NCBI RefSeq assembly: GCF_001458415.1
Contig: NZ_CYSD01000021.1
Coordinates: 124,001-188,000 of the forward strand
Direction: 5' to 3'
DNA length: 64,000 nt
Origin: Tritonibacter multivorans
Lineage (GTDB): Bacteria; Pseudomonadota; Alphaproteobacteria; Rhodobacterales; Rhodobacteraceae
Shown: positions 1 through 64,000 of the stretch, one piece after another
Numbering within the stretch: the stretch's first letter is position 1
How the letters are laid out: every line of letters begins with the position of its first letter
Notes under the pieces: generated by a model
What the model was told of the DNA's origin: nothing
Databases searched by the model: none
The model's input: the letters and a program-made list of their open reading frames with translations, nothing else
Program-made: the position numbers and the translations under genes

Positions 1-1112
1 CGCTTATCCTCTTCCAACTTGGGCGAGAATTCATTTACGTCCCCGATGCCGAAGGCTCGGGGGTCAAGGCGCCGAACCCCGGTGACTTTCAGGGCGTTGT
101 AAACGCGGAAATGCTGCTTCTCGACAATCCGGAGCTGAACCGCGAAGCGCTGGAAAAGGTCGGAATTCAAAGGGTTTTCCCCGGACTTCCCGAGGATGAG
201 AATGCGATTCGTCAGGCCGTTTTGTGGTTTCAGGCTGCAACGCGGGTGGAATTGATCACCGGATCTTATGTGGTCAAAGTGGCCGTCCGCCACGAAGACC
301 CCGAGATCGCGGCAGAACTGACCAATACCCTGACCAATGCCTTTCTGGAACGCCGCCGCCGCCTTCACGCCACCCGTGAAAGCGCCAATTTGCGTGTCCG
401 CCTGCAAGCGGCCACAACGCAGGAAGGCGAAATCACCCGACAGCTTTCTGTGCTGCTGGGCGGTCTTGATCCACAGTTTGTGGCGACAGACCTCGATAAA
501 ACCTCTGAAGATCAGGCCAATCTTGCGCGTCTTCTGCGGGATTCCCGCACCAAGCTCGCCGCGCTCGAGGCCCGTCGCCAACTCTACCAGAAACGGTTTG
601 GAACGGGCGATCAGATGCTGGAAACTGAAATCGAGATCCGCGAAGAACTGGCCCGTGTGGATTACATCGAACGCGCCATGGTCGCAAACCGCAGCAAGAT
701 GGAGCATCTGTCCAAACTGATGCCGGCAATGCGCCCTCTGATCGAACTGCGGGACCAACAGGCCGAACGCATTGCGGGGCTGCAACTGCGTCTGCGCGAC
801 AGCGAAGCACTGAGCCAGGGCACCTCGGAGGGCAATGTGCGCGTGATCGAAGCCGCGGTTGCACCGCTGCGGTCCACCTCTGCGCCGCGGCGGGTTCAAT
901 TGGCGATTGTCATGGTTGTTTCACTGCTGGCTGGCTTGTCCGTTGCGGGGTTCAATGCGCTGATCACGCACAAGGAAACCACCCCGCGCACGCCCGGCCC
1001 GCAGACGCGCAGCCGCGAAGGGGCTCCGTCATCGCCAGCCGGTCGCAGCAAAGTGCCCTCGGAACGGGTGAACCTGATGCGCCACCGCGCGGTCGGCCAG
1101 GACCGAAGCTAA
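1..1112 (+). CDS. Wzz/GumC-type polysaccharide chain-length protein, 5' end outside window
   Basis: The frame is open to the left edge (in-frame codons from base 3), so the start lies outside the window and the ATG at 111 is internal. The visible part reads as the periplasmic and C-terminal portion of a polysaccharide co-polymerase: a long helical, coiled-coil-prone region rich in Arg, Glu and Leu (about 1-850), then one membrane segment (VQLAIVMVVSLLAGLSVAG, about 895-955) and a short basic cytoplasmic tail. No BY-kinase domain follows, unlike fused Wzc/ExoP proteins. Such inner-membrane proteins set chain length in Wzy-type export. The neighbouring ExoF-like and ExoY-like genes support the role. 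The family call is from overall architecture, not from a catalytic motif. Confidence 0.8.
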   Translation, partial: LILFQLGREFIYVPDAEGSGVKAPNPGDFQGVVNAEMLLLDNPELNREALEKVGIQRVFPGLPEDENAIRQAVLWFQAATRVELITGSYVVKVAVRHEDPEIAAELTNTLTNAFLERRRRLHATRESANLRVRLQAATTQEGEITRQLSVLLGGLDPQFVATDLDKTSEDQANLARLLRDSRTKLAALEARRQLYQKRFGTGDQMLETEIEIREELARVDYIERAMVANRSKMEHLSKLMPAMRPLIELRDQQAERIAGLQLRLRDSEALSQGTSEGNVRVIEAAVAPLRSTSAPRRVQLAIVMVVSLLAGLSVAGFNALITHKETTPRTPGPQTRSREGAPSSPAGRSKVPSERVNLMRHRAVGQDRS

Positions 1113-1141
1113 CAGCCATTCGCCGCTCTGGTTCACGTGAA

Positions 1142-1176
1142 GCAGTCCCGCCGCTGACACACAGGCGCGGGACTGC
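1142..1176. other. Stem-loop between chain-length gene and glycosyltransferase
   Basis: GCAGTCCCGC (1142-1151) pairs perfectly with GCGGGACTGC (1167-1176) around a 15-nt loop. No T-run follows, so it is not a classical terminator. It may stabilise the upstream mRNA end or attenuate reading into the glycosyltransferase gene that starts at 1212. Confidence 0.5.
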
Positions 1177-1211
1177 AGGCGGAAAGAGCCCCCAGCGAGG
1201 AGGATCCCAAG

Positions 1212-2441
1212 ATGAATACCCCTTCACCGGCAGCGCCTCTGCGGCTTGCCTATGTGATTGATACTTTGGTCACCGGCGGCGCGGAACGGCTTGTGGTGAC
1301 TTTTGCCAAAGCGGTGGAAGACCGCGCCGACATTCAGTTGACGGTCATTGTTCTGAACGGCCAAAAGACCCCATTTATGGAAGAGATTCAGGCAACCCGC
1401 ACCGAGGTTGTCTGCCTTCCCGGCAAAAGCCTCATTGATCCGCGCCGGTTCTTGCGCGTGGTGGCAGCGCTGCGACGGCGGCGGATCGAATTTGTCCATG
1501 CGCATCTGATTACATCCACGGTTGTGGCAGGGTTCGCCGCGCGCCTGTTGGGCATTCCGTTTGCCACGACAATCCACAATGTCAAAGCCAGCACCGCCCG
1601 TGTCAGCCGCGTGCGCGGCACCCTATACCGCGCGGTGCTTGCCCTGCCCGGCATTACCCGCATTGCGGTTGGTCAAGCCGTGGCGGATGCGGCCCAAGCC
1701 GATACGGGCAACCGCCCCTGTCTTGTCGTCCCCAATGCGGTGGCGCCAGAAGCGGCGCTGACGGATGCCCAGCGCGTGACCGCACGAGCCGCCCTGCGTG
1801 CAGAGCTTGGCTTTGACCAGCCCGGCGCACAGATGGTGCTCGCTGTGGGGGCGGTGATCGGGCAGAAGGCCTATGACGACATGCTAACGGCGTTTGCCAA
1901 AGTGGCCGCAGAAGCCCCCCAAGCGCGCCTGATGATCGCGGGCAAAGCACCGGAGCCAAATCGCCTTGCCGCATTGGAACAGCAGATCACCGAACTTGGC
2001 TTGCAGGACCGGGTGCAGTTCCTTGGCCTGCGCCGGGATATTCCGGCGCTTTTGGCGGCAGCCGATGTCTTCCTGAGCGCATCACATTGGGAAGGCGCGC
2101 CCGTCTCCCTGCTGGAGGCCATGGCCAATGCCCTGCCCTGTGTGATGACCGATGTGGGCGACAATGCCCGGATTCTGGCTGGAACCGGCACGCCGCTGGC
2201 GCCACCGCACCACCCCGATGCCCTGGCTGAGGTCCTGCTGAGAATGCTGCAGTCGCCTGATCTGGCAGAAACCTGCGGCGCGGCGGCCAAACAACGGGTC
2301 GCGGACACCTACAGCGTGGACGCCTGGGTGGACCGCCTGTCCCGCATCTATCGCCCCACGGCCAAAGTGTCGGGGCAGCCCCACAACACACCACCCCTGT
2401 CTCATCTGTCTCAGACGCACGAGGGAGAACGCGCAAGATGA
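1212..2441 (+). CDS. GT4-family glycosyltransferase
   Basis: 409 residues with the two Rossmann-like halves of GT-B retaining glycosyltransferases. The N-terminus shows the acceptor-side glycine loop (VIDTLVTGGAERLV, about 8-22). The C-terminal nucleotide-sugar domain carries the EX7E motif in HWEGAPVSLLEAM (about residues 297-309). The start is supported by GAGGAGG 9 nt upstream of the ATG. It probably adds one sugar to the lipid-linked polysaccharide repeat unit on the cytoplasmic face; donor and acceptor cannot be read from sequence. Its stop overlaps the start of the downstream sulfotransferase by 4 nt (ATGA), indicating translational coupling. Confidence 0.9.
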   Translation: MNTPSPAAPLRLAYVIDTLVTGGAERLVVTFAKAVEDRADIQLTVIVLNGQKTPFMEEIQATRTEVVCLPGKSLIDPRRFLRVVAALRRRRIEFVHAHLITSTVVAGFAARLLGIPFATTIHNVKASTARVSRVRGTLYRAVLALPGITRIAVGQAVADAAQADTGNRPCLVVPNAVAPEAALTDAQRVTARAALRAELGFDQPGAQMVLAVGAVIGQKAYDDMLTAFAKVAAEAPQARLMIAGKAPEPNRLAALEQQITELGLQDRVQFLGLRRDIPALLAAADVFLSASHWEGAPVSLLEAMANALPCVMTDVGDNARILAGTGTPLAPPHHPDALAEVLLRMLQSPDLAETCGAAAKQRVADTYSVDAWVDRLSRIYRPTAKVSGQPHNTPPLSHLSQTHEGERAR

Positions 2442-3310
2442 CCGTTATGGATGTAGCCCGCAGAACCCTGCGGCGCAGTATTGCCTATAAGGTGGCCCGC
2501 AGCACGCAGTTGCAGATGCGCGGACTGCAGGACCCCGCCCGCCCCCTGCCCAGCTTTGTGATCATCGGAGCCCACAAAGCCGGCACCACATCGTTTTACA
2601 AAAACCTCACCACGCACCCGCAGATCCTGCCTGCCTGGACCAAAGAGGTGCATTACTTTGATCAGGACCCGCTGCCGCCCTTAAGCTGGTACCGGGCGCA
2701 TTTTCCAACCCGTCGTGAACTGAGCGAGATTGAAGGGATCTCCGGAGAGGCCAGCCCGTCCTATTGCCTGCTGCCCCATGTGCCACAGCTGCTGCGTCAG
2801 CAGATGCCCGATTGCAGGCTGATCCTCTTGCTGCGTGACCCCGTGGCACGGGCCTATTCCGCGCATCAGTACAACAGCCGTGGCGGCATGACCGACCTGA
2901 GCTTTGAAGCATGGATCGAACGGGATTTCCGTCTGGTGGGCGATGCCGACATTACCGCTGACCGCTATGCGTCGCTGCTGTCGAAATCAAACCCGGCCGA
3001 AAAACTGCCGCTTGCCCTGCTGCGCGGGATCTATGTGGAACAGATCAAACTGTGGCACGCGGCATTCCCAGCGGATCAGTTGCTGATCCTGGACAGTGCA
3101 GAGTATTTTGGCGACGCGCCCGGCACGTTGCGAGACGTTGCGCGCGATTTTCTGGGGCTGCGCGATCACGACTTTGGCTATCGCAAGACCCGCACCGAAG
3201 CCCGATCCTATCCCAAAATCCCCGGCGAGACCGCAGATCGCCTGCGTGCGTTCTATGCGCCCTACAATGCGCGCCTGTCCGACTATCTGGGCCGCGACTT
3301 CGACTGGTAG
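2438..3310 (+). CDS. PAPS-dependent sulfotransferase domain protein
   Basis: 290 residues. The PAPS 5'-phosphosulfate loop is visible as GAHKAGTTSFYKNL (about residues 45-58), and the 3'-phosphate-binding segment as LLLRDPVARAYSAH (about 128-141), both typical of the sulfotransferase fold. No signal peptide or clear membrane anchor is seen. The GAGGGAGAA ribosome-binding site lies inside the end of the preceding glycosyltransferase, so the two are coupled. In this context it most likely sulfates a sugar of the exopolysaccharide repeat unit or its lipid intermediate. Substrate identity is inference. Confidence 0.87.
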   Translation: MTVMDVARRTLRRSIAYKVARSTQLQMRGLQDPARPLPSFVIIGAHKAGTTSFYKNLTTHPQILPAWTKEVHYFDQDPLPPLSWYRAHFPTRRELSEIEGISGEASPSYCLLPHVPQLLRQQMPDCRLILLLRDPVARAYSAHQYNSRGGMTDLSFEAWIERDFRLVGDADITADRYASLLSKSNPAEKLPLALLRGIYVEQIKLWHAAFPADQLLILDSAEYFGDAPGTLRDVARDFLGLRDHDFGYRKTRTEARSYPKIPGETADRLRAFYAPYNARLSDYLGRDFDW

Positions 3311-3330
3311 GCGGCTGCCCAGAAACAAAC

Positions 3331-3362
3331 AAAAGGGGAGAGGTTTTCACCTCTCCCCTTTT
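3331..3362. terminator. Bidirectional rho-independent terminator
   Basis: AAAAGGGGAGAGGT (3331-3344) and ACCTCTCCCCTTTT (3349-3362) form a perfect 14-bp stem with a TTTC loop. A-tracts and T-tracts flank both sides. It sits between two convergent genes (ends at 3310 and 3386) and can serve both. Confidence 0.93.
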
Positions 3363-3385
3363 TGGTTTGTGCCTGTCGCTGTGGC

Positions 3386-4582
3386 TCAGTTCCCTGCGCT
3401 GACCCCACCAAAGGTGACAACCAGAACGTCGTCAGGCTGCATCAAACTTGTCAGCTCCACCAATTCAGCCGCCCCGCTTTGACCATTGCGGTAGATCTCA
3501 AAGGTGGTGGTGATTTCGGCTTCGACCACAAGGGCCGAGGTCGGCGCTGCGCTGCGCAGGAAATCCATTGCTGCGTTCAAATCTGACCGCAGCAGGGCAA
3601 CCCGCTGGTCGATCTCGATCTTGTCGCGCAACAGATCCCGGTGGTAGCGGCTGCGGGCCACGCCAATCTCGCTTTCGGCATTGGCGCCCGTCTGTTCCGC
3701 CTTGGCGGCAAAGGCCAGTGTTTCCAGCTCGTCCGAGCGGTAATTGTCCAGATCCACCTGCAGATCAATAAGCCGGTCGCGGCGCGTCAGACCCTGTGTC
3801 ACCAGACCGCTAACGTCCTCAAGCTGCTGTTCTATCACAGACAGCTGGCGCGACAGGATCTCGCGGCGCTGGGCATAAAACCCGGTTTCGGCCTCCGCCA
3901 AGGCGCTGCGGCGACGATAGCCTTCGATGGTTTCTTCCAAAATGGCACGTCCCGTGCTGTAGACCGCGACCTGATCCGGGTTCTCCGAGGCGTCGCTTGC
4001 GGCACTTTCACCAGCAAGCCGGGCCAGTTCCGCGACAATCGATTTCTGCTCATCCTCGGCGTATTCAAGGCGGATACGCGCATCCAAGGCACGGCGCTGG
4101 GCATCCACAATTGCCCGTTCACTTGTGCCTGCAGCCGCCTGCGCCCGTTCATAGCCGCCCGCCAGCGCAATCGCTTTGATCACCGTCATGCCTGGGGCAA
4201 ATTTATAAGACCCCGGCGCCTGCACGTTCCCCATCACAAAGATCGGGCGATATTCGGCAATGCCTGCAACAACAGATACATTGTCCTCGAACTGGTTGGC
4301 GGCGCGTTCGGCAATCGTGTCTTCGATTTCAGCCAGCGTTTTGCCGGTGACCGCGACCCGACCAAAGTGATGCAGACGAATGGTGCCGTCGCCGCGCACC
4401 TCAACCGCATTCGAGAAATCCTCGCGTCCGAAGATCGAGATCGAGAGCTTGTCCCCGACCCCAATAATATAGTCCTCGGCCACAGCAACCTGTGCGGAAC
4501 TCAGCCAAAATACCGCGACCAGACTGCCCAACAGCCATCGCACAACAGCCCAGCGTTTCCCTGCATACGTCATCCGTTCCAT
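3386..4582 (-). CDS. ExoF/Wza-type polysaccharide export protein
   Basis: About 398 residues from ATG at 4582; ATG 4573 is an alternative. A purine-rich GGAGGGGAAGCAGGA precedes both. The N-terminus is a Sec signal peptide ending near VAVAED with no lipobox cysteine, unlike Wza. Next comes the Poly_export domain (YIIGVGDKLSISIFGREDFS), an SLBB-like segment (IFVMGNVQAPGSYKFAPGMTV) and a long coiled coil (about residues 135-330). The size and this layout match the ExoF class of periplasmic/outer-membrane export partners better than the shorter Wza class. It overlaps the end of the upstream glycosyltransferase gene (4570), so the two are coupled. Confidence 0.85.
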   Translation of the reverse strand: MERMTYAGKRWAVVRWLLGSLVAVFWLSSAQVAVAEDYIIGVGDKLSISIFGREDFSNAVEVRGDGTIRLHHFGRVAVTGKTLAEIEDTIAERAANQFEDNVSVVAGIAEYRPIFVMGNVQAPGSYKFAPGMTVIKAIALAGGYERAQAAAGTSERAIVDAQRRALDARIRLEYAEDEQKSIVAELARLAGESAASDASENPDQVAVYSTGRAILEETIEGYRRRSALAEAETGFYAQRREILSRQLSVIEQQLEDVSGLVTQGLTRRDRLIDLQVDLDNYRSDELETLAFAAKAEQTGANAESEIGVARSRYHRDLLRDKIEIDQRVALLRSDLNAAMDFLRSAAPTSALVVEAEITTTFEIYRNGQSGAAELVELTSLMQPDDVLVVTFGGVSAGN

Positions 4583-5733
4583 TCCTGCTTCCCCTCCATC
4601 GTCTGCGGCTGCCCAACGGGTGCGCCTGCGCGGGCCGCTGCATAAAGCGCCCAAATGCGATCGGTCATAGCCTTGCCCGAAAACCGGGCCCTTACGGTGT
4701 CTTGTCCTGCGGCCCCAATACGGTGGCGCAGGTCGGCATCTGACACCAACATGCCCCCTGCCGCCGCCAGGGCCGCCGGGTCCGAGGCTGGCACCAGCAT
4801 GCCATTCTCGCCGTTTGCAATCAAATCCGGCACGCCCCCCACGGCGGTAGACACCACAGGCAACCCCATCGCCATCGCCTCGAGCAGCACCATTGGCAGC
4901 CCTTCCCAGGCCGAGGCCAGCATAAAGATATCAATCGCCGAGAGCAGCTCGGGCATCTGGCGAATATTGCCGGTGAAGGTCAGCCGGTCCGGGCCCAGCC
5001 CCAATTGCCGCGCCAGCTCCTGGCTCTGCGTCATCAGCTCGCCGTCGCCAACAACAAGAAAATGCGCCCTTGGGTCTTTGCGCGCCAGAATGGCCGCTGC
5101 GCGCAGGAAATTGGCATGATCTTTTTGCACATTCAGGCGCCCGACTTTGGCAATCACCACAGCGTCCTTGGGGACGCCAAATTGGCTCAGGTCCAGCGGT
5201 GTCGCGTTCTCGGGCGAGAAACGCGACAAGTCGACGCCGTTTTGAATCACCTCGATGTTCTCGCGGGGCACTCCGCCATAGCGGGCCACATGGTCGGCCA
5301 CCAAGGGGGTCACCGCGATCAGCGCATCCGGTTTGCCGACCACCCAATGATACAGCCGCGCAGGCAGGCGTTTTTTGCGCCAGGGGGCAGCATTGTGGAG
5401 CGTGACCAGACGCGGCAGGCCCCGCATCCGTGCGGCCAGTTGGGCCACAAGATCACTTTTGGTCAGATGGCTGTGCACCACATCGGGTTGCCAGCGGCGC
5501 ATCAATTGCCAGATCCGCCACAAGGCCAGCGGATCCCTCAGCCCCTTGCGACTGAGGCGGGTGGTGGCAATGCCACGTTTCTCGACCTCGGGGGCCAAAG
5601 GGCCGGGTGTGAAATACGCCACATGCGCAAGATCGCCGCGTGCCTTGGCCGCGTCGAGCAAATCCAAAAGCAGCGTCTCCGCCCCTCCGACCCGCAGGCT
5701 GTCGATGACAAAAAGAATACGCTGGCTCACCAT
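4570..5733 (-). CDS. GT4-family glycosyltransferase
   Basis: 387 residues from the ATG at 5733; the open frame continues upstream but that part is antisense to the preceding gene. Sequence begins MVSQRILFVIDSLRVGGAET, the usual GT-B N-terminal loop. The donor-binding half has the EX7E motif in AWEGLPMVLLEAMAMGLP (about residues 295-312). It starts 7 nt inside the previous glycosyltransferase gene and runs into the export gene, so three genes form a tightly coupled operon. It probably builds part of the repeat unit; sugar specificity is unknown. Confidence 0.9.
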   Translation of the reverse strand: MVSQRILFVIDSLRVGGAETLLLDLLDAAKARGDLAHVAYFTPGPLAPEVEKRGIATTRLSRKGLRDPLALWRIWQLMRRWQPDVVHSHLTKSDLVAQLAARMRGLPRLVTLHNAAPWRKKRLPARLYHWVVGKPDALIAVTPLVADHVARYGGVPRENIEVIQNGVDLSRFSPENATPLDLSQFGVPKDAVVIAKVGRLNVQKDHANFLRAAAILARKDPRAHFLVVGDGELMTQSQELARQLGLGPDRLTFTGNIRQMPELLSAIDIFMLASAWEGLPMVLLEAMAMGLPVVSTAVGGVPDLIANGENGMLVPASDPAALAAAGGMLVSDADLRHRIGAAGQDTVRARFSGKAMTDRIWALYAAARAGAPVGQPQTMEGKQEWNG

Positions 5734-6962
5734 TGCAGCGCCTCGGCTGCGGGACGGCCATACGCGCCCGGTGCGTGCGACGCAATCCGCCGCGCCACAG
5801 CCTCCCAGGTGAACTGGCGGCCACGCTCCAGTCCGGCAAGGCCCATCTGTTTGCAGGTTTCCGGCACCTCCAGCACATCCCGCAGGGCCTGCGCCAGCCC
5901 AGCAGCATCGCGCGGCGCACACAGACGCCCGGTGCGCCCGTCCTGCACGATGGCGCCGATGTCTCCCGCGGTCGTCGACACCACCGGCAGCCCGAACTGC
6001 ATGGCCTCGAGGAACACGATCCCAAAGGGTTCGACCCGCGACGGCATGCAAAAGCAAGATGCTTTGTGAAAATAGTCCGGCAGCTCCGACAGCGGCAGAC
6101 GGCCCAGCACATCGACCCCCTCCACCTGCACATCCGGCGAACAGCCAATGATGGTGAGGGTGGCATCTGGAAGATGGGTGCGCAGTTCCTTGAACGCCTC
6201 GATCATTTCGGGCCCGCCTTTGCGTTCCCAATCGACGCCGACAAACAGAATATTGCGGCGCTCTGAACGCGCCAGGCTGATGTCCACCGGACAGTCCGGC
6301 CGCGCCGAAGCCCCGGCGCCGATGGCCGACACCTTACTGTCCGCAATCCCATAATCGTTCAGCAGGAAATCACGGATTTTCGGGCCGAAGGTAAAGACAT
6401 GATCGGCGTCGTCATAGATGCTGCGCTCCCGGTCGAGCCAGACCGAAGACGGATGCCCTGTGCCTTCCTGATCTTCATCGGCCAGCCGCGCACGGGCGAC
6501 GTGGTCGGTGTAGACATAGTTCGGCACCCCCGGCAGCGCGGCCGAGAACATCGATTGCGTCTGCACGGTGAAATCAAACCCCGCATCGCCAAAGCGCCGC
6601 CGCAACATGCGCCCGACACGGTCGAAATAGCTGCGGGCCCGGAACAGGCGGTAGCGCAGCTTTGCCTTGGAGCTGAGCGTCGACAGCCCGTATTCCTGCA
6701 ACGCCCCAAGCCCACAGAGCATCATGGTGCCCTGCTGGCTGCGCATAAACTCTGTTGCGTTGAAGGTTTCAAAATCCACGTTGGGGCACTGCGACCGCAG
6801 GGCGGGCAGCATTTGCGCGTTAATATGGGAAAAATCCCCAGCGGTGACAAACAGCGCCTTGTATCGGTTCTTGCCAGCCGCAGCGTTGGTATACCCCCCG
6901 CTCTGGTTGCCGGGTTCAGCCATATGGGCCGCAGCCGGGGTGGCGCTTGCAAAATCCTGCAT
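5727..6962 (-). CDS. Glycosyltransferase (GT4-like)
   Basis: 411 residues from the ATG at 6962, chosen because AGGGAGGT lies 6 nt upstream. The C-terminal half contains MPSRVEPFGIVFLEAMQFGLP with the EX7E spacing typical of GT4 enzymes (about residues 301-321). The N-terminal half is diverged and has no strong acceptor loop. It is the first gene of the three-gene minus-strand operon leading to the export protein. Cytoplasmic, probably acting in repeat-unit assembly. Confidence 0.85.
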   Translation of the reverse strand: MQDFASATPAAAHMAEPGNQSGGYTNAAAGKNRYKALFVTAGDFSHINAQMLPALRSQCPNVDFETFNATEFMRSQQGTMMLCGLGALQEYGLSTLSSKAKLRYRLFRARSYFDRVGRMLRRRFGDAGFDFTVQTQSMFSAALPGVPNYVYTDHVARARLADEDQEGTGHPSSVWLDRERSIYDDADHVFTFGPKIRDFLLNDYGIADSKVSAIGAGASARPDCPVDISLARSERRNILFVGVDWERKGGPEMIEAFKELRTHLPDATLTIIGCSPDVQVEGVDVLGRLPLSELPDYFHKASCFCMPSRVEPFGIVFLEAMQFGLPVVSTTAGDIGAIVQDGRTGRLCAPRDAAGLAQALRDVLEVPETCKQMGLAGLERGRQFTWEAVARRIASHAPGAYGRPAAEALQW

Positions 6963-7070
6963 AAAATACCTCCCTCTTGACGACCGCCAGCTCACAAGGG
7001 TAACCAAAGGTCAAACGCGTTAATCACACCATGGATCAACACTGGCGGGTCAAGGTTTCAATCACAAGCC

Positions 7071-10000
7071 TTAGGCAATCGGCTCATCGTTAAATACGAA
7101 GTCGAAGTAATCGACCCGCAAGGGTTCCGCGCCGTCTTTAAAGCCCGAAATCTCGATCACATCGCCCGAGGTCAGCGCCAAATTGCTGACTTCGTAAGTG
7201 GCAAAGCTGTCACCGTTGGCAAGCGCCCCCCCCGCGTCCTGGTTCCAAACAAAACTGTCGATCTGGCTGCCATTCAGCAGGATGTTCAGCGTCGACTGAC
7301 CGTCATTTTCATCGTAATGGCCAATGACCAGGTCATAAGTTTCTGCGGTGCCATCAAAGGTGTAGGACGCCCGTTGCTCACCGCTGCCCTGAGCCTGAAT
7401 ATACTGGCCGTTCGACGCAGAGGCATTGTTCTTAGCGGTGAAACCCAAATCGAGCGACACATCGGTGCTTTCGGCCTCCACCCGGAACGAAGACGCCGCT
7501 GGCGGACTGAGATCGACATCAAAGGTTGTGAGCGTCGCGTTTGCGGCGACCTCATTGCCAGATGTGTCGAGCACTTCGCTGGCTTGCAACGCCACCGTAT
7601 AGGCCCCCTCGTCCGCGACATCCCAGGTGCCCCCCGGCGCATCAACCGTATAGGTCGCAACCCGTGGGGTCCCGTCTGATCCAACATCGACACTGACGCT
7701 GCTGACCGTCACGGCACCGCCGGGGCCGGTCACTGTGATGTCGCCGACATCAATCGAAGATACGTCAATCGCCACATTGTCGCCGAAGGTCACAACGATG
7801 TCTGTGGTCGCATTTCCAGCCTCACCCGGTCCAATGTCCGGCGCAGAAGAGGATTGCACAACGGGCACCATAGTGTCCCCGCCCCCACCGGCACCGGTAT
7901 AGGTAAAGTCGAGATAATCGGTGCGCAGCGGCTCGCCGCCGTCCTTGGTGCCGACCAGTTCAATGACATCGCCATTGGTCAGTTCCACCCCACTCAGCAT
8001 CCGCGTCGCAAAGGTCGCGCCATTGGCCAGCGATCCACCGGTGTCGCGATCCCAGACAAAACTGTCGATCGCCACACTGTTGAGCAGGATCTGCATGCTG
8101 GACTGGCCATCATCTTCGTCAAAATAGCCAAGCTCGAGGTCATAGGTGCCATCGGTGGCGGTAAAGGTGTAGGACGCCCGCTGTTCGCCGCTGCCGAAGG
8201 CCTGCGCATATTGCCCGCCCGAGGCGCTGGCGTTGTTTTTCACCGTGTAGGTCGTCAGCGCCATGTCCTCGACCTCGACCCGGAACGGATCAGGTCCGGA
8301 GCCGCTGATATTGACGTTGAAGCTGTCAAGGTTCGGATCTGCAGTGACTTTGTTGCCCGAAGTGTCCTCGACCTCGCTGTCCAGCAGCTCCACGGTATAG
8401 GCCCCATTGTCCGCTGTATCCCACGTCCCCCCCGGCGCGTTGACCGTATAGGTCGCAGTGCGCGGCGTGCCATCGCTGGCAACATCGACACTGACGCTGT
8501 TGATGGTCAGGAAACCACCCGGACCCGAAACATTGATGTCGCCAATGTCGATAGAGGACACATCAATCGCCACATTATCAGCAAAGGTGATGGTGATATC
8601 CGTGGTCGCATTGCCCGCTTCGCTGGATCCGAGGTCGGGTGCATTGGTGGACTGAACTGTCGGGACAATGGTGTCACCGCCCCCAGCCCCTTGATAGGCA
8701 AAATCAAGGAAATCGATTCGAAGCGGCTCGCCCCCGTTTTTGAAGCCCACCACTTCGATCACATCCCCATTGGCCAGCGTCAGACCGGTGATATCCCGCG
8801 TCGCCGCCGTGGCCGGGTTGGCCAGAGACCCGCCGGTGTCCCGATCCCAGGTAAAGCTGTCGATTTCGGTGCCGTTCAACAGAACTTGCAAGGTCGATTG
8901 CCCATCGTCCTCGTCATAGTAGCCCAGCGCCAGATCATAGACGCCGCCCGTTGCCATGAAGGTATAGGACGCACGCTGCTCTGCGCTGCCCCCGGCCTGC
9001 AGGTACTGGCCATTGGAGGCAGAGGTGTTGTTTTTGATGGTGAAGTTCTGGTCGATGGTAAAGTCTTCGGCCTCGACCCGGAACGGATCCGGTGGCGGGC
9101 TGGAGATATCAACCGTGAAGCTGTCGAGCGTGGCATCGGCAGCCACCGAATTGCCCGAGGTGTCCAGCACCTCGCTGCCCTCAAGTCCAACGGTATAAGA
9201 TCCATCATCCGCCACATCCCAGGTGCCGCCCGGTGCGTCGATGGTATAGGTCGCCGACCGCGGGCTGCCGTTGCTGCCCATATCAACGCTGACATTGCTG
9301 ACATTCAACGCCCCACCCGGACCGGTGACAGTGATATCGCCCACATCAATCGAAGACACATCAATGGCCACATTGTCCTGGAACACCACAGTGACATCCA
9401 ATGTGGCCTGACCGGCCTCGCCCGGACCCACATCCGGCGCATCGGAGGATAGCGCCGTCGGCGGTGCGGTGTCGCCCGCCCCCGGATCAAACGTCAGGAA
9501 GATGGGCGCGGTGGTTCCGCCCATCGGCGCGTCATTCGCACCCGGATTGATAATGGTGGCAACAAAGGCCAACGGCACCTCGGCCTCGCCCGAGAAGTCA
9601 TAGTCCGTGATATTGTTGAAATCGAACATCGAGGTGATGTCCTGATTGCTGCCATCCAGCGCAATGTCAAAGGTCTGAAGCTCTACAAGGTTGTTGGCCG
9701 GGAAATCCGAGGCCGCCAGATCCGCCAGCTGCTGATCCAGCTGCGGCGCATAGGCCTGATCGGCGGCATTGCCATTGTAGAATTCATTTGTGACGGGCTG
9801 CACAAAGCCTTTGCCCAATGTGACCCGCGCGGTGAACCCATCGGGCCCGCTGACCACCACCGACGGTCCACCCGCCCCATAGGTGCCAGTGCCGCCTTCA
9901 TCAATGCCATTGACGGTCAGTGTCGGCAAGATGCCGGGGCTGGCCTCAGAGGTATCGGTATAGGCGCCAGCATCGGTGCCGGAATGGATCAGCTGGCTGG

Positions 10001-13000
10001 AACTGGTGGACCCGTCCTCGTAAGTGACGGTCACATGCGAGCCAATGATCTCGGCCCCGGAAATCCCGGCAGCATCCCAGTTGAACGTCGATCCCGCATC
10101 CAGAAGCGCTTTGCGCGCGCCCAAAAGCGAATTGGGGTCAAGGTCAATGGAGAAGGTCACTGTTTCACCAGTCTCGAACCCATTGTTGACCGTATTGTCA
10201 AAGGTCAGAATGAGCCCTTCGTAGCCCGCCGCCCCACCGGCGCCGACATAGTTGGACGCATCGGGCGTCTGATCGACCCCCGTGCCACCAGCGCTGTCAA
10301 TCGTCAGCTCTTTGGTTGCGGTATCTCCCGCCAGTCCAAAGGGATCAATCACCGCATCGGGCAGAATGGCGCCGGAGATATCAAACTCCACCTGCGTGAT
10401 GCGCTTGTCGCCAGTATTGGTAATCTCGAAGGATCCCGGCGCAAAGCTGGATTTGGTGATATCATTGTCGGTCTCGTGCACGCCAATATGGGCCGAGCCC
10501 ACCGGATCATCGACATTCTCTACGTCGATCCAGTCCCAAGACGCCGCAAAAGAGTCATCCCCCGCAGCCGCCGTGGCCAGCATGCCGACAAAGGCCCCAG
10601 AGGTAGCGCCTTGATTGTCATAGGCCCCCTTGATCGCGTCCACCACCTCTTGCGGGATGGCAAGAGCCGGGGTGGAGACCCAGTCGGTATAGCTGCCGTT
10701 GTCGACATAACGCGCCCGCGCCGAAGCGCTTTCGAGGCCCGCCGTCAGGTCAAAATCCATGGCGACCTGAAAATTCGGATCCCCCAGACCCGCAATCACC
10801 GGGTTCTCGATGCCGGGGATTTCCACAAAGATCGATTGCGGCACCTCATTGGTTTCAACAAGGATCTGCACGCCATATTTCACCGTGCCGCCTTCGTCAC
10901 GGGTGGCGATGGTGCCCTCAGCGAAATTGGTCTGATCGCCGGGGCCGACCACCAGCCCCACCCGCTCATCGCCGTCCCAGGTCTTGGCCGGGGCGTCGGT
11001 GTTCAGGGAATAGGTGAAGATATTGATCATCTCGGTGGTAATGGCGAGCCGCTCTGCGTCCGGTGCGCCAAAGCCAATACCCAGAACATCGCGCTGGGTG
11101 TTGCCGCTGCCCTCGGCTGCGCCATCATGGGCCTCGTCGATACTGGCAAAGCTGGACGCGCCACCAAGGTTGAACACGCCGCCGTCATAAAGGCCCGCAT
11201 TGTCGTCACCGCCATTGCTGACCGCTGGCACCACGCCATCGCGGAACGCCGCATTGATGCCAATGCCACCAGCAATACTGTTGCCCGTCGGCACCGCGCC
11301 CGGCGGGGTGGAGGCCGGATTGTTCGGCTCGAAATCCCAACGGTCTTCCTGGCCCTGGTTCAGGATCACCCCAAGACCGTTTTGCGGATCGCCCACATGG
11401 CTGTCGATGGTGTCGTTCTGACCATCCAGATCCAGATCATTGCCGGGATCAATCGGTGTGCCGCCGGGCACCAGAATGGTGATCGTATCCGCACCATAGG
11501 TGGCCACCGCCATAATGCCCGAAAAGTCATCCACCCCATCGCCGGTGTTGTCGATCAGGGTGGAAGACAGGCCAAAGTCCGGCAGGGAATCCAGCGCCAG
11601 CGGGTTCGACCCAGAAAGCGAAACGGTGTGCACAATGCTGGCCGCATCCGTACGCCCGTCGCCATCTGTGTCTTCTGGCATGGCAAAATAGAGCGTTTCG
11701 TCAAAGCTGGCGGCGACGATGGCCCCCTGCAACGCGCCGTTGAAATAGGTGGCACGGTATTCGGTCAGACCATTGGTCGAATTCGGCGTCACCACCAGCG
11801 AGCCATCTTCGTCTTCGTCCAAAAGCTGGCTTTCCGGCGAAAACGGCGTGCCATCCTGAACGCTGGTGCCATCAAAGAAGGCGGTCGGGTCGGAAATCGA
11901 GCTGCCCGGATGTTTCCAGTCATAGTCCTGCAGCACATCAAACAGATCCGCAGGCAGGCCGGTGTTCGAGGTCACATCGTTCCAGCTGCCACCGGAATCC
12001 TGTTCGTAGATAATCAGCAGTTTGGCAAGGTAATCCTGCGCCTCTGCCTCATTGGCAAAAAGCTGCACCCCATCCGCCGTAATTGGATCGTTCGGCGTGG
12101 CCCCTTTGTAGGTTCCATCGGAATTAAAGGCCGCATCCAGCGCTTCTTTTGCCGCGCGCAAGGGGGATGCATGGCCACCATAGGTGCCGTATTCATCGCT
12201 GGTATTGCCCAGATAATGCAGCTGGTCACCAAACCCCTTAGAGCCGGTCTCGTTGAACTCATTTGTGGCCAGTTCCGTGGTCCAGTCATCCACAATCGCC
12301 CCATCCGAGAACGACAGCGGCTGACCGCCCCAGCCCCCGTTCGGGCCATTGTCCCACGTGAAGACCTCGCCGTTTTCCAGCGTGATGACATCATAAGAAT
12401 TGCGGTAGCCCGGCGCGAACAATGTGACCGGGTTTTCTGCAAGGGTCAGCTGGCCGTTCTCACTCACGAGCACATGATCGGTGATCTTGGCTTGGTTCAG
12501 ACCATTGTTGCCGCCCGCCCAATCCGGCTGCAGCACGCCACCGACGTTGCCATTATCGTCCAGTGTAAAATTGGGATCGAGATTTAGGTTCTGAATATTC
12601 AGGGTGTTCAGGTCGACATTGGATCGCGTCGGGTCATCCGTTGTCGGCAGATCGACCACAAACTCGTTGCCGTTTGCGTCCGTGCGAACGTCATAGGTTT
12701 CAAGCGTGGTCAGGTTGATTTTTATAATCGCCGCCGACCAGGCAAAATCTGTGGTGCCCGCAAAGTTATTACCGGGCGCGCCTTTGTTGGTGATGCCGCC
12801 CACAGCGACATACATGATGTCGTCGCCGGTGTTTGGGTCCACTGCAAGACTAATGCCGTTGTTGGCATGGTTTTCCTCGGACCGCGGCAAGCCGCGCAGA
12901 ATAGCCACATTGGAAATCACCGCACCCGTCACCGGGTCCAGTGTGATTTTGTGGATCTGCCCCGAATTGGTATCAAGCCCGCTGTCGGTGCCCACCGCAA

Positions 13001-13349
13001 TGCGCCAGTCCGACGACGACACATAAAGCACATCATTGCCGTTGTCGTCAGTCGTGGTGGCAAGACCCGTCACCTGACGCTTTTGGGTGTTATTCACCGT
13101 CCCGTCGTCGTCGAAATTCTGGGTGTCATCCTGAATGACTTCAATCGCGAGGGATGAGGTTGCAGCAAATTCGTCTGTATCATCCGCGTCGGGGCCGTCC
13201 GGTGACCGCTCCACGTCGTAGCGGTACACCGTGCCATCCTGTTGCGCCACAAATAGGGTGGGGTTCCCCGTCTTGCTGAACGCGATCCCCGTTGGGTTCA
13301 CCGAAGCGTTTCCACTCAGGTTCGTAATGCCAAATGTAATAGGTTCCAT
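7071..13349 (-). CDS. Giant secreted or surface protein: sorbosone-dehydrogenase-like propeller plus three Ig/CBM units
   Basis: 2092 residues, strongly acidic, with no Sec signal peptide and no membrane segment; the start has GGAGAG 10 nt upstream. Residues 1 to about 640 resemble a glucose/sorbosone dehydrogenase-type beta-propeller (blades such as GTVYRYDVERSPDG, MYVAVGGITNKG, APGYRNSYDVI). Residues about 700-1290 are beta-rich and unassigned. Residues about 1290-2090 hold three copies of an Ig-like domain followed by a CBM35-like domain (FRVEAE...GQY.QA.GS.EQRASYTF). Absence of a signal peptide plus acidity suggest type I secretion, but no RTX repeats are seen. It sits inside the polysaccharide locus and may bind or anchor the exopolymer. 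Catalytic activity of the propeller is unproven. Confidence 0.8.
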   Translation of the reverse strand: MEPITFGITNLSGNASVNPTGIAFSKTGNPTLFVAQQDGTVYRYDVERSPDGPDADDTDEFAATSSLAIEVIQDDTQNFDDDGTVNNTQKRQVTGLATTTDDNGNDVLYVSSSDWRIAVGTDSGLDTNSGQIHKITLDPVTGAVISNVAILRGLPRSEENHANNGISLAVDPNTGDDIMYVAVGGITNKGAPGNNFAGTTDFAWSAAIIKINLTTLETYDVRTDANGNEFVVDLPTTDDPTRSNVDLNTLNIQNLNLDPNFTLDDNGNVGGVLQPDWAGGNNGLNQAKITDHVLVSENGQLTLAENPVTLFAPGYRNSYDVITLENGEVFTWDNGPNGGWGGQPLSFSDGAIVDDWTTELATNEFNETGSKGFGDQLHYLGNTSDEYGTYGGHASPLRAAKEALDAAFNSDGTYKGATPNDPITADGVQLFANEAEAQDYLAKLLIIYEQDSGGSWNDVTSNTGLPADLFDVLQDYDWKHPGSSISDPTAFFDGTSVQDGTPFSPESQLLDEDEDGSLVVTPNSTNGLTEYRATYFNGALQGAIVAASFDETLYFAMPEDTDGDGRTDAASIVHTVSLSGSNPLALDSLPDFGLSSTLIDNTGDGVDDFSGIMAVATYGADTITILVPGGTPIDPGNDLDLDGQNDTIDSHVGDPQNGLGVILNQGQEDRWDFEPNNPASTPPGAVPTGNSIAGGIGINAAFRDGVVPAVSNGGDDNAGLYDGGVFNLGGASSFASIDEAHDGAAEGSGNTQRDVLGIGFGAPDAERLAITTEMINIFTYSLNTDAPAKTWDGDERVGLVVGPGDQTNFAEGTIATRDEGGTVKYGVQILVETNEVPQSIFVEIPGIENPVIAGLGDPNFQVAMDFDLTAGLESASARARYVDNGSYTDWVSTPALAIPQEVVDAIKGAYDNQGATSGAFVGMLATAAAGDDSFAASWDWIDVENVDDPVGSAHIGVHETDNDITKSSFAPGSFEITNTGDKRITQVEFDISGAILPDAVIDPFGLAGDTATKELTIDSAGGTGVDQTPDASNYVGAGGAAGYEGLILTFDNTVNNGFETGETVTFSIDLDPNSLLGARKALLDAGSTFNWDAAGISGAEIIGSHVTVTYEDGSTSSSQLIHSGTDAGAYTDTSEASPGILPTLTVNGIDEGGTGTYGAGGPSVVVSGPDGFTARVTLGKGFVQPVTNEFYNGNAADQAYAPQLDQQLADLAASDFPANNLVELQTFDIALDGSNQDITSMFDFNNITDYDFSGEAEVPLAFVATIINPGANDAPMGGTTAPIFLTFDPGAGDTAPPTALSSDAPDVGPGEAGQATLDVTVVFQDNVAIDVSSIDVGDITVTGPGGALNVSNVSVDMGSNGSPRSATYTIDAPGGTWDVADDGSYTVGLEGSEVLDTSGNSVAADATLDSFTVDISSPPPDPFRVEAEDFTIDQNFTIKNNTSASNGQYLQAGGSAEQRASYTFMATGGVYDLALGYYDEDDGQSTLQVLLNGTEIDSFTWDRDTGGSLANPATAATRDITGLTLANGDVIEVVGFKNGGEPLRIDFLDFAYQGAGGGDTIVPTVQSTNAPDLGSSEAGNATTDITITFADNVAIDVSSIDIGDINVSGPGGFLTINSVSVDVASDGTPRTATYTVNAPGGTWDTADNGAYTVELLDSEVEDTSGNKVTADPNLDSFNVNISGSGPDPFRVEVEDMALTTYTVKNNASASGGQYAQAFGSGEQRASYTFTATDGTYDLELGYFDEDDGQSSMQILLNSVAIDSFVWDRDTGGSLANGATFATRMLSGVELTNGDVIELVGTKDGGEPLRTDYLDFTYTGAGGGGDTMVPVVQSSSAPDIGPGEAGNATTDIVVTFGDNVAIDVSSIDVGDITVTGPGGAVTVSSVSVDVGSDGTPRVATYTVDAPGGTWDVADEGAYTVALQASEVLDTSGNEVAANATLTTFDVDLSPPAASSFRVEAESTDVSLDLGFTAKNNASASNGQYIQAQGSGEQRASYTFDGTAETYDLVIGHYDENDGQSTLNILLNGSQIDSFVWNQDAGGALANGDSFATYEVSNLALTSGDVIEISGFKDGAEPLRVDYFDFVFNDEPIA
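7074..9490 (-). repeat. Three ~800-bp coding repeats (Ig-like + CBM-like modules)
   Basis: Within the giant gene a unit of about 265 codons occurs three times, at roughly 9490-8690, 8690-7885 and 7885-7074. Each begins with an Ig-like module containing DNVAIDVSSID.GDI and EVLDTSGN or a variant of it, and ends with a carbohydrate-binding-like module containing ASYTF and DGQS. Copies are similar but not identical, so the duplication is not very recent. Confidence 0.88.
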
Positions 13350-13406
13350 GATCTCAAACTCTCCAAAAACGCCGTGAAGCTTGCAGGGATGAATTCCTGC
13401 CTGGCG

Positions 13407-15269
13407 TTATCTCTCCGTACGCACGCCCGAAGCCGGACCGGATGCAGCTGTTCCTCCTTGCAGTTGACCAAAGCCCGAAATTGAGCCGAAGAGATTGTGC
13501 CAGTTGGACATGAACCCCGAGGAGGGAAGCAGACGCCCAAGCAGGAAATGGGAATAATGGGGGACGACAACGCGCTGATAGACATAGCGTTCAAGCACGT
13601 GATGGGCGTATTTGCTGGCAGGCTCATAGGCCAGTTCCACCAGCTCATCCGCGCCCGCAGCTGTGCCAAGTTTTGCCTGGCCTGCAAAAGAACCGCTGAC
13701 CCGTGCCCGACGCAATGTGCCATTGGGTAAGGTGATCTCCAGCGCGCCATCCAACGTTGGCCCCTGCGCCGCATCCAACGTTGGCCCCTGCGCCGCATCC
13801 AAAGCCGGGTTCATTGCCAAAGACCCTGCGGTCACAAAGCTTTTGTCGTCGATCCAGCGCACATCATGGGCTTGCCCCATGGCATCAACAAACTGCACCG
13901 CAACGCCATATTTTGCCGCCATGTTCCGGTCGACGGGTTTGCCAAGCACATCTAGGGTCGCGTGAGTGGCAGCGTGCCTGGTCCCGCGGGAGGTGCCTCC
14001 GGTGAAGCGGGTCCCAACACGGCGTGCCAGCTTCCCCGCACGGGACGCCAGCAGCGTTGCGGTGCGGGCAAACACGCAGGCCGGGACCAGCACCATCATT
14101 TCAATCTCGCGCCAGTAGTTCACTGGCTTGCGGCAGAGCGCGGCATTCAGACGGGCGCGCACGGGCTTCGGCGTGCCATGCCCCATCAGCGCTTGGGTCG
14201 GGCCCAGCATTCCGGGTTTCACGGCAAACCGGGCATCGTAATCAGGAATGTCCTGACGGTGCAGCGCTGCGATCTCTTCGCGCACCGGCCGCGGGCCGCA
14301 GATGTTCATATCGCCTCGGATAATATTCCAAAGCTGCGGCAGCTCATCCAGACGCGTGTCGCGCAGAAAGCCGCCCATAGGGGTCTCCAGACCCGAGCCC
14401 TGCGGCAGCACCTGGTTCTGGGTCAGCTTGGCTGCCTTCGCCGTGTCCAAAGTGCGGAACTTTATGATATTAAAGGATGATCCATTGCGACCAACCCGCG
14501 CGCCCTGATAAAAAATCGGGCGACCCTGGGTGACAAAAACCAGAAGGGTCAATACTGCAATGATCGGCAAAGCGAGCAGAAAAATGCCGCCAGCAACGCC
14601 CGTATTATAGATCCGGTGCAGCCCTTCGTGCCGTGGCTTGAACCCAGATACGGGCCGACGGGTTTGAACCGGCTCAGACGCCGGGACCACAGCTGCTGTC
14701 GCGGCGGCTTTTTCCATGTCGCGGGCTTGATCCGGGTTCAGATCCACGCCGCCCTGATCCGCCCCGAGGGGAGTCGGGATGAGCATTTCCACCGGTGATG
14801 CGAGCTTTTCTGGGGCCTGAACTTTGGCGATCTCTGCGACGTCAGCCGCAGGCATATCGGATGATGGCGAACCATCAGGGGGAGTAACTGTGGGGGCGGC
14901 GTCAATTTTTTTGGCTTCAAGACCCCGGCGTTTGGCCCGTTTTAGAAGCGCTTCGTGCTTCTCGGCCTCAGAATGTGCCGCCTGCCAACGCGCAGCCCGC
15001 AAGGCTGCGGCGGCTGAGGGTTTAACAACTTGATCGGAAACCTTTTTTAGAGCCTTGCGAGCGACCCGCTCGCTTCTCTGTTCTGGCCTTGCTACCCGCG
15101 CCACCGAACCGTCTGCTGCTTCGGAAACGCCCCCATTGGAGAACTCTCCTCCGCGCCCGGATTCCGGGTTACTATTACGAAAGGTCACAACACACGCCCC
15201 CACTAAACCATTGAACATACACAACAAAAACAACACCCAACCGCACACCCCTTGCGGCGTCGCGGGCAT
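13407..15269 (-). CDS. ExoY/WbaP-type initiating sugar transferase with long extensions
   Basis: 620 residues if the ATG at 15269 is used; no good ribosome-binding site is seen there, and starts at 15218 or a later GTG are possible. One membrane helix (about 222-247) leads into a bacterial sugar-transferase core (about 250-400) with IIKFRTLDT, FLRDTRLDELPQLWNIIRGDM and GPRPVREE. Such enzymes transfer a sugar-1-phosphate to undecaprenyl phosphate, the first step of repeat-unit assembly. Unusual are the ~220-residue Ala/Lys/Pro-rich N-terminal extension and a ~200-residue C-terminal domain of unknown role carrying an 8-residue tandem repeat. It lies 57 bp upstream of the giant surface-protein gene. 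Confidence 0.87.
   Translation of the reverse strand: MPATPQGVCGWVLFLLCMFNGLVGACVVTFRNSNPESGRGGEFSNGGVSEAADGSVARVARPEQRSERVARKALKKVSDQVVKPSAAAALRAARWQAAHSEAEKHEALLKRAKRRGLEAKKIDAAPTVTPPDGSPSSDMPAADVAEIAKVQAPEKLASPVEMLIPTPLGADQGGVDLNPDQARDMEKAAATAAVVPASEPVQTRRPVSGFKPRHEGLHRIYNTGVAGGIFLLALPIIAVLTLLVFVTQGRPIFYQGARVGRNGSSFNIIKFRTLDTAKAAKLTQNQVLPQGSGLETPMGGFLRDTRLDELPQLWNIIRGDMNICGPRPVREEIAALHRQDIPDYDARFAVKPGMLGPTQALMGHGTPKPVRARLNAALCRKPVNYWREIEMMVLVPACVFARTATLLASRAGKLARRVGTRFTGGTSRGTRHAATHATLDVLGKPVDRNMAAKYGVAVQFVDAMGQAHDVRWIDDKSFVTAGSLAMNPALDAAQGPTLDAAQGPTLDGALEITLPNGTLRRARVSGSFAGQAKLGTAAGADELVELAYEPASKYAHHVLERYVYQRVVVPHYSHFLLGRLLPSSGFMSNWHNLFGSISGFGQLQGGTAASGPASGVRTER
13751..13798. repeat. 24-bp perfect tandem duplication in the sugar transferase C-terminal region
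   Basis: The unit starting CCAACGTTGGCCCC at 13751 is repeated exactly at 13775 and a third, degraded copy follows. It encodes the octapeptide repeat DAAQGPTL in frame, so it is a length-variable site rather than a disrupting one. Confidence 0.95.
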
Positions 15270-15729
15270 TCAAAATCAACCGAAGCTCATCGTTGGATCA
15301 GGACCGTGCTGCGCATTGAGCGACCTCTTTCTCCAAAACAACACAAGAGAGAGGCAACGCTCCACACGGGTACCTTCACGACGAACACAAATCGAAAAGG
15401 AGCGAGCTTCGAACCGACTTCGAGGTCTAGGAAACCGCGAACGCTGCGGCCCGTATGCCCCCAAAAGGGTACAAATCCGCGTTTGCCCGCCAACAACGGG
15501 GAAACCTGGCTTTTATGATGAATTTCTGATCATGCCGACTGCCCGGCCCGCAGATCACCAGTGTCGACGTGACCTGATCGCCCTGCGGCGTGGCAACTGG
15601 CTGCAATCCCAAAGCAGCACTCAACTTTGCGCTGAAAGTCACAAGATTTCACGGGGGACTGTCGCCTTTCGCTCGAATCACCGTATAATGAAATCTGAAG
15701 TTCAGTAGTCGTTACCAGTTTTCTTTCAC
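15270..15729. promoter_or_regulatory. 460-bp divergent intergenic region with a -10-like box
   Basis: This non-coding stretch separates the minus-strand sugar transferase from the plus-strand sulfotransferase, so it must hold both promoters. A consensus-like TATAAT occurs at 15684-15689 in the sulfotransferase direction, about 40 bp before that gene; no convincing -35 box accompanies it. Short open frames here have no ribosome-binding sites or recognisable products. Confidence 0.5.
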
Positions 15730-16776
15730 GTGGCAGAACGGCGCCTCGTGAGTTTTTATCGGACCGTTGTTATCATGCTCATTGCAGCCTCACAGAAGGA
15801 TTCCGCTTTCCCGCCAAAGGGATACATTGTCGGAGCTCCGAAATGTGGCACCACGGCGCTGGCGCATTACCTCGCGCAGCATCCGCAGGTCGCCTTTAGT
15901 AAACCCAAAGAACCGCATCACTTCGCCACCGACCTGCCCGGCCTGCGCCGCAGCACCTCGTTGGAGGAATACAGCGCGTTTTTTACGCCCTCTGACCAGA
16001 CCCGGATGCTGATCGAGGCCTCCGTTTGGTACCTGTTTTCCCGCACCGCGGCCGCAGAGATCATGAAGGTGCGACCAGATGCCCGATTTATCATCATGTT
16101 GCGCAATCCGGTGAAAATGCTGCCCTCGCTGCACCGCCAGCTGGTCAACGCATTTGACGAGGATGAGGCGGATTTTGCCGCCGCTTGGCGTTTGTCGAAA
16201 GATCGCGCTGCGGGGCACAGCATTCCCAAACGTTGCCGCGCGCCCTCTACATTGCTTTATACGGAAACCGCCGCTTTTGCCGCGATGCTACAGCGGTTCT
16301 GGCAAGTGGTGCCGCGCGAACAGACCTTGGTCATGTTTCAAGAAGACATGAACGCAGACACAGGCCGCACCTATCGCCGCGCGCTGGATTTCTTTGGCCT
16401 CGACGACGATGACCGGGCAGAGTTTCCCCGCATCAATGAGGCCAAACGCGCCCGTTCGCGTCTTCTCAGCTATGCGATTGCCCGTGGCGGCCCAATTCGG
16501 GAACTGGCGTCGAAACCGCTGAAACGCGCCTTGGGGCTGAAATCCCTGGGTATTATGAAAGGGCTGAAACGGGCCAATGCGGCCCCGGTCAGCGCAGACC
16601 CTGTTTCAGACGCCCTAGCGGCCGAAATCGCCGCTCATTACGCTCAGGATCTGGCGCAGCTGGCAGAGATGCTCGGCCCTGAAATCCCGCCGGGGTTCTT
16701 CCCCGAACAGCGCCCCCAGACGTCCAAAATTTCCCCGCATCCTCTGACATCGTCAGCGGTGCGTGAACCCGGGTAG
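15730..16776 (+). CDS. PAPS-dependent sulfotransferase domain protein
   Basis: 348 residues from a GTG at 15730; an ATG at 15775 is a possible shorter start, and neither has a clear ribosome-binding site. The PAPS loop appears as VGAPKCGTTALAHYLAQHP and the 3'-phosphate motif as FIIMLRNPVKMLPSLHRQ. It is only distantly similar to the sulfotransferase at 2438-3310, so this is a second, independent enzyme. It lies just upstream of the UDP-xylose synthase gene. Likely role: sulfation of the exopolysaccharide at a different position; this is inferred from context. Confidence 0.87.
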   Translation: MAERRLVSFYRTVVIMLIAASQKDSAFPPKGYIVGAPKCGTTALAHYLAQHPQVAFSKPKEPHHFATDLPGLRRSTSLEEYSAFFTPSDQTRMLIEASVWYLFSRTAAAEIMKVRPDARFIIMLRNPVKMLPSLHRQLVNAFDEDEADFAAAWRLSKDRAAGHSIPKRCRAPSTLLYTETAAFAAMLQRFWQVVPREQTLVMFQEDMNADTGRTYRRALDFFGLDDDDRAEFPRINEAKRARSRLLSYAIARGGPIRELASKPLKRALGLKSLGIMKGLKRANAAPVSADPVSDALAAEIAAHYAQDLAQLAEMLGPEIPPGFFPEQRPQTSKISPHPLTSSAVREPG

Positions 16777-16832
16777 AACACCCGGACATCCTACGTGTGC
16801 CATTTGTTTTTTGTTTAGAGAGGTAACTGAGT

Positions 16833-17807
16833 ATGGCCAGACACTATAGAAACCGCAAACGTATCCTGGTGACCGGCGGCGCGGGTTTTCTGGGTTCGCA
16901 CCTATGCGACCGGCTGCTGGATGCGGGCAACGAAGTGTTGTGCGTGGACAATCTCTTCACCGGCACCAAGCGCAATATCGACCATCTGCACAGCCATCCG
17001 CAGTTCGAATTCATGCGCCACGACGTGACCTTTCCGCTCTATGTGGAAGTGGACCAGATCTACAACCTCGCCTGCCCGGCCTCGCCCGTGCATTACCAGC
17101 ACGACCCGGTGCAGACCGCCAAGACATCCGTCCACGGTGCGATCAATATGCTGGGGTTGGCCAAGCGGCTGAAATGCCCGATCCTGCAGGCCTCCACCAG
17201 CGAAGTTTACGGCGACCCCCATATGTCCCCCCAGCGCGAGGACTATTGGGGCAATGTGAACCCGATTGGCCTGCGCTCCTGCTATGACGAGGGGAAACGC
17301 TGTGCCGAGACGCTGTTCTTTGATTATCACCGCCAGCATGGTGTGCCGATCAAAGTTGCGCGGATCTTCAACACCTACGGCCCGCGCATGCATCCACGGG
17401 ATGGCCGTGTGGTCTCAAACTTTATCGGCCAGGCGCTGAACAATGAGGACATCACCATTTACGGGGATGGCAGCCAGACCCGGTCTTTCTGCTATGTCGA
17501 CGAACTGGTCGATGGGCTGATCCGCCTGATGAACAGCGATGAAGACGTGATCGGGCCGATCAACCTTGGCAATCCGGGTGAATTTTCGATCAAGGAACTG
17601 GCGGAAAAGATCATTGCCTATACCGGATCACAATCAAAGCTGACCTTCCACGATCTGCCCAGCGACGACCCGACCCAGCGCCGCCCGGATATTACCCGCG
17701 CGCAGCAGCTTCTGGGGTGGGATCCGAAAATCAAACTCGACACCGGGATTGCCCATACAGTCGAGTATTTTCAGAACCTTCTGAACGTCAAACAGCCACA
17801 ATACTGA
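16833..17807 (+). CDS. UDP-glucuronate decarboxylase (UDP-xylose synthase)
   Basis: 324 residues, an extended short-chain dehydrogenase/epimerase. The NAD-binding loop is [17 protein letters not shown] (about 11-27), the catalytic triad region shows STSEVYGDP and YDEGK (Tyr/Lys pair), and [22 protein letters not shown] is the signature shared by UXS enzymes. It converts UDP-glucuronate to UDP-xylose plus CO2 in the cytoplasm. GAGAGGT upstream supports the start. It gives the locus a nucleotide-sugar donor and predicts xylose, or an arabinose-type derivative, in the polymer. RmlB- and GalE-type specificity is less likely given the PASPVHYQ and [10 protein letters not shown] motifs. Confidence 0.92.
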
Positions 17808-17830
17808 TCTGCGCTGATTGAACCAAAAAT

Positions 17831-17857
17831 CCGGGCGGCCATGACAGAGCCGCCCGG
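17831..17857. terminator. Bidirectional terminator
   Basis: CCGGGCGGC (17831-17839) pairs with GCCGCCCGG (17849-17857). T-rich tracts follow on both strands (TTTCGTCTT on plus, ATTTTTGG on minus). It separates the convergent UDP-xylose synthase and SMP-30 genes. Confidence 0.9.
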
Positions 17858-17890
17858 TTTCGTCTTGCCTGTATGACTGCCGACAGGGAT

Positions 17891-18811
17891 CTAAAGCCCG
17901 TTCACGTTCAGATAGACCGAATACAGCGAACTGGTCGCGGCCATGAACAAACGGTTTTTCTTGGGGCCGCCAAAGACGACATTGCCGACGATCTCGGGGA
18001 TGTGAATCTTGCCGATCAGATCGCCCCCCGGCGCAAGACAATGGACGCCATCCGCAGCCGAGCTCCAGATGCGGCCATCGCGATCAAGCCGGAAGCCGTC
18101 GAAGAACCCATTTGTGCATTCTGCGAAAACTTTGCTTTGGCCCAAGGAGGTGCCATCCGCATGGACCGCGATCTTGCGGATATGCGCCGGGCCGCCTGCC
18201 TGATGTGTGCCACCGGTGTCCGACACAAACAGATGCTGTTCATCAGCCGAGAACGCCAGCCCATTGGGTTTGACAAAATCTGTCGCCACGGCTGTGACCT
18301 CACCGGTGGTCGGATCAATGCGGTAGACATGGCAGGCGCCAATCTCGCTCTTGGCGCGGTCGCCTTCGTAATCCATCATGATCCCGTAAGACGGGTCGGT
18401 GAACCAGATCGAGCCATCGGATTTCACCACCACATCATTGGGCGAATTCAGGCGTTTGCCCTGCCAGCTGTCGGCCAGAACCGTGATCGACCCGTCATGT
18501 TCGGTGCGGGTGACGCGCCGGGTCAGATGTTCGCAGCTAACCAACCGCCCCTGCCCGTCCACAGTGTGACCATTGCAGTTGTTGGACGGCTGGCGGAACA
18601 CCGACACCGACCCATCGGTTTCATCCCAGCGCATCATGCGATTGTTGGGAATGTCCGACCAGGTCACATAGCGCCCGGCCGGGAACCATGCGGGGCCTTC
18701 CGACCAGCGTGCGCCGGTCCACAGGCGTTCGACCCGGGCGTGGCCAATGAAGCAGGCTTCAAATTCAGGCGACAGGGCTTCGAACCCGGTGCCTTCAAGT
18801 ACGCCGAACAT
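17891..18811 (-). CDS. SMP-30/gluconolactonase-family lactonase
   Basis: 306 residues of a six-bladed beta-propeller. Metal-site elements are visible: EGPAW near residue 38, NDVVVKSDGSIWFTDPSYG (Asn/Asp metal ligands) and GFRLDRDGRIW. These enzymes hydrolyse aldonolactones, such as arabino-, glucono- or xylono-lactone, to the aldonate. The start has AGAAGGAGG upstream and overlaps the b561-like gene by 17 nt. As the last gene of the importer operon it supplies the lactone-opening step before the dehydratase pathway encoded upstream on the same strand. Exact lactone unknown. Confidence 0.88.
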   Translation of the reverse strand: MFGVLEGTGFEALSPEFEACFIGHARVERLWTGARWSEGPAWFPAGRYVTWSDIPNNRMMRWDETDGSVSVFRQPSNNCNGHTVDGQGRLVSCEHLTRRVTRTEHDGSITVLADSWQGKRLNSPNDVVVKSDGSIWFTDPSYGIMMDYEGDRAKSEIGACHVYRIDPTTGEVTAVATDFVKPNGLAFSADEQHLFVSDTGGTHQAGGPAHIRKIAVHADGTSLGQSKVFAECTNGFFDGFRLDRDGRIWSSAADGVHCLAPGGDLIGKIHIPEIVGNVVFGGPKKNRLFMAATSSLYSVYLNVNGL

Positions 18812-19550
18812 GGGTGTCCTCCTTCTTCTTTTTTACGTCCTGACCAAAGGTGTCGCCGGGGCGGGTGGTGCCCCAGCCGGTCATGGGCATCTTGTTGCCG
18901 GGCAATTCGGGGTCCGGGCCCCAGATCGCCTGATAGGTGTCATAGGACCAGCCGCGGCGCTGGCAGTAGAGTGCGGCCACCAGCAGCCCGCTCCAGTAGA
19001 GAACCAGCACGGCCCACATCCAACGCGGCGCATTTGCGGCCCAAAGCCCGGTGAAAATGGTGGCAAAGCCAATCAGCAGCGCCGCATACCCCAGCACCCG
19101 GTGCAGGCGCTCAAAATGCAGCCGCCACGGGGTCATGTCATAGTGATCCCCACGCAGGGAACCATCGCGGGCCGGGGCTGTGGGGCCGCCTTTGCTGCCA
19201 CGGAAGACGCCCAGCAGAACCTGAACCGACCCGAGCCCCAGAACCACATAGCCAAGGATGCGGTGAATGGGGGCAAAATGCGCGCTGTCGTCGCCAAGGA
19301 TCAGCCCCAGCCCCAAGAGCGTCAGCAGATAGGCCAGCGCCTGCCCCATCCAATGCCCGCGCCACCAGACCTGACTGTCCAGCTCGCGCGGCCAGTCCTG
19401 CCCCGGCAGGATCTTGAAGTAGCGCGCGGCAAAGATCGCCGCAGGGACCATTACCCCCCAGGCCAGGGTCATGGTGCGGGCATGCCAGCTGATGGCAAAC
19501 CCCACGTCATGCGCCCGGCTGGGATCAATGGGAGAGAGCAACCACTCCAT
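18795..19550 (-). CDS. Cytochrome b561-domain-like membrane protein
   Basis: About 251 residues from ATG 19550 (GTG 19553 also possible) with AAAGG 7 nt before it. Five or so membrane helices are seen, with histidines inside or near helices (SWHARTM, HWMGQAL, HFAPIHRILGY, HFERLHRVLGY), as in b561-type haem-binding proteins. The C-terminus is a charged tail rich in Lys. It probably shuttles electrons across the inner membrane. A b561-like gene between a sugar importer permease and a lactonase is unusual and hints at a membrane-linked sugar oxidation. Acceptor and donor are unknown. Confidence 0.72.
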   Translation of the reverse strand: MEWLLSPIDPSRAHDVGFAISWHARTMTLAWGVMVPAAIFAARYFKILPGQDWPRELDSQVWWRGHWMGQALAYLLTLLGLGLILGDDSAHFAPIHRILGYVVLGLGSVQVLLGVFRGSKGGPTAPARDGSLRGDHYDMTPWRLHFERLHRVLGYAALLIGFATIFTGLWAANAPRWMWAVLVLYWSGLLVAALYCQRRGWSYDTYQAIWGPDPELPGNKMPMTGWGTTRPGDTFGQDVKKKKEDTHVRRT

Positions 19551-19553
19551 CAC

Positions 19554-20426
19554 TTAGCCTTTCACCGCGCCTGCGGTCATGCCGGTGATGATCTGGCGCG
19601 ACGCCGCAAAGGTGAACAGGATCGGTGGCACCGCAAGCAGCATTCCCGTGGCCATGATCACACCCCAGTCGATGTCATATTCGGTGATCGAATTCACAAT
19701 GGTCACCGGCACCGTCCGGGTCGACCGGCCCAGCAGCGCGTTGGCCAGCAGGAATTCATTCCACGCGATACGGAAGGTAAAGATCGCCGCCGCCGCCAGA
19801 CCGGGTTTGATAATCGGCAGCACCACCAGGAAGAACACCTGCAAAGGGTTTGCCCCATCCATCCGTGCGGCTTCTTCGAGCTGGATCGGCACCTGGACGA
19901 TAAAGCTCTGCAAGATCCAGATCACAAAGGGCAGGTTCATCGCCGTATAGACCAGAATGATCCCGGTATAGGATTGGTCGAGCCCGTATTGGAACGTCCA
20001 AATGCCAAACACAGGCACCAGAAGAACCGCCGGGGGCACCATCCGCATCAACAGCGTGGTCATAGAGACCGCCCCGCGACCCATAAATTTGAACCGGACC
20101 AGCGCATAGGCCGCCATACAGCCGACGATCAGCGTAATCGCCGTGGACACAGTGGCAATGAACAGCGAATTCCCCAGCGCCCGGCCAAAGGTCGGATCGC
20201 AATAGCGCACGTGTTCTGGCTCGTACCACAGCACATTGCACAGCACGGTTTCATAGTTTTTCAGCGTCGGCGTAAAGAAGAACGCCGAAACCGTGTTGTC
20301 ATAGATGTCTACGTTGGTCTTGAAAGACGTGGCCAGCATCAGGGCAATCGGCCCGACCGACATGATCACCAAGGCTGCAAGCAGCGCGTAGAACGCCGGG
20401 TTCTGTTTTTTGTCTTGGACGGCCAT
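19554..20426 (-). CDS. Sugar ABC transporter permease, MalG type
   Basis: 290 residues with six predicted membrane helices. The cytoplasmic EAA loop that docks on the ATPase reads EEAARMDGANPLQVFFLVVLPIIKPG (about residues 190-215). A small periplasmic loop containing two cysteines (VLCNVLWYEPEHVRYCDP) lies after the first helix. It pairs with the MalF-type permease directly upstream, 2 nt away. Part of the CUT1-type importer regulated with the pentonate genes. Confidence 0.93.
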   Translation of the reverse strand: MAVQDKKQNPAFYALLAALVIMSVGPIALMLATSFKTNVDIYDNTVSAFFFTPTLKNYETVLCNVLWYEPEHVRYCDPTFGRALGNSLFIATVSTAITLIVGCMAAYALVRFKFMGRGAVSMTTLLMRMVPPAVLLVPVFGIWTFQYGLDQSYTGIILVYTAMNLPFVIWILQSFIVQVPIQLEEAARMDGANPLQVFFLVVLPIIKPGLAAAAIFTFRIAWNEFLLANALLGRSTRTVPVTIVNSITEYDIDWGVIMATGMLLAVPPILFTFAASRQIITGMTAGAVKG

Positions 20427-20428
20427 GA

Positions 20429-21358
20429 TCAGTGCGCCTCTTCTTGTTCGGCAGCGGCACGCATCCGTGCGGCCCGTGCCTCTTGGAGTTTCGAGTAGAA
20501 GAACATGCCGATTGTCAGGGCCATCAGCAGCATAAGAAGGATGTTCGACATCGCGGCCGCTTCACCCAGTTCCTGGAATTCCTGCGCGGTGCGGAAGATC
20601 CGCAGGGCAACAATTTCCGTGGACAGGCCGGGGCCGCCATTGGTCAGCACCATGATCACCTCGAGCACTTTGAAGGCATCAATCAGGCGCAGCATCAGGG
20701 TGACGATCAGCACCGGCATCATCAGCGGGATCTTGATCAGGGTGATCTTCTGCCATTCGGTGGCGCCGTCAATATCAGCAGCTTCCAGCGCCGAGCGGGG
20801 CAAGGACTGCATCGCAGCCAACGCAAGGATGAAGATAAAGGGCGTCCACTGCCAGACGTCGGCAATCACCACCGCGATGAAGGACCAGGTGCTGTCCGAC
20901 AGCCACGGGATGCCTTCCTCAAAGCCCAAGGATTTGATGGTGCGGTTAAAGATACCCACGGTCGGGTGGTACATGTAGCGCCACATCAGACCCACAACGA
21001 TGGGGGCGATCATCATCGGCAGGATAAAGATGGTCCGCAAGAGGGACATGCCCTTGATATTGCGGTCCAAAAGCAGGGCCAGCCCGACACCGATGATCAT
21101 CTCCAGCGTCACCACAACGGCGGCGAATTTGATCGTGACCCAGAAGCTTTCGCCAAAGGCGGCGTCCTGAAGCAGGTTGGTGTAGTTGCGCAGGCCGATA
21201 AAGTCGGCCTCTCCGATGCGCTGGCTCGGGCTCCAGTCAAGGAAGCTCGCGTAGACCATATAGCCGATCGGATAGAGCAGCGCGAAGGCGAGGATCACGG
21301 CGGCAGGCGCCAGGAACAGGTATGGGGTGAGCCGATTGGCCCTTGAAGCAGCGCTCAT
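20429..21358 (-). CDS. Sugar ABC transporter permease, MalF type
   Basis: 309 residues, six membrane helices, EAA loop LEAADIDGATEWQKITLIKIPLMMP (about 190-214). AAAAGGG precedes the start. Forms the heterodimeric channel with the MalG-type subunit encoded 2 nt downstream. The binding-protein gene lies 106 bp upstream, across a strong stem-loop. Confidence 0.93.
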   Translation of the reverse strand: MSAASRANRLTPYLFLAPAAVILAFALLYPIGYMVYASFLDWSPSQRIGEADFIGLRNYTNLLQDAAFGESFWVTIKFAAVVVTLEMIIGVGLALLLDRNIKGMSLLRTIFILPMMIAPIVVGLMWRYMYHPTVGIFNRTIKSLGFEEGIPWLSDSTWSFIAVVIADVWQWTPFIFILALAAMQSLPRSALEAADIDGATEWQKITLIKIPLMMPVLIVTLMLRLIDAFKVLEVIMVLTNGGPGLSTEIVALRIFRTAQEFQELGEAAAMSNILLMLLMALTIGMFFYSKLQEARAARMRAAAEQEEAH

Positions 21359-21399
21359 TGCTGAGGCCCTTTTCGATTTTGGGGAGTTTCGTTTGCGGT

Positions 21400-21428
21400 G
21401 GGTGCCCGCCCGTTGCAGACGGGCACCC
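21400..21428 (-). other. Stem-loop between binding-protein and permease genes
   Basis: GGGTGCCCG (21400-21408) pairs perfectly with CGGGCACCC (21420-21428). There is no T-run. Hairpins in this position commonly protect the binding-protein mRNA from 3' decay, giving excess binding protein over permease. Read here from position and structure only. Confidence 0.65.
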
Positions 21429-21464
21429 TCGAGGACCGGGTCCTAAGACCAAGCTTTGGTCAGA

Positions 21465-22793
21465 TCAGTTCTGCCAGGTGTAGTAGCCTGCGTCTTCCAT
21501 GATGCCACGGGCCCGCTCTGCCACACCGTCAAGCGCGGTCTGGATGTCCAGATCTTCGGTCAGAACCTGGCTCAGCGTGGTGCCAAGGTCAGCGTTGATC
21601 TTGCCCCATGTGGGGATGATCGGACGCCAGTCAGGGTCTGCAAAGGCCAGCGCCTTACCAAAGACCTCGAGGTGCGGCTGAACTTCCAGCACAGCTGGGT
21701 CGCTGTGGGTCGAGAAGCGCGACGGGTTGCCACCGGCAATCGCAATCGCTTTGTCGGCTTCTTTAGAGGTCAGCCACTGCATCAGCAGGAAGGCCGCATC
21801 TTTGTTCTGGGCGTTGCCCGGAATGCCGATGCCAAAACCACCGGTCTGGCTGCCACGGCGCACACCCATCGGATGCGGGGCCCATGCGACCTTGCCAACA
21901 ACTTTGGACTTCTCGGGGTTGTTCACCTGACCCGCAAAGACGGTGGAGTCGAGGAACATTGCCGAATTGCCCTGCAGGAAGGACGCGCCTGCTTCGGCAA
22001 AGCCAAAGGTCTTGGCGCCTTCGGCACCACAATCCACAATGGTTTTCAGCGCCTCAGCCGCGGCCACACCGGCCTCGTTGTTCACAATCGGGTTCCACTG
22101 GTCGTCAAAGATGCGACCACCCAGTGGTGCAAGGTGCAGCAGGAACGCGTGGCTTGCGTGATGACCAGAGGCCGCGCGCGACGCCAGACCACCCATGCCG
22201 GGCTCCAGTTCCGGGATCTTACAGGCCACGTCCAGCAGTTCCTCGTAATTGGTCGGAACCTGCAGCCCATGCTTGTCAAAGATGTCCTGACGATAGCCAA
22301 GGATCGACGTCTCGGACCCAAACGGGATCCCAAACAGCGACCCGGTCGCCCCCGGCAGATAGCCTTTGTCACCGCCCGCCACGCCGATATTGGCCACATA
22401 GCCGTCAATCAGGTCGCCTGCGTCATAGCCGGGATCTGCCAGCGCCGGATTCATGAAGTATTTCGCCAGGTTCTCCAGCTGGTCGGCATAGACATAGTCC
22501 GCCTTGGAGAAGACCACATAAGCGATCAGGTCATAGTCACCCTTGCGCTTGGTCAGTTCCAGCGTCTGTTTTTCGCGCATCTTCAGATATTGAAGCTGGT
22601 CCACTTCCACCCGGATACCAGTTTCTTCTGTGAATTGCGGCAGTACCTCCATTACGGCATCAAAATGCGGATGCGCGGGAAAGTTCACGACCAGCGTGGT
22701 TCCCGCATAGGGTTCATAAGGATTAGCTGCGGCGGCCCCGGCGGTCATTGCCAAGGCGACGGCGGCCCCTGTGAAGTTGAAATTAGTCAGCAT
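21465..22793 (-). CDS. Sugar ABC transporter substrate-binding protein, CUT1 type
   Basis: 442 residues. The N-terminus is a Sec signal peptide (MLTNFNFTGAAVALAMTAGAAA) and cleavage is likely near AAA-NPY. The mature part is a two-lobe periplasmic binding protein with MalE-like segments (FTEETGIRVEVDQ, GIPFGSETSILGYRQDIFDKHG). GGGAGGAGC precedes the ATG. It delivers the ligand to the adjacent MalFG-type permeases. The ligand is predicted to be a sugar or sugar acid fed to the neighbouring dehydratase pathway. Confidence 0.92.
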   Translation of the reverse strand: MLTNFNFTGAAVALAMTAGAAAANPYEPYAGTTLVVNFPAHPHFDAVMEVLPQFTEETGIRVEVDQLQYLKMREKQTLELTKRKGDYDLIAYVVFSKADYVYADQLENLAKYFMNPALADPGYDAGDLIDGYVANIGVAGGDKGYLPGATGSLFGIPFGSETSILGYRQDIFDKHGLQVPTNYEELLDVACKIPELEPGMGGLASRAASGHHASHAFLLHLAPLGGRIFDDQWNPIVNNEAGVAAAEALKTIVDCGAEGAKTFGFAEAGASFLQGNSAMFLDSTVFAGQVNNPEKSKVVGKVAWAPHPMGVRRGSQTGGFGIGIPGNAQNKDAAFLLMQWLTSKEADKAIAIAGGNPSRFSTHSDPAVLEVQPHLEVFGKALAFADPDWRPIIPTWGKINADLGTTLSQVLTEDLDIQTALDGVAERARGIMEDAGYYTWQN

Positions 22794-22835
22794 TTGCTCC
22801 TCCCATGCTGTTTTGTTTGCGCTCAGCTCCTACGC

Positions 22836-23924
22836 TTAGAGCGCCTCCTCCGTTTCGCGATCGAAGAGATGTATGGCCTGCGCATTGGCTGCAAACCGAA
22901 GTGTTTCGCCCAAGGCGATCGGGGTGTCGGACTTCAGCTCCACCTCGACCTTCTGGCCTGCGCAATCGCAGATCAGCACCGACTGGGCACCGATGTATTC
23001 AGACACGACAACCCGCAGGTCGAGCGCGGTGTTGTCACCGGCATCGGGCGCATAGGTCAGGTCAGCGGGGCGAATGCCCATGGTGACGGGACCGCGCGGC
23101 GCATTGGCCAGGGCTTGGCGGCGTTCGTCCGACAGCGCCAGGCAGAACCCCTGCCCCTGCACGCACAGACGCCCATCCACATCGGCCAAGTCGCCTTCAA
23201 GAAAGTTCATCGGCGGGGAGCCAAGGAAGCCCGCAACAAATTTGTTCACCGGGCGCTTGTACAGCTCCTCCGGGGTGCCCTGCTGCTGAATATAGCCGCC
23301 GTGCATCACCACAATCCGATCGGCCAGCGTCATGGCTTCGATCTGGTCATGAGTCACATAGATCATGTTTTTCTGAACCTTCTGGCGCATCAGCGCCAGT
23401 TCCGCCCGCATCTGCCCGCGCAGTTTGGCGTCGAGGTTCGACAGCGGCTCGTCAAACAGGAAGGTGCCAGAGTTGCGGGTCAGCGCACGGCCCATGGCAA
23501 CACGCTGGCGCTGGCCGCCAGACAGTTCACCCGGTTTGCGGTGCAGGAATTTGGTCAGGCCAAGCATTTCAGCCACGTCTTTAATCTTCGCGTCGATCTC
23601 CGCCTTCGGGCGGCGCTCCAGACGCAGGGCAAAAGACATGTTCTTGGCAACGTCCATATGCGGATAAAGTGCGTAATCCTGGAACACCATAGCAAGGTCA
23701 CGGGCCTTGGGTTCCAGATGGCTGACGGGCTTGTCGTCGATAAAGATCTCACCGTCCGAAACCGTCTCCAGACCAGCAATCATCCGCAGCGTTGTCGACT
23801 TCCCGCATCCCGAGGGGCCAACGAGAACGGTGAACTCGTTTTCCTTCATCTCGAGGTTGATTCCATGCAGAACCTGGAACTCTCCATAGCGCTTCACGAG
23901 GTTCTCTAAACGAATATTAGGCAT
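22836..23924 (-). CDS. Sugar ABC transporter ATPase, UgpC/MalK type
   Basis: 362 residues from ATG 23924, chosen over an upstream ATG because GGTGGAG precedes it. Walker A GPSGCGKST, signature LSGGQRQRVAMGRAL, Walker B TFLFDEPLSNLDA and the switch His in YVTHDQIEAM are all present. A C-terminal OB-fold regulatory domain follows (about 235-362). It is the first gene of the importer operon, directly behind two operator-like palindromes at 23938-23977. Confidence 0.94.
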   Translation of the reverse strand: MPNIRLENLVKRYGEFQVLHGINLEMKENEFTVLVGPSGCGKSTTLRMIAGLETVSDGEIFIDDKPVSHLEPKARDLAMVFQDYALYPHMDVAKNMSFALRLERRPKAEIDAKIKDVAEMLGLTKFLHRKPGELSGGQRQRVAMGRALTRNSGTFLFDEPLSNLDAKLRGQMRAELALMRQKVQKNMIYVTHDQIEAMTLADRIVVMHGGYIQQQGTPEELYKRPVNKFVAGFLGSPPMNFLEGDLADVDGRLCVQGQGFCLALSDERRQALANAPRGPVTMGIRPADLTYAPDAGDNTALDLRVVVSEYIGAQSVLICDCAGQKVEVELKSDTPIALGETLRFAANAQAIHLFDRETEEAL

Positions 23925-23937
23925 TTTGTCTCCACCC

Positions 23938-23977
23938 TTGATACCGGTCACAATACCCTATATGTGACCGGTCACAA
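23938..23977. promoter_or_regulatory. Two LacI-type operators before the importer operon
   Basis: ATGTGACCGGTCACAA at 23962-23977 contains a perfect 14-bp palindrome (TGTGACCGGTCACA). A second copy, TTGATACCGGTCACAA at 23938-23953, differs at two positions from the symmetric TTGTGACCGGTCACAA form. Their centres are 24 bp apart. The same palindrome recurs at 30716-30745, and the LacI regulator gene lies between the two places. Confidence 0.88.
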
Positions 23978-24023
23978 AGATTTATAAATTGAAACTATTC
24001 AAAGCCTTAGCAAGTTTTTCCCC

Positions 24024-25055
24024 TCAGTCGCGACTGCTGGCCCGAAATTCAGGTATCGGGGGGATGGAAATCTGTATTGGCGATTCGTCATTTGTCGCTT
24101 CGGCATTCAAAACTGACGCAATCAAACTGCCGGCCTCCCGCCCGATAGAGACAGGGTCCACAACAACCGTAGAGATTGCAGGCGAGCTGAAACGGGAGAC
24201 TTCAAAGTTACCAAACCCGACAACCGAAATGTCCCCCGGCACCGATTTCCCCAACGCCAATAGGCGGCTTTGCACACCAAAGGCCGCGCGGTCCGAAACA
24301 CAGAAAATACAGTCCACATCCGGGATTTCGGACAGGATTTTTTCAGCTGCAGCAGAGCCGTTCTCGATACTCAGCGGGGGCGCGCCAAAGCGCACCGAAT
24401 GCGACACCAGCCCGGCCTCGATCATAGCGGTCTGATAGCCTTCGCGCCGGGCCGCACCACGGGTCCAGTCATCTTCTTCTTCGCTGAGGAAAACGATATT
24501 TTTAAAACCCTTAGCGACCAGTTCCCGCGTCATATCCCGCGCCGCATCGCTGTTGGAAAAGCCAACCGTATGCTGAATGGGCTTGTCCGGGGTTTCCCAA
24601 ATTTCGACCACTGGAATCGACGCATCCTGCAACAGTTCCAGCGTGCGATCCGTATGGCCGTCATAGGACAGAACGATCGCTTCGGGACGACGGCGCAGCA
24701 TGGTTTCGATCAGCTGCTCTTCGCGTTCGACCGAATAGCCCGTGTAGCCCAGAAGCAATTGCAGACCGACGGCTTCCAGCTCATCGGTCAGCGCCTGAAC
24801 CGTTTCGGCAAAGTGCAAGTTGTTGAGAGACGGCAGAAGAACCGCGACAAACCCGGACTTCTTGGTGGTCAGGCTGCCCGCCATCTGGTCGGGCACGTAA
24901 TTCATTTCCTTGACCACTTTGAGAATGTGATCGCGGGTCTCTTTGGAGATTGGGCTGTCTTTTTTCAGCGCCCGCGACACGGTCATGCGCGAGACGCCGG
25001 CCGCTTTGGCGACGTCTCGCATTGTTACTTGATTGCGACCGCCTGATTTGCTTCC
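24024..25055 (-). CDS. LacI-family transcriptional regulator of the pentonate genes
   Basis: About 343 residues from a GTG at 25055, preferred because GGGAGG lies 5-6 nt upstream; a GTG at 25073 would add six residues. The N-terminal helix-turn-helix reads TMRDVAKAAGVSRMTVSRAL, followed by a hinge helix (PDQMAGSLTTKKS) and a periplasmic-binding-protein-like effector domain. It resembles GntR-type gluconate repressors. It probably binds TGTGACCGGTCACA upstream of both flanking operons and releases it on sugar-acid binding. An intact half-site (CGGTCACAAT, 25105-25114) precedes its own start, suggesting self-regulation. Confidence 0.93.
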   Translation of the reverse strand, partial: GSKSGGRNQVTMRDVAKAAGVSRMTVSRALKKDSPISKETRDHILKVVKEMNYVPDQMAGSLTTKKSGFVAVLLPSLNNLHFAETVQALTDELEAVGLQLLLGYTGYSVEREEQLIETMLRRRPEAIVLSYDGHTDRTLELLQDASIPVVEIWETPDKPIQHTVGFSNSDAARDMTRELVAKGFKNIVFLSEEEDDWTRGAARREGYQTAMIEAGLVSHSVRFGAPPLSIENGSAAAEKILSEIPDVDCIFCVSDRAAFGVQSRLLALGKSVPGDISVVGFGNFEVSRFSSPAISTVVVDPVSIGREAGSLIASVLNAEATNDESPIQISIPPIPEFRASSRD

Positions 25056-25121
25056 CACCAGAGCCTCCCTCACTTCTTATCAACAGTTTAGGAGAAAATG
25101 GGATCGGTCACAATCGCCAGA

Positions 25122-26624
25122 TTACCCCCGCAGGTCTTCGGGCAGAAGCGCGCTTGGGATATTCTGGAAGGACACCGGACGCAGCCAGCGCACAATCGCC
25201 AAGGTGCCGACCGATGTGGCCCGCACATCGGTGCTTGCCGGGTATGGGCCGCCATGCATCATGGACGAACAGACCTCAACGCCGGTGGGGAAGCCGTTGG
25301 CCAGGATCCGGCCTGCTTTTTCCTCCAGAACCGGCAGAAGTGCTGCCGCAAGATCCATGTCGGCGTCATCCAGATGCAGGGTGGTGGTCAGCTGACCTTC
25401 CAACCCTTCGGCCAGGGCCTGCATCTCTGCGATATCGTCACACAGGACAAGAATACCTGCGGCACCAAAGACTTCTTCCTGAAGGTGCGGATTTGCCATC
25501 CACTCCTTGGCAGACACTTTGAACAGCGCAGGCAAGGCCGCGCGTTTGCCCGCAGCCGCACCGCAAGATCCGACCTCGACCATCAGCTCGCGGAAGGTTT
25601 GCACGCCTTTGACATAGGCCTCGTGAATGCCGTCTGTCAGCATGGTCTGCTCGGCCACATCCTTCAGCGCCGCAACGCAGGCCGCTTCCAGCGCATCCGC
25701 GCCGTCGCCTTTGACCACAACCGCAACACCGGGGTTGGTGCAGAACTGCCCTGCCCCCATGGTGAGCGATCCGGCCCAGCCGGTGCCCAGCGCGTCACCG
25801 CGTGCGGCAACGGCCGCAGGCAGGCAGAACATCGGGTTCACAGATCCCAGTTCGCCATAAAACGGGATCGGATGCGGGCGAGAATGGCACTGGTCATAGA
25901 GCGCCCGACCACCCGCCAGCGACCCGGTAAAGCCCACTGCGCGGATTTCCGGGTGCTGCACCAGCGCGGCGCCCACTTCGCGGCCCGACCCTTGCAGCAT
26001 CTGGAAGGTGCCCGCAGGCATGGCGCAGCGGGTCATCGCCTTGGCCACCGCCTGGCCTACCAATTCGGCTGTGCCAGCATGCGCGCCATGACCTTTGACA
26101 ATCACCGGACACCCCGCCGCCAGGGCCGACGCGGTGTCGCCCCCAGCGGTCGAGAAGGCCAGCGGGAAGTTCGACGCACCAAAGACAACGACAGGGCCGA
26201 TGGCTTTGTGCGTCAGGCGCAGGTCGGGCCGGGGAAGAGGGGATCGGTCCGGCAGCGCCTCATCCTTGCGGATGTCGAGGTATTGGGTGTCTTCGATCAG
26301 ATCCGCAAACATGCGCAACTGACCGGTGGTGCGGCCGCGTTCGCCCACAAGGCGGGCTTCGGGCAGGCCGGTTTCCTTCATTGCGGTCTGGGTGATCTCA
26401 TCACCCAGCACGTCAATTTCTTCGGCAATGGCGCGCAGAAACGCGGCGCGATCCCCACGAGAGGTATTGGCATAGGTGCGGAAGGCCGCGCGGGCTGCCG
26501 CGCAGGCAATGTCGACCTGTTCGCCAGTGGCCTGTGCAAATTCAAACCCATCAAGGTCCGCGCTTGGGGACATGCGGTCAGAGCCGACCCATGCGCCATT
26601 AATCAGATTTTTGCCCAAAAGCAT
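25122..26624 (-). CDS. Alpha-ketoglutaric semialdehyde dehydrogenase
   Basis: 500 residues of the aldehyde dehydrogenase superfamily. Visible: GASNFPLAFSTAGGDTASALAAGCPVIVKGH (cofactor region), GFTGSLAGGRAL, and the catalytic Cys in GAGQFCTNPGV (about residue 297). The NFPLAFS and GGDTASALAAGCPV patterns are typical of the 2,5-dioxopentanoate dehydrogenases of pentose oxidation. It oxidises alpha-ketoglutaric semialdehyde to alpha-ketoglutarate with NAD(P). GGGGGAAATAAC supports the start, 1 nt after the preceding gene. Its position after a KDA-dehydratase homologue makes the assignment strong. Confidence 0.9.
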   Translation of the reverse strand: MLLGKNLINGAWVGSDRMSPSADLDGFEFAQATGEQVDIACAAARAAFRTYANTSRGDRAAFLRAIAEEIDVLGDEITQTAMKETGLPEARLVGERGRTTGQLRMFADLIEDTQYLDIRKDEALPDRSPLPRPDLRLTHKAIGPVVVFGASNFPLAFSTAGGDTASALAAGCPVIVKGHGAHAGTAELVGQAVAKAMTRCAMPAGTFQMLQGSGREVGAALVQHPEIRAVGFTGSLAGGRALYDQCHSRPHPIPFYGELGSVNPMFCLPAAVAARGDALGTGWAGSLTMGAGQFCTNPGVAVVVKGDGADALEAACVAALKDVAEQTMLTDGIHEAYVKGVQTFRELMVEVGSCGAAAGKRAALPALFKVSAKEWMANPHLQEEVFGAAGILVLCDDIAEMQALAEGLEGQLTTTLHLDDADMDLAAALLPVLEEKAGRILANGFPTGVEVCSSMMHGGPYPASTDVRATSVGTLAIVRWLRPVSFQNIPSALLPEDLRG

Positions 26625-26625
26625 G

Positions 26626-27537
26626 TTATTTCCCCCAGGTCAGGACCATCGGGTCCAGAGGTTTCAGAAGATCCAAGAGCCGCGATTTGATCGCCGGATG
26701 CAGCGCCGGGATCGGATGGCGGCAGACGTCAGATTTGATCACGCCACCTTCGACCATGGCAGCCTTGCAGCTTTGCCAGCCGCATTGGCGGTTCTCGTGG
26801 TTGATCGCCATGGCCACACGGCCATAGGCAGCGGTCGCCTCGTCAATACGACCCGCATAGTAATGGGTCAGCACCGGTTTGATCTGATCGACAATCATGC
26901 CCGAGGTCATCGACCCCGTCGCACCTGCGTCCAGATCCGCCAGCAGCGTGATCGCCTCTTCACCGTCAAAAGGCGCTTCGATAAAGTCGCCGCCTTCGGC
27001 AATCAGATCGCGCAGTTTATTCGCAGCCCGCGGGCATTCGATCTTGAACAGTTTCACCTGTTCAATCTCGCGCGCCATTTTCACCAAGAGCGGCACCGGC
27101 AGGTCGACTCCGGACAGCGGCGCGTCCTGCACCATGATCGGGATGCCGACCTCGCCCACCGCCTGAAACTGCTCAAACGTCTGCTGCGCCGTGCCTTTCA
27201 GAAGCGCGCCGTGATAGGGCGGCATCATCATCACAATATCCGCGCCAAGGTCCTTGGACAGCTGCGCACGTTCCACCGCGATCTGGGTCGCATAGTGGCT
27301 GATGGTGACGATCACAGGCACGCGGCCCGCGATATGTTCGATGCTGAGCCGGGTCAACACCTCGCGCTCTGCATCCGACAGGAGGAACTGTTCAGAGAAG
27401 TTCGCGAGGATGCAGATACCATCCGCACCCTGATCGATCAGGCAATCTAACACCCGCTTCATGCCCTCAAGGTCGAGCGTGCCGTCATCGTTGAACGGCG
27501 TTGGCGCGACGGGCCAAATTCCGGTGTAGGCGGTCAT
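26626..27537 (-). CDS. L-2-keto-3-deoxyarabonate dehydratase-like (DapA family)
   Basis: 303-residue DHDPS/NAL-family TIM barrel. The segments [50 protein letters not shown] and INHENRQCG match what I recall of the Azospirillum L-2-keto-3-deoxyarabonate dehydratase. The Schiff-base Lys is in LFKIECP. That enzyme converts 2-keto-3-deoxypentonate to alpha-ketoglutaric semialdehyde with loss of water. The next gene oxidises that product. The stop of the preceding dehydratase-family gene overlaps its start by 4 nt. A different 2-keto-3-deoxy acid substrate cannot be excluded. Confidence 0.87.
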
Positions 27538-28709
27538 TCCGTCACCTCAAAATGTTCGAGGTATTTATCGGTGATCGAAATCCCCAGACCCGGTTTGTCA
27601 TCGTCCAGATCAATAAAGCCATCCACCGCATCCGGGTCGCCTTCAAAGATGTAATAGAACAGTTCATTGCCCACTTCGACGTCATGCACAGGGAAGTATT
27701 CGGCGATCATGCAGTTCGCATTGGCCATGGTCAGATGGTAGTTGTGCATCTGACCTGCGTGCGGGATCACCGGCAGCTGAAACGCCTCGGCAATCGCGTT
27801 GATCTTCTGCGCCGCCGTGATGCCACCCACGCGGTTGGTGTCATATTGCAGGACAGAAACCGCTTTCTTTTCAATGAGATCCTTACAGCCAATGACCGAG
27901 AATTCGTGTTCCCCACCCGAAATCGGGACGATCCCCATCGCGTTCAGCTCGCGGTAGCCTTCGACGTCATCGGCGATGACCGGCTCTTCCAGCCAGCGGG
28001 GTTCATACTTGGCAAGTTTGGGCAGCATGCGTTTGGTGTAGTCGACGTTCCAGCCCTGATAGCATTCCAGCATCAGATCCACGTCATAGCCCACAACCTC
28101 GCGCACGGCCTCGACCCGTTTGAGGTTCTCGCGCATGCCCGCCATGCCGTCCTTGGGGCCCCAGCCAAAGCGCATTTTATAGCCCTGATAGCCATGTTTG
28201 CGCGCCTCTTCGGCTTCGGCCTGCATCGACTCGATCGGCCCTGCATAGAGCTTGGAATAGTAGACCGGAATCTTTTCCTTGGTGCGACCACCCAGCAGTT
28301 TGAACACTGGTTTGCCGGTCAGCTTGCCCATCAGATCCCAGATCGCCAGATCCACGGCAGAGATCGCGGTCATGCCAATGCCCTTGCGTCCCCAGGCATG
28401 GGACCGGCGGTACATCTTCTCCCAAAGATAGGCGTAATCGAACGGGTCTTCGCCAATCACCATGGGCGCGAACCAGTCGTCGATGGCTTTCTTCACCACG
28501 GTCGGCGCAAGGGCTGCATTGCCGATGCCGATGGTGCCGTCTTCGGTTTCAACCTCGCAGGTCAGCCACTGGTGAAAGCGGAAGGACGACATAGCATCGC
28601 CCTTGTCCCACAATACATCTGACGCATTGGTGCAGAAATTGCCCGTGGGCGGCACCGTCGGCCCCGTCCAGTTCCAGACGCGCGTGCGCACGGATTTAAT
28701 CTTGGTCAT
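27534..28709 (-). CDS. Enolase-superfamily sugar-acid dehydratase, RhmD-like
   Basis: 391 residues of the mandelate racemase/rhamnonate dehydratase group. The N-terminal capping domain is followed by a TIM barrel with [11 protein letters not shown] (catalytic Lys region), metal ligands in LMLEC, WLEEP and GGEHEF, and the base in [11 protein letters not shown]. These features are closest to L-rhamnonate dehydratases. It removes water from an aldonate to give a 2-keto-3-deoxy acid. In this operon it probably acts on a pentonate or related sugar acid before the KDA dehydratase-like enzyme. It replaces the IlvD/EDD-type dehydratase used in most such pathways. Confidence 0.87.
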
Positions 28710-28721
28710 TGTCTTGTCTCC

Positions 28722-29732
28722 TCAGCCAGCGTCACGCGCGGTTCGATGTGTGCCTGCCATGCGCACCAACAGATCAAAGGCCTGCCGGGTTGCGCCAAGG
28801 TTGGCCTTGTTCTGTCCTGCGATATCAAAAGCGGTGCCATGGGCCGGGGTCGCCACCGGGATCGGCAGGCCGCCCGCAACGGTCACGCCGCGCTCGAAGC
28901 CCATCAGCTTGATCGCGATCTGGCCCTGGTCGTGATACATGGTCACAACCGCATCGACCTCGCCGCGCTTGGCCTTGAGGAATACAGTGTCGGAAGGCCA
29001 AGGCCCCGTGACATCCATCTGTTTTTCCTGCGCTTTGCGCACAGCCGGTTCCAGCACGTCGATCTCTTCGCGGCCAAACTTGCCATTGTCGCCCGCATGG
29101 GGGTTCAGCGCAGCCACTGCGATGCGCGGGCGGCTGTGACCTGCCTTGGCCAACGTGTCATGGGCAAGGTTCACCGCCTTCAGGATGCCTGCCTCAGTGA
29201 TATTGGCCGCAACGTCCTTCAGCCCGATGTGGCTGGTGACGCGGGTGGTCATCAGCTCATCCAGCACATTGATTTCAGAGTGGTAGCCGTCAAACCCCAG
29301 ATAGCGCGCCATGTATTTATGTTCGTCTTCGGCGTTCAGACCGGCTGAGGTCATGGCCGCCTTGTTGAACGGGCCAAACAGCACGCCATCGACCAGACCC
29401 GCCTGCGCCAGATCCAACGCCTTGTCCAAGCAGCGCAGCGATGTGGTGCCCCCCGCAACAGTGACTTCCGCCACTTTCACATCCTCGGGCGAGATGGTCT
29501 CCATCTCCAGATGGGACATGCCATCCTGATCCGCGATGTCTGCTTCGCCAATGGTCGCAAGCGGCACCGCCAGATCGGTCTGCCCTGCCCCCTGCTGCCA
29601 GAGGTGGCTGTCACCCACCAGCAGCACATTGGCCGCGTCCAGAACGCCTTCGTCATTCACTAGCTTTGCAATCAGTTCCGGCCCGATCCCCGAAGGGTCG
29701 CCCGGCACAATGGCGATCCGTGGTTTGGTCAC
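28722..29732 (-). CDS. PdxA-family dehydrogenase (PdxA2-like, catabolic)
   Basis: 336 residues, full length for PdxA. Visible: PRIAIVPGDPSGIGPEL at the N-terminus, GPFNKAAM, HIGLKDV, and the metal/substrate motif NPHAGDNGKFGREE and YHDQGQIAIKLMGF. The family oxidises 4-hydroxy-threonine-4-phosphate in vitamin B6 synthesis, or related acid phosphates (threonate-4-phosphate) in catabolic clusters. The setting among sugar-acid genes, with no pdxJ, favours a catabolic role. No DUF1537 kinase, the usual partner, is present. Its start overlaps the propeller gene's stop by 4 nt. Confidence 0.87.
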   Translation of the reverse strand: MTKPRIAIVPGDPSGIGPELIAKLVNDEGVLDAANVLLVGDSHLWQQGAGQTDLAVPLATIGEADIADQDGMSHLEMETISPEDVKVAEVTVAGGTTSLRCLDKALDLAQAGLVDGVLFGPFNKAAMTSAGLNAEDEHKYMARYLGFDGYHSEINVLDELMTTRVTSHIGLKDVAANITEAGILKAVNLAHDTLAKAGHSRPRIAVAALNPHAGDNGKFGREEIDVLEPAVRKAQEKQMDVTGPWPSDTVFLKAKRGEVDAVVTMYHDQGQIAIKLMGFERGVTVAGGLPIPVATPAHGTAFDIAGQNKANLGATRQAFDLLVRMAGTHRTARDAG

Positions 29733-30691
29733 GCCAAGTCCTCCCAGTATTTCGAAAATCCGTCCGGCAGGATGACCATCACGTCAGGCTCTTTACCGGT
29801 ATCAAAGGTCTGCACCACCTCGAACGTATCAAGATTGAAGCGCTGCACCTGCTCGCAGTCGATCGCGATATAGGCATAGTCGCAGCTGTCATCGATACAG
29901 AGCGCCAGCGGGTTCGCCGGTGTCTTTTGTTCATGCAGCATTTCGCCCGTAGCCTCGTCAAAGACGCTGAACGAGCCGCCAAAATGGTTCATGGTCACCA
30001 GCCGGTTGCGCTTGCCGTCATAGTAGATGCGGCAGGGGTCATCCGGGGTTGGGAAGCTGCGCTGGATTTCCAGCGTTTCGGTGTCGATCACCGCCACCGT
30101 GTTGGAGATCCGCTGCGAGGTATAAAGGATCCCCGCCTCTTCGCGCAGGCAGCGGCCTTCGGGTTTCTCACCGGTTTTGATCGACACCGGCGCAACACCT
30201 TCGTCGTAAGGGTCAAACACCGTCACATCGCCCGACATCAGGTTCATGGAGTAAGCTGTGCCGCCATCATTGGTGATCGCGAAAAGATGCGATTTCACCC
30301 CGCCGGTGGGCGTGATGTGGTCCCAACCCTGATCAAAGGCGCGCGGGTTTTCTTTGACCAGCAGATGGCCGGTCCATTCCGACAGCACATAAAGCCGCCC
30401 CTGCCCGTCCAGATCGATCCCATGGGGGCGGGCATGTTCGCCCAGATCATAGGTGTGAACGATTTCCTGTTTACGGATGTCGATCACGATCACCGACCGC
30501 CCGTCCGTGCCATCAATCCCGGAGTTCTGCACCCCGTAGTGGCCAACATAGGCATAGTGGTAATCCGCATCGACCACGAATTCATGCGGGTAGTCCGGCA
30601 GCGCCAGTCGTCCTTGCAGTGCGCCTGTCTCGATATCGTACCAGCTCACGCAGTGGCTGCACTTCTCGATCAGCATCATGGATTGGGCCAT
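29729..30691 (-). CDS. YncE-like seven-bladed beta-propeller protein
   Basis: 320 residues, no signal peptide, built of repeated four-stranded blades (HEFVVDADYHYAYVG, PHGIDLDGQGRLYVLSE, LYTSQRISNTVAVIDTE, NRLVTMNHFGGSFSVFD, YAYIAIDCEQVQRFN). It resembles YVTN/YncE-family propellers. GGGAGGAG precedes the ATG. As the first gene behind a double LacI operator, it is co-regulated with the sugar-acid pathway. A lactonase activity is conceivable because propeller lactonases of the 6-phosphogluconolactonase type share the fold, but no catalytic residues are identified. Confidence 0.75.
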   Translation of the reverse strand: MAQSMMLIEKCSHCVSWYDIETGALQGRLALPDYPHEFVVDADYHYAYVGHYGVQNSGIDGTDGRSVIVIDIRKQEIVHTYDLGEHARPHGIDLDGQGRLYVLSEWTGHLLVKENPRAFDQGWDHITPTGGVKSHLFAITNDGGTAYSMNLMSGDVTVFDPYDEGVAPVSIKTGEKPEGRCLREEAGILYTSQRISNTVAVIDTETLEIQRSFPTPDDPCRIYYDGKRNRLVTMNHFGGSFSVFDEATGEMLHEQKTPANPLALCIDDSCDYAYIAIDCEQVQRFNLDTFEVVQTFDTGKEPDVMVILPDGFSKYWEDLA

Positions 30692-30715
30692 CGAATCTCC
30701 TCCCGTGGTCTAATC

Positions 30716-30745
30716 TTGTGACCGGTCACAATGTGACCGGTCACA
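30716..30745. promoter_or_regulatory. Two abutting LacI-type operators before the pentonate operon
   Basis: TTGTGACCGGTCACAA (30716-30731) and TGTGACCGGTCACA (30732-30745) are both perfect palindromes with centres 15 bp apart. They lie 25-54 bp upstream of the propeller gene's ATG, overlapping where its promoter must be. They match the sites before the importer operon at 23938-23977. Confidence 0.92.
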
Positions 30746-30773
30746 GGTCTTTCGTCAACCGCTTTTGAAGAAA

Positions 30774-31916
30774 TTAGCGCTCCAGCGCGCCAACCCCGGA
30801 AAAGCGGAAGGCTTCTTGTTCCAGCGCATCGATCTCCTCTGCGCTCATCTGGTCATGTGCGACGGTGATCCGGCCCAGGAAAACAAAGGGCAGATCGCCC
30901 GCGCGGTCTTCCAGATGGGCTTTGATTGCCTCGGCTGTGGCCGCGCCCACGTCATCGCCCATCCGCATGGGCGTCGCGTCCAGCTCACCCCGGCGGATGG
31001 CATCGAGCTCCAGCCCGGTGCCGCCCCAACCGGTAGAGAAGATCTCTTTCTCTTTGCCCATAGCGACCTGTGCTTCGACGCTGCCCATCGCCATGGCCGT
31101 ATTGGCATTGTGGATGATCGTCGCCTCTGGATAGGCCTGCATGATCAGGCTGGTGCCTTCAAAGCCGCCTTCGCGCTGGTATTCACCGTAATGCTCATAA
31201 GCCGTGGTCCAGCCGCCCTTTTCCTCTACGCAAGCTTTGAAATCACCCGAACGCTGATTGTCGGTGATCCCCGGAATGCCCCGGTTCATCGCCATGGTGA
31301 TATCCTTGCCCAAACGGCCGAGCATATAGTCACACATGGTCAGCGCCCCCGCCGCAGACGAGAAATCAAACCACGCATCCGGCTGGTTCTTCAAATCCTT
31401 CAGCGGCGTGTGAAACGCCCAGACAAAGGTCGAAAACCCATCTGACGCCGACATCTTGTCGATATTATCCGCCTGAATGGCCAGTTCCGACGGGCCAAAG
31501 ATCACAAAGTCATAGAGATCGCCGTCCTGTACCACCTGATTGGCATAGGTCGATTGCAGCGAATGTTCGATCTGACGGCTGGCGAATTCGGTGGTCTCAT
31601 AGGCAATGCCCAGTTCGTCCAGACGTTTGGTCAGCGCCAGATAGTTGCGCGCCCAGAAGTCGGATGTATCGGCCGAGGGGTAGATCAGCGCAATTTGCAC
31701 CGGCTTGTCGAGGCTGCCGGTGAAGGGCACCGCCGCGCTGCCGACCACCTCCTGCATGGCCTCCAGCTTGCCTTCGGCATTGACCTCCCCCGGCACCCAG
31801 TAGTCGCGGCTTTCTATGCCCGGCAGTTCGCGCAAAGGCAGCGTTTCGGCGAATGCCATGGTGCCAAAGGCAAAAATTGCACTTGTGGTCAGCAGTAGAG
31901 TGTTGGATTTTGTCAT
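30774..31916 (-). CDS. LuxP-like periplasmic sugar-binding protein
   Basis: 380 residues with a Sec signal peptide (MTKSNTLLLTTSAIFAFGTMAFA-ET). The mature protein is a type I periplasmic binding fold that resembles Vibrio LuxP along its length, as I recall it: ALIYPSADTSDFWARN, STGWGGTGLELDAIRRGELD and MRMGDDVGAATAEAIKAHLED all have close LuxP counterparts. Ser and Trp in TSDFW, Trp in GWGG and Arg in MRM correspond to LuxP residues that contact AI-2-borate; the positions of Gln77 and Asn159 are not kept. It is the last gene of the Rbs-type operon. Ligand: a furanose-like sugar or AI-2; unproven. Confidence 0.82.
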   Translation of the reverse strand: MTKSNTLLLTTSAIFAFGTMAFAETLPLRELPGIESRDYWVPGEVNAEGKLEAMQEVVGSAAVPFTGSLDKPVQIALIYPSADTSDFWARNYLALTKRLDELGIAYETTEFASRQIEHSLQSTYANQVVQDGDLYDFVIFGPSELAIQADNIDKMSASDGFSTFVWAFHTPLKDLKNQPDAWFDFSSAAGALTMCDYMLGRLGKDITMAMNRGIPGITDNQRSGDFKACVEEKGGWTTAYEHYGEYQREGGFEGTSLIMQAYPEATIIHNANTAMAMGSVEAQVAMGKEKEIFSTGWGGTGLELDAIRRGELDATPMRMGDDVGAATAEAIKAHLEDRAGDLPFVFLGRITVAHDQMSAEEIDALEQEAFRFSGVGALER

Positions 31917-31957
31917 CGTAAGTTCCTCCCGTTTCGCGATGATGTGGAGCCTTGCGT

Positions 31958-31991
31958 GGCGCTGGCCGGGCTCCTACCCCCAGCCAGCGCC
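31958..31991 (-). other. Stem-loop before the LuxP-like gene
   Basis: GGCGCTGGC (31958-31966) pairs with GCCAGCGCC (31983-31991), 16-nt loop, no T-run. It lies between the permease gene and the binding-protein gene and may protect or adjust expression of the latter. Confidence 0.55.
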
Positions 31992-31998
31992 GTTTCCC

Positions 31999-33126
31999 TT
32001 ACCCGCTTGGGGTGGGGTCAACTGCCAGCCCGGCGCCAATGGCCAGCAGTAGGATCAGCGCGCCCAAAAGGGCGGCAGAAAAGCGGAACATGCGCTGCGC
32101 TTCTTTCGACCGCAGGCTGGCAAGCAACCCAAGCGCCCCGTCGCGGTCTTTCTTCTGGATCCAGGTGTAAAGCGCGACCGAGCTGACGATCACCACGCCC
32201 GAGGCCACCGACTGCCAGAAGAACTCGATCCGCAGGGTCACCAGCGCATTGATCATCATGGACAACAGCAAAACGCCCGCGAGCGAGCCGACCATGGACG
32301 GGCGACCGCCAAACAGGGACGTGCCCCCGACCACAACCGCCGCAATCACATGCAGGTTGAAGTAAGGCGCAGATGTCGCCTGGATCGCGTTCAGCTTGCC
32401 GGTCAGCATGACACCGGCCAGTGCGGCGCAGGCGCCCATCAGCACATAGGCATAGACCTTGTGACGATCCACCGCGACGCCGGTCATCTCGGACGCTTCC
32501 GGGCTGGAGCCAATCGCAATGGTGTAGCGGCCAAAATGCGTCTGCTTCAGCACCATATAGCCAAGTGCCATGGTCAGCAGGCCGATCACGACGGGGACCG
32601 GGATAAAGCCGGGGATCTGACCGCGACCGATTTCGGTCACCATCTCGGGAAACCGTGCGAGCACCAGCCCCTTGGCGATCACCAGCGCAAGACCGCGATA
32701 CACAAGGTCCATGGCCAGCGTGCCAATCAGATCCGGCACTTTGAACCGGGTGATGATCAGCCCATTGATCAGCCCCATCAGCGCGCCCAGCACCAGCGCC
32801 AGCGGCACGGCAACATAAGCCGGGAAGCCGTATTGTTTGATCAGGAACGCCATCAAGATGCCCGACAGCGCAGCGATAGAGCCAATCGACAGGTCAATAC
32901 CGCGCTGGGTGATGACAAAGGTCATCGCCATCGCCATCGGCATATAAAGAGCCGCATCCAGCAGGATCAGGTTGAGGTTCGACAAGCGGAAGTACCGCGC
33001 CGGTTCTGCCACGCCCATGAACAGCAGGATGGCAAGGATCATGACCATTGGGCCAATGATCGCGAGGTAAGGTTCCAGCCGCTCCATCAGCGACCTTGAG
33101 GTGGAATTTGTTGCAACTGCGCTCAT
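31999..33126 (-). CDS. Sugar ABC transporter permease, RbsC type (system 1)
   Basis: 375 residues with about ten membrane helices. Conserved BPD_transp_2 segments are seen: TQRGIDLSIGSIAALSG, GTLAMDLVYRGLALVIAKG, AIGSSPEASEMTGVAVDRHKVYAYVLMGACAALAGVM and GGTSLFGGRPSMVGSLAGV. A C-terminal cytoplasmic extension of about 45 residues precedes a final hydrophobic segment. GAGGAGGAA precedes the ATG. Works with the ATPase at 33140 and probably the LuxP-like protein. Confidence 0.92.
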   Translation of the reverse strand: MSAVATNSTSRSLMERLEPYLAIIGPMVMILAILLFMGVAEPARYFRLSNLNLILLDAALYMPMAMAMTFVITQRGIDLSIGSIAALSGILMAFLIKQYGFPAYVAVPLALVLGALMGLINGLIITRFKVPDLIGTLAMDLVYRGLALVIAKGLVLARFPEMVTEIGRGQIPGFIPVPVVIGLLTMALGYMVLKQTHFGRYTIAIGSSPEASEMTGVAVDRHKVYAYVLMGACAALAGVMLTGKLNAIQATSAPYFNLHVIAAVVVGGTSLFGGRPSMVGSLAGVLLLSMMINALVTLRIEFFWQSVASGVVIVSSVALYTWIQKKDRDGALGLLASLRSKEAQRMFRFSAALLGALILLLAIGAGLAVDPTPSG

Positions 33127-33139
33127 ATCTTATTCCTCC

Positions 33140-33904
33140 TCATGCGGCGTCATTGGCGGGGGCGCCAACGATCAGGCCCAGAACTTCCTGCACCGTGCTG
33201 TTTGCTGTCTCCACAACGCCAACGCGGCGGCCCCGGCGCTGCACATGCACGCGGTCGGCGACCTCGAACACATCATCCAGCGAGTGGCTGATCAGGATCA
33301 CGGCGAGCCCCTGTTCGCGCAGCGCTTTGATCAGCTTCAGGGTGCGCGCGGTTTCTTGCGGGCCGAGCGCGGCGGTGGGTTCATCCATCACCAAAACCCG
33401 CAGGTCTTCGTGATAGACGGCGCGCGCAATGGCGACCGCCTGACGCTGACCGCCCGACAGGCTGTCGGTGGTCACATCCATCGACCGCAGCCGCACGCCC
33501 AGACGTTCGTCCAGCACACGGGCGGCCTCGGATTTCATGCGGCGATTGTCGAGGAATTCAATCCCAGCAACCTTGCGCGTGAGCTCGGTGCCAAGGAACA
33601 TATTGGCCGCTGGTGTCAGATGATCGGCCAGCGCCAGCGTCTGGTAAACCGCATCAATGCCTTGCGCGATCGCATCCGAATGGCTCGCCATCTCGAGCGG
33701 TTGCCCATCAAGGAAGATCTCTCCCTCGCTGGGTTGGTAGACCCCGGTCAGGATCTTGATCAACGTGGATTTTCCGGCGCCGTTGTCGCCGACAATCGCC
33801 AGCACCTCGCCCGCATAGGCTTCGAGGTTCACGTCCTGCAGCGCGGTGACGCCGCCAAAACGTTTGGTGATGCCGCGCATCTGGACCAGTGGATGATCCG
33901 TCAT
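33140..33904 (-). CDS. Sugar ABC transporter ATPase, single-domain (system 1)
   Basis: 254 residues from ATG 33904 (GGGAGAAAG upstream; the frame continues further without a better start). Walker A GDNGAGKST, signature LSGGQRQAVAIARAV, Walker B LRVLVMDEPTAAL, switch His in ILISHSLDDV. Unlike RbsA it has one nucleotide-binding domain, as in FrcA-type ATPases, so it must act as a homodimer. Confidence 0.93.
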   Translation of the reverse strand: MTDHPLVQMRGITKRFGGVTALQDVNLEAYAGEVLAIVGDNGAGKSTLIKILTGVYQPSEGEIFLDGQPLEMASHSDAIAQGIDAVYQTLALADHLTPAANMFLGTELTRKVAGIEFLDNRRMKSEAARVLDERLGVRLRSMDVTTDSLSGGQRQAVAIARAVYHEDLRVLVMDEPTAALGPQETARTLKLIKALREQGLAVILISHSLDDVFEVADRVHVQRRGRRVGVVETANSTVQEVLGLIVGAPANDAA

Positions 33905-33991
33905 GGCTTTCTCCCTTCGTGTTGCCCTGTTTCGGGCATAGCTCCGCCACCTCGGGAAAATCCCGGCGCGAAACATCTGTGTTGGAAAAGG

Positions 33992-34026
33992 GTCGGCCCC
34001 CGCAGGATGCGTTGATCGGGGCCGAC
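33992..34026 (-). other. Stem-loop behind the RbsB-like gene
   Basis: GTCGGCCCC (33992-34000) pairs with GGGGCCGAC (34018-34026) about 15 bp past the binding-protein stop. No T-run. Likely mRNA 3'-end protection within the operon. Confidence 0.6.
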
Positions 34027-34039
34027 AGGCGGGGAGTGC

Positions 34040-35083
34040 TTATTTACCCCAGATGGCGCTATAGGCCTCTCGGTAGGGAATGGCGGGGTCGAACTGGTTG
34101 CTGTCGCCCAGTTTCGCCAGCCCGTCCTGTGTCACCAGCGCAGGTGAGGTCACATAACCGGAACAGGGCGCGCCCTGAATGGCGCGATTCAGCTCGTCCA
34201 CCAGCTGCCAGCCTTGCAGATTGAGCGGCTCGGCCACGGTGATCTGCTGATAGCCACCTGTGCGGATGCGCTGGAACGCGGCTTCTGATCCATCGCCTGC
34301 AGACCCCGCCTGCGGACCCTGACCGCTGGAGATCCCAGCCGCAGCCAAAGATGGCCCCATGAAGTCGAAATACAGATCATTGATCGCCAGCGCATGGGTC
34401 CAGCTGTCGCCGTATTTCTGCACAAGGTTCAGCGTCAGTGGCCCCATCCGGGACGAGGTATCGGCAATCGGCGTGTCGACATATTCGAGCACCTTGCCCC
34501 CCATCGCCTCGATCGTTTCTTTGATCCGGTCCGCCTTGTCGATCGCGATCTGATAGGTGGAGTCGGTGAATATGACAGCTCCTACCTTGTCACCTCCGTC
34601 TTCCATCGCCCATTTCGCGGCCACCTCAGACACGGTCATCGCGTCGGTGGAAACATTGACAAAAATACCGCCCGGCGCATCACAGCCGATCTTGGGACCC
34701 GAATGCCAGGCCACCATTGGGATACCAGCGTTTGCAACCCCTTCCAACGCGGCCTGCTGTTCCACGGCATCAAAGCCGTTGATGATAATACCGCTGGGTT
34801 TCAGCGCCATGGCCTGACCGATGGCTGCCGTGCGCCCTTGGATCGATCCGGCGCCGTCCAGAACCCGCACATCCCATCCGATGGTTTCAGCCGCTTCCTC
34901 CACGCCGCTGGTCACACCAAGGATGCCACCGTTCTTCAGGTCGCCGGCCACCACGACAATCGAATGTCCTTCGGCAGCTGTGGGGCCAGTGGTGGGCCCG
35001 TCAAACTCTGCCGCGACGCCAGGCAGGCCAATCCCTGCCAGGATCGCGGCGGTGGACACCGCCATGAGTGTTCGTCTGTGCAT
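34040..35083 (-). CDS. Sugar ABC transporter substrate-binding protein, RbsB type (system 2)
   Basis: 347 residues. The Sec signal peptide (MHRRTLMAVSTAAILAGIGLPGVAA) ends near AAEF. The mature part is a type I periplasmic binding protein (GHSIVVVAGDLKNGGILGVTSGVEEAAETIGWDV). GGGAGGAG precedes the ATG. Encoded directly after the second RbsC-type permease, with which it probably works. Two cysteines (IGCD, APCSG) may form a disulfide. Ligand unknown. Confidence 0.91.
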   Translation of the reverse strand: MHRRTLMAVSTAAILAGIGLPGVAAEFDGPTTGPTAAEGHSIVVVAGDLKNGGILGVTSGVEEAAETIGWDVRVLDGAGSIQGRTAAIGQAMALKPSGIIINGFDAVEQQAALEGVANAGIPMVAWHSGPKIGCDAPGGIFVNVSTDAMTVSEVAAKWAMEDGGDKVGAVIFTDSTYQIAIDKADRIKETIEAMGGKVLEYVDTPIADTSSRMGPLTLNLVQKYGDSWTHALAINDLYFDFMGPSLAAAGISSGQGPQAGSAGDGSEAAFQRIRTGGYQQITVAEPLNLQGWQLVDELNRAIQGAPCSGYVTSPALVTQDGLAKLGDSNQFDPAIPYREAYSAIWGK

Positions 35084-35104
35084 AATCTCCTCCCTTATGC
35101 ATGG

Positions 35105-36124
35105 TTACTTTTTGGCGCCTTTGCGCCGCTGGGCGTAGCCTGCGATTCCAATCGCGATGAGCAGGGTTACGCCGTTGAACATCGGTTCGACCCAGAAGGA
35201 TCCCCCGAATTGCTGAATGCCAGAGATCCCGACCGCCAGAATGGCAACACCGACAACGGTGCCCCAGACATTGACCCGGCCGGGTTTGATGGTGGTTGAG
35301 CCCAGGAATGCGCCGACCAGTGCAGGCAGCAGGAACTCCAGCCCCACAGAAGCCTGACCAATGCGCAGTTTGGAGGCCAAGAGCACGCCTGCAAAGGCGG
35401 TGATAAAGCCCGAAGACATGAACGCGCCGATGACAAACTTGCGGGTCGGAATGCCGTTCAGCTGCGCCGCGCGCTGGTTTGCCCCAATCGCATAGAGGTA
35501 GCGGCCAATTGGCGTGTATTCAAAGATCAGCCACATGGTGATCGTAATCCCCAGCACATAGTAACCGGTGATCGGCAGACCAAAGACAAAGGTGCCATTG
35601 ATCGCATAGAAGCTGTCAGGGAGAAGCCCCACCATTTGACGGCCGCCCGTGTGCCACAGCGCCAGCGCATAAAGCACGGTGCCGGTGCCAAGGGTCGCAA
35701 TAAAGCTGTCAATCTTGGCGACCTCAACCAGCAGACCGTTCAGGAACCCAGTGAGCAAACCAAGTCCCAGAACGATCGCCACTGCCATCGGCCAGGGCAG
35801 GCCAAACATGGTCTGCAGCGAAATCGCCAGAATGTGCCACAGCACAATCCCATAGCCCACGGTCAGGTCGATCCGCCCGGCTGCCATGGGGATCATCGCC
35901 CCCAGCGACAACAGCGCAATAATCGCCTTGTCCGAAATAATCGCCCGCAGGTTCAACAAGGTCGGAAAGGTTGTGGGCAGCAGGATCGAGAACAGCAGGA
36001 TCAGCCCCAGCGTCAGGATCACCAGCCCATAGACCGGCAGGAACCGCAGCAGTCGGGTCTTGGTATCCGCGCCCTTAAGCTCGGCCTTGGTGGGTTCCAA
36101 TGCGTTGGATTCAAGCGATTGCAT
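35105..36124 (-). CDS. Sugar ABC transporter permease, RbsC type (system 2)
   Basis: 339 residues with about nine to ten helices. Typical segments: MAAGRIDLTVGYGIVLWHI, GVLLASKLRIGQASVGLEFLLPALVGAFLGSTTIKPGRVN. AAGGGTAA at the end of the preceding ATPase gene serves as ribosome-binding site, 6-7 nt from the ATG. Partner of the tandem ATPase upstream. Confidence 0.93.
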   Translation of the reverse strand: MQSLESNALEPTKAELKGADTKTRLLRFLPVYGLVILTLGLILLFSILLPTTFPTLLNLRAIISDKAIIALLSLGAMIPMAAGRIDLTVGYGIVLWHILAISLQTMFGLPWPMAVAIVLGLGLLTGFLNGLLVEVAKIDSFIATLGTGTVLYALALWHTGGRQMVGLLPDSFYAINGTFVFGLPITGYYVLGITITMWLIFEYTPIGRYLYAIGANQRAAQLNGIPTRKFVIGAFMSSGFITAFAGVLLASKLRIGQASVGLEFLLPALVGAFLGSTTIKPGRVNVWGTVVGVAILAVGISGIQQFGGSFWVEPMFNGVTLLIAIGIAGYAQRRKGAKK

Positions 36125-36130
36125 GATCAG

Positions 36131-37642
36131 TTACCCTTGCGTCTCGACCGCATTCCCGGCGCTGGCGGCCTGGATGAGGTTCTCTGTTGTCAGTTCTGCA
36201 CCCGTGAGCTGCCCGGCGATCTCGCCCTGGCTGAACACAACTGCACGGTGGCACACCGTGGCCACTTCTTCAAAATCGGTAGAAACAATGATGATCCCCA
36301 GACCATCCTCCATCGCCTTGTTCAAAAGCGCATAGATCTCGGCCTTGGCGCCCACATCGACGCCCGCTGTGGGGTCTTCGCAAATCAGCAGTTCGCGGCC
36401 GGTCTCCAGCCAACGGCCAATGACCACCTTCTGCTGATTGCCGCCCGACAGCGATTCAATCGCCATGCTCTGATCATTGGGCGACAACGCCACCCGCGCG
36501 CCAATCTCTTCGGCCAGGGCACTTTCGTCACTGGGGCTGAGGAAGGAAAACAGCGACCGGCCCACGGCGGCAGGGTTCAAAAAGGTGTTTTCCCGAATGC
36601 TCAGCGACATGGCCACCGACTCTTCGGTGCGGTCGCGGGCCACAAGGCCAATACCGGACTGCAACGCGGACCGGGGGGAGGCCAAATCCGGCGTCTTGCC
36701 GTTCAGGGTCACGGTGCCTTCAAACGCCTTCGCGCCAAACAGCGCGCGGGACACGTCTTCGTGCCCTGCCCCGCGCAGACCAACCAGTCCCACAATCTCT
36801 TGGCTGTGCAGGTCAAAACTCACCGGCCCGGTTGCCCCCACCGACAGATCGCGCACCTGCAGGATTGGCGCGCCCTGCTCAGTGGTGGATTTCATCACCT
36901 GCCGCGTCTTGCGCCCCACGATCATATAGACCAGCTCTTCCGGTGTGGTGTGTTCAATGCTGCGCAGGCCAACCAGTTCGCCGTCGCGCAGAACCGCCAC
37001 CCGATCCGCGATCTGGAAAATCTCGTCCAGACGGTGCGAGACATAGATCATCCCTACCCCTTGCTCTTTCAGCGGACGCAGGGCGGCGAACAATCGCTCC
37101 ACCTCATCTGCAGGCAAAGAGGCCGTGGGTTCGTCCAGCACCAGAAAATCGCAATCCACCGCCAGCGCACGGGCAATCGCCACCAGCGACTTTTCGGTGC
37201 GCGACAGGTCCTGAACACGGGTTGTCGGATCAAAGTCACAGCCCACCTTGGCCAAGGCTTTGCGGGCGAACTCTTCGACCTGGCCCCAGCGGATCATGCC
37301 GGACTGGCGCGCGTATCCCAGCGCCAGCGCCATGTTTTCCGCCACGGTCATCCATTCGATCATGCCAAGGTCTTGGTGGATGAAAGCCACCGACTGGCGC
37401 TCTCCAAACCCGCCGGGGCGATGTTCGTAAGGGGTGCCATTGATCAACACCCGGCCCTCATCGGCCTTGTGGATCCCGCCAAGGATCTTGATCAGCGTCG
37501 ATTTCCCGGCGCCGTTTTCCCCCAACAGGGCCACAATTTCCCCGGGTTCGACATTCAATGACACATCCCGCAGCGCATAGGTGCCGCCGAAGTGCTTTTT
37601 GATGCCGTCAAAAAACAGATTGTTCTGCGTTGTCGTCAGCAC
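36131..37642 (-). CDS. Sugar ABC transporter ATPase, RbsA type (tandem domains, system 2)
   Basis: About 503 residues if translation begins at the GTG at 37642, which has GGAGGAGGA 4-6 nt upstream; the ATG at 37672 has GGGAGG only 1 nt away and is less likely. Two nucleotide-binding domains are present. The first has GENGAGKST, LSRTEKSLVAIARAL and FLVLDEPTASLP. The second has a degenerate Walker A (GLRGAGHED) and LSGGNQQKVVIGRWL. This asymmetry is normal for RbsA. First gene of a six-gene operon carrying two complete importers. Confidence 0.91.
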   Translation of the reverse strand: MLTTTQNNLFFDGIKKHFGGTYALRDVSLNVEPGEIVALLGENGAGKSTLIKILGGIHKADEGRVLINGTPYEHRPGGFGERQSVAFIHQDLGMIEWMTVAENMALALGYARQSGMIRWGQVEEFARKALAKVGCDFDPTTRVQDLSRTEKSLVAIARALAVDCDFLVLDEPTASLPADEVERLFAALRPLKEQGVGMIYVSHRLDEIFQIADRVAVLRDGELVGLRSIEHTTPEELVYMIVGRKTRQVMKSTTEQGAPILQVRDLSVGATGPVSFDLHSQEIVGLVGLRGAGHEDVSRALFGAKAFEGTVTLNGKTPDLASPRSALQSGIGLVARDRTEESVAMSLSIRENTFLNPAAVGRSLFSFLSPSDESALAEEIGARVALSPNDQSMAIESLSGGNQQKVVIGRWLETGRELLICEDPTAGVDVGAKAEIYALLNKAMEDGLGIIIVSTDFEEVATVCHRAVVFSQGEIAGQLTGAELTTENLIQAASAGNAVETQG

Positions 37643-37691
37643 AACGTCCTCCTCCGAATTCGGGTCCTCCATGCCTCCCAACATGTGTTGA

Positions 37692-37760
37692 GTTACCCGT
37701 AACGTTACGTTAGCATTCGACGGGAGCCACAATAAGTCAACAAAAAACGTTACCCGTAAC
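37692..37760. promoter_or_regulatory. Paired LacI-type operators in the divergent promoter
   Basis: GTTACCCGTAAC occurs at 37692-37703 and again at 37749-37760, 57 bp apart. The 12-mer is symmetric except for the two central bases. A perfect palindrome CGTAACGTTACG (37698-37709) overlaps the first. The region separates the importer operon from the LacI gene at 37789, so one regulator could control both. Confidence 0.87.
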
Positions 37761-37788
37761 GTAAGCCTGAAAAAACACTGAAACACCG

Positions 37789-38805
37789 ATGAAAAACAAG
37801 CAAGTAAGCCTCGCCGAAGTTGCCCGCGCCGCAGGTGTCTCCAAAATGACGGCCAGCCGGGTTTTGCGGGATGAGGGTGGTTTTTCCGAGAAAACCCGCA
37901 CCAAAGTCATGGCCGAGGTAGACCGTCTTGGCTACTTGCCGAATCGATTGGCGACGGTGTTTGCCGGTGATCAAAAGACCACATTTGTGGGTGTTTCCAT
38001 TCCCGAACTCGGCAATGAGATCTTTGCGCAGGTTCTTGAAGGCATCGACCGCAAGCTGGTGGCCTTTGGCCATCAGTCGGTGCTGGGGCTGACCGAACAC
38101 GCGCTCGAGAACGAAGAGAAGTGGATTGAGACGGTTCTGTCTTGGCAGCCCGCCGGGCTGATCGTCACGGGCCGGTCGCACACCCCGCGCGCGGTGCAGA
38201 TGCTGCGCAACTCGGGCCTGCCGGTGGTGGAGCTGTGGGATTTCAACTCTGCCCCTTTGGACATGTGTGTGGGCCTCAACCATTTTGACAGCGGCTATTC
38301 CATGGGGCGCTATCTGGCGACCAATGGCTACCGAAAATTTGCCTATATCGGCACCTCGCATCACTCTGCCAATGCCGCCAGCTCTCGGTTGGCAGGCTAT
38401 ACAAAGGCCATCGAAGATGCGGGTGGCACGCTGATCAAACAGCTGCAACTGCGCGACGCACCCGGTTTTTACCCCGGTTACTATGGCACCGAACAGCTGC
38501 TGGCCTCGGGCGAAGAGGCCGAGGTGATCTTTTACCAGAACGACAATATGGCCGTCGGTGGCTATGAGTATTGCAAGAAAAAGGGCCTGTCGGTGCCGGA
38601 TGATATTGGCATTGCAGGCTGGGGGGATCTTCCGATTGCCTCGATCCAGCCCTATCGGCTGACCTCGATTTCGGTGCCACATCTGAAGATTGGCCAGCAG
38701 GCGGCGGAACTGATGCTGTCGCGGATCGCCGGGCAGCCGATGGTGTCGACCAAGGACGTGGGCTTTCGCCTGATCCCCGGCACCACCGTACAGAAGGCCC
38801 CCTAA
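37789..38805 (+). CDS. LacI-family transcriptional regulator (GntR-like)
   Basis: 338 residues. Helix-turn-helix SLAEVARAAGVSKMTASRVL, hinge region LPNRLATVFAGDQKT, and an effector-binding domain (GVSIPELGNEIFAQVLEGID). Divergent from the double Rbs-type importer operon and separated from it by paired GTTACCCGTAAC sites. It probably represses that operon and itself until a sugar ligand binds. Confidence 0.93.
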   Translation: MKNKQVSLAEVARAAGVSKMTASRVLRDEGGFSEKTRTKVMAEVDRLGYLPNRLATVFAGDQKTTFVGVSIPELGNEIFAQVLEGIDRKLVAFGHQSVLGLTEHALENEEKWIETVLSWQPAGLIVTGRSHTPRAVQMLRNSGLPVVELWDFNSAPLDMCVGLNHFDSGYSMGRYLATNGYRKFAYIGTSHHSANAASSRLAGYTKAIEDAGGTLIKQLQLRDAPGFYPGYYGTEQLLASGEEAEVIFYQNDNMAVGGYEYCKKKGLSVPDDIGIAGWGDLPIASIQPYRLTSISVPHLKIGQQAAELMLSRIAGQPMVSTKDVGFRLIPGTTVQKAP

Positions 38806-38835
38806 AGGGCCTCCTGCGGTCTATCTTCCAGACCT
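38795..38835. terminator. Stem-loops between convergent genes
   Basis: AGGCCC/GGGCCT (38795-38812) overlaps the LacI stop, and GGTCT/AGACC (38818-38834) follows directly. Both are short but sit between two convergent genes only 29 bp apart. Function as a terminator is likely but the T-runs are weak. Confidence 0.5.
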
Positions 38836-40121
38836 TAGTCTTTGGGCGCGTGCGGCAGCACCAGGTTCAGAACCAGACCGGCCACCCCAGCCAGACCAAT
38901 GCCCGCGAGCGAAAAGCCTTCGCCAAAGGACAGGGTCAGACCGCCCAGCCCCAGCACGAGGATGGTGGAGGCAATCACCATATTGCGCGGCTCTTGCAGC
39001 TGATCGCCGATCTTTGCGACCACGGACATGCCGATGACGGTGACCATACCAAACAGCAGCACCATAATGCCGCCCATGACCGGCATCGGGATGGTGCCCA
39101 GCGCACCGCCCAGCTTGCCCACGAACGACAGCGCAATCGCAAAGATCGCAGCCCAAGTCATGATCGCCGGGTTAAAGGCGCGGGTCAGGGTAACGGCACC
39201 GGTGACCTCGGAATAGGTGGTGTTCGGCGGCCCGCCCAGCAGACCCGCAGCCGTGGTCGCCAGACCATCGCCGAGCATGGTGTTCTGAATGCCGGGCTTT
39301 TTCAGGTAGTCCTTCTTGGTCACATTGCCGATCGCCAGAATATCCCCGAAATGTTCAATCGCAGGCGCAATCGCCACGGGCAGGATGAACAGAATGGCGG
39401 CGAGGTTGAATTCAGGGCGGACAAATTCCGGCACCGCAAACCACGGCGCATCCGCCAGACCGCCTGTGTTGATCAGGCTTTCGCCGGTGATCAACCCAAT
39501 GACCACAGCCGCGACATAGCCCGCAACAATGCCCGCAAGGATTGGCACAATCCGCATAATGCCACGGCCAAGGATCGCTGTCAGCATGGTGGTGCCCAGC
39601 GCAATTGCCGCCAGTAGCATGGCGATCCCGCGCGGCATGATCTGCGTATCACCGGCCAGACCAGTGGACATATTGACCGCAACCGGCGCCAGCGACAGGC
39701 CGATGATCATGATCACCGGGCCAACCACAACGGGCGGCAGGTATTTGTGCAGGAAACCACTGCCCCAGATCCGCACCGCAAAGCTGAGCGCGACATAGAG
39801 CAGGCCCGCCGCCGCCAGACCGCCGGTGGTCGCCGGAAGACCCCAAGTCTGCACGCCGTAAATGATCGGCGCAATAAAGGCGAAAGACGACGCCAGAAAC
39901 ACCGGCACCTGTCCGCGTGTCACGATCTGAAAGATCAACGTACCAAGGCCAGCGGTGAACAGCGCCACACTGGCATCCAGACCTGTCAGGATCGGCACCA
40001 GCACCAGCGCGCCAAAGGCCACAAACAGCATCTGCGCCCCGGCAAGCGCCTGGCCTGCGCCAAATTTATAGTCGGTTTCCGAAGGTGCGATGCCTGCACC
40101 CTCTTCTTTCAAAGCGGTCAT
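38835..40121 (-). CDS. uraA: Uracil/xanthine permease (NCS2 family, UraA-like)
   Basis: 428 residues, about 12-14 membrane segments. NCS2 hallmarks: GADASVALFTAGLGTLIF-like helix, VVGPVIMIIGLSLAPVAVN, the substrate-binding helix AIAPAIEHFGDI with the conserved Glu, and LGGPPNTTYSEVTGAVTLTRAFNP with the second conserved Glu. These match UraA-type uracil:proton symporters more than purine-specific members. It is transcribed alone. Confidence 0.87.
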   Translation of the reverse strand: MTALKEEGAGIAPSETDYKFGAGQALAGAQMLFVAFGALVLVPILTGLDASVALFTAGLGTLIFQIVTRGQVPVFLASSFAFIAPIIYGVQTWGLPATTGGLAAAGLLYVALSFAVRIWGSGFLHKYLPPVVVGPVIMIIGLSLAPVAVNMSTGLAGDTQIMPRGIAMLLAAIALGTTMLTAILGRGIMRIVPILAGIVAGYVAAVVIGLITGESLINTGGLADAPWFAVPEFVRPEFNLAAILFILPVAIAPAIEHFGDILAIGNVTKKDYLKKPGIQNTMLGDGLATTAAGLLGGPPNTTYSEVTGAVTLTRAFNPAIMTWAAIFAIALSFVGKLGGALGTIPMPVMGGIMVLLFGMVTVIGMSVVAKIGDQLQEPRNMVIASTILVLGLGGLTLSFGEGFSLAGIGLAGVAGLVLNLVLPHAPKD

Positions 40122-40304
40122 TATTTCAGTGTCCCTGTTGGTTTTTTATGTCCGTTCAAATCAACGAACTCTTGCAGCCTGTAAACCCAAAAGAAAAAGA
40201 GCGCATGCTCTGCAACGCGCCCTGTCTAAAACCTCGGGTGTGCTTTTGCCCCGCCCTTCTGCGACAGCTGCTTTTCCAACAGCGACCTCTGCGCTTGGCG
40301 ATGC

Positions 40305-42815
40305 TCAGGCCACCTGCATCGCCCGAAGATCCCGACGCGTCAGGGCGTGGCGCGCCAGACCACCATAGACATGCGCGACATGCGCGCGGCCATGGTCGCC
40401 AACCAGACCATGCACCGCGACAAGTTCCGGGAACAAAGCAAACAGTTCGCGTTTGTCTGCGCGCGACAGGCCAAGCACAGCTTCGGGGCCGGGCCAGAAA
40501 GTCTCTGTTGCGACCCCTTCGGCAAAGACCACCTCGTGCTGTTCTGTCATCAGGTGCACATAGGTCACGCCCTCTTCGCCCTCGTGCTGATGGCAACCGG
40601 GATCAATATCTGCCAGCAGCTTGGCCGACACAAATGTCTCGCCCAAAGGTGTGGCCACTGTCGCAGCCTGCCCAAGGACTTGCCGCCCGGCCACCAGCCG
40701 GTGCTGCGGAGACAGAAGCATTGGACGTTCGGGCGACACAAAACCCCCCGGCAGCACATAATAAGGGCGCAAATGCGGACGTGCCTGCAAGTCTGATGCC
40801 GACAGACTGCGCTGGCCGGTCCAGATCACAGGTTGATACCCATTGTCGGCGGTCTGCACCAAATCTCCGACCCGGATCTGGCCTGCGGGAACCGCGCCGC
40901 GCGCCGTTGCGATCCGAACATCCGGTGTAAAACAGGGGATCCCTGCCGCGAAAAGCTGTGGTGCAGTGTTGATCTGGTTGGGGGCAACGCCTTCCAGCAC
41001 CAGCTGCTCTCCGCTCGGGAACGACAACAGGGCATTGCCGGACCCATCATCGGTGACGCTCACATCCCAGGCGCGGATCGCGCCAGCTGGACCGGTGCCG
41101 CCAATCAGATCAGACACATCCAGCTGGTCATTGAAGAACCCATTGGCGTCATCATCACCAAGGTCAAAGTCGCTCACCGTATCGGCCCCACCTGCGGCGG
41201 TCAGGATCAGGTCGTCATACCCGGCGCCACTGGTGATGGAGTCATCGCCCGCGCCAAAGGTCACCGTGTCGTCCCCCGCGCCGGCATCTATCGTGACACC
41301 GGCACTGTCCGAGGACGCATCGACCACATCCGCCTGATCCGTCAGATCCAGCGCTTCGATTTCCGAGAATGTGACCGTGTCGGCCCCATCGGTGATCGTG
41401 CCGGCCTCGTCACCCGAATACGTGACCGTGACGCCTGTCGTCACCGCCGTCAGGTCAACGGTGTCGAAATCGGTTCCGGCCTCACCACCTTCCAGCGTGT
41501 CATTGCCAAAACTGTCTTCGATTTGAAAGGTATCGGCGTCGGCTTCACCGTACATCAGATCCGCGCCCTCGCCGCCGATCAGCAGGTCGTTGTCATTGCC
41601 GCCATAGAGCGTGTCTGCGCCATCACCGCCATCCAGCGTGTCATTGCCATCGGTCGCAACAATGCTGTCATTGCCAACCCCGCCCACAAGGCTGTCGTCC
41701 CCTGCAGAGTTCTGAAGCGTATCGTCACCTTCACCGCCGATCAGCGTGTCATTGCCCAGCCCCGTGGTCAGAAAGTCGTCGCCTGCCCCACCTTCGATAT
41801 AGTCGTCGCCATCGCCGCCGGCGATGGTGTCAGCCCCCTCACCGCCCAAAAGCGTGTCAGCCCCTTCGCCGCCGTCCAGGCTGTCGTCGCCATCCCCGCC
41901 TTCCATACTGTCATTGCCATCATCGCCGGACAGCACATCGTCGCCGCCCTGACCAAAGACCACGTCGTCGCCATCCCCCGCCGAAATCGTGTCAGCCCCC
42001 TGTTCGATCAGGGTTATGACCGGATCATCAATGGTACTGCCAGACAGCGTAAACCCCGCGAGACCAACACGGGTCTGAAGGGTGAACTCGATCGAAGACC
42101 GATCCTCAAACTCGGCCGAGAACCACGCATCCTGATCGGTATAGTCGTTCATCTCCGACCCGGTCGCCGTCACAACCCCATCCACATTTGTGGTTGTCAG
42201 GGAAGAATCCTGTGACAGGCCAAAGCTGGTAAAACTGTTGCCATCCACAATCACCGCTTCGGCGTCGCCATAGCCGCTGTTGTCATCGACGTCATTGAAA
42301 GTCGCGGTAGAATTCAGATAGACCGGATCCCCCGTAACGGGGTCATAGAACTCCAGCCGAAACGTGGCCTGATCGCCCGCTTCATCCCCGGACAAAATGA
42401 TTTCAGCACCAGCCGTATAGCCAAAGCCAACGGACATATCCGCATTGGACTTTTCGACCAGAACCAATTTGCCCCAGACCGAGGTGCCATCGTCCAGCGT
42501 GGCCACATCGCTGAACACCGCATAGTTCCCGGCAGACCCCGTATACCCGTCATGAGACACGCTCTGGATATTGTTGATGTCCAGCACCAGCGAAGAGGCA
42601 TCCTGCCCTTGCGCGAACCCGTCCCCCATGTCGCCATAAACAACGTCATCGCCATCGCCCGCATCGATGACATCATGGCCCTCTTCGCCCGCGACCGTGT
42701 CCGCACCTGCGCCCGCGTCGATGGTATCATCGCCGGTCGAGCCCGCCATATTGTCGTCGCTGTCACTGCCTGTTCTGCTCGCAATAAAGGCGGCAACCCA
42801 ATCGAGAATTCCCAT
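40305..42815 (-). CDS. RTX calcium-binding protein with C-terminal Hint domain
   Basis: 836 residues, very acidic, no Sec signal peptide. Glycine/aspartate nonapeptides (GGxGxDxLx type) occupy residues about 25-65 and 275-460, separated by a beta-rich domain. The Hint (hedgehog/intein) domain begins at CFTPDVRIATARGAVPAGQIRVGDLV (about residue 627) and includes LLSPQHRLV. The final Asn/Cys of splicing inteins is absent, as usual in this Rhodobacteraceae family. Predicted export by type I secretion and Ca2+-dependent folding outside the cell; the Hint domain may self-cleave. No T1SS genes are in the window. Confidence 0.9.
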   Translation of the reverse strand: MGILDWVAAFIASRTGSDSDDNMAGSTGDDTIDAGAGADTVAGEEGHDVIDAGDGDDVVYGDMGDGFAQGQDASSLVLDINNIQSVSHDGYTGSAGNYAVFSDVATLDDGTSVWGKLVLVEKSNADMSVGFGYTAGAEIILSGDEAGDQATFRLEFYDPVTGDPVYLNSTATFNDVDDNSGYGDAEAVIVDGNSFTSFGLSQDSSLTTTNVDGVVTATGSEMNDYTDQDAWFSAEFEDRSSIEFTLQTRVGLAGFTLSGSTIDDPVITLIEQGADTISAGDGDDVVFGQGGDDVLSGDDGNDSMEGGDGDDSLDGGEGADTLLGGEGADTIAGGDGDDYIEGGAGDDFLTTGLGNDTLIGGEGDDTLQNSAGDDSLVGGVGNDSIVATDGNDTLDGGDGADTLYGGNDNDLLIGGEGADLMYGEADADTFQIEDSFGNDTLEGGEAGTDFDTVDLTAVTTGVTVTYSGDEAGTITDGADTVTFSEIEALDLTDQADVVDASSDSAGVTIDAGAGDDTVTFGAGDDSITSGAGYDDLILTAAGGADTVSDFDLGDDDANGFFNDQLDVSDLIGGTGPAGAIRAWDVSVTDDGSGNALLSFPSGEQLVLEGVAPNQINTAPQLFAAGIPCFTPDVRIATARGAVPAGQIRVGDLVQTADNGYQPVIWTGQRSLSASDLQARPHLRPYYVLPGGFVSPERPMLLSPQHRLVAGRQVLGQAATVATPLGETFVSAKLLADIDPGCHQHEGEEGVTYVHLMTEQHEVVFAEGVATETFWPGPEAVLGLSRADKRELFALFPELVAVHGLVGDHGRAHVAHVYGGLARHALTRRDLRAMQVA

Positions 42816-43161
42816 GATTATTCCAAAACTTGTTTAAGCGTGGCCATCAGGCAAAATGACAAAAAACGAGCTAAACACTGATGCGAATCCATCATTCGCG
42901 ACTGTTAAAACAAGGGTTACGCGACACCCGATAAGGAAGGGTAAACTCAAAAGGAAACTTGCATCACATCGGCGTTAAGCGTCCGGAAAGCGCCTGCGCC
43001 GATATCAAGGGGCATTTGCACCGCAGGCTCACCACAGGAAACGCGCACGCGCGGCCTCGGCACCCGGCGATGGCCGGGTCCCGTGCTGGTCCTTTGCTGG
43101 TTCATCTCAGGGCCTGCGCGCGGCTCATCGCCCCCGCGACTGGAAGGTCTGAACCGTCTGT
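42816..43161. other. 346-bp intergenic region upstream of the RTX gene
   Basis: It should hold the RTX gene's promoter and the end of the quaternary-amine operon transcript. A 7-bp GC-rich stem (ACCCGGC 43062-43068 with GCCGGGT 43073-43079) may terminate the latter but lacks a T-run. A 6-bp inverted repeat (GCGAAT/ATTCGC, about 42883-42899) lies closer to the RTX gene. No convincing ORF. Confidence 0.45.
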
Positions 43162-43401
43162 TTAAAACTCAAGAAGCTTTGCACAGCCCCGCGCGGCGAG
43201 CCGCTGGTTCAGGGGCGCGGCCTCTGGCGCGCCCCCTTCCAGTGCAAAAACAAAAGCATGGGTCAGGAAAAAGTTGGCGGCTTCGACATCATCATCCGCC
43301 TCTGCCGTTTCGGCAGCAACAGTGTAAAGCCGCACCAGCTCTGCGATGTCATGATCCGCATGCGCCGCCAGCAGCGCCTGATCCAGTTCATCCCGCTGCA
43401 T
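43162..43401 (-). CDS. Small helical protein of unknown function
   Basis: 79 residues, acidic and Ala-rich, predicted all-helical (ELDQALLAAHADHDIAELVRLYTVAAETAEADDDVEAANFFLTHAFVFALEGG reads like paired TPR-like helices). The ATG follows the dehydrogenase stop by 2 nt and its AAAGG ribosome-binding site lies in the end of that gene, so it is a genuine operon member. I do not recognise a family. Possible assembly or adaptor role for the oxygenase/dehydrogenase cluster. Confidence 0.7.
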   Translation of the reverse strand: MQRDELDQALLAAHADHDIAELVRLYTVAAETAEADDDVEAANFFLTHAFVFALEGGAPEAAPLNQRLAARGCAKLLEF

Positions 43402-43403
43402 GG

Positions 43404-44855
43404 TCAGCCTTTCAGCGAAATGGCGATGTTTTTGGTCCGCACATAGTTAAAGAGCGCCTCCAGCCCTTTTTCGCGGCCAAAGCCAGACTTCCCGACACCG
43501 CCAAAGGGGGTCGAGATGCCCCCGGCGAACCATTCGTTTACAAACACCTGCCCGGCGCGCAGCTTGCGCGCCACACGATGGGACCGTGCCAGATCACGGG
43601 TAAAGATCCCCGCGACCAGACCAAAATCGGTGCCATTGGCCAGCGCAATCGCCTCCGCTTCGGTGTCAAAGGGCGTCATGCAGGTCACAGGGCCAAAGAT
43701 CTCTTCTTGGGCCACCCGGCTTGCGGGGTCCACATCGGCCAGAATGGTCGGCGCCATGAAATACCCCTTGCGATCCAACCGCGCACCGCCGGCCGCAACA
43801 CGGGCGCCGTCCTGACGTGCCGTGGCTGTCAGGGTTTCCACCCGCTCCAGCTGCAGGGCCGAGGCCACAGGTGTCAGATCCGGGTTTTCCAGCCCATGCC
43901 CAACGCTCAGCCCATTTGCCAATTCCGCCGCGCGTGCCACGGCTTCGTCATAGATCGAGCGATGCACCAGCACCCGCGACATGGCCGAACAGACCTGCCC
44001 CGCGTTATAGAAGATCCCGCTTTGCAGGCTGGCAATGAACGTGTCGAGGTTTGCATCCTCAAACACCACCGCCGCGGATTTCCCGCCCAGCTCCATCAGC
44101 GAGGGCGTCACCGGATCAGCCGCCGCGCGCAGGATCGCCTGCCCGGTTGCAACCGACCCCGTGAACACGATCTGATCAACCTCGGAAGACGCCACCAGCT
44201 TGGCACCAATGTCCGACCCCAATCCGTTCAGGATCGAAACGGCCCCTGCGGGCACATCCGCGCGCTCCAGTGCCGTGCCCAGCATCGCCAGACCAATCGG
44301 GTCCAGTTCAGGCGATTTGATAATGGTAGAGTTCCCTGCCGCCATCGACGGCGCCAGCGACCGCGCGGCAATGGACACCGGGAAGTTCCACGGAACGATC
44401 TGCGCCGACACCCCAAAGGGTTCATAGACCGTGTAATCCGCATAATCCGGCCCCAAGGGGATGGATTTGCCTTCGATCTTATCTGCGACACCGCCGTAGT
44501 ATTCAAAATACTGCGCCGCCTCTTCAAATTCATCGCGCGCGGCCTCCAGCGACTTGCCGCTTTCCCGGCACAGGACCTCGCCGCCTTCATCCGCAATGTT
44601 GCGGATCTCTGTCGCGATGCGCTGCATCAGCCGCCCCCGGGCCGAGGGCTGCAAATCCGCCAGATCGCCCCGCTCAAACGAGGCGCGCGCGGCCTCAAGC
44701 GCGGTGGCAACACTGGTCTCACTGGCCTGGGCGCAATCAGCAAAATGCGCCGCATGGCCCGGATCCTCGACCGGGATCACCGCGCCGACATCACCTTCAA
44801 CCCATTGGCCCGCAACAAAATTACGAGCCAGCCCGTCCTTCAGTGCCGCAGTCAT
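43404..44855 (-). CDS. Aldehyde dehydrogenase, candidate malic semialdehyde dehydrogenase
   Basis: 483 residues. NAD-binding region VPWNFPVSIAARSLAPSMAAGNSTIIKSPE, FTGSVATGQAI, catalytic Glu region LELGGKSAAVVFEDANLD, and the catalytic Cys in NAGQVCSAMSRVLV (about residue 288). Its start overlaps the Rieske oxygenase stop by 4 nt. In carnitine monooxygenase clusters the matching enzyme oxidises malic semialdehyde to malate, which fits here. Betaine-aldehyde or another semialdehyde is possible if the oxygenase has a different substrate. Confidence 0.85.
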   Translation of the reverse strand: MTAALKDGLARNFVAGQWVEGDVGAVIPVEDPGHAAHFADCAQASETSVATALEAARASFERGDLADLQPSARGRLMQRIATEIRNIADEGGEVLCRESGKSLEAARDEFEEAAQYFEYYGGVADKIEGKSIPLGPDYADYTVYEPFGVSAQIVPWNFPVSIAARSLAPSMAAGNSTIIKSPELDPIGLAMLGTALERADVPAGAVSILNGLGSDIGAKLVASSEVDQIVFTGSVATGQAILRAAADPVTPSLMELGGKSAAVVFEDANLDTFIASLQSGIFYNAGQVCSAMSRVLVHRSIYDEAVARAAELANGLSVGHGLENPDLTPVASALQLERVETLTATARQDGARVAAGGARLDRKGYFMAPTILADVDPASRVAQEEIFGPVTCMTPFDTEAEAIALANGTDFGLVAGIFTRDLARSHRVARKLRAGQVFVNEWFAGGISTPFGGVGKSGFGREKGLEALFNYVRTKNIAISLKG

Positions 44856-46006
44856 TCTACGCGGCCCTTCTCAACCTGCGTTGCAACCCAATGGTGGAAG
44901 TTATGGGTCGGGCCATCCATCGCAGGCGAAAAGCGCCCGCCGTCGAACAGTTCGCCGTGGCGGCCCTTCTGCATACCTTCGACCACAAAGACATCTTCTT
45001 CAAAAACCGTCTTCCACAGCTGAGCGTTAGATGCCCGCAGCGCGTCTTGGTCCGGTGTGTCCTTTTCGGACTGGGCGTAATACAGCTCGATGTGCTCAAC
45101 CGTATTGCCGCAATCCTTGGGCTCCAGAACGATCGCAAAGCTGTGGTCGCGTTGAATGCCCAAGAGGACGTTGGGATAGACCGCGACATATTCCGCGCCT
45201 TCGTCCCATTTGTCGCTGAGCCCCGGGAAGTCTGGGAAGGTTTCACCGTTCTCGCCTTTGAGCTGGCGATAGACCAGCGTGCCCTGACCGGAGTATTTGC
45301 CGCGCTCTTCGATATTGTAGTGATCTTCCAGACGGGAATAGCTGTTCAAACCCGGATGCACCCACGGCAGGTGGTAGCTTTCACAGTAGTTTTCGACCGC
45401 CAGCTTCCAGTTGGTTGCGACCTCCAGCTTGAACGAGGACACCTCGCCACCATGATGGATCGGCGTGTCGAACTCTTTCCAGCGCTGCAACAGGTCGGCA
45501 TGGGCCTCCTCAAACTCGGGCGCGGTGCCGTCAATGTTCACAAACACCACGTCGCGCCAGACAAAAGACCGGATGCGCACAAGGCCCAGCTTGTCCATGT
45601 CGACATCTTCATGGGTGTTCTGACCGGGGCCGCCCACATGCGGCGTGGTGCGCAGCGCGCCATCAAGCCCATAGCACCAGCTATGATAGGGACAGCGGAT
45701 TGCACCACGGATCTTCTGCGGCTTGTCGACCAGGATCATGCCCCGATGGCGGCAGGTGTTCTGGAACACGCCAATCTCACCGGTGCGATCGCGCACCAGC
45801 AACAGCGGCATGCCGAGGAAATCCACGGGTTTGGCATCGCCTGCCTCGGGGATGTCCTTGCCAAAGCCAATGCCCGACCAATTGGCAAACAGCACAGATC
45901 GCTTTTCTTCGTCAAAGATCGCGGGGTCAATGTAATGGGCATTGGGCAGACCGTTGGCAGTGTTCACATCGGTCAACACGGAAGAAAGAGAGCTGTGTTT
46001 GTTCAT
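44852..46006 (-). CDS. Rieske oxygenase alpha subunit, quaternary-amine (CntA-like) type
   Basis: 384 residues from ATG 46006 (AGGAAA upstream; an ATG at 46033 is less likely). The Rieske cluster ligands are CRH and CPYH in NTCRHRG...IRCPYHSW. The mononuclear iron site is ENYCESYHLPWVHPG, with Glu where aromatic-ring dioxygenases have the bridging Asp. To my knowledge this Glu is also seen in CntA and related quaternary-ammonium oxygenases. It would split carnitine into trimethylamine and malic semialdehyde using electrons from the PDR-type reductase encoded at 49051. Other betaines (glycine betaine, stachydrine, butyrobetaine) remain possible. Confidence 0.82.
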   Translation of the reverse strand: MNKHSSLSSVLTDVNTANGLPNAHYIDPAIFDEEKRSVLFANWSGIGFGKDIPEAGDAKPVDFLGMPLLLVRDRTGEIGVFQNTCRHRGMILVDKPQKIRGAIRCPYHSWCYGLDGALRTTPHVGGPGQNTHEDVDMDKLGLVRIRSFVWRDVVFVNIDGTAPEFEEAHADLLQRWKEFDTPIHHGGEVSSFKLEVATNWKLAVENYCESYHLPWVHPGLNSYSRLEDHYNIEERGKYSGQGTLVYRQLKGENGETFPDFPGLSDKWDEGAEYVAVYPNVLLGIQRDHSFAIVLEPKDCGNTVEHIELYYAQSEKDTPDQDALRASNAQLWKTVFEEDVFVVEGMQKGRHGELFDGGRFSPAMDGPTHNFHHWVATQVEKGRVE

Positions 46007-46089
46007 GGCGCTTTCCTGAAACGAGCGGTTCATTTTCAGTGATAAAGGCGCGAAAACGGGGGGCTCTCAATATTGAAAAACCTCAATCA

Positions 46090-46109
46090 GGATTAAGGTG
46101 GCCTAATCC
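46090..46109. promoter_or_regulatory. Candidate LysR-type binding motif upstream of the oxygenase
   Basis: GGATTA-AGGTGGCC-TAATCC has perfect 6-bp arms and lies about 85 bp upstream of the oxygenase ATG, overlapping the lysR stop codon. A related AGGTGGCCT-centred sequence is found upstream of lysR at 47037-47053. Confidence 0.6.
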
Positions 46110-47008
46110 GACCCGGCAAGGCTGCGCGCCAAGATCCAGTCCTGCAGCTTGCGGGCATTCTCCGACAGCTGGTCTTTGGGCGGGCCAACCAAACAGAAAG
46201 CGTGCGGTGCAGGCAGGGAATGTGATCCGATCACCGCCAGCTTGCCGCTTTTCAACATGGGAGAGATCAGCGTTTTCCACCCCAGCACCACTCCGGCCCC
46301 CTTCTGCGCAAATTGAAGCGCCAGCGAATAATTGGTGACCGTGGTGCCTTCGTTGATCGCGCCGGTGTAGCCCAGACCCGAAAACCAGTCGGGCCATGTC
46401 GTCCAGTTCTGTGACCGCACGTGCAGATGGATCAGACGTTGACTGGCAAGGTCGGCCAGGCTGCTGCCCTCCAGATCCCGCGCCGATTGTGGGGCTGCCA
46501 CTGGCACCAGCTGGTCGCGGTAAATCTCTTGATGTTCAAGGTAATCGACCTTTTCGCGCCCATACTGGATAAAGAAATCGACTCCCTGCGGGCTTTGAAA
46601 GGGGCGGTCCTGCGTCACCTGATTGACGCTGACATCGGTGTGCAGCTGCCAGAAATCAATGATCAGCGGCGACAGCCACAGGGCCGCAACCGCAGTGGTG
46701 GACCCAACCGTTACTGTGTCCTGCTCTTCGGCGCGCTGGATCTTTTCCAGCTCGCGCGAGATTTGGGTGAACGACGAACTCAGCACCTGACACAGTCCGA
46801 CGCCATGCTCGGTCAGCTCTACGCCGCGGTGTTTGCGGACAAACAGGGGCGTGCCCAGTTCGGTTTCCAGCGCCTTGATCTGGTGGCTGACCGCCGCAGG
46901 CGTCACGGACAGGTCTTGGGCTGCGGCCTTAAAGCTCAGATGGCGCGCGGCGGCCTCAAAGACCAAAAGCATCGTCAAAGGGGGAAGATTGTAGTGACGT
47001 CTGGACAT
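46103..47008 (-). CDS. LysR-family regulator (GcvA-like)
   Basis: 301 residues. The N-terminal winged helix-turn-helix reads LTMLLVFEAAARHLSFKAAAQDLSVTPAAVSHQIKALETELGTPLFVRKHRG, a pattern typical of the GcvA/AmpR-like group. The effector domain (DTVTVGSTTAVAALWLSPLIIDF onward) follows. Placed between the oxygenase and the transporter genes; motifs before both it and the oxygenase suggest it activates the cluster in response to the substrate. Confidence 0.9.
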   Translation of the reverse strand: MSRRHYNLPPLTMLLVFEAAARHLSFKAAAQDLSVTPAAVSHQIKALETELGTPLFVRKHRGVELTEHGVGLCQVLSSSFTQISRELEKIQRAEEQDTVTVGSTTAVAALWLSPLIIDFWQLHTDVSVNQVTQDRPFQSPQGVDFFIQYGREKVDYLEHQEIYRDQLVPVAAPQSARDLEGSSLADLASQRLIHLHVRSQNWTTWPDWFSGLGYTGAINEGTTVTNYSLALQFAQKGAGVVLGWKTLISPMLKSGKLAVIGSHSLPAPHAFCLVGPPKDQLSENARKLQDWILARSLAGSD

Positions 47009-47036
47009 GAATGGCTGCCTGGATACTGCCCACTCA

Positions 47037-47053
47037 GATTAGGTGGCCTTAAC
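47037..47053. promoter_or_regulatory. Candidate LysR-type binding motif upstream of lysR
   Basis: GATTAGGTGGCCTTAAC shares the core AGGTGGCCT with the site at 46090-46109. It lies about 30-45 bp before the lysR ATG, the expected place for autoregulation. Confidence 0.55.
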
Positions 47054-47121
47054 TAAAGTTGATTAGTCCCGCAGTTAGGCGCACAAGGCAAATCCTTTTT
47101 TTTGCGGATCCTGACAAGACA

Positions 47122-47155
47122 CCATCGGCCAAAGGAAAAAACCTCTGGCCGATGG
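47122..47155. terminator. Hairpin after the BCCT transporter gene
   Basis: CCATCGGCCA (47122-47131) pairs perfectly with TGGCCGATGG (47146-47155) around a 14-nt loop. It is downstream of the transporter stop (47215) and before lysR. The T-run lies in the loop rather than after the stem, so termination efficiency is uncertain. Confidence 0.55.
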
Positions 47156-47214
47156 CAATATCGAGAGTACGTTCGACAAGACAAGCGATCAAAAAGACCT
47201 TTATCCCCTCGAGT

Positions 47215-49017
47215 TTACTGCGTCTTTTTGCGCAGGCCGTCGCGATACAACGCTTTGATCAGCGACAGGCACATCAGCCCCATCACCATAGTAAAGGGCA
47301 GCGCACCGATGATCATGGCATTGCGCAGCGCATCCATCGGGTTGGTTTCCCCTGCGGCCAGGAACAACGCGCCGATCACAGAGGTCAGGATCAGGCCCCA
47401 GATCACTTTGTGCTTATTTCCCACATCCTGATCACCGCCCGCCATAATGGTGTTCATCACCAAGATGCCCGAGTCCGCCGAGGTCACGAGGAAGGTCAGC
47501 ACCAGCACCACGCACATCACCGTGATCACCGACAAAAGACCGCCGTCGATCATCTCGCCCAGCGTCACAAACAGTTTCGCAGTGTTGGACGCACCCGAGA
47601 TCGCGCCCCCGGCTTGACCAGACAGCTCCAGATCCATTGCCGTGCCGCCCAGAATAGCCATCCAGGCAAAGCAGACCAGCGCCGGGGCAAAGACACCGCC
47701 CAGAATGAACTCGCGCACAGTGCGCCCTTTGGAGATGCGCGCCAGAAACAGGCCGACAAAGGGTGAAAACGCAATCCACCAAGCCCAGTAAAAGGTGGTC
47801 CAGCCCGCCTGCCAGCCGAACTGACGCCCCTGCTCGCCCGCCGCATAAGCGGAGGCCAGCACATCCGACGGCAGCGCCGCTGCATCGCCTTCAAGGCCCG
47901 ACACAAACCCGTCGAAAGAGCCCCAGGCATTGGTTGCTCCGCCGCGCAGGGCGTCGGCAAATGGGACGGCGTCGGCAGGCAATGCCGCAGCAAACGCCGC
48001 CTCAGATTGCGGACCATAGGCCCCAAAGCTCAGGTTCAGGAAGTTCAGCAGATAGTCCATCAGCGCGGCCACATAGGTGTTCATCGCAAACAGGAACGAG
48101 CCAAACACAACAAAAACCAGCAGCAGAATGATCGACAGCACTAGGTTCAGGTTGGACAGGTATTTCACCCCACGCCCGACACCAGATACAGCAGATAGAA
48201 CCGACAGCGCCATGATCACAATCAACCCCGCCAGAAGACCCACCGTGCTGGGCACCGGTGCCTCGCCTGTCAGGTTCATGATCCAGGTCATCCCCGTGAT
48301 CGCATAGACCCCGTCGACAAACTGCGACACACCATAGCCGATCGTGACCGACACGCCGAGGATGGTCGCAACAACGCCCAACACATCAACAATATGGCCC
48401 AGAAAACCATTCATCCGCGACCCGAACATCGGCGTCAGCGCAGACCGGATCGTCAGCGGCATATCGCGGGTATAGGCATAATACGCCAGCGACAGGCCGG
48501 TCACCACATAGACCGCCCAGGCATGAAAGCCATAGTGCAGATAGGTGTACCGATAGGCCGACTGCACCGCCTCTTCGGTTCCGCCCGCAACCGCGCCAGA
48601 CACCACAACAGGGTTCGATCCCCACAGGCTCAGCGGTTCAGCGGTGGAGAACACCATCAGCCCCACGCCCAGACCAGCGCCGAACATCATGGAAAACCAC
48701 GAAAAGGTGGAAAACTCGGGCGCTTGCCCATCCGGGCCAAGCCGCAGTTTTCCCGTCTGCGGCAGCACCGCCAGTGCAATCAGGAAGAAGACAAACAGGC
48801 CAACAATAATAATATAGAACTGGTTGAAGCTCTCCAGCAGGCTCCAGTTCAGGCTCCCCAAAACGCCGTTGGCGCTGGCCGGCCAAATCAACGCCCACAG
48901 CACAAGCCCGATCATAATGGCCTTGCTGATAAGCGCGATTTCAACCGAATGCCCCTCGTAGAACCCTTTCGGAGATCGGTTGATCTCCAGATCGGTGAAT
49001 GGCGGTTTAATTGACAT
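47215..49017 (-). CDS. BCCT-family betaine/carnitine/choline transporter
   Basis: 600 residues, twelve membrane helices. Family signature GWQAGWTTFYWAWWIAFSPFVGLFLARISKGRTVREFILG (about residues 395-435) is intact, and the unwound helix region GAGLGVGLMVF with GSNPVV is visible. The C-terminus is short, unlike osmosensing BetP. A short tail and cluster context favour a catabolic uptake system, probably for carnitine or a related betaine. GGAGGGAG precedes the ATG. Confidence 0.91.
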   Translation of the reverse strand: MSIKPPFTDLEINRSPKGFYEGHSVEIALISKAIMIGLVLWALIWPASANGVLGSLNWSLLESFNQFYIIIVGLFVFFLIALAVLPQTGKLRLGPDGQAPEFSTFSWFSMMFGAGLGVGLMVFSTAEPLSLWGSNPVVVSGAVAGGTEEAVQSAYRYTYLHYGFHAWAVYVVTGLSLAYYAYTRDMPLTIRSALTPMFGSRMNGFLGHIVDVLGVVATILGVSVTIGYGVSQFVDGVYAITGMTWIMNLTGEAPVPSTVGLLAGLIVIMALSVLSAVSGVGRGVKYLSNLNLVLSIILLLVFVVFGSFLFAMNTYVAALMDYLLNFLNLSFGAYGPQSEAAFAAALPADAVPFADALRGGATNAWGSFDGFVSGLEGDAAALPSDVLASAYAAGEQGRQFGWQAGWTTFYWAWWIAFSPFVGLFLARISKGRTVREFILGGVFAPALVCFAWMAILGGTAMDLELSGQAGGAISGASNTAKLFVTLGEMIDGGLLSVITVMCVVLVLTFLVTSADSGILVMNTIMAGGDQDVGNKHKVIWGLILTSVIGALFLAAGETNPMDALRNAMIIGALPFTMVMGLMCLSLIKALYRDGLRKKTQ

Positions 49018-49050
49018 GTCTCCCTCCTTTGTCGTGATTTTTTTCTGAGA

Positions 49051-49989
49051 TTAGAGATCCAGAACGAGCCGTGCTCCCTTTGCACGTGACACGCAGGTGC
49101 ACAAAAACCCGCTGCCGGCCTTTTCCTCGGGCGTCAGAATACCGTCGCGGTGGTCCACCTCTCCCTCGACCACATCGACAATGCAGGACCCGCAGAGCCC
49201 TTCTGAACAGCCAAATTCCACGGGCACCCCATTGGCCTGAAGAACACTCAGGATGCTGTCGTCGGCCCCGACCTGATACACCGCACCATTTGATGCGAGC
49301 TCGATCTCAAAGCCCTCAGCCGCGCCGTGCTGCACATCAGAGGCCGCGGCAAAACGTTCAAAATGGATGGTGCCGCCGCGCATCGACGTGCCAGCCTCAA
49401 GCACCGCGTTCAGCATCGGTTCCGGCCCGCAGGTATAGACGTCGCTGTCCACGGGCAGCCCCTGCATCACCTCTGCCATGTCCATGAAACCTTCGTCATC
49501 AGAGCAATGCAGGCGATACCATTCGTTCAGCCCAAGCGCGCGAAATTTGCTGTCCATGGCCGCATGTTCGCGGGACCGCACCAGATAGATCACCTGAAAC
49601 TCGCGCCCGGCATTCAGCAACTCGCGCGCCATTGCAACCAAGGGTGTCGCGCCAATCCCACCTGCAATCAGGGTGACATAGCGATCGCCCGTTTGCAGTT
49701 TGAAGTGATTGCGCGGCCCGCCAATCTGCACCACAGCGCCTTCTTCCAGCGCGTGCATTGCCAGCGATCCGCCGCGTCCGGTGTCTTCGCGCTTGACCGC
49801 AACATTCAGGGTGCGGCCATCCAAGCTCCAGTTCCAGATCGAATACTGGCGGATCAGCCCATCCTCCAGATGCACATCGATATGCGCCCCCGCTTCCAAA
49901 CCCGAGAACCGCCCCTCCTGGATCTGAAACTCGAAATCAGAGACTTCAGGGCTCAATTCGGTTTTCTGGATCAGGCGCGCTGTTTGCAT
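49051..49989 (-). CDS. PDR-type oxygenase reductase (CntB-like)
   Basis: 312 residues. The order is flavin domain (RQYSIWN), NAD domain (AGGIGATPLVAMARELL) and C-terminal plant-type [2Fe-2S] ferredoxin with CSEGLCGSC and a distal Cys in FLCTC. This is the phthalate-dioxygenase-reductase layout used by CntB, GbcB and VanB. It passes electrons from NAD(P)H to the Rieske oxygenase encoded at 44852. AAGGAAAG precedes the ATG. First gene of the minus-strand group, followed 33 bp later by the transporter. Confidence 0.9.
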   Translation of the reverse strand: MQTARLIQKTELSPEVSDFEFQIQEGRFSGLEAGAHIDVHLEDGLIRQYSIWNWSLDGRTLNVAVKREDTGRGGSLAMHALEEGAVVQIGGPRNHFKLQTGDRYVTLIAGGIGATPLVAMARELLNAGREFQVIYLVRSREHAAMDSKFRALGLNEWYRLHCSDDEGFMDMAEVMQGLPVDSDVYTCGPEPMLNAVLEAGTSMRGGTIHFERFAAASDVQHGAAEGFEIELASNGAVYQVGADDSILSVLQANGVPVEFGCSEGLCGSCIVDVVEGEVDHRDGILTPEEKAGSGFLCTCVSRAKGARLVLDL

Positions 49990-50064
49990 CGGGGTCTTTC
50001 CTTATGGGCTGCCACCAGGCACATCGCGACTGTGTCCGTCACAGGTCCCCCCATGCGGTTCAGC

Positions 50065-50084
50065 GCACCTCGGCTGCGAGGTGC
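50065..50084. other. GC-rich stem-loop upstream of the reductase gene
   Basis: GCACCTCG (50065-50072) pairs with CGAGGTGC (50077-50084), loop GCTG. It lies in the 286-bp gap between the hydrolase end and the reductase start. No T-run; function unclear. Confidence 0.4.
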
Positions 50085-50276
50085 GGTTCCGGATCTGCCA
50101 ACTGGGCTTTCTTTTCGTTGACAGGCAGTAAGAAATGAGGTGCCCAGGATGTTCAATTTCGAAAAATCTAAATCACGGGTGAAATTAATTTGCCCCACCC
50201 GCACAGGACGTCAGACCGCCCCACATCGGCGGACGTGGAATCCGGACTTTGTACCAATGGAGATGTTTGGCTTCGC

Positions 50277-50909
50277 TCAGCAGATCTGGCGCGACCATGC
50301 AGTGGTGTGGTCGACGACTGTGTTCAAGTGATCCTGAAGCCCCAGCCCCGTGACACGCTTGCGGGGCTTCATGTCGTGATCCCCATCTTCCAGCCAGCGC
50401 AGGGTTACATCCGGGGCCAGCGCGTATTCCGCAACCTCTTCCTGCGTGCCAAAGGGATCCCGCGTGCCCTGACAGATCAGCGTCGGACAGGTCATTGTGG
50501 CAAACTGTTCGATACGGGTTTTCTCGGGCTTGTTTGGTGCGTGAAACGGAAAGCCAAGGCACAACAGCCCCTGAATGCGGCCCGCATCAAAAAGCGCCTG
50601 TGCACAAAGGCTTGCGACCCGTCCGCCCATGCTTTTTCCGCCAATGACTACGGGGCCGTCACCGGGCAGCGCCTCAATGGCGGCAAGATATTCCGGGATG
50701 TATTTTTCGGCCTTGCCCGGTGGGCGTTTTGATCCGCCCACGCGCCGCGCCGCCATATAGCTGAACTCGAACCGGGCAACGCGAAATCCGCTTGCGGCCA
50801 GCCCTTCAGCGACCGCGGTCATCCACGGTGTGTCCATCGCCGCGCCCGCCCCATGGGCCAGCAGGATCGTGACCCGCCCGGGCTGGTCGCCGTTCAACAG
50901 AAACTCCAT
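50277..50909 (-). CDS. Small alpha/beta-hydrolase (KANL3/Tex30-like)
   Basis: 210 residues from ATG 50909 with GAGGAGAGG upstream. The nucleophile elbow is GGKSMGGRVAS (Ser about residue 100), with the acid in QGTRDPFG and the His in EDGDHDM, completing a catalytic triad. The N-terminal LAHGAGAAMDTPWM forms the oxyanion region. Members are poorly characterised hydrolases. It follows the ABC ATPase gene by 77 bp and may be the last gene of that operon; substrate unknown. Confidence 0.8.
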   Translation of the reverse strand: MEFLLNGDQPGRVTILLAHGAGAAMDTPWMTAVAEGLAASGFRVARFEFSYMAARRVGGSKRPPGKAEKYIPEYLAAIEALPGDGPVVIGGKSMGGRVASLCAQALFDAGRIQGLLCLGFPFHAPNKPEKTRIEQFATMTCPTLICQGTRDPFGTQEEVAEYALAPDVTLRWLEDGDHDMKPRKRVTGLGLQDHLNTVVDHTTAWSRQIC

Positions 50910-50986
50910 GACGCCTCTCCTCAACTGAGCCTCATCATCGGTTTAGTGGAGTTGACGGCGACCTCCAATGCGCGCGCGGATCAGAT

Positions 50987-52009
50987 TTAGATTTTTCGAC
51001 CCGCGCTATCAAAGAAATGCGTGTCTTCAGGGGCAAAGGACAGGGCAACCTGTGTCTTGGGCGCAGGGGCATGTTCCCCGGTTACGCGAACGGTCACCTG
51101 CCCAGCAGCGCCTGCATCCAGGATCACAAACGTATCTGCACCCAGATATTCCAGCACATCAACTTCGGCGTCGATCTGCCCCTGCCCCGCTTCGACAAGG
51201 GCGATGTGTTCGGGCCGGATGCCCAGCTTTACCGCATTCGCAGGGGCCGGAGCCGCCAGCGTCAGCCCGGCAATCCCCGCCTCAAAGACGTTCATCTTGG
51301 GAGAGCCGATAAACTGCGCCACAAACAGATTGCCGGGGTTGCGGTACAGTTCTCGCGGGGTGCCGACCTGGCTGATCTGCCCCCCTTCCAGCACCACAAT
51401 CCGATCCGCCAGCGTCATCGCTTCGACCTGATCGTGGGTCACGTAAATCATCGTCGCGCCCAGCGCCTGATGCAGTTTTGCAATCTCATAGCGCATCTCG
51501 ACCCGCAGGGCGGCGTCCAGATTGGACAGCGGTTCGTCAAACAGGAACGCCGTGGGATCACGGACAATCGACCGCCCGATGGCCACCCGCTGGCGCTGCC
51601 CGCCGGACAGGTCCTTGGGGCGGCGTTCCAGCAGCGGCTCCAGCTTCAGCACCTGCGCGGCAGCATCAACTTTGGACTGGATGTCCGCCTCGGGTGCGCC
51701 CGCCGCTTTCAGGGAAAACCCCATATTGTCGCGCACCGACATATGCGGATAAAGCGCATAAGACTGGAACACCATCGCCAGCCCCCGCCGTGCCGGAGGT
51801 TCAGCCGTGGCGTCGCGGTCACCGATCAGGATCTGCCCGCGGCTGGTTTCCTCAAGCCCGGCTATCATCCGCAGCAAGGTGGATTTACCGCAGCCCGAGG
51901 GGCCGACAAAGATCACGAACTCCCCTTCTGCAATGGACAGATCCACGCCTTTGATTACCTGCGCCGAGCCGTACCATTTCTCTGCGCCGTTTAGTTCGAT
52001 GGATGCCAT
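50987..52009 (-). CDS. Sugar ABC transporter ATPase, UgpC/MalK type
   Basis: 340 residues. Walker A GPSGCGKST, signature LSGGQRQRVAIGRSI, Walker B AFLFDEPLSNLDA, switch His in YVTHDQVEAM and a C-terminal regulatory OB domain. GGAGGAGAAA precedes the ATG. Drives the importer whose permeases and binding protein are encoded just upstream on the same strand. Confidence 0.94.
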   Translation of the reverse strand: MASIELNGAEKWYGSAQVIKGVDLSIAEGEFVIFVGPSGCGKSTLLRMIAGLEETSRGQILIGDRDATAEPPARRGLAMVFQSYALYPHMSVRDNMGFSLKAAGAPEADIQSKVDAAAQVLKLEPLLERRPKDLSGGQRQRVAIGRSIVRDPTAFLFDEPLSNLDAALRVEMRYEIAKLHQALGATMIYVTHDQVEAMTLADRIVVLEGGQISQVGTPRELYRNPGNLFVAQFIGSPKMNVFEAGIAGLTLAAPAPANAVKLGIRPEHIALVEAGQGQIDAEVDVLEYLGADTFVILDAGAAGQVTVRVTGEHAPAPKTQVALSFAPEDTHFFDSAGRKI

Positions 52010-52033
52010 CTGTGTTTCTCCTCCGTCGACGCT

Positions 52034-53293
52034 TTAGAAATGGCCGCGCGCGTGCGGCCCGGCCCAGGTCAGCCAGATGGCTGCCGTCCAAGAAAAAGCG
52101 CCGCCCCCTGCGGGGGTGCCTTCAACCGGGCTGAAATATTCGAAAAAGCCGTGTTCCGCGATCAGGCGCTGGGTGTCCTTGCGCAGTTTCGCGGCGATCT
52201 GCACATGGCCCTGTTCCTCCAGCCCAATGGCGATCAGCGCATTCATCATACCCCAGACCGGCCCCCGCCAGTAGCGCAGCGGTTCAAACCCCTCGCGGCG
52301 CGGATCAAAGGACGGCACGCCAAATTCCACCCGATCCAGAATATCGTGCAGATGTATCGCCATCTGGTCGTTCTCAATGCCCGCATACCAGTTGAGGAAC
52401 GATGCCGAGGACAACGACCCGCTGAAGTCCCCGCTGCGCAGGTCAATGCTGTCGTAAAAACCATCGGGGTTCCAATGGCGCGCAACACCCGCCTCCAGCG
52501 TGCGGATCCAGCCCTCGATCTCGTCGGTCAGATGGTCCAGATCATGGGCGATCATCAACAGGTCACGACAGGCCCGCAGCAGGATGAAGGTCATGCCCAC
52601 GTCCGCCACACGAAACGGCGATCCCTCGCGGATCTGGCCTTCGTCCCAGCCGCAATCACGGCCATAATAGACCATGGTCAGATAGCGGTCGTAGTCTTCC
52701 TTCTTCGGCCGCATATCGGGATCCACATGCGCGGTATCCCGGCGGGTGTAATCCCCCACGCCGCTGCCATCGACATTGCCCATGCCGCCATCCCAGTCCA
52801 CGGCATTGTCGCGCCCAGACTCCCAGGGGTGCGTAATAGCCACCATGCCGTCTTCGACCCGGTTGGCCATGAACCAGCGGTGCCAGCTTATCAGACGGCC
52901 ATAGACCAGCTCCATATGCACGCGGCCATAGCGTTTGTCCTGCTCGTAGATGGCGCGGATCATGGTCGCGGCGACCGGCGGCTGGGTGATGCCCGACGTA
53001 TGCGGCACCCGTGGCACGCCCCAGACGTCCGGCCCCGGAAAATACCCGTCCGCCCGCTTGTGGAAGATAATATGCGGCACCATGCCATTGTCCCATTGGC
53101 CGGTGAACAGCGTGTGGATTTCAAACCACGCACGCTTGATATCAAAGGTCGCAAGCCCCCAGGCCGTAAAGGCGCTGTCCCAGTTCCACTGATACGGGTA
53201 CAGCCCCGATGTGGGCACCGTGTACCCGCCCCGGTCATTATTGCGCAGAATGCGCTTGGCCTGCCGGTCGATCTTGTCGGCGTTGATCGTCAT
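52034..53293 (-). CDS. GH63-like glycoside hydrolase, mannosyl/glucosylglycerate hydrolase type
   Basis: 419 residues from ATG 53293; an ATG at 53305 overlaps the permease stop but has no usable spacing to AAAGG. No signal peptide, so cytoplasmic. Segments LRNNDRGGYTVPTSGLYPYQWNWDSAFTAWG, GQWDNGMVPHIIFH and YWRGPVWGMMNALIAIGL are those of the (alpha/alpha)6-barrel MGH1-type glycosidases, which include mannosylglycerate and glucosylglycerate hydrolases. It probably splits an imported glycoside inside the cell. Trehalase- or other GH63-type specificity cannot be excluded. Confidence 0.82.
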   Translation of the reverse strand: MTINADKIDRQAKRILRNNDRGGYTVPTSGLYPYQWNWDSAFTAWGLATFDIKRAWFEIHTLFTGQWDNGMVPHIIFHKRADGYFPGPDVWGVPRVPHTSGITQPPVAATMIRAIYEQDKRYGRVHMELVYGRLISWHRWFMANRVEDGMVAITHPWESGRDNAVDWDGGMGNVDGSGVGDYTRRDTAHVDPDMRPKKEDYDRYLTMVYYGRDCGWDEGQIREGSPFRVADVGMTFILLRACRDLLMIAHDLDHLTDEIEGWIRTLEAGVARHWNPDGFYDSIDLRSGDFSGSLSSASFLNWYAGIENDQMAIHLHDILDRVEFGVPSFDPRREGFEPLRYWRGPVWGMMNALIAIGLEEQGHVQIAAKLRKDTQRLIAEHGFFEYFSPVEGTPAGGGAFSWTAAIWLTWAGPHARGHF

Positions 53294-53301
53294 GTCGTGT
53301 A

Positions 53302-54507
53302 TCATCCTTTGACAGAGCCCGCAGTGAGCCCCTTGGTCATGAAACGTTCGAGCCCCAGAAACAGCGCCATAATAGGCACGGTGGCGATCACCGACCCGGC
53401 CATAAGATGTTGTCGAGGGATCTCGGAGGAATTGAGCGAAGCAATGCCGCGGGTCAGCGTGAACTTGGATGGATCATCCAGCAGCATGAACGCCAAGAGG
53501 AACTCGTTCCAGGCGATCATGAACACATAGAGCGACACCGACGCCAGCGCAGGCAATGACAGCGGCAGGGTGATTTTCCAGATCACCCGCAGTCGGGACA
53601 GGCCATCCATCAGACCCGCCTCTTCGATCTCTGCGGGAAGGCCACGGAAATACCCCTGCAGCATATAAAGCGCGACGGGAATGGTGGTGACCGGATAGAT
53701 CAGCACAATGCCAAAGATCGTATTGCGCAGCCCCGCCGTTGAAAACGCGATGTAGATCGGCAGCGCCAGAACGATCATCGGCACCATATAAATCAACAGG
53801 ATAGACCGCGCAAACGCCGCCCGCCCTTTGAACCGCAACCGCGCCACCGCATAGGCGCCGGGGATTGCAAACAGCAGGGTCACAACAACCGTGATCACCG
53901 AAATGAAGAAGCTGTTCAGCAGGTAGATGCCAAATCCGTGGTCACGAAACAGCTCTTCATAGCTGCGGAACAAACCCCAGCCCTTGCTGAAATCAATCGA
54001 GAAATCGAGCGGGTTTTGCAAAAGCGCCTGCTGGCTTTTGAGCGAGGTCATCACCATCACATAAAAGGGGATGACAACAATGGCGGTGAAGAAGATATAG
54101 CCAAACCCGGTGAGAAAGCGGATCACGGCTTCCTCAAATTCATGCCGGGTCAACGCGCCTTTGGGGGCATTTCGCATAATGCTGACCATGCCCAGCGCGG
54201 CACACAGCGCCATGGCGCCATGGCCGACGATCTGCGCAAAAGGCGACACCGTATCCCCGGACAGAATTGGGCCAAACCCCAACAGCCCAACCGCCGCAAC
54301 CCCCAGCGCCGCGATCCCCGCGGCCATGCGTGAATGGACCGCTGCCGCACCAATCACCGCGCCCCATAGCAGGGCCAGTATCAGCGTCGGGCGGAACGGC
54401 TCTCCGGTGGCGAAACTCATGGTGATCGACACGGTGACCGCAATCACAAAGGTCCAAAGCGCGCCCAGAACGGGGCCTGTGACATAGGCGTGATGGAACG
54501 TTTTCAT
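53302..54507 (-). CDS. Sugar ABC transporter permease, MalG type, with N-terminal extension
   Basis: 401 residues, about 110 longer than usual. The C-terminal 280 residues are a standard MalG-type subunit with EAA loop EEAGLMDGLSRLRVIWKITLPLSLP. The extra N-terminal part has about four hydrophobic segments (GALWTFVIAVTVSITMSF, TLILALLWGAVIGAAAV, AAGIAALGVAAVGLLGFG, GAMALCAALGMVSI). Its start overlaps the MalF gene by 4 nt. Function of the added segments is unknown. Confidence 0.9.
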   Translation of the reverse strand: MKTFHHAYVTGPVLGALWTFVIAVTVSITMSFATGEPFRPTLILALLWGAVIGAAAVHSRMAAGIAALGVAAVGLLGFGPILSGDTVSPFAQIVGHGAMALCAALGMVSIMRNAPKGALTRHEFEEAVIRFLTGFGYIFFTAIVVIPFYVMVMTSLKSQQALLQNPLDFSIDFSKGWGLFRSYEELFRDHGFGIYLLNSFFISVITVVVTLLFAIPGAYAVARLRFKGRAAFARSILLIYMVPMIVLALPIYIAFSTAGLRNTIFGIVLIYPVTTIPVALYMLQGYFRGLPAEIEEAGLMDGLSRLRVIWKITLPLSLPALASVSLYVFMIAWNEFLLAFMLLDDPSKFTLTRGIASLNSSEIPRQHLMAGSVIATVPIMALFLGLERFMTKGLTAGSVKG

Positions 54508-55772
54508 AGCCCTTCCTCCTGGCTCATGACGCGGAAGAAGAAGACGCTGAACAGCAGGAGGCAGCAGAAAATCACCACCGCCACCGCAGCCCCTGCCCCG
54601 ATGTTGGACAGCGCGAAAGCCTGTTCATAGACATTCACCGTCAGCGTCCGCGTGCCCGCATTTCCCCCGGTCAGCAGGAAAATGTCGTCGAATTTGTTGA
54701 AGGTCCAAATGAACCGCAGCAGGAACAACACCGACAGAATGCCCAGAAGCTGCGGCAGGCTGAGGTAGCGGAACTGCTGAAATGGTGTCGCACCATCCAT
54801 ATCGGCGGCCTCATACATCTCTGTGTCGATGCTCTGCATGCGCGCCAGGATGAACAGGAACGACAGCGGGAAATAGCGCCAGATCTCGAACACCGTGACC
54901 ATGATCAGCGCCAGTGGCTCCTCGCCAAAGAAGTTGATCGCCTGATCGGTCACGCCCATCTGCACCAAAAGCGCATTGATCGACCCTGAAAACGGATCGA
55001 GCAGCAGCACCCAGGCAAAAGCCACCGCAATCACCGGCGCCACATAGGGAAACAGATAAAGCCCGCGCAGGATGCCCTGACCTTTGAAGGATTTATCCAG
55101 CAGAAGCGCCGCAAACAGCCCCATGACCAGTGCGCCAATGGTACCAAAGACGGTGTAGAACAGCGTCACCCACAGCACCTTGAAGAACTCGCTGCTGTCA
55201 AAAATACGAGCAAAGTTTTCGCCAGTGAAGCTGAAATTGGTCAGGATATTCGATGCTGTGCCCGTCACAATTGGCGCACTGTCGCGGGGGCTGGGCCCGT
55301 CAAAAAACGCCTGCGCGGTGATCACCTTGATCTGCAAACGTTCGCGCGCGCCGCCCTCCCAGTCGCCAAAGTCGCAGAACAACTCGCGCCCGGTCACGGC
55401 ACAACTGTCCCCCAACCCGTCGATGATCTCGATCCCCTCGGGCAGCGTATCGCGCAGGGTGACGCCCGCAATCGACGCCTCTTGCGAGGAATTGCGCAAC
55501 CGGTAGCGCAGCGTCGCCTCGTCCCCCGGCGCAGTCGGCTTGCCGCGCACATCTTCGCGCACCGTGACCTCGGGCGGTCGCAGATTGGCGAGTTCAACAG
55601 GCTTGAAGCTGATCCAGAAAATCGCCAGAAGCGGCAGGATCACGACAAGCGCAACAGCGGCGATTGTGGGGGCAAGCATCCCCCAGGCCAGACGCGCTTC
55701 GCGCTTGGCCAGCGGCCCGGTGCCCCGCGGTGGATGCGCGGGCGGGCCGACGGGCGGGTCGGTCTGTGACAT
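54504..55772 (-). CDS. Sugar ABC transporter permease, MalF type, with inserted beta-rich domain
   Basis: 422 residues. After the first helix (about 30-52) comes a ~120-residue extracytoplasmic insertion (about 60-175) with DEATLRYRLRNSSQEA and GVTLRDTLPEGIEIIDG, which reads like a DUF11-type beta-sandwich with two cysteines. Then the usual permease core with EAA loop YEAADMDGATPFQQFRYLSLPQLLG. MalF of E. coli also has a large P2 loop, but at a different position. The domain may contact the binding protein. Confidence 0.88.
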   Translation of the reverse strand: MSQTDPPVGPPAHPPRGTGPLAKREARLAWGMLAPTIAAVALVVILPLLAIFWISFKPVELANLRPPEVTVREDVRGKPTAPGDEATLRYRLRNSSQEASIAGVTLRDTLPEGIEIIDGLGDSCAVTGRELFCDFGDWEGGARERLQIKVITAQAFFDGPSPRDSAPIVTGTASNILTNFSFTGENFARIFDSSEFFKVLWVTLFYTVFGTIGALVMGLFAALLLDKSFKGQGILRGLYLFPYVAPVIAVAFAWVLLLDPFSGSINALLVQMGVTDQAINFFGEEPLALIMVTVFEIWRYFPLSFLFILARMQSIDTEMYEAADMDGATPFQQFRYLSLPQLLGILSVLFLLRFIWTFNKFDDIFLLTGGNAGTRTLTVNVYEQAFALSNIGAGAAVAVVIFCCLLLFSVFFFRVMSQEEGL

Positions 55773-55832
55773 TGGAAATCCGTGGTCTGCAACTGGGGCA
55801 CCGGGCGTTTGCCGCCCGGCACCAAGGGGGCG

Positions 55833-57176
55833 TTAGTTCAGCGCGCCCAGTTCCTTATTCATCGCCGCAACCGCCGCAGAGGCATCGATTTTCTCGTCGA
55901 TGTACTGACGCACGATCCGGTTGATGGCCTGCGAGTTGATCATCTTGGACGCCAGCGACAGCTGCCCTTCCGCAACCCCCCAACGCTGCGCCACATCCAG
56001 ACCGCCAACGATTTCGTCGATCATGTCCTGCGCATAAAGATCCCCCAGCGGGGCTTTGCGGTCGACACCCACCGGCAGCTCGGCCCAGACCTTGGAAAAC
56101 GCCTGCGGATCCTCTGCGTTGCCCTTGCGGACCGGGAACTTGCCCTCGGGCGCAATCGACAGCGTCGAAGCGTAGCCATCGCTCATGGAGAACTCGACAA
56201 ACTCCATCGCCGCATCGGTGGACGCATCCGACGTGATGCCGAAGTAACGGATATCGCCCCAGGCCGCCCCATCCGGGTTGGACGGGCCAGAGAAGTTGGT
56301 GACGATGCCAGTTTTCGAGGCCAATTCACCGCTGGTGGGGTCATCGGTAATGGTGGGCGGCGCGCTGTCGCGCAGACCGGCCAGTTCATCCAAAATGAAC
56401 GGCGACCAGATGATCATCGCCGCTTTGCCCGCGAAATACAGCTCGCGGGACTGCTGCCAGTACAGCTCACCCGGAGGCGAGGCTTTGGCGATCGCTTTGT
56501 AGAAATCCAGCACCTCGGTGGTGGCGGCCTCATCGAGCGGCGAGAAGCCGTTTTCATCAACCGGCGACACCCCATTGGCCAAGAACACATGCTCCAGAAC
56601 CTGGCTCATGAAGTTCTCGTCCACCTTGGTCGCGGCGACAAAACCAAACATTTCCGGTGGGTTGTGCAGTTTCTCAAGCGCGGCCAGAACATTGGCATAT
56701 GAGGTCGGCGCGGCCAGACCGGCCGCGTCAAACAGATCCTTGCGATAGACCACCATCTGCGTCCAGCCATCCACCGGAACAGAGGCAAACCCGTCTTCGG
56801 TCGCAGCCATCGACAGTGCCCCAGATGCAAAGGTGCCCTGACCGAGGTTCTCGATCACATCGGTCGCGGCATCAATGTCCAGAATGCCGGCTTCGGCCCA
56901 GGGCAGCGCATATTGCAGCGTGTGGTAGATCACATCCGGCAGGTCATTGGCCGCGAAAGCCGCCGTGGCGCGGGTGCCAAGGTCACTTTCGGTCACCGGA
57001 ATGACCTCAACAGTGTGCCCGGTCATGGCCGAAAACTTCGCGGCCATTTCCTCCTGTTTGGCCAGCCGTTCCGCCTGTTCCTCGGTGGTCCAGAATTTGA
57101 TGTCCTCGGCCATCGCAAGACTGGTGCTGATTGCAATCAACGCGGTGCTCGCACTGAGAAGCTTTCTGATAGTCAT
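55833..57176 (-). CDS. Sugar ABC transporter substrate-binding protein, CUT1 type
   Basis: 447 residues from ATG 57176 (GGGAGGAAAACC upstream; the frame extends further without a ribosome-binding site). Sec signal peptide MTIRKLLSASTALIAISTSLAMA ending before EDI. The mature part is a MalE-like two-lobe protein (FSAMTGHTVEVIPVTESDLG, GWTQMVVYRKDLFDAAGL). Probably binds a small glycoside cleaved by the GH63-like enzyme of this operon. Confidence 0.92.
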   Translation of the reverse strand: MTIRKLLSASTALIAISTSLAMAEDIKFWTTEEQAERLAKQEEMAAKFSAMTGHTVEVIPVTESDLGTRATAAFAANDLPDVIYHTLQYALPWAEAGILDIDAATDVIENLGQGTFASGALSMAATEDGFASVPVDGWTQMVVYRKDLFDAAGLAAPTSYANVLAALEKLHNPPEMFGFVAATKVDENFMSQVLEHVFLANGVSPVDENGFSPLDEAATTEVLDFYKAIAKASPPGELYWQQSRELYFAGKAAMIIWSPFILDELAGLRDSAPPTITDDPTSGELASKTGIVTNFSGPSNPDGAAWGDIRYFGITSDASTDAAMEFVEFSMSDGYASTLSIAPEGKFPVRKGNAEDPQAFSKVWAELPVGVDRKAPLGDLYAQDMIDEIVGGLDVAQRWGVAEGQLSLASKMINSQAINRIVRQYIDEKIDASAAVAAMNKELGALN

Positions 57177-57219
57177 GGTTTTCCTCCCTATATTTCGATT
57201 TTTTCTTTGTCTTGAATTC

Positions 57220-58278
57220 CTAAGGTGCCGGCCCCAGCGATCCGCCCGCACGGAACGGCACGTCTTGTTCCTCTCGCAGGGTTTCCACGCGCTCCCCACG
57301 CACCCTGCGGATCAGAAGATGGGCCAGCCGCTCACCGGCAAAACGGTTGTCGACCGCGTAACTGGCAAGCGACGGCCGCGCGGCGGCGCCATCCTTGGTG
57401 CCGTCATAGGACACAATCGACAGATCGCGGCCAATGGTCAGCCCTTCCTCATGGGCCGCTTCCCAGGCCCCAAGCGCCGCAGCATCCACCGCATAGATCA
57501 GCGCAGTTGGGCGGTTCGCATGGGCCAGCAGGGCCCGCGCCGCATCCGCGCCCTGACTGCGGATCACCGCATTTTCACGGATCAGGTCCGGGTCGGCCTC
57601 CAACCCCAGATCCGAAAGCCCACGCAGGAACCCCGCAAGGCGCAGCTTTTCGTAATGATACCCCGGCGAACTGCCCACATAGCCAATCCGGCGATGCCCC
57701 GCCGCAAAGAGACGATGCACAGCATCGCGCATCGCCGCGCCGCCTTTGAAGTCAAACCACGCGCATCCCTCAGGGTCTGCCACCCGGCCAAACAGCACAA
57801 AGGGCACGTCCAAAGCCCGCAAATGCGCCACCCGCGGATCATCCGACCATGTGCGCGGCAGAATGAACCCATCCGCCTTGCGATCCTCAACCAGCTGCTG
57901 CATCCGCTTTAACACCGTGTCCTGCGTGTCCGCATTTGACACCGTCAGGGTCCAGCCTTCCTCGGCGGCGGCGCCCGAAGCGCCCGCCAGAAACTCTGCC
58001 AGAAACGGGTGATGCCCATCGTGGTTTCCGGCCTCGATGACCAGACCAATGGATTGCGACCTCCCGGTGCGAATGGCCTGCGCCTGTGTCAGCGGCCGAT
58101 AGCCCAGCCGCTCTGCCGCGCGCTCCACCCGCAGGCGCGTACTTTCCGAAATATCGCTATAGCCGTTCAGCGCGCGACTGATGGTGCCCTTGGTGATCCC
58201 AAGTTCCCGCGACAAATCCGAAATTGTCACGCGGCGCGCACCGGTCCCCATCCGTTTTGTGTTTTCTTGCCGAGTCAT
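57220..58278 (-). CDS. LacI-family transcriptional regulator
   Basis: 352 residues. Helix-turn-helix TISDLSRELGITKGTISRALNGYSD and hinge TQAQAIRTGRSQSIGLV, then the effector domain. GGGGGAG precedes the ATG. First gene of the importer/hydrolase operon, 28 bp downstream of a near-perfect palindrome (58306-58321). It most likely represses its own operon until a glycoside is present. Confidence 0.93.
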   Translation of the reverse strand: MTRQENTKRMGTGARRVTISDLSRELGITKGTISRALNGYSDISESTRLRVERAAERLGYRPLTQAQAIRTGRSQSIGLVIEAGNHDGHHPFLAEFLAGASGAAAEEGWTLTVSNADTQDTVLKRMQQLVEDRKADGFILPRTWSDDPRVAHLRALDVPFVLFGRVADPEGCAWFDFKGGAAMRDAVHRLFAAGHRRIGYVGSSPGYHYEKLRLAGFLRGLSDLGLEADPDLIRENAVIRSQGADAARALLAHANRPTALIYAVDAAALGAWEAAHEEGLTIGRDLSIVSYDGTKDGAAARPSLASYAVDNRFAGERLAHLLIRRVRGERVETLREEQDVPFRAGGSLGPAP

Positions 58279-58305
58279 CGCTCCCCCTAACCTTAAGAGA
58301 AAGTT

Positions 58306-58321
58306 CCGAAATCGGTTTCGG
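58306..58321. promoter_or_regulatory. LacI-type operator before the GH63 importer operon
   Basis: CCGAAATCGGTTTCGG matches the symmetric CCGAAACCGGTTTCGG at 15 of 16 positions and has the central CG typical of LacI operators. It lies 28-43 bp before the LacI start, where the promoter should be. Confidence 0.8.
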
Positions 58322-58594
58322 CAAGATATTTTTTTAACTGAATAAATTTCATGCCCATTTCACGGGCAAAAATTAGATAATAATTTTGAATTCTTAGCGC
58401 GACACACAGGCCAACCGCGAACCTGCGCCCAAAATACGGGCGACGTGTGCAAGAAAAACCCTGTACAACCAGCATTTGCGCTCTGAAAAAACCACCGGAA
58501 CAGGGAACCGGACCGGGCGGTTTCGGACCGGCAAGTGCAACCGCGCCACGCAAGGAACCTGCCCGACAGCGCGGAAAACCAAGCCCCCAGAAAC

Positions 58595-58619
58595 GAAAAA
58601 GAGCACCCAAGGGCGCTCT
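58595..58619 (-). terminator. Minus-strand rho-independent terminator
   Basis: On the minus strand AGAGCGCCC and GGGTGCTCT form a 9-bp stem with one mismatch and a TT loop, followed by TTTTTC. It lies 10 bp past the stop of a short open frame (58630), not past tniQ, which has its own terminator. Confidence 0.75.
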
Positions 58620-58675
58620 CTGTCTTACCTCAGAACTGCCATCGCAGGATCCCGCCCGCGTGCTGGGCGCTCTGT

Positions 58676-58797
58676 AGATCGGGGCAAAGTTGTCTCCAAT
58701 CAACCTGAAAAACCATGGGAATCCAATGATTTATTATTGTGTTTTTCGGCCTAGGAGCAAAGATCCCGCGAAAGTCCGAGGTAAGATCGCGCGAAAC
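58676..58797. repeat. Three AGATC-nn-G-nn-AAA repeats, possible transposase sites
   Basis: AGATCGGGGCAAAG (58676), AGATCCCGCGAAAG (58761) and AGATCGCGCGAAAC (58784) share the pattern AGATCnnGnnAAA. Multiple short direct repeats are typical of Tn7-like ends. The first copy is preceded by TG (TGTAGATC). The other transposon end is outside the window, so this is tentative. Confidence 0.35.
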
Positions 58798-58810
58798 CTT
58801 TGATTAGGCA

Positions 58811-58840
58811 ACAAAAAAGCCCGCCAAAGCGGGCTCGTTT
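58811..58840 (-). terminator. Rho-independent terminator of the transposition operon
   Basis: On the minus strand AGCCCGC-TTTG-GCGGGCT is followed by TTTTTGT. It lies about 25 bp past the tniQ stop. Confidence 0.9.
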
Positions 58841-58860
58841 TCCTGAACTGATGTGTAGAC

Positions 58861-60330
58861 CTAAGCTGCAAACCTTTCAGCAATCAAAGGTTTGACCGCG
58901 ACATATATAGATCCGACCCCTTTCCTGTCCGGATTTCGGAACGCGGCCGTCTTTCCTTTGAATATGTCTGCGAAAAGGTTTTCGAACCGGCCTGCGCCGC
59001 GCTGGCAGGCATAAGAAATCGAATGAACATCCTGCAGATCTGAACCACCTATTTCAGGCAAGTTCGCAATCCATCCCAAAATTTCATCGAGATGCGTCTG
59101 AGCGAACACAACGTGGCGATTGGACCCGCGTCCCGTCCGAGGGACAAGCGGTTGGAGTATTCCGGAACGATAGAGCGCTTCAAACTGATGTTTCGTTGCC
59201 ACGAGATAATCTGGAACATCGCGCATCGGGATTGCGCTTTGAAACGCCTCCACCAGTGGGACAGTCTCTTTGGCTTCAAACACCAGATTTCCGCACTCGA
59301 CCTCGGTCACATCGGCTGGAATTTCGCCCATGCTCTTGAGGAGACGCGCCAGACGTTTTCGTTCCACCCCGACAGTTTCCGACAAGCTGTTCAACGTGTG
59401 GAATCGCCGCTCGGTGATTTCAACGCCAAGAATGGAGGTGCCGGGCTCGACGGCCGAGTGTTTTACAATGTGGTCGCGCAGAAGGTCTCGGATTGGACCG
59501 GGATCGATTGCATTACATCTGCGATCCAACCAATCAAAGAGCTTCCCATAGTGCGCCAGCGGGCCCGCTTGAACGGCAGTCGCTGGCGATGTTTGGCGGA
59601 TCGTGTCGAGCGCTTCTTCAACGGCCTCAGGGCCCTCGCTGTAGATCGAGAACCCTATATCAGTGGCCTCTTCGATTTCTGCAGGTGAACGTTTGGTCAG
59701 CTTGACTTTGTGGCCGTGCTGCAAAACAGCACCGATCATTTCAGCGGCAGCCAGAACATGTTCAAGTGTTTGATCCGCAAGCCAAGGCGTCTCATCCACA
59801 ACCTGTCCATGGACCCGCGCGCGCAACCATTCGAGATAGGTTGGAACAGGGCCGACTGCGGCTTTGGGATCAGCCAAAGGCATATCACTCATAGCCACGC
59901 GCAAGTTGGTTGCTGAGGCCCTACCTGTTGGCTCGAGCCAGACACCGTGCTTCTCGCAGCGCTGAACGTGTCGGAAACCCCACATCAAACGGAAACGCCA
60001 ATCTTCCGGTGCACCGTCTTCGGCTAGGCAACAAGGGCAATAGCGAGCAGCACGTGGTGACAAGAAAGCCTTTGAAATCGGCTCACCGCGAAACTCTCCC
60101 CTGCGCCGCAATACCCGAATGGCATTGTCCATGTAGGTGCCAAACGTTTCACCAATTACCTCAACGAACTTCTCGACAGCTTCCGCGCGCCCAGACACGA
60201 AATGCTCGTGGTGGATCCCGTTGTCGCGCAAGAGCCGCTCCATCCCGCGGCTGGTATGGAAAATGGACAAGCGGTCGGCATAGGAAATCAGGGTTTCCTG
60301 CGGATCGAAGGGCAACTGAGGCCAGAGCAT
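58861..60330 (-). CDS. tniQ: TniQ/TnsD-family target-selection protein
   Basis: 489 residues from ATG 60330; upstream in-frame ATGs lie inside tnsC. The N-terminal TniQ domain (LPFDPQETLISYADRLSIFH) contains the zinc-binding cysteines and histidine in ARYCPCCLAED...HVQRCEKHGVW. A long C-terminal part (about 180-489) is closer in size to TnsD than to the short TniQ of Tn5053. It would bind a specific DNA site and recruit TnsC. Last gene of the module, followed by a strong terminator. Target site unknown. Confidence 0.9.
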   Translation of the reverse strand: MLWPQLPFDPQETLISYADRLSIFHTSRGMERLLRDNGIHHEHFVSGRAEAVEKFVEVIGETFGTYMDNAIRVLRRRGEFRGEPISKAFLSPRAARYCPCCLAEDGAPEDWRFRLMWGFRHVQRCEKHGVWLEPTGRASATNLRVAMSDMPLADPKAAVGPVPTYLEWLRARVHGQVVDETPWLADQTLEHVLAAAEMIGAVLQHGHKVKLTKRSPAEIEEATDIGFSIYSEGPEAVEEALDTIRQTSPATAVQAGPLAHYGKLFDWLDRRCNAIDPGPIRDLLRDHIVKHSAVEPGTSILGVEITERRFHTLNSLSETVGVERKRLARLLKSMGEIPADVTEVECGNLVFEAKETVPLVEAFQSAIPMRDVPDYLVATKHQFEALYRSGILQPLVPRTGRGSNRHVVFAQTHLDEILGWIANLPEIGGSDLQDVHSISYACQRGAGRFENLFADIFKGKTAAFRNPDRKGVGSIYVAVKPLIAERFAA

Positions 60331-60332
60331 GG

Positions 60333-61313
60333 TCACTGCCCCCATCCGATGGCCGAGAGTTCTCGCTGCACGTCCTGCCAGTCGCCAGAATGAAACGGGG
60401 TCATGCCGATGCACTTGGAGCTCTTGCGGTACACGACCTCTGCCCGAGAAAGGGTCAATTCCGTTCGTTTGCGGGTCACAGCATCCTTCAGGATCAGCTT
60501 GCCCAGTTCGACGCTCCGCCCGATCTGGCCGCGCTGGGCAAACAGGATGCGCTCGGCCATGGCGCTGCCGTCCGGCATGGCAAGACCAAGCATCTTGGCC
60601 GAATAGGCGACGTTCCGGATGAAATCCGAGACCTCCTTGCTGCCAGGCCGGATGTCACCCATGGAGAGTTCTTGGAAGCGGCGAGCGGTTTCGCCGGATT
60701 GTTCCGAGAGAATGTCATCGCGCAGGCTGGGAACGCCCGCGATGACCAGCGCCACCCCACCGGCGGATTGCATGATGTGCTTCAGGGATTGGATCGCACC
60801 TGCCACATCTCGGCCCGAGCCGCGGCGGAAGATGTGATGGCATTCATCGATGATGAGCGCCCGAATGCCGAAATTGGTCAGCCGATGCATGACCATCTCC
60901 CATGCATCCGCAGAGCGGATTTTGGCATCGACGCGATGGTAGCCCGTCCTTACAAGGATCAGCTCGGCAAGCTTCTTGATCGTCGCTTCGGGAGGCACGG
61001 TGATGTAGAGCGTGTTCCCCTCATGCCCCTCGGTTGCCTCCGTCAGAACAGGGTTCACCCGCAGCATCCGTTTCAGGAGCGCCGTTTTCCCGTCTCCGAA
61101 GCGGCCCAACACCATGAGGCCACGACTTTCGCCGGTCAGCGGATCGACCCGCGGCTGTGCGGTCATCGCGCCATTGTCGTCAATTTCGAAGAGATCGACG
61201 AGCTGGTCTTCCAGCTCATCTTCCATGCCAAAGCGCCAGTAGCGCGCCTCCAGCCATGCGGTCTTCTCGGTGGTCGTGGTCGGGGTTGCAGTCTGGGTCG
61301 TCATCCTGGTCAT
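60333..61313 (-). CDS. tnsC: TnsC/TniB-family AAA+ ATPase
   Basis: 326 residues. Walker A GRFGDGKTALL (about residue 70), Walker B ALIIDECHHIF (about 157) and sensor region VALVIAGVPSL. The ATPase forms filaments on DNA and links TniQ to the transposase. Its start overlaps the transposase stop by 4 nt, and tniQ begins 2 nt after its stop. Confidence 0.92.
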   Translation of the reverse strand: MTRMTTQTATPTTTTEKTAWLEARYWRFGMEDELEDQLVDLFEIDDNGAMTAQPRVDPLTGESRGLMVLGRFGDGKTALLKRMLRVNPVLTEATEGHEGNTLYITVPPEATIKKLAELILVRTGYHRVDAKIRSADAWEMVMHRLTNFGIRALIIDECHHIFRRGSGRDVAGAIQSLKHIMQSAGGVALVIAGVPSLRDDILSEQSGETARRFQELSMGDIRPGSKEVSDFIRNVAYSAKMLGLAMPDGSAMAERILFAQRGQIGRSVELGKLILKDAVTRKRTELTLSRAEVVYRKSSKCIGMTPFHSGDWQDVQRELSAIGWGQ

Positions 61314-63517
61314 TCCATCGTGTGATTGTCGTCGTCCGCCTGCACGTGGTGATCGGCAGTCGTTTCTTCGTGTGCATGATTGGCAGCAGGGGTAGTGTCG
61401 GTCGGTGCCGTGCCGTCGAGGTCGCCCATCAATGGGCGATGCGGGCCCGCCTTGTGTCGACGCTCCGCGGTGTCGGTATGGCGCATGAAACGCTGGGTCT
61501 CGTATTCAAGTTCATCCACAGTTTTGGGTAGAGAAATCAAACCCATCACGCGTTTGAGGCGGTACGACTCGCGATTGCCGTCGTTGATAAAGTCGCGCCG
61601 CGCTAGACACTCAGCATCGATATCAGCCGCGTCCGCATCATCCTCCTCCGCCAGTTCGGCCAGCATCTCCAACTCGCTCTTGCCGATCCAGCGCTCATCA
61701 CAGGCTGGCACGGTCATCCATGAGCCAATACCCGCGCGCACAGAGATGGTACCGATATCACCGTCCCAACGCAGAATCTCGACATCGTCGACCTTCTCGG
61801 TGAGGCACATGTGCATGAGCGCATCGGACTGGTAGTCTATTTTGTGAACGAGAACGCCCTTGCGCGTCAGCTTTCGGCGCGTGCGGACACCGAAGACTTC
61901 ACGCATCTCATCGCTTGTCAGGGATCGCGGTGGGCACTCCTTGCAGCCTCTTTCCCAAGCCTGCGCGGGGGACATGCCAAGCGCGGAGTGCTCCTTGGTG
62001 TGGTAGGCGTCAACAACCCAGCGCACAAGCCAGCACAGGAAGGCCTCCAGCGTCAGGGTCGCTCGAGCCGCGGCGTCGTTCTCACCGCGCTCGACGACAT
62101 TGCTGAATGCCCTGCCGGAGAACCGTAAGAGCAAATCGTTATGAACCGTCCGGAAGACCCGCTTGATATAGGGTTTCAGCCATGGTTTGCCTGCGGGGCA
62201 ACCAAGATTGGTGATCCCGAGATCAGCAAGGACTTCGTATGCATCGTCCGAGATGTACTTATCGCCGCGGTCAAAAACGATACTCTCAGGTGCCCCACCC
62301 ATCGGCCAACCAAACCTGGCGCCGGCCGCATCGGCGATGGGCGACTTGTCCATGTAGATCATCTCGAGGGTCCGGGCGAGCGGGCTCTCGACGCCTTGCG
62401 GGACGATCTGCAAAGCCACGAAGCAGCGGGTGTGGACGTCGATAGCGCCAGACAAGCTGACCCGGCTGGCTTTGCCGTCCAGCCCAATCAGCTGCTTGAT
62501 CGTCTGCGGCAGGTGATCAAAAAGGCCGGTTTCGCGCATGAGTACGAACAGATCTACCGTGTATTCGTCAACTTCGACCCTCTCCAACACGCGGGACGTC
62601 ATGACTCCCATGCCAAGCGTGTGCAGGTCTTTATAAGCCTTATCGCGGCTGTTCCTGCGCAGCGCATGATTGATCGGCGCCAACTCCCTAATCTTGTCCC
62701 TGATGTAGTCGTAACCTGGCCGCCGCAGCTTGATTGCGGGCACAGGCAACCGCTCCCTGCGTTCATTTTCGGCGTTAATCGCAGCCTGAACGCTTTCTAC
62801 GAAAGACGTGATTGTCGGCTTCTCACAATCCCACAGCATATCAAGATGGCGTTCGATGAAGCTATCGGTCGCATCGTTGTACCGTTTATAGCGACCGCAA
62901 TTGCGGTATTTATCGAACAAGCCGTCGTCGCCGTTGACCACCCATGCCCTATACCATTTCCACATGGTGTGGCCGCATTTAAATCCCTGATGGAACTCGA
63001 CGGCGCGGTCCTGCGCCTTCTTGGTTTTCTGAACCTTGGTACCGCCGCGCTTTGTTTCCCGCATCGACAATGCAGCCAGGTATTCGCGGTACCGCTGGCC
63101 TCCGTTCGCGATGATAGTGATGATCTTCGCGCAAAAATCATCTCGAACAGGGTTAAGTTCACCCCGGTCAAGCATGCCCTGAATGGCTAGGACATACTGT
63201 TTTCGGAACTTCTGACGCGCGACCTCCGCAAGGACCCGTTCGCTACGGCGGATGCGGTCGCTCGCCGTCGGTTGAACCAAGGGGCGCTTGAGGATCTTAA
63301 GAACCCCATAATTGTTGTCCGTGACAATGGCATCATAGCTGTAGATACCGGCAGTGCTCTCGTGGCACTCCCCGCTGTCAGGATCGGTCCACGGCTCCCA
63401 GAAAACGAAATATCCTTCCGGGCGCAATTCGAGGACACGCCCTTTGCGCAGGCCGATCTGAAAATCGCAGCCCTTTTCCAGAAGCATTTTGATGTTTTTC
63501 TTGAAAGGAGCCGCCAT
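61310..63517 (-). CDS. tnsB: TnsB/TniA-family DDE transposase with Glu-to-Lys at the catalytic site
   Basis: 735 residues, full length. An N-terminal DNA-binding region (about 1-290) is followed by the integrase core with Asp317 (VEVDEYTVDL) and Asp416 (IVFDRGDKY). The third acidic residue should be Glu, 35 residues further on in an ER-F motif; here the codon at 62162-62164 is AAG (Lys452, PYIKRVFRTV). Spacing is exactly that of DD(35)E. A C-terminal beta-barrel and charged tail complete the protein. The enzyme would normally cut the 3' ends and join them to target DNA; with Lys at this position it is probably inactive. Confidence 0.9.
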   Translation of the reverse strand: MAAPFKKNIKMLLEKGCDFQIGLRKGRVLELRPEGYFVFWEPWTDPDSGECHESTAGIYSYDAIVTDNNYGVLKILKRPLVQPTASDRIRRSERVLAEVARQKFRKQYVLAIQGMLDRGELNPVRDDFCAKIITIIANGGQRYREYLAALSMRETKRGGTKVQKTKKAQDRAVEFHQGFKCGHTMWKWYRAWVVNGDDGLFDKYRNCGRYKRYNDATDSFIERHLDMLWDCEKPTITSFVESVQAAINAENERRERLPVPAIKLRRPGYDYIRDKIRELAPINHALRRNSRDKAYKDLHTLGMGVMTSRVLERVEVDEYTVDLFVLMRETGLFDHLPQTIKQLIGLDGKASRVSLSGAIDVHTRCFVALQIVPQGVESPLARTLEMIYMDKSPIADAAGARFGWPMGGAPESIVFDRGDKYISDDAYEVLADLGITNLGCPAGKPWLKPYIKRVFRTVHNDLLLRFSGRAFSNVVERGENDAAARATLTLEAFLCWLVRWVVDAYHTKEHSALGMSPAQAWERGCKECPPRSLTSDEMREVFGVRTRRKLTRKGVLVHKIDYQSDALMHMCLTEKVDDVEILRWDGDIGTISVRAGIGSWMTVPACDERWIGKSELEMLAELAEEDDADAADIDAECLARRDFINDGNRESYRLKRVMGLISLPKTVDELEYETQRFMRHTDTAERRHKAGPHRPLMGDLDGTAPTDTTPAANHAHEETTADHHVQADDDNHTME

Positions 63518-64000
63518 CAGGTCGTCTCCCCGCAGATGATCAAGCTCCGGCCAGTGATCTTTTCACGATTGAACAGCTTGGCTTCGCCAAGCCGGATTGC
63601 GCGTGCGACGCTGCGAAAGCCGACCCCCTCAAGGCCAATTTCGGCGAGGAAATCGGAAATGCGGACCGGAGAAGTGACCAGTTGCAGCGCCGCAATGACA
63701 CGTGCATCCAATTCGACTTCTGGATCGCGCGAGGAGTGAAACAGCTTCGCATTATGCAATTCGACCGGATCGATGTTGCGTTCGGTGAAGGTGCGCACTT
63801 CATCGCAGATATTACCGATCGCTGCCTGCCTGATGCAGTCCATCTTTGCGCGATATTGGTACGTCTGGGCGATCCTTTCGGGCTTTACCGAGATGCAAAC
63901 CCGGCGCCCACATTTGAACGTCACCCTGAAATCGAAGAAATGCTCCGATTTCTTGCCATTGGGCAAAACGAAGGGCAGCGACGCTAGCTGTTCTTCGACG
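63517..64000 (-). CDS. tnsA: TnsA-like endonuclease, 5' end outside window
   Basis: The frame is open to the right edge, so the start lies outside; a TTG at 63966 is not the true start. The visible part carries HFFDFRVTFKCGRRVCISVKP, which fits the Asp...x-Val-Lys end of the TnsA catalytic site (restriction-endonuclease fold). The expected N-terminal Glu is beyond the window. The C-terminal 90 residues look like the winged-helix TnsC-binding part. It would cut the 5' ends of the element. It overlaps the transposase start by 1 nt. Confidence 0.75.
   Translation of the reverse strand, partial: VEEQLASLPFVLPNGKKSEHFFDFRVTFKCGRRVCISVKPERIAQTYQYRAKMDCIRQAAIGNICDEVRTFTERNIDPVELHNAKLFHSSRDPEVELDARVIAALQLVTSPVRISDFLAEIGLEGVGFRSVARAIRLGEAKLFNREKITGRSLIICGETT

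What the first reader, a model, noticed from the sequence alone, without database searches (positions are those of the whole stretch)
61310..63517. Tn7-like transposase with Lys in place of the catalytic Glu (DDK instead of DDE)
Asp317 and Asp416 are present and the third position falls exactly 35 residues after Asp416, as in DD(35)E transposases, but the codon is AAG (62162-62164). GAG to AAG is a single transition. All other module genes are intact, so either the element was frozen recently, another copy supplies transposase in trans, or the protein has kept only DNA-binding roles.
Basis: partly seen in the sequence, partly recalled or inferred. Interest (0 to 1): 0.72.

Follow-up and report, generated by a model that had tools for sequence, protein, structure and literature searches.

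The report
Point-mutated, stranded Tn7-like transposase gene
A bacterial jumping gene has probably lost the key acidic residue of its cutting enzyme through a one-letter change and is stuck in place, which is ordinary decay; its relatives insert right behind one respiratory-chain gene, a target I found no paper on.

Summary
The 735-aa TnsB at 61310-63517(-) has Asp317, Asp416 and AAG (Lys) at codon 452 (62164-62162). Lys452 aligns with catalytic Glu344 of Tn6677 TnsB. Of 120 distinct homologues aligned, 117 have Glu, one (L035) is frameshifted there and two are truncated.

The gene lies in a Tn7-like element (tnsA-tnsB-tnsC-tniQ). Its ends are at window 58673 and at C19:1051 of the same genome, with matching inverted repeats and a 5-bp target duplication. 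The left end abuts the stop codon of an NDUFS4-like complex I gene, as in 9 of 9 distinct elements of this family that I mapped.

The genome search gave no second tnsB and no further pair of ends, so rescue by a resident copy is unlikely. "All other module genes intact" is only partly right: TnsC has an unusual Phe in Walker A, and transposase genes and a cut hsdR piece lie in the cargo. The three closest relatives also have broken tnsB genes.

Best reading: recent loss of function in a stranded element. A base error cannot be excluded. Interest low to moderate.

The parts
61310..63517 (-). tnsB, 735 aa, Tn7-like transposase with Lys at the catalytic Glu position
   Evidence: ORF and translation; rve and Mu-transpos_C matches below Pfam cut-off; family profile matches solved TnsB chains, best E 1e-35
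62162..62164 (-). codon 452, AAG (Lys); Glu in 117 of 120 distinct homologues aligned
62270..62272 (-). codon of Asp416, second catalytic Asp (present)
62567..62569 (-). codon of Asp317, first catalytic Asp (present)
63517..64000 (-). tnsA, 234 aa; its start lies beyond the window, at L048 12221
   Evidence: PF08722 below cut-off; Glu (ASMYE), Asp (FFDF) and Lys (SVKP) invariant in the six sequences aligned
60333..61313 (-). tnsC/tniB AAA+ regulator, 326 aa
   Evidence: PF05621 1.2e-17; conservation
61098..61100 (-). TnsC codon 72, Phe in the Walker A loop (GRFGDGKT)
58861..60330 (-). tniQ/tnsD-type target selector, 489 aa from an internal ATG near the start of the match to relatives (517 aa from an upstream GTG)
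   Evidence: PF06527 1.4e-15
58673..58696 (+). right end of the element, terminal inverted repeat; its partner is C19:1028-1051(-), outside the window
58754..58774 (+). internal end repeat, probable second TnsB binding site (inferred)
   Evidence: a similar internal repeat at the left end, C19:1021(-). The relaxed 11-base pattern also has 41 matches in window 1-58000, both strands, so single matches are weak evidence
58668..58672 (.). 5-bp target-site duplication CGCTC; the other copy is C19:1052-1056

Best explanation
This is an inactivated TnsB in a single-copy Tn7-like element. The element arrived by ordinary targeted transposition behind the NDUFS4-like gene, as its matching ends and 5-bp duplication show (shown). 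Later a G-to-A transition changed the catalytic Glu of TnsB to Lys (inferred from relatives). Lys should not bind the catalytic metal ions, so TnsB should no longer cut the 3' ends or join them to a target; TnsA could at most nick the 5' ends (both inferred from known TnsA/TnsB chemistry). With no second tnsB found in the genome, the element is stranded and has begun to decay (inferred).
For: Lys452 is at the column of Glu344 of Tn6677 TnsB (residue names from passages of PMC13345079). Glu in 117 of 120 distinct homologues, Lys in none of them. No new acidic residue in the stretch 436-466; Asp432, which differs from the more distant relatives, is shared with L035 and L036, which have Glu codons, so it is no substitute. 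Ends, 5-bp duplication and insertion point match those of eight other distinct elements. One tnsB and one pair of ends found in the genome. Other changes: TnsC Ser72Phe, transposase genes and a cut hsdR piece in the cargo. The three nearest relatives by identity are also broken: L035 by deletions around the third catalytic residue, L036 and L038 by truncation. Rest of TnsB conserved: 3 deviations at 93 columns invariant in 16 relatives, dN/dS about 0.10 against L035 over 430 codons, so the loss looks recent.
Against: No activity data. TnsB is otherwise well kept, which would also fit a base error or a retained non-catalytic role. The AlphaFold model was too poor to look at the pocket (mean pLDDT 37.7). 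Phe at this Walker A position is not proof of damage; I recall Phe there in V-type ATPase A subunits. L035 is a MAG, so its deletions may be assembly errors.
Confidence: 0.8

Rival explanations
1. Sequencing or assembly error at 62164: the organism has Glu and a TnsB with an intact triad.
For: A single base; no reads to check; the rest of TnsB is conserved.
Against: The codon is not in a homopolymer and lies about 3.8 kb from the contig end. A second unusual substitution sits in the next gene, which one error does not explain.
Confidence: 0.08
2. Retained non-catalytic TnsB: it still binds the ends and TnsC, and serves for target immunity, for repression, or as a spoiler of incoming related elements at the same site.
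For: Full-length frame, low dN/dS, end repeats on both sides, operon partners present. TnsB complexes contain protomers whose active sites are not properly positioned (PMC9527255, abstract passages). L038 keeps a TnsB C-terminal part with tnsC and tniQ.
Against: No lineage of Lys-bearing TnsB: 1 of the 119 rows that reach the column. Near relatives lose different parts of TnsB, as in plain decay. TnsC has a Walker A change of its own. Too little is known of the time since the change to test selection.
Confidence: 0.08
3. The element is still mobile because an active TnsB of a related element acts on it in trans.
For: Relatives with unbroken tnsB, Glu and very similar ends exist in other genera.
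Against: None found in this genome, which is listed as 99.94% complete. It would need a newly arriving element.
Confidence: 0.03
4. A working DDK transposase, with Lys or another residue in the role of Glu.
For: Nothing beyond the intact frame.
Against: Metal-ion catalysis needs an acidic ligand here (established knowledge of DDE enzymes); PMC9527255 names acidic triads, DDE or DDD (passages). None of the 120 homologues has Lys.
Confidence: 0.01

Closest known systems
Tn7 and Tn7-like transposons with TnsA, TnsB, TnsC and a TnsD-type TniQ (insertion behind glmS: PMC2918618, start of abstract seen)
   Same: Same four-gene set, TGT-starting inverted ends, 5-bp target duplication, insertion at one fixed point behind a conserved gene
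   Different: The target is an NDUFS4-like complex I gene, not glmS; TnsB here lacks the catalytic Glu; TnsC has an odd Walker A residue
   Same: TnsB 65-67% identical, very similar ends, same insertion point, 5-bp duplication
   Different: They have Glu at the catalytic position and Ser in Walker A
TnsB of the CRISPR-associated transposons Tn6677 (9y7b) and PseCAST (30jv)
   Same: Best matches among solved structures; triad positions align one to one with Tn6677 TnsB
   Different: They carry Glu and belong to RNA-guided elements; I saw no cas gene among the ORFs scanned in the assembled part of this element

Membership tests
Tn7-like transposon | tnsA, tnsB, tnsC and tniQ/tnsD side by side on one strand | tested here: met
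   TniB and TniQ over Pfam cut-off; TnsA-N, rve and Mu-transpos_C below cut-off; family profile to solved TnsB chains E 1e-35
Tn7-like transposon | TGT...ACA inverted ends with repeated TnsB sites | tested here: met
   Ends at window 58673 and C19:1051; inner repeats (with a background of 41 matches in 58 kb); binding by TnsB not tested
Tn7-like transposon | 5-bp target-site duplication | tested here: met
   CGCTC at both outer flanks
Tn7-like transposon | fixed insertion point behind a conserved gene (TnsD-type targeting) | tested here: met
   9 of 9 distinct elements mapped have the left end at the NDUFS4-like stop codon; that TniQ does the targeting is inferred
Active DDE transposase (TnsB/TniA) | acidic triad D, D, E | tested here: not met
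   D317 and D416 present; K452 in place of E
Active DDE transposase (TnsB/TniA) | strand transfer activity | not testable with these tools
   needs a bench assay
CRISPR-associated transposon (CAST) | cas effector genes and array inside the element | tested here: inconclusive
   Five ORFs of the assembled element besides tnsB, tnsC and tniQ were scanned with Pfam and none is a cas gene, but not all ORFs were scanned and the middle of the element is missing between contigs C21 and C19

The most novel reading that the evidence does not exclude
The Lys452 TnsB is kept as a catalytically silent end-binding and TnsC-binding protein that guards the NDUFS4 site against related elements, a natural dominant-negative transposase.
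Probability: 0.05. Interest if true: 0.65.

Novelty: new member of a known kind. Interest (0 to 1): 0.27.

Why it matters
As a finding it is mostly a clean example of how a targeted element dies by one base change in its transposase while ends, target duplication and partner genes are still readable. It gives a natural loss-of-catalysis allele for tests of what TnsB does besides cutting (end binding, immunity). The more useful by-product is a fixed insertion point, the 3' end of an NDUFS4-like complex I gene, shared by 9 of 9 distinct elements mapped. Full-text searches for Tn7-like with NDUFS4 and with attachment site, NADH dehydrogenase and TniQ gave no paper.

Tried and rejected
A second transposase copy in the genome: one match only. 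A displaced catalytic Glu: none gained in 436-466. Tandem repeats in window 57500-64000: none. Comparing the two sides of the operon within the contig gave no pair of ends, because the left end lies on another contig; comparison with L035 solved it. RNA gene or tRNA near the right end: one sub-threshold Rfam match of a plant-type microRNA family and no tRNA. Relatives of this tnsB in viral contigs: none. TniB-family hits on C18, C37 and C25 lie in frames of 804-896 aa; from their size alone I take them to be other ATPases, and the same model also rings in 13 of 14 control genomes. Papers: the search for a Glu-to-Lys DDE case gave two general papers, not read; TnsB with E396 none; Tn10 with E292 one review, not read. 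A broader search for Tn7-like insertion near complex I gave 16 papers, 12 listed, of which I opened only PMC10293859 and PMC9527255.

Literature seen: PMC10293859, PMC9527255, PMC13345079 and PMC8188705 as search listing plus passages; PMC2918618 as listing with the start of the abstract. Other Tn7 biochemistry, the catalytic residues of TnsA, the label 'IS3-type' and the V-type ATPase remark are recalled.

Limits of the survey: one search found matches in 98 of 394 genomes of the family, in 11 of 18 of the genus, in 86 of 390 of the order (at E 1e-30 or better). I aligned the loci returned by these calls plus 60 fetched places, chosen mostly from the stronger rows; some stronger rows (e.g. 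G653:C6, G453, G618, G644, G543) and most weaker rows were not aligned. Own copies (L001, L048, L049) and exact duplicate proteins were left out of the count. In one search one of 17 chosen relatives (L032) was absent because its protein duplicated another row; the window protein was compared with 16 relatives, each relative with the 15 others. In one search, 75 tnsC-like frames were found; 49 distinct ones had the motif, 23 rows had none in frame and 3 were duplicates. In one search the backward control pattern had one chance match in G000. In one search the relaxed end core had 12 matches in the window against 7.0 expected by shuffles; only one was exact.

Full report
What is there. The minus strand from about 64.2 kb (just beyond the window) down to 58.9 kb carries tnsA (234 aa), tnsB (735 aa), tnsC (326 aa) and tniQ (489 aa from the ATG used here). 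tnsB is at 61310-63517(-). Its codon 452 is AAG, at 62164-62162. Asp317 and Asp416 are in place.

Is it the catalytic position? A profile of seven family members finds solved TnsB chains, best E 1e-35 for a PseCAST TnsAB and 8.9e-32 for Tn6677 TnsB, 9y7b. Counting along the printed alignment to 9y7b, window positions 317, 416 and 452 fall on Asp223, Asp308 and Glu344, which a 2026 preprint names as the triad (PMC13345079, passages). The step between the second and third member is 36 in both.

Is it unusual? In an alignment of 120 distinct homologues, 117 have Glu in this column. One, L035, is out of frame there, and two, L038 and L008, are truncated. Positions 317 and 416 are Asp in all 119 rows that reach them, the window protein included. 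The sample leans to the closer relatives, and weaker matches were not aligned. In 14 loci (13 distinct) whose codon was read, it is GAG or GAA; one G-to-A transition from GAG gives AAG. No acidic residue is gained in 436-466. Asp432 differs from the more distant relatives but is shared with L035 and L036, which have Glu codons.

Is the rest of the protein kept? Against 16 relatives, 93 columns were otherwise invariant; the window protein departs at three: R233K, A357G and E452K. The same test gave the 16 relatives 0 to 13 departures. Against L035, over the 430 codons before its frameshift, dN/dS is about 0.10 with dS about 0.6. A long time without selection would have left a higher ratio, so either the loss is recent or TnsB is still kept for something else. 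L035 is itself broken, so this is a rough guide.

The element and its ends. Comparison with L035 showed a short sequence at window 58673 that recurs inverted at the far end of the L035 element. In the window's genome the pattern has two matches at up to 3 mismatches, and its backward control none: window 58673 and contig C19:1030-1051. The outer five bases agree: CGCTC before 58673, and CGCTC after C19:1051. The C19 end abuts the stop codon of a 107-aa NDUFS4-like protein (PF04800, 7.7e-35). Contig C21 ends inside the element in an HTH_Tnp_1 transposase gene (IS3-type orfA, by recall), and C19 begins in another, next to a C-terminal piece of a type I restriction subunit. The middle of the element is therefore not assembled; its size and full cargo are not known.

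The family. The same ends were searched in ten other genome handles. Two pairs of these gave identical places, so eight further distinct elements remain. All nine, the window's included, have the left end at the NDUFS4-like stop codon, overlapping it or at most two bases behind it, and all nine have matching 5-bp flanks at the two ends (pairs compared by eye). In two of the other eight, G006 and G661, as in the window's genome, the two ends lie on different contigs. In the window's element, L035 and G006 the duplicated five bases include two bases of the stop codon. This is like Tn7's insertion behind glmS with another target gene. That TniQ reads the 3' end of the NDUFS4-like gene is inferred. 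Searches for Tn7-like with NDUFS4, and for Tn7-like with attachment site, NADH dehydrogenase and TniQ, gave no paper, and the survey PMC10293859 has no 'NADH' in its main text. Subscription papers were not seen.

Could another copy help? The genome, listed as 99.94% complete, gave one tnsB match and no further pair of ends. The contig runs through the right end without a break, which also speaks against a second, collapsed copy (inference).

Other damage. TnsC reads GRFGDGKT at Walker A. Of 75 tnsC-like frames found, 49 distinct ones have the motif; the third position is Ser in 32, Pro in 10, Ala in 5, Thr in 1 and Phe only here. I recall Phe at this place in V-type ATPase A subunits, so loss of function is not certain. 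TnsA keeps a Glu, Asp and Lys that are invariant in the six sequences aligned; that these are its catalytic residues is recalled from Tn7. The three nearest relatives of TnsB by identity (74.7 to 78.7% over the parts that align) are all broken: L035, from a MAG, by a 13-base and a 2-base deletion around the third catalytic residue, with a one-base deletion and insertion between them; L036 by loss of the first 100 residues and a fusion into tnsC; L038 by loss of everything before residue 466. Seven more distant members with the same ends have unbroken frames and Glu.

How it most likely works. TnsB cuts the 3' ends and joins them to the target; TnsA cuts the 5' ends (PMC8188705, passages). With Lys in place of Glu the site should not hold the metal ions, so neither 3' cutting nor joining should occur. 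TnsB could still bind the ends and TnsC. The element then stays where it is and decays. I put this at 0.8. A base error has about 0.08, a retained silent role about 0.08. The structure prediction did not help (mean pLDDT 37.7).

Novelty. A Tn7-like element with a dead transposase is an ordinary stage of decay. The fixed NDUFS4 insertion point of this family is the part most worth following.

Noticed in passing
L051 (C19) 1028-1378; L129, L133-L138 and L141 around 1501: Nine of nine distinct elements of this family that were mapped insert at the stop codon of an NDUFS4-like complex I gene with a 5-bp duplication; possibly an undescribed attachment site.
   Followed up: partly
window 61098-61100: TnsC has Phe in the Walker A loop where the other 48 of 49 distinct frames with the motif have Ser, Pro, Ala or Thr.
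   Followed up: yes
L147/L150 and L149/L151, around 1501-1551: In G411 and G661 a second end sequence lies directly beyond the right end, facing the other way, as if an older element had been displaced by a new insertion at the same site.
   Followed up: no
window 58861-63517 against L035 and L038: Genes of one operon differ in divergence: tnsA and the front of tnsB are close to L035 (dS 0.6-0.7), tnsC is closer to L038 (dS 0.8), tniQ is far from both (dS over 2.5), which suggests exchange of modules.
   Followed up: no
L036 8034-17233: A decayed relative on a Thioclava plasmid (tnsB-tnsC fusion, short tniQ) lies beside a type I-E CRISPR-Cas set with cas1 and cas2.
   Followed up: no
L048 12294-12330 (just beyond the window): A 17-base inverted repeat with a 3-base loop upstream of tnsA, possibly a regulatory or terminator hairpin.
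   Followed up: no
L051 247-903 and 2-202; L048 13697-13918: C-terminal piece of a type I restriction subunit at the left end, with HTH_Tnp_1 transposase genes on both sides of the assembly gap.
   Followed up: partly
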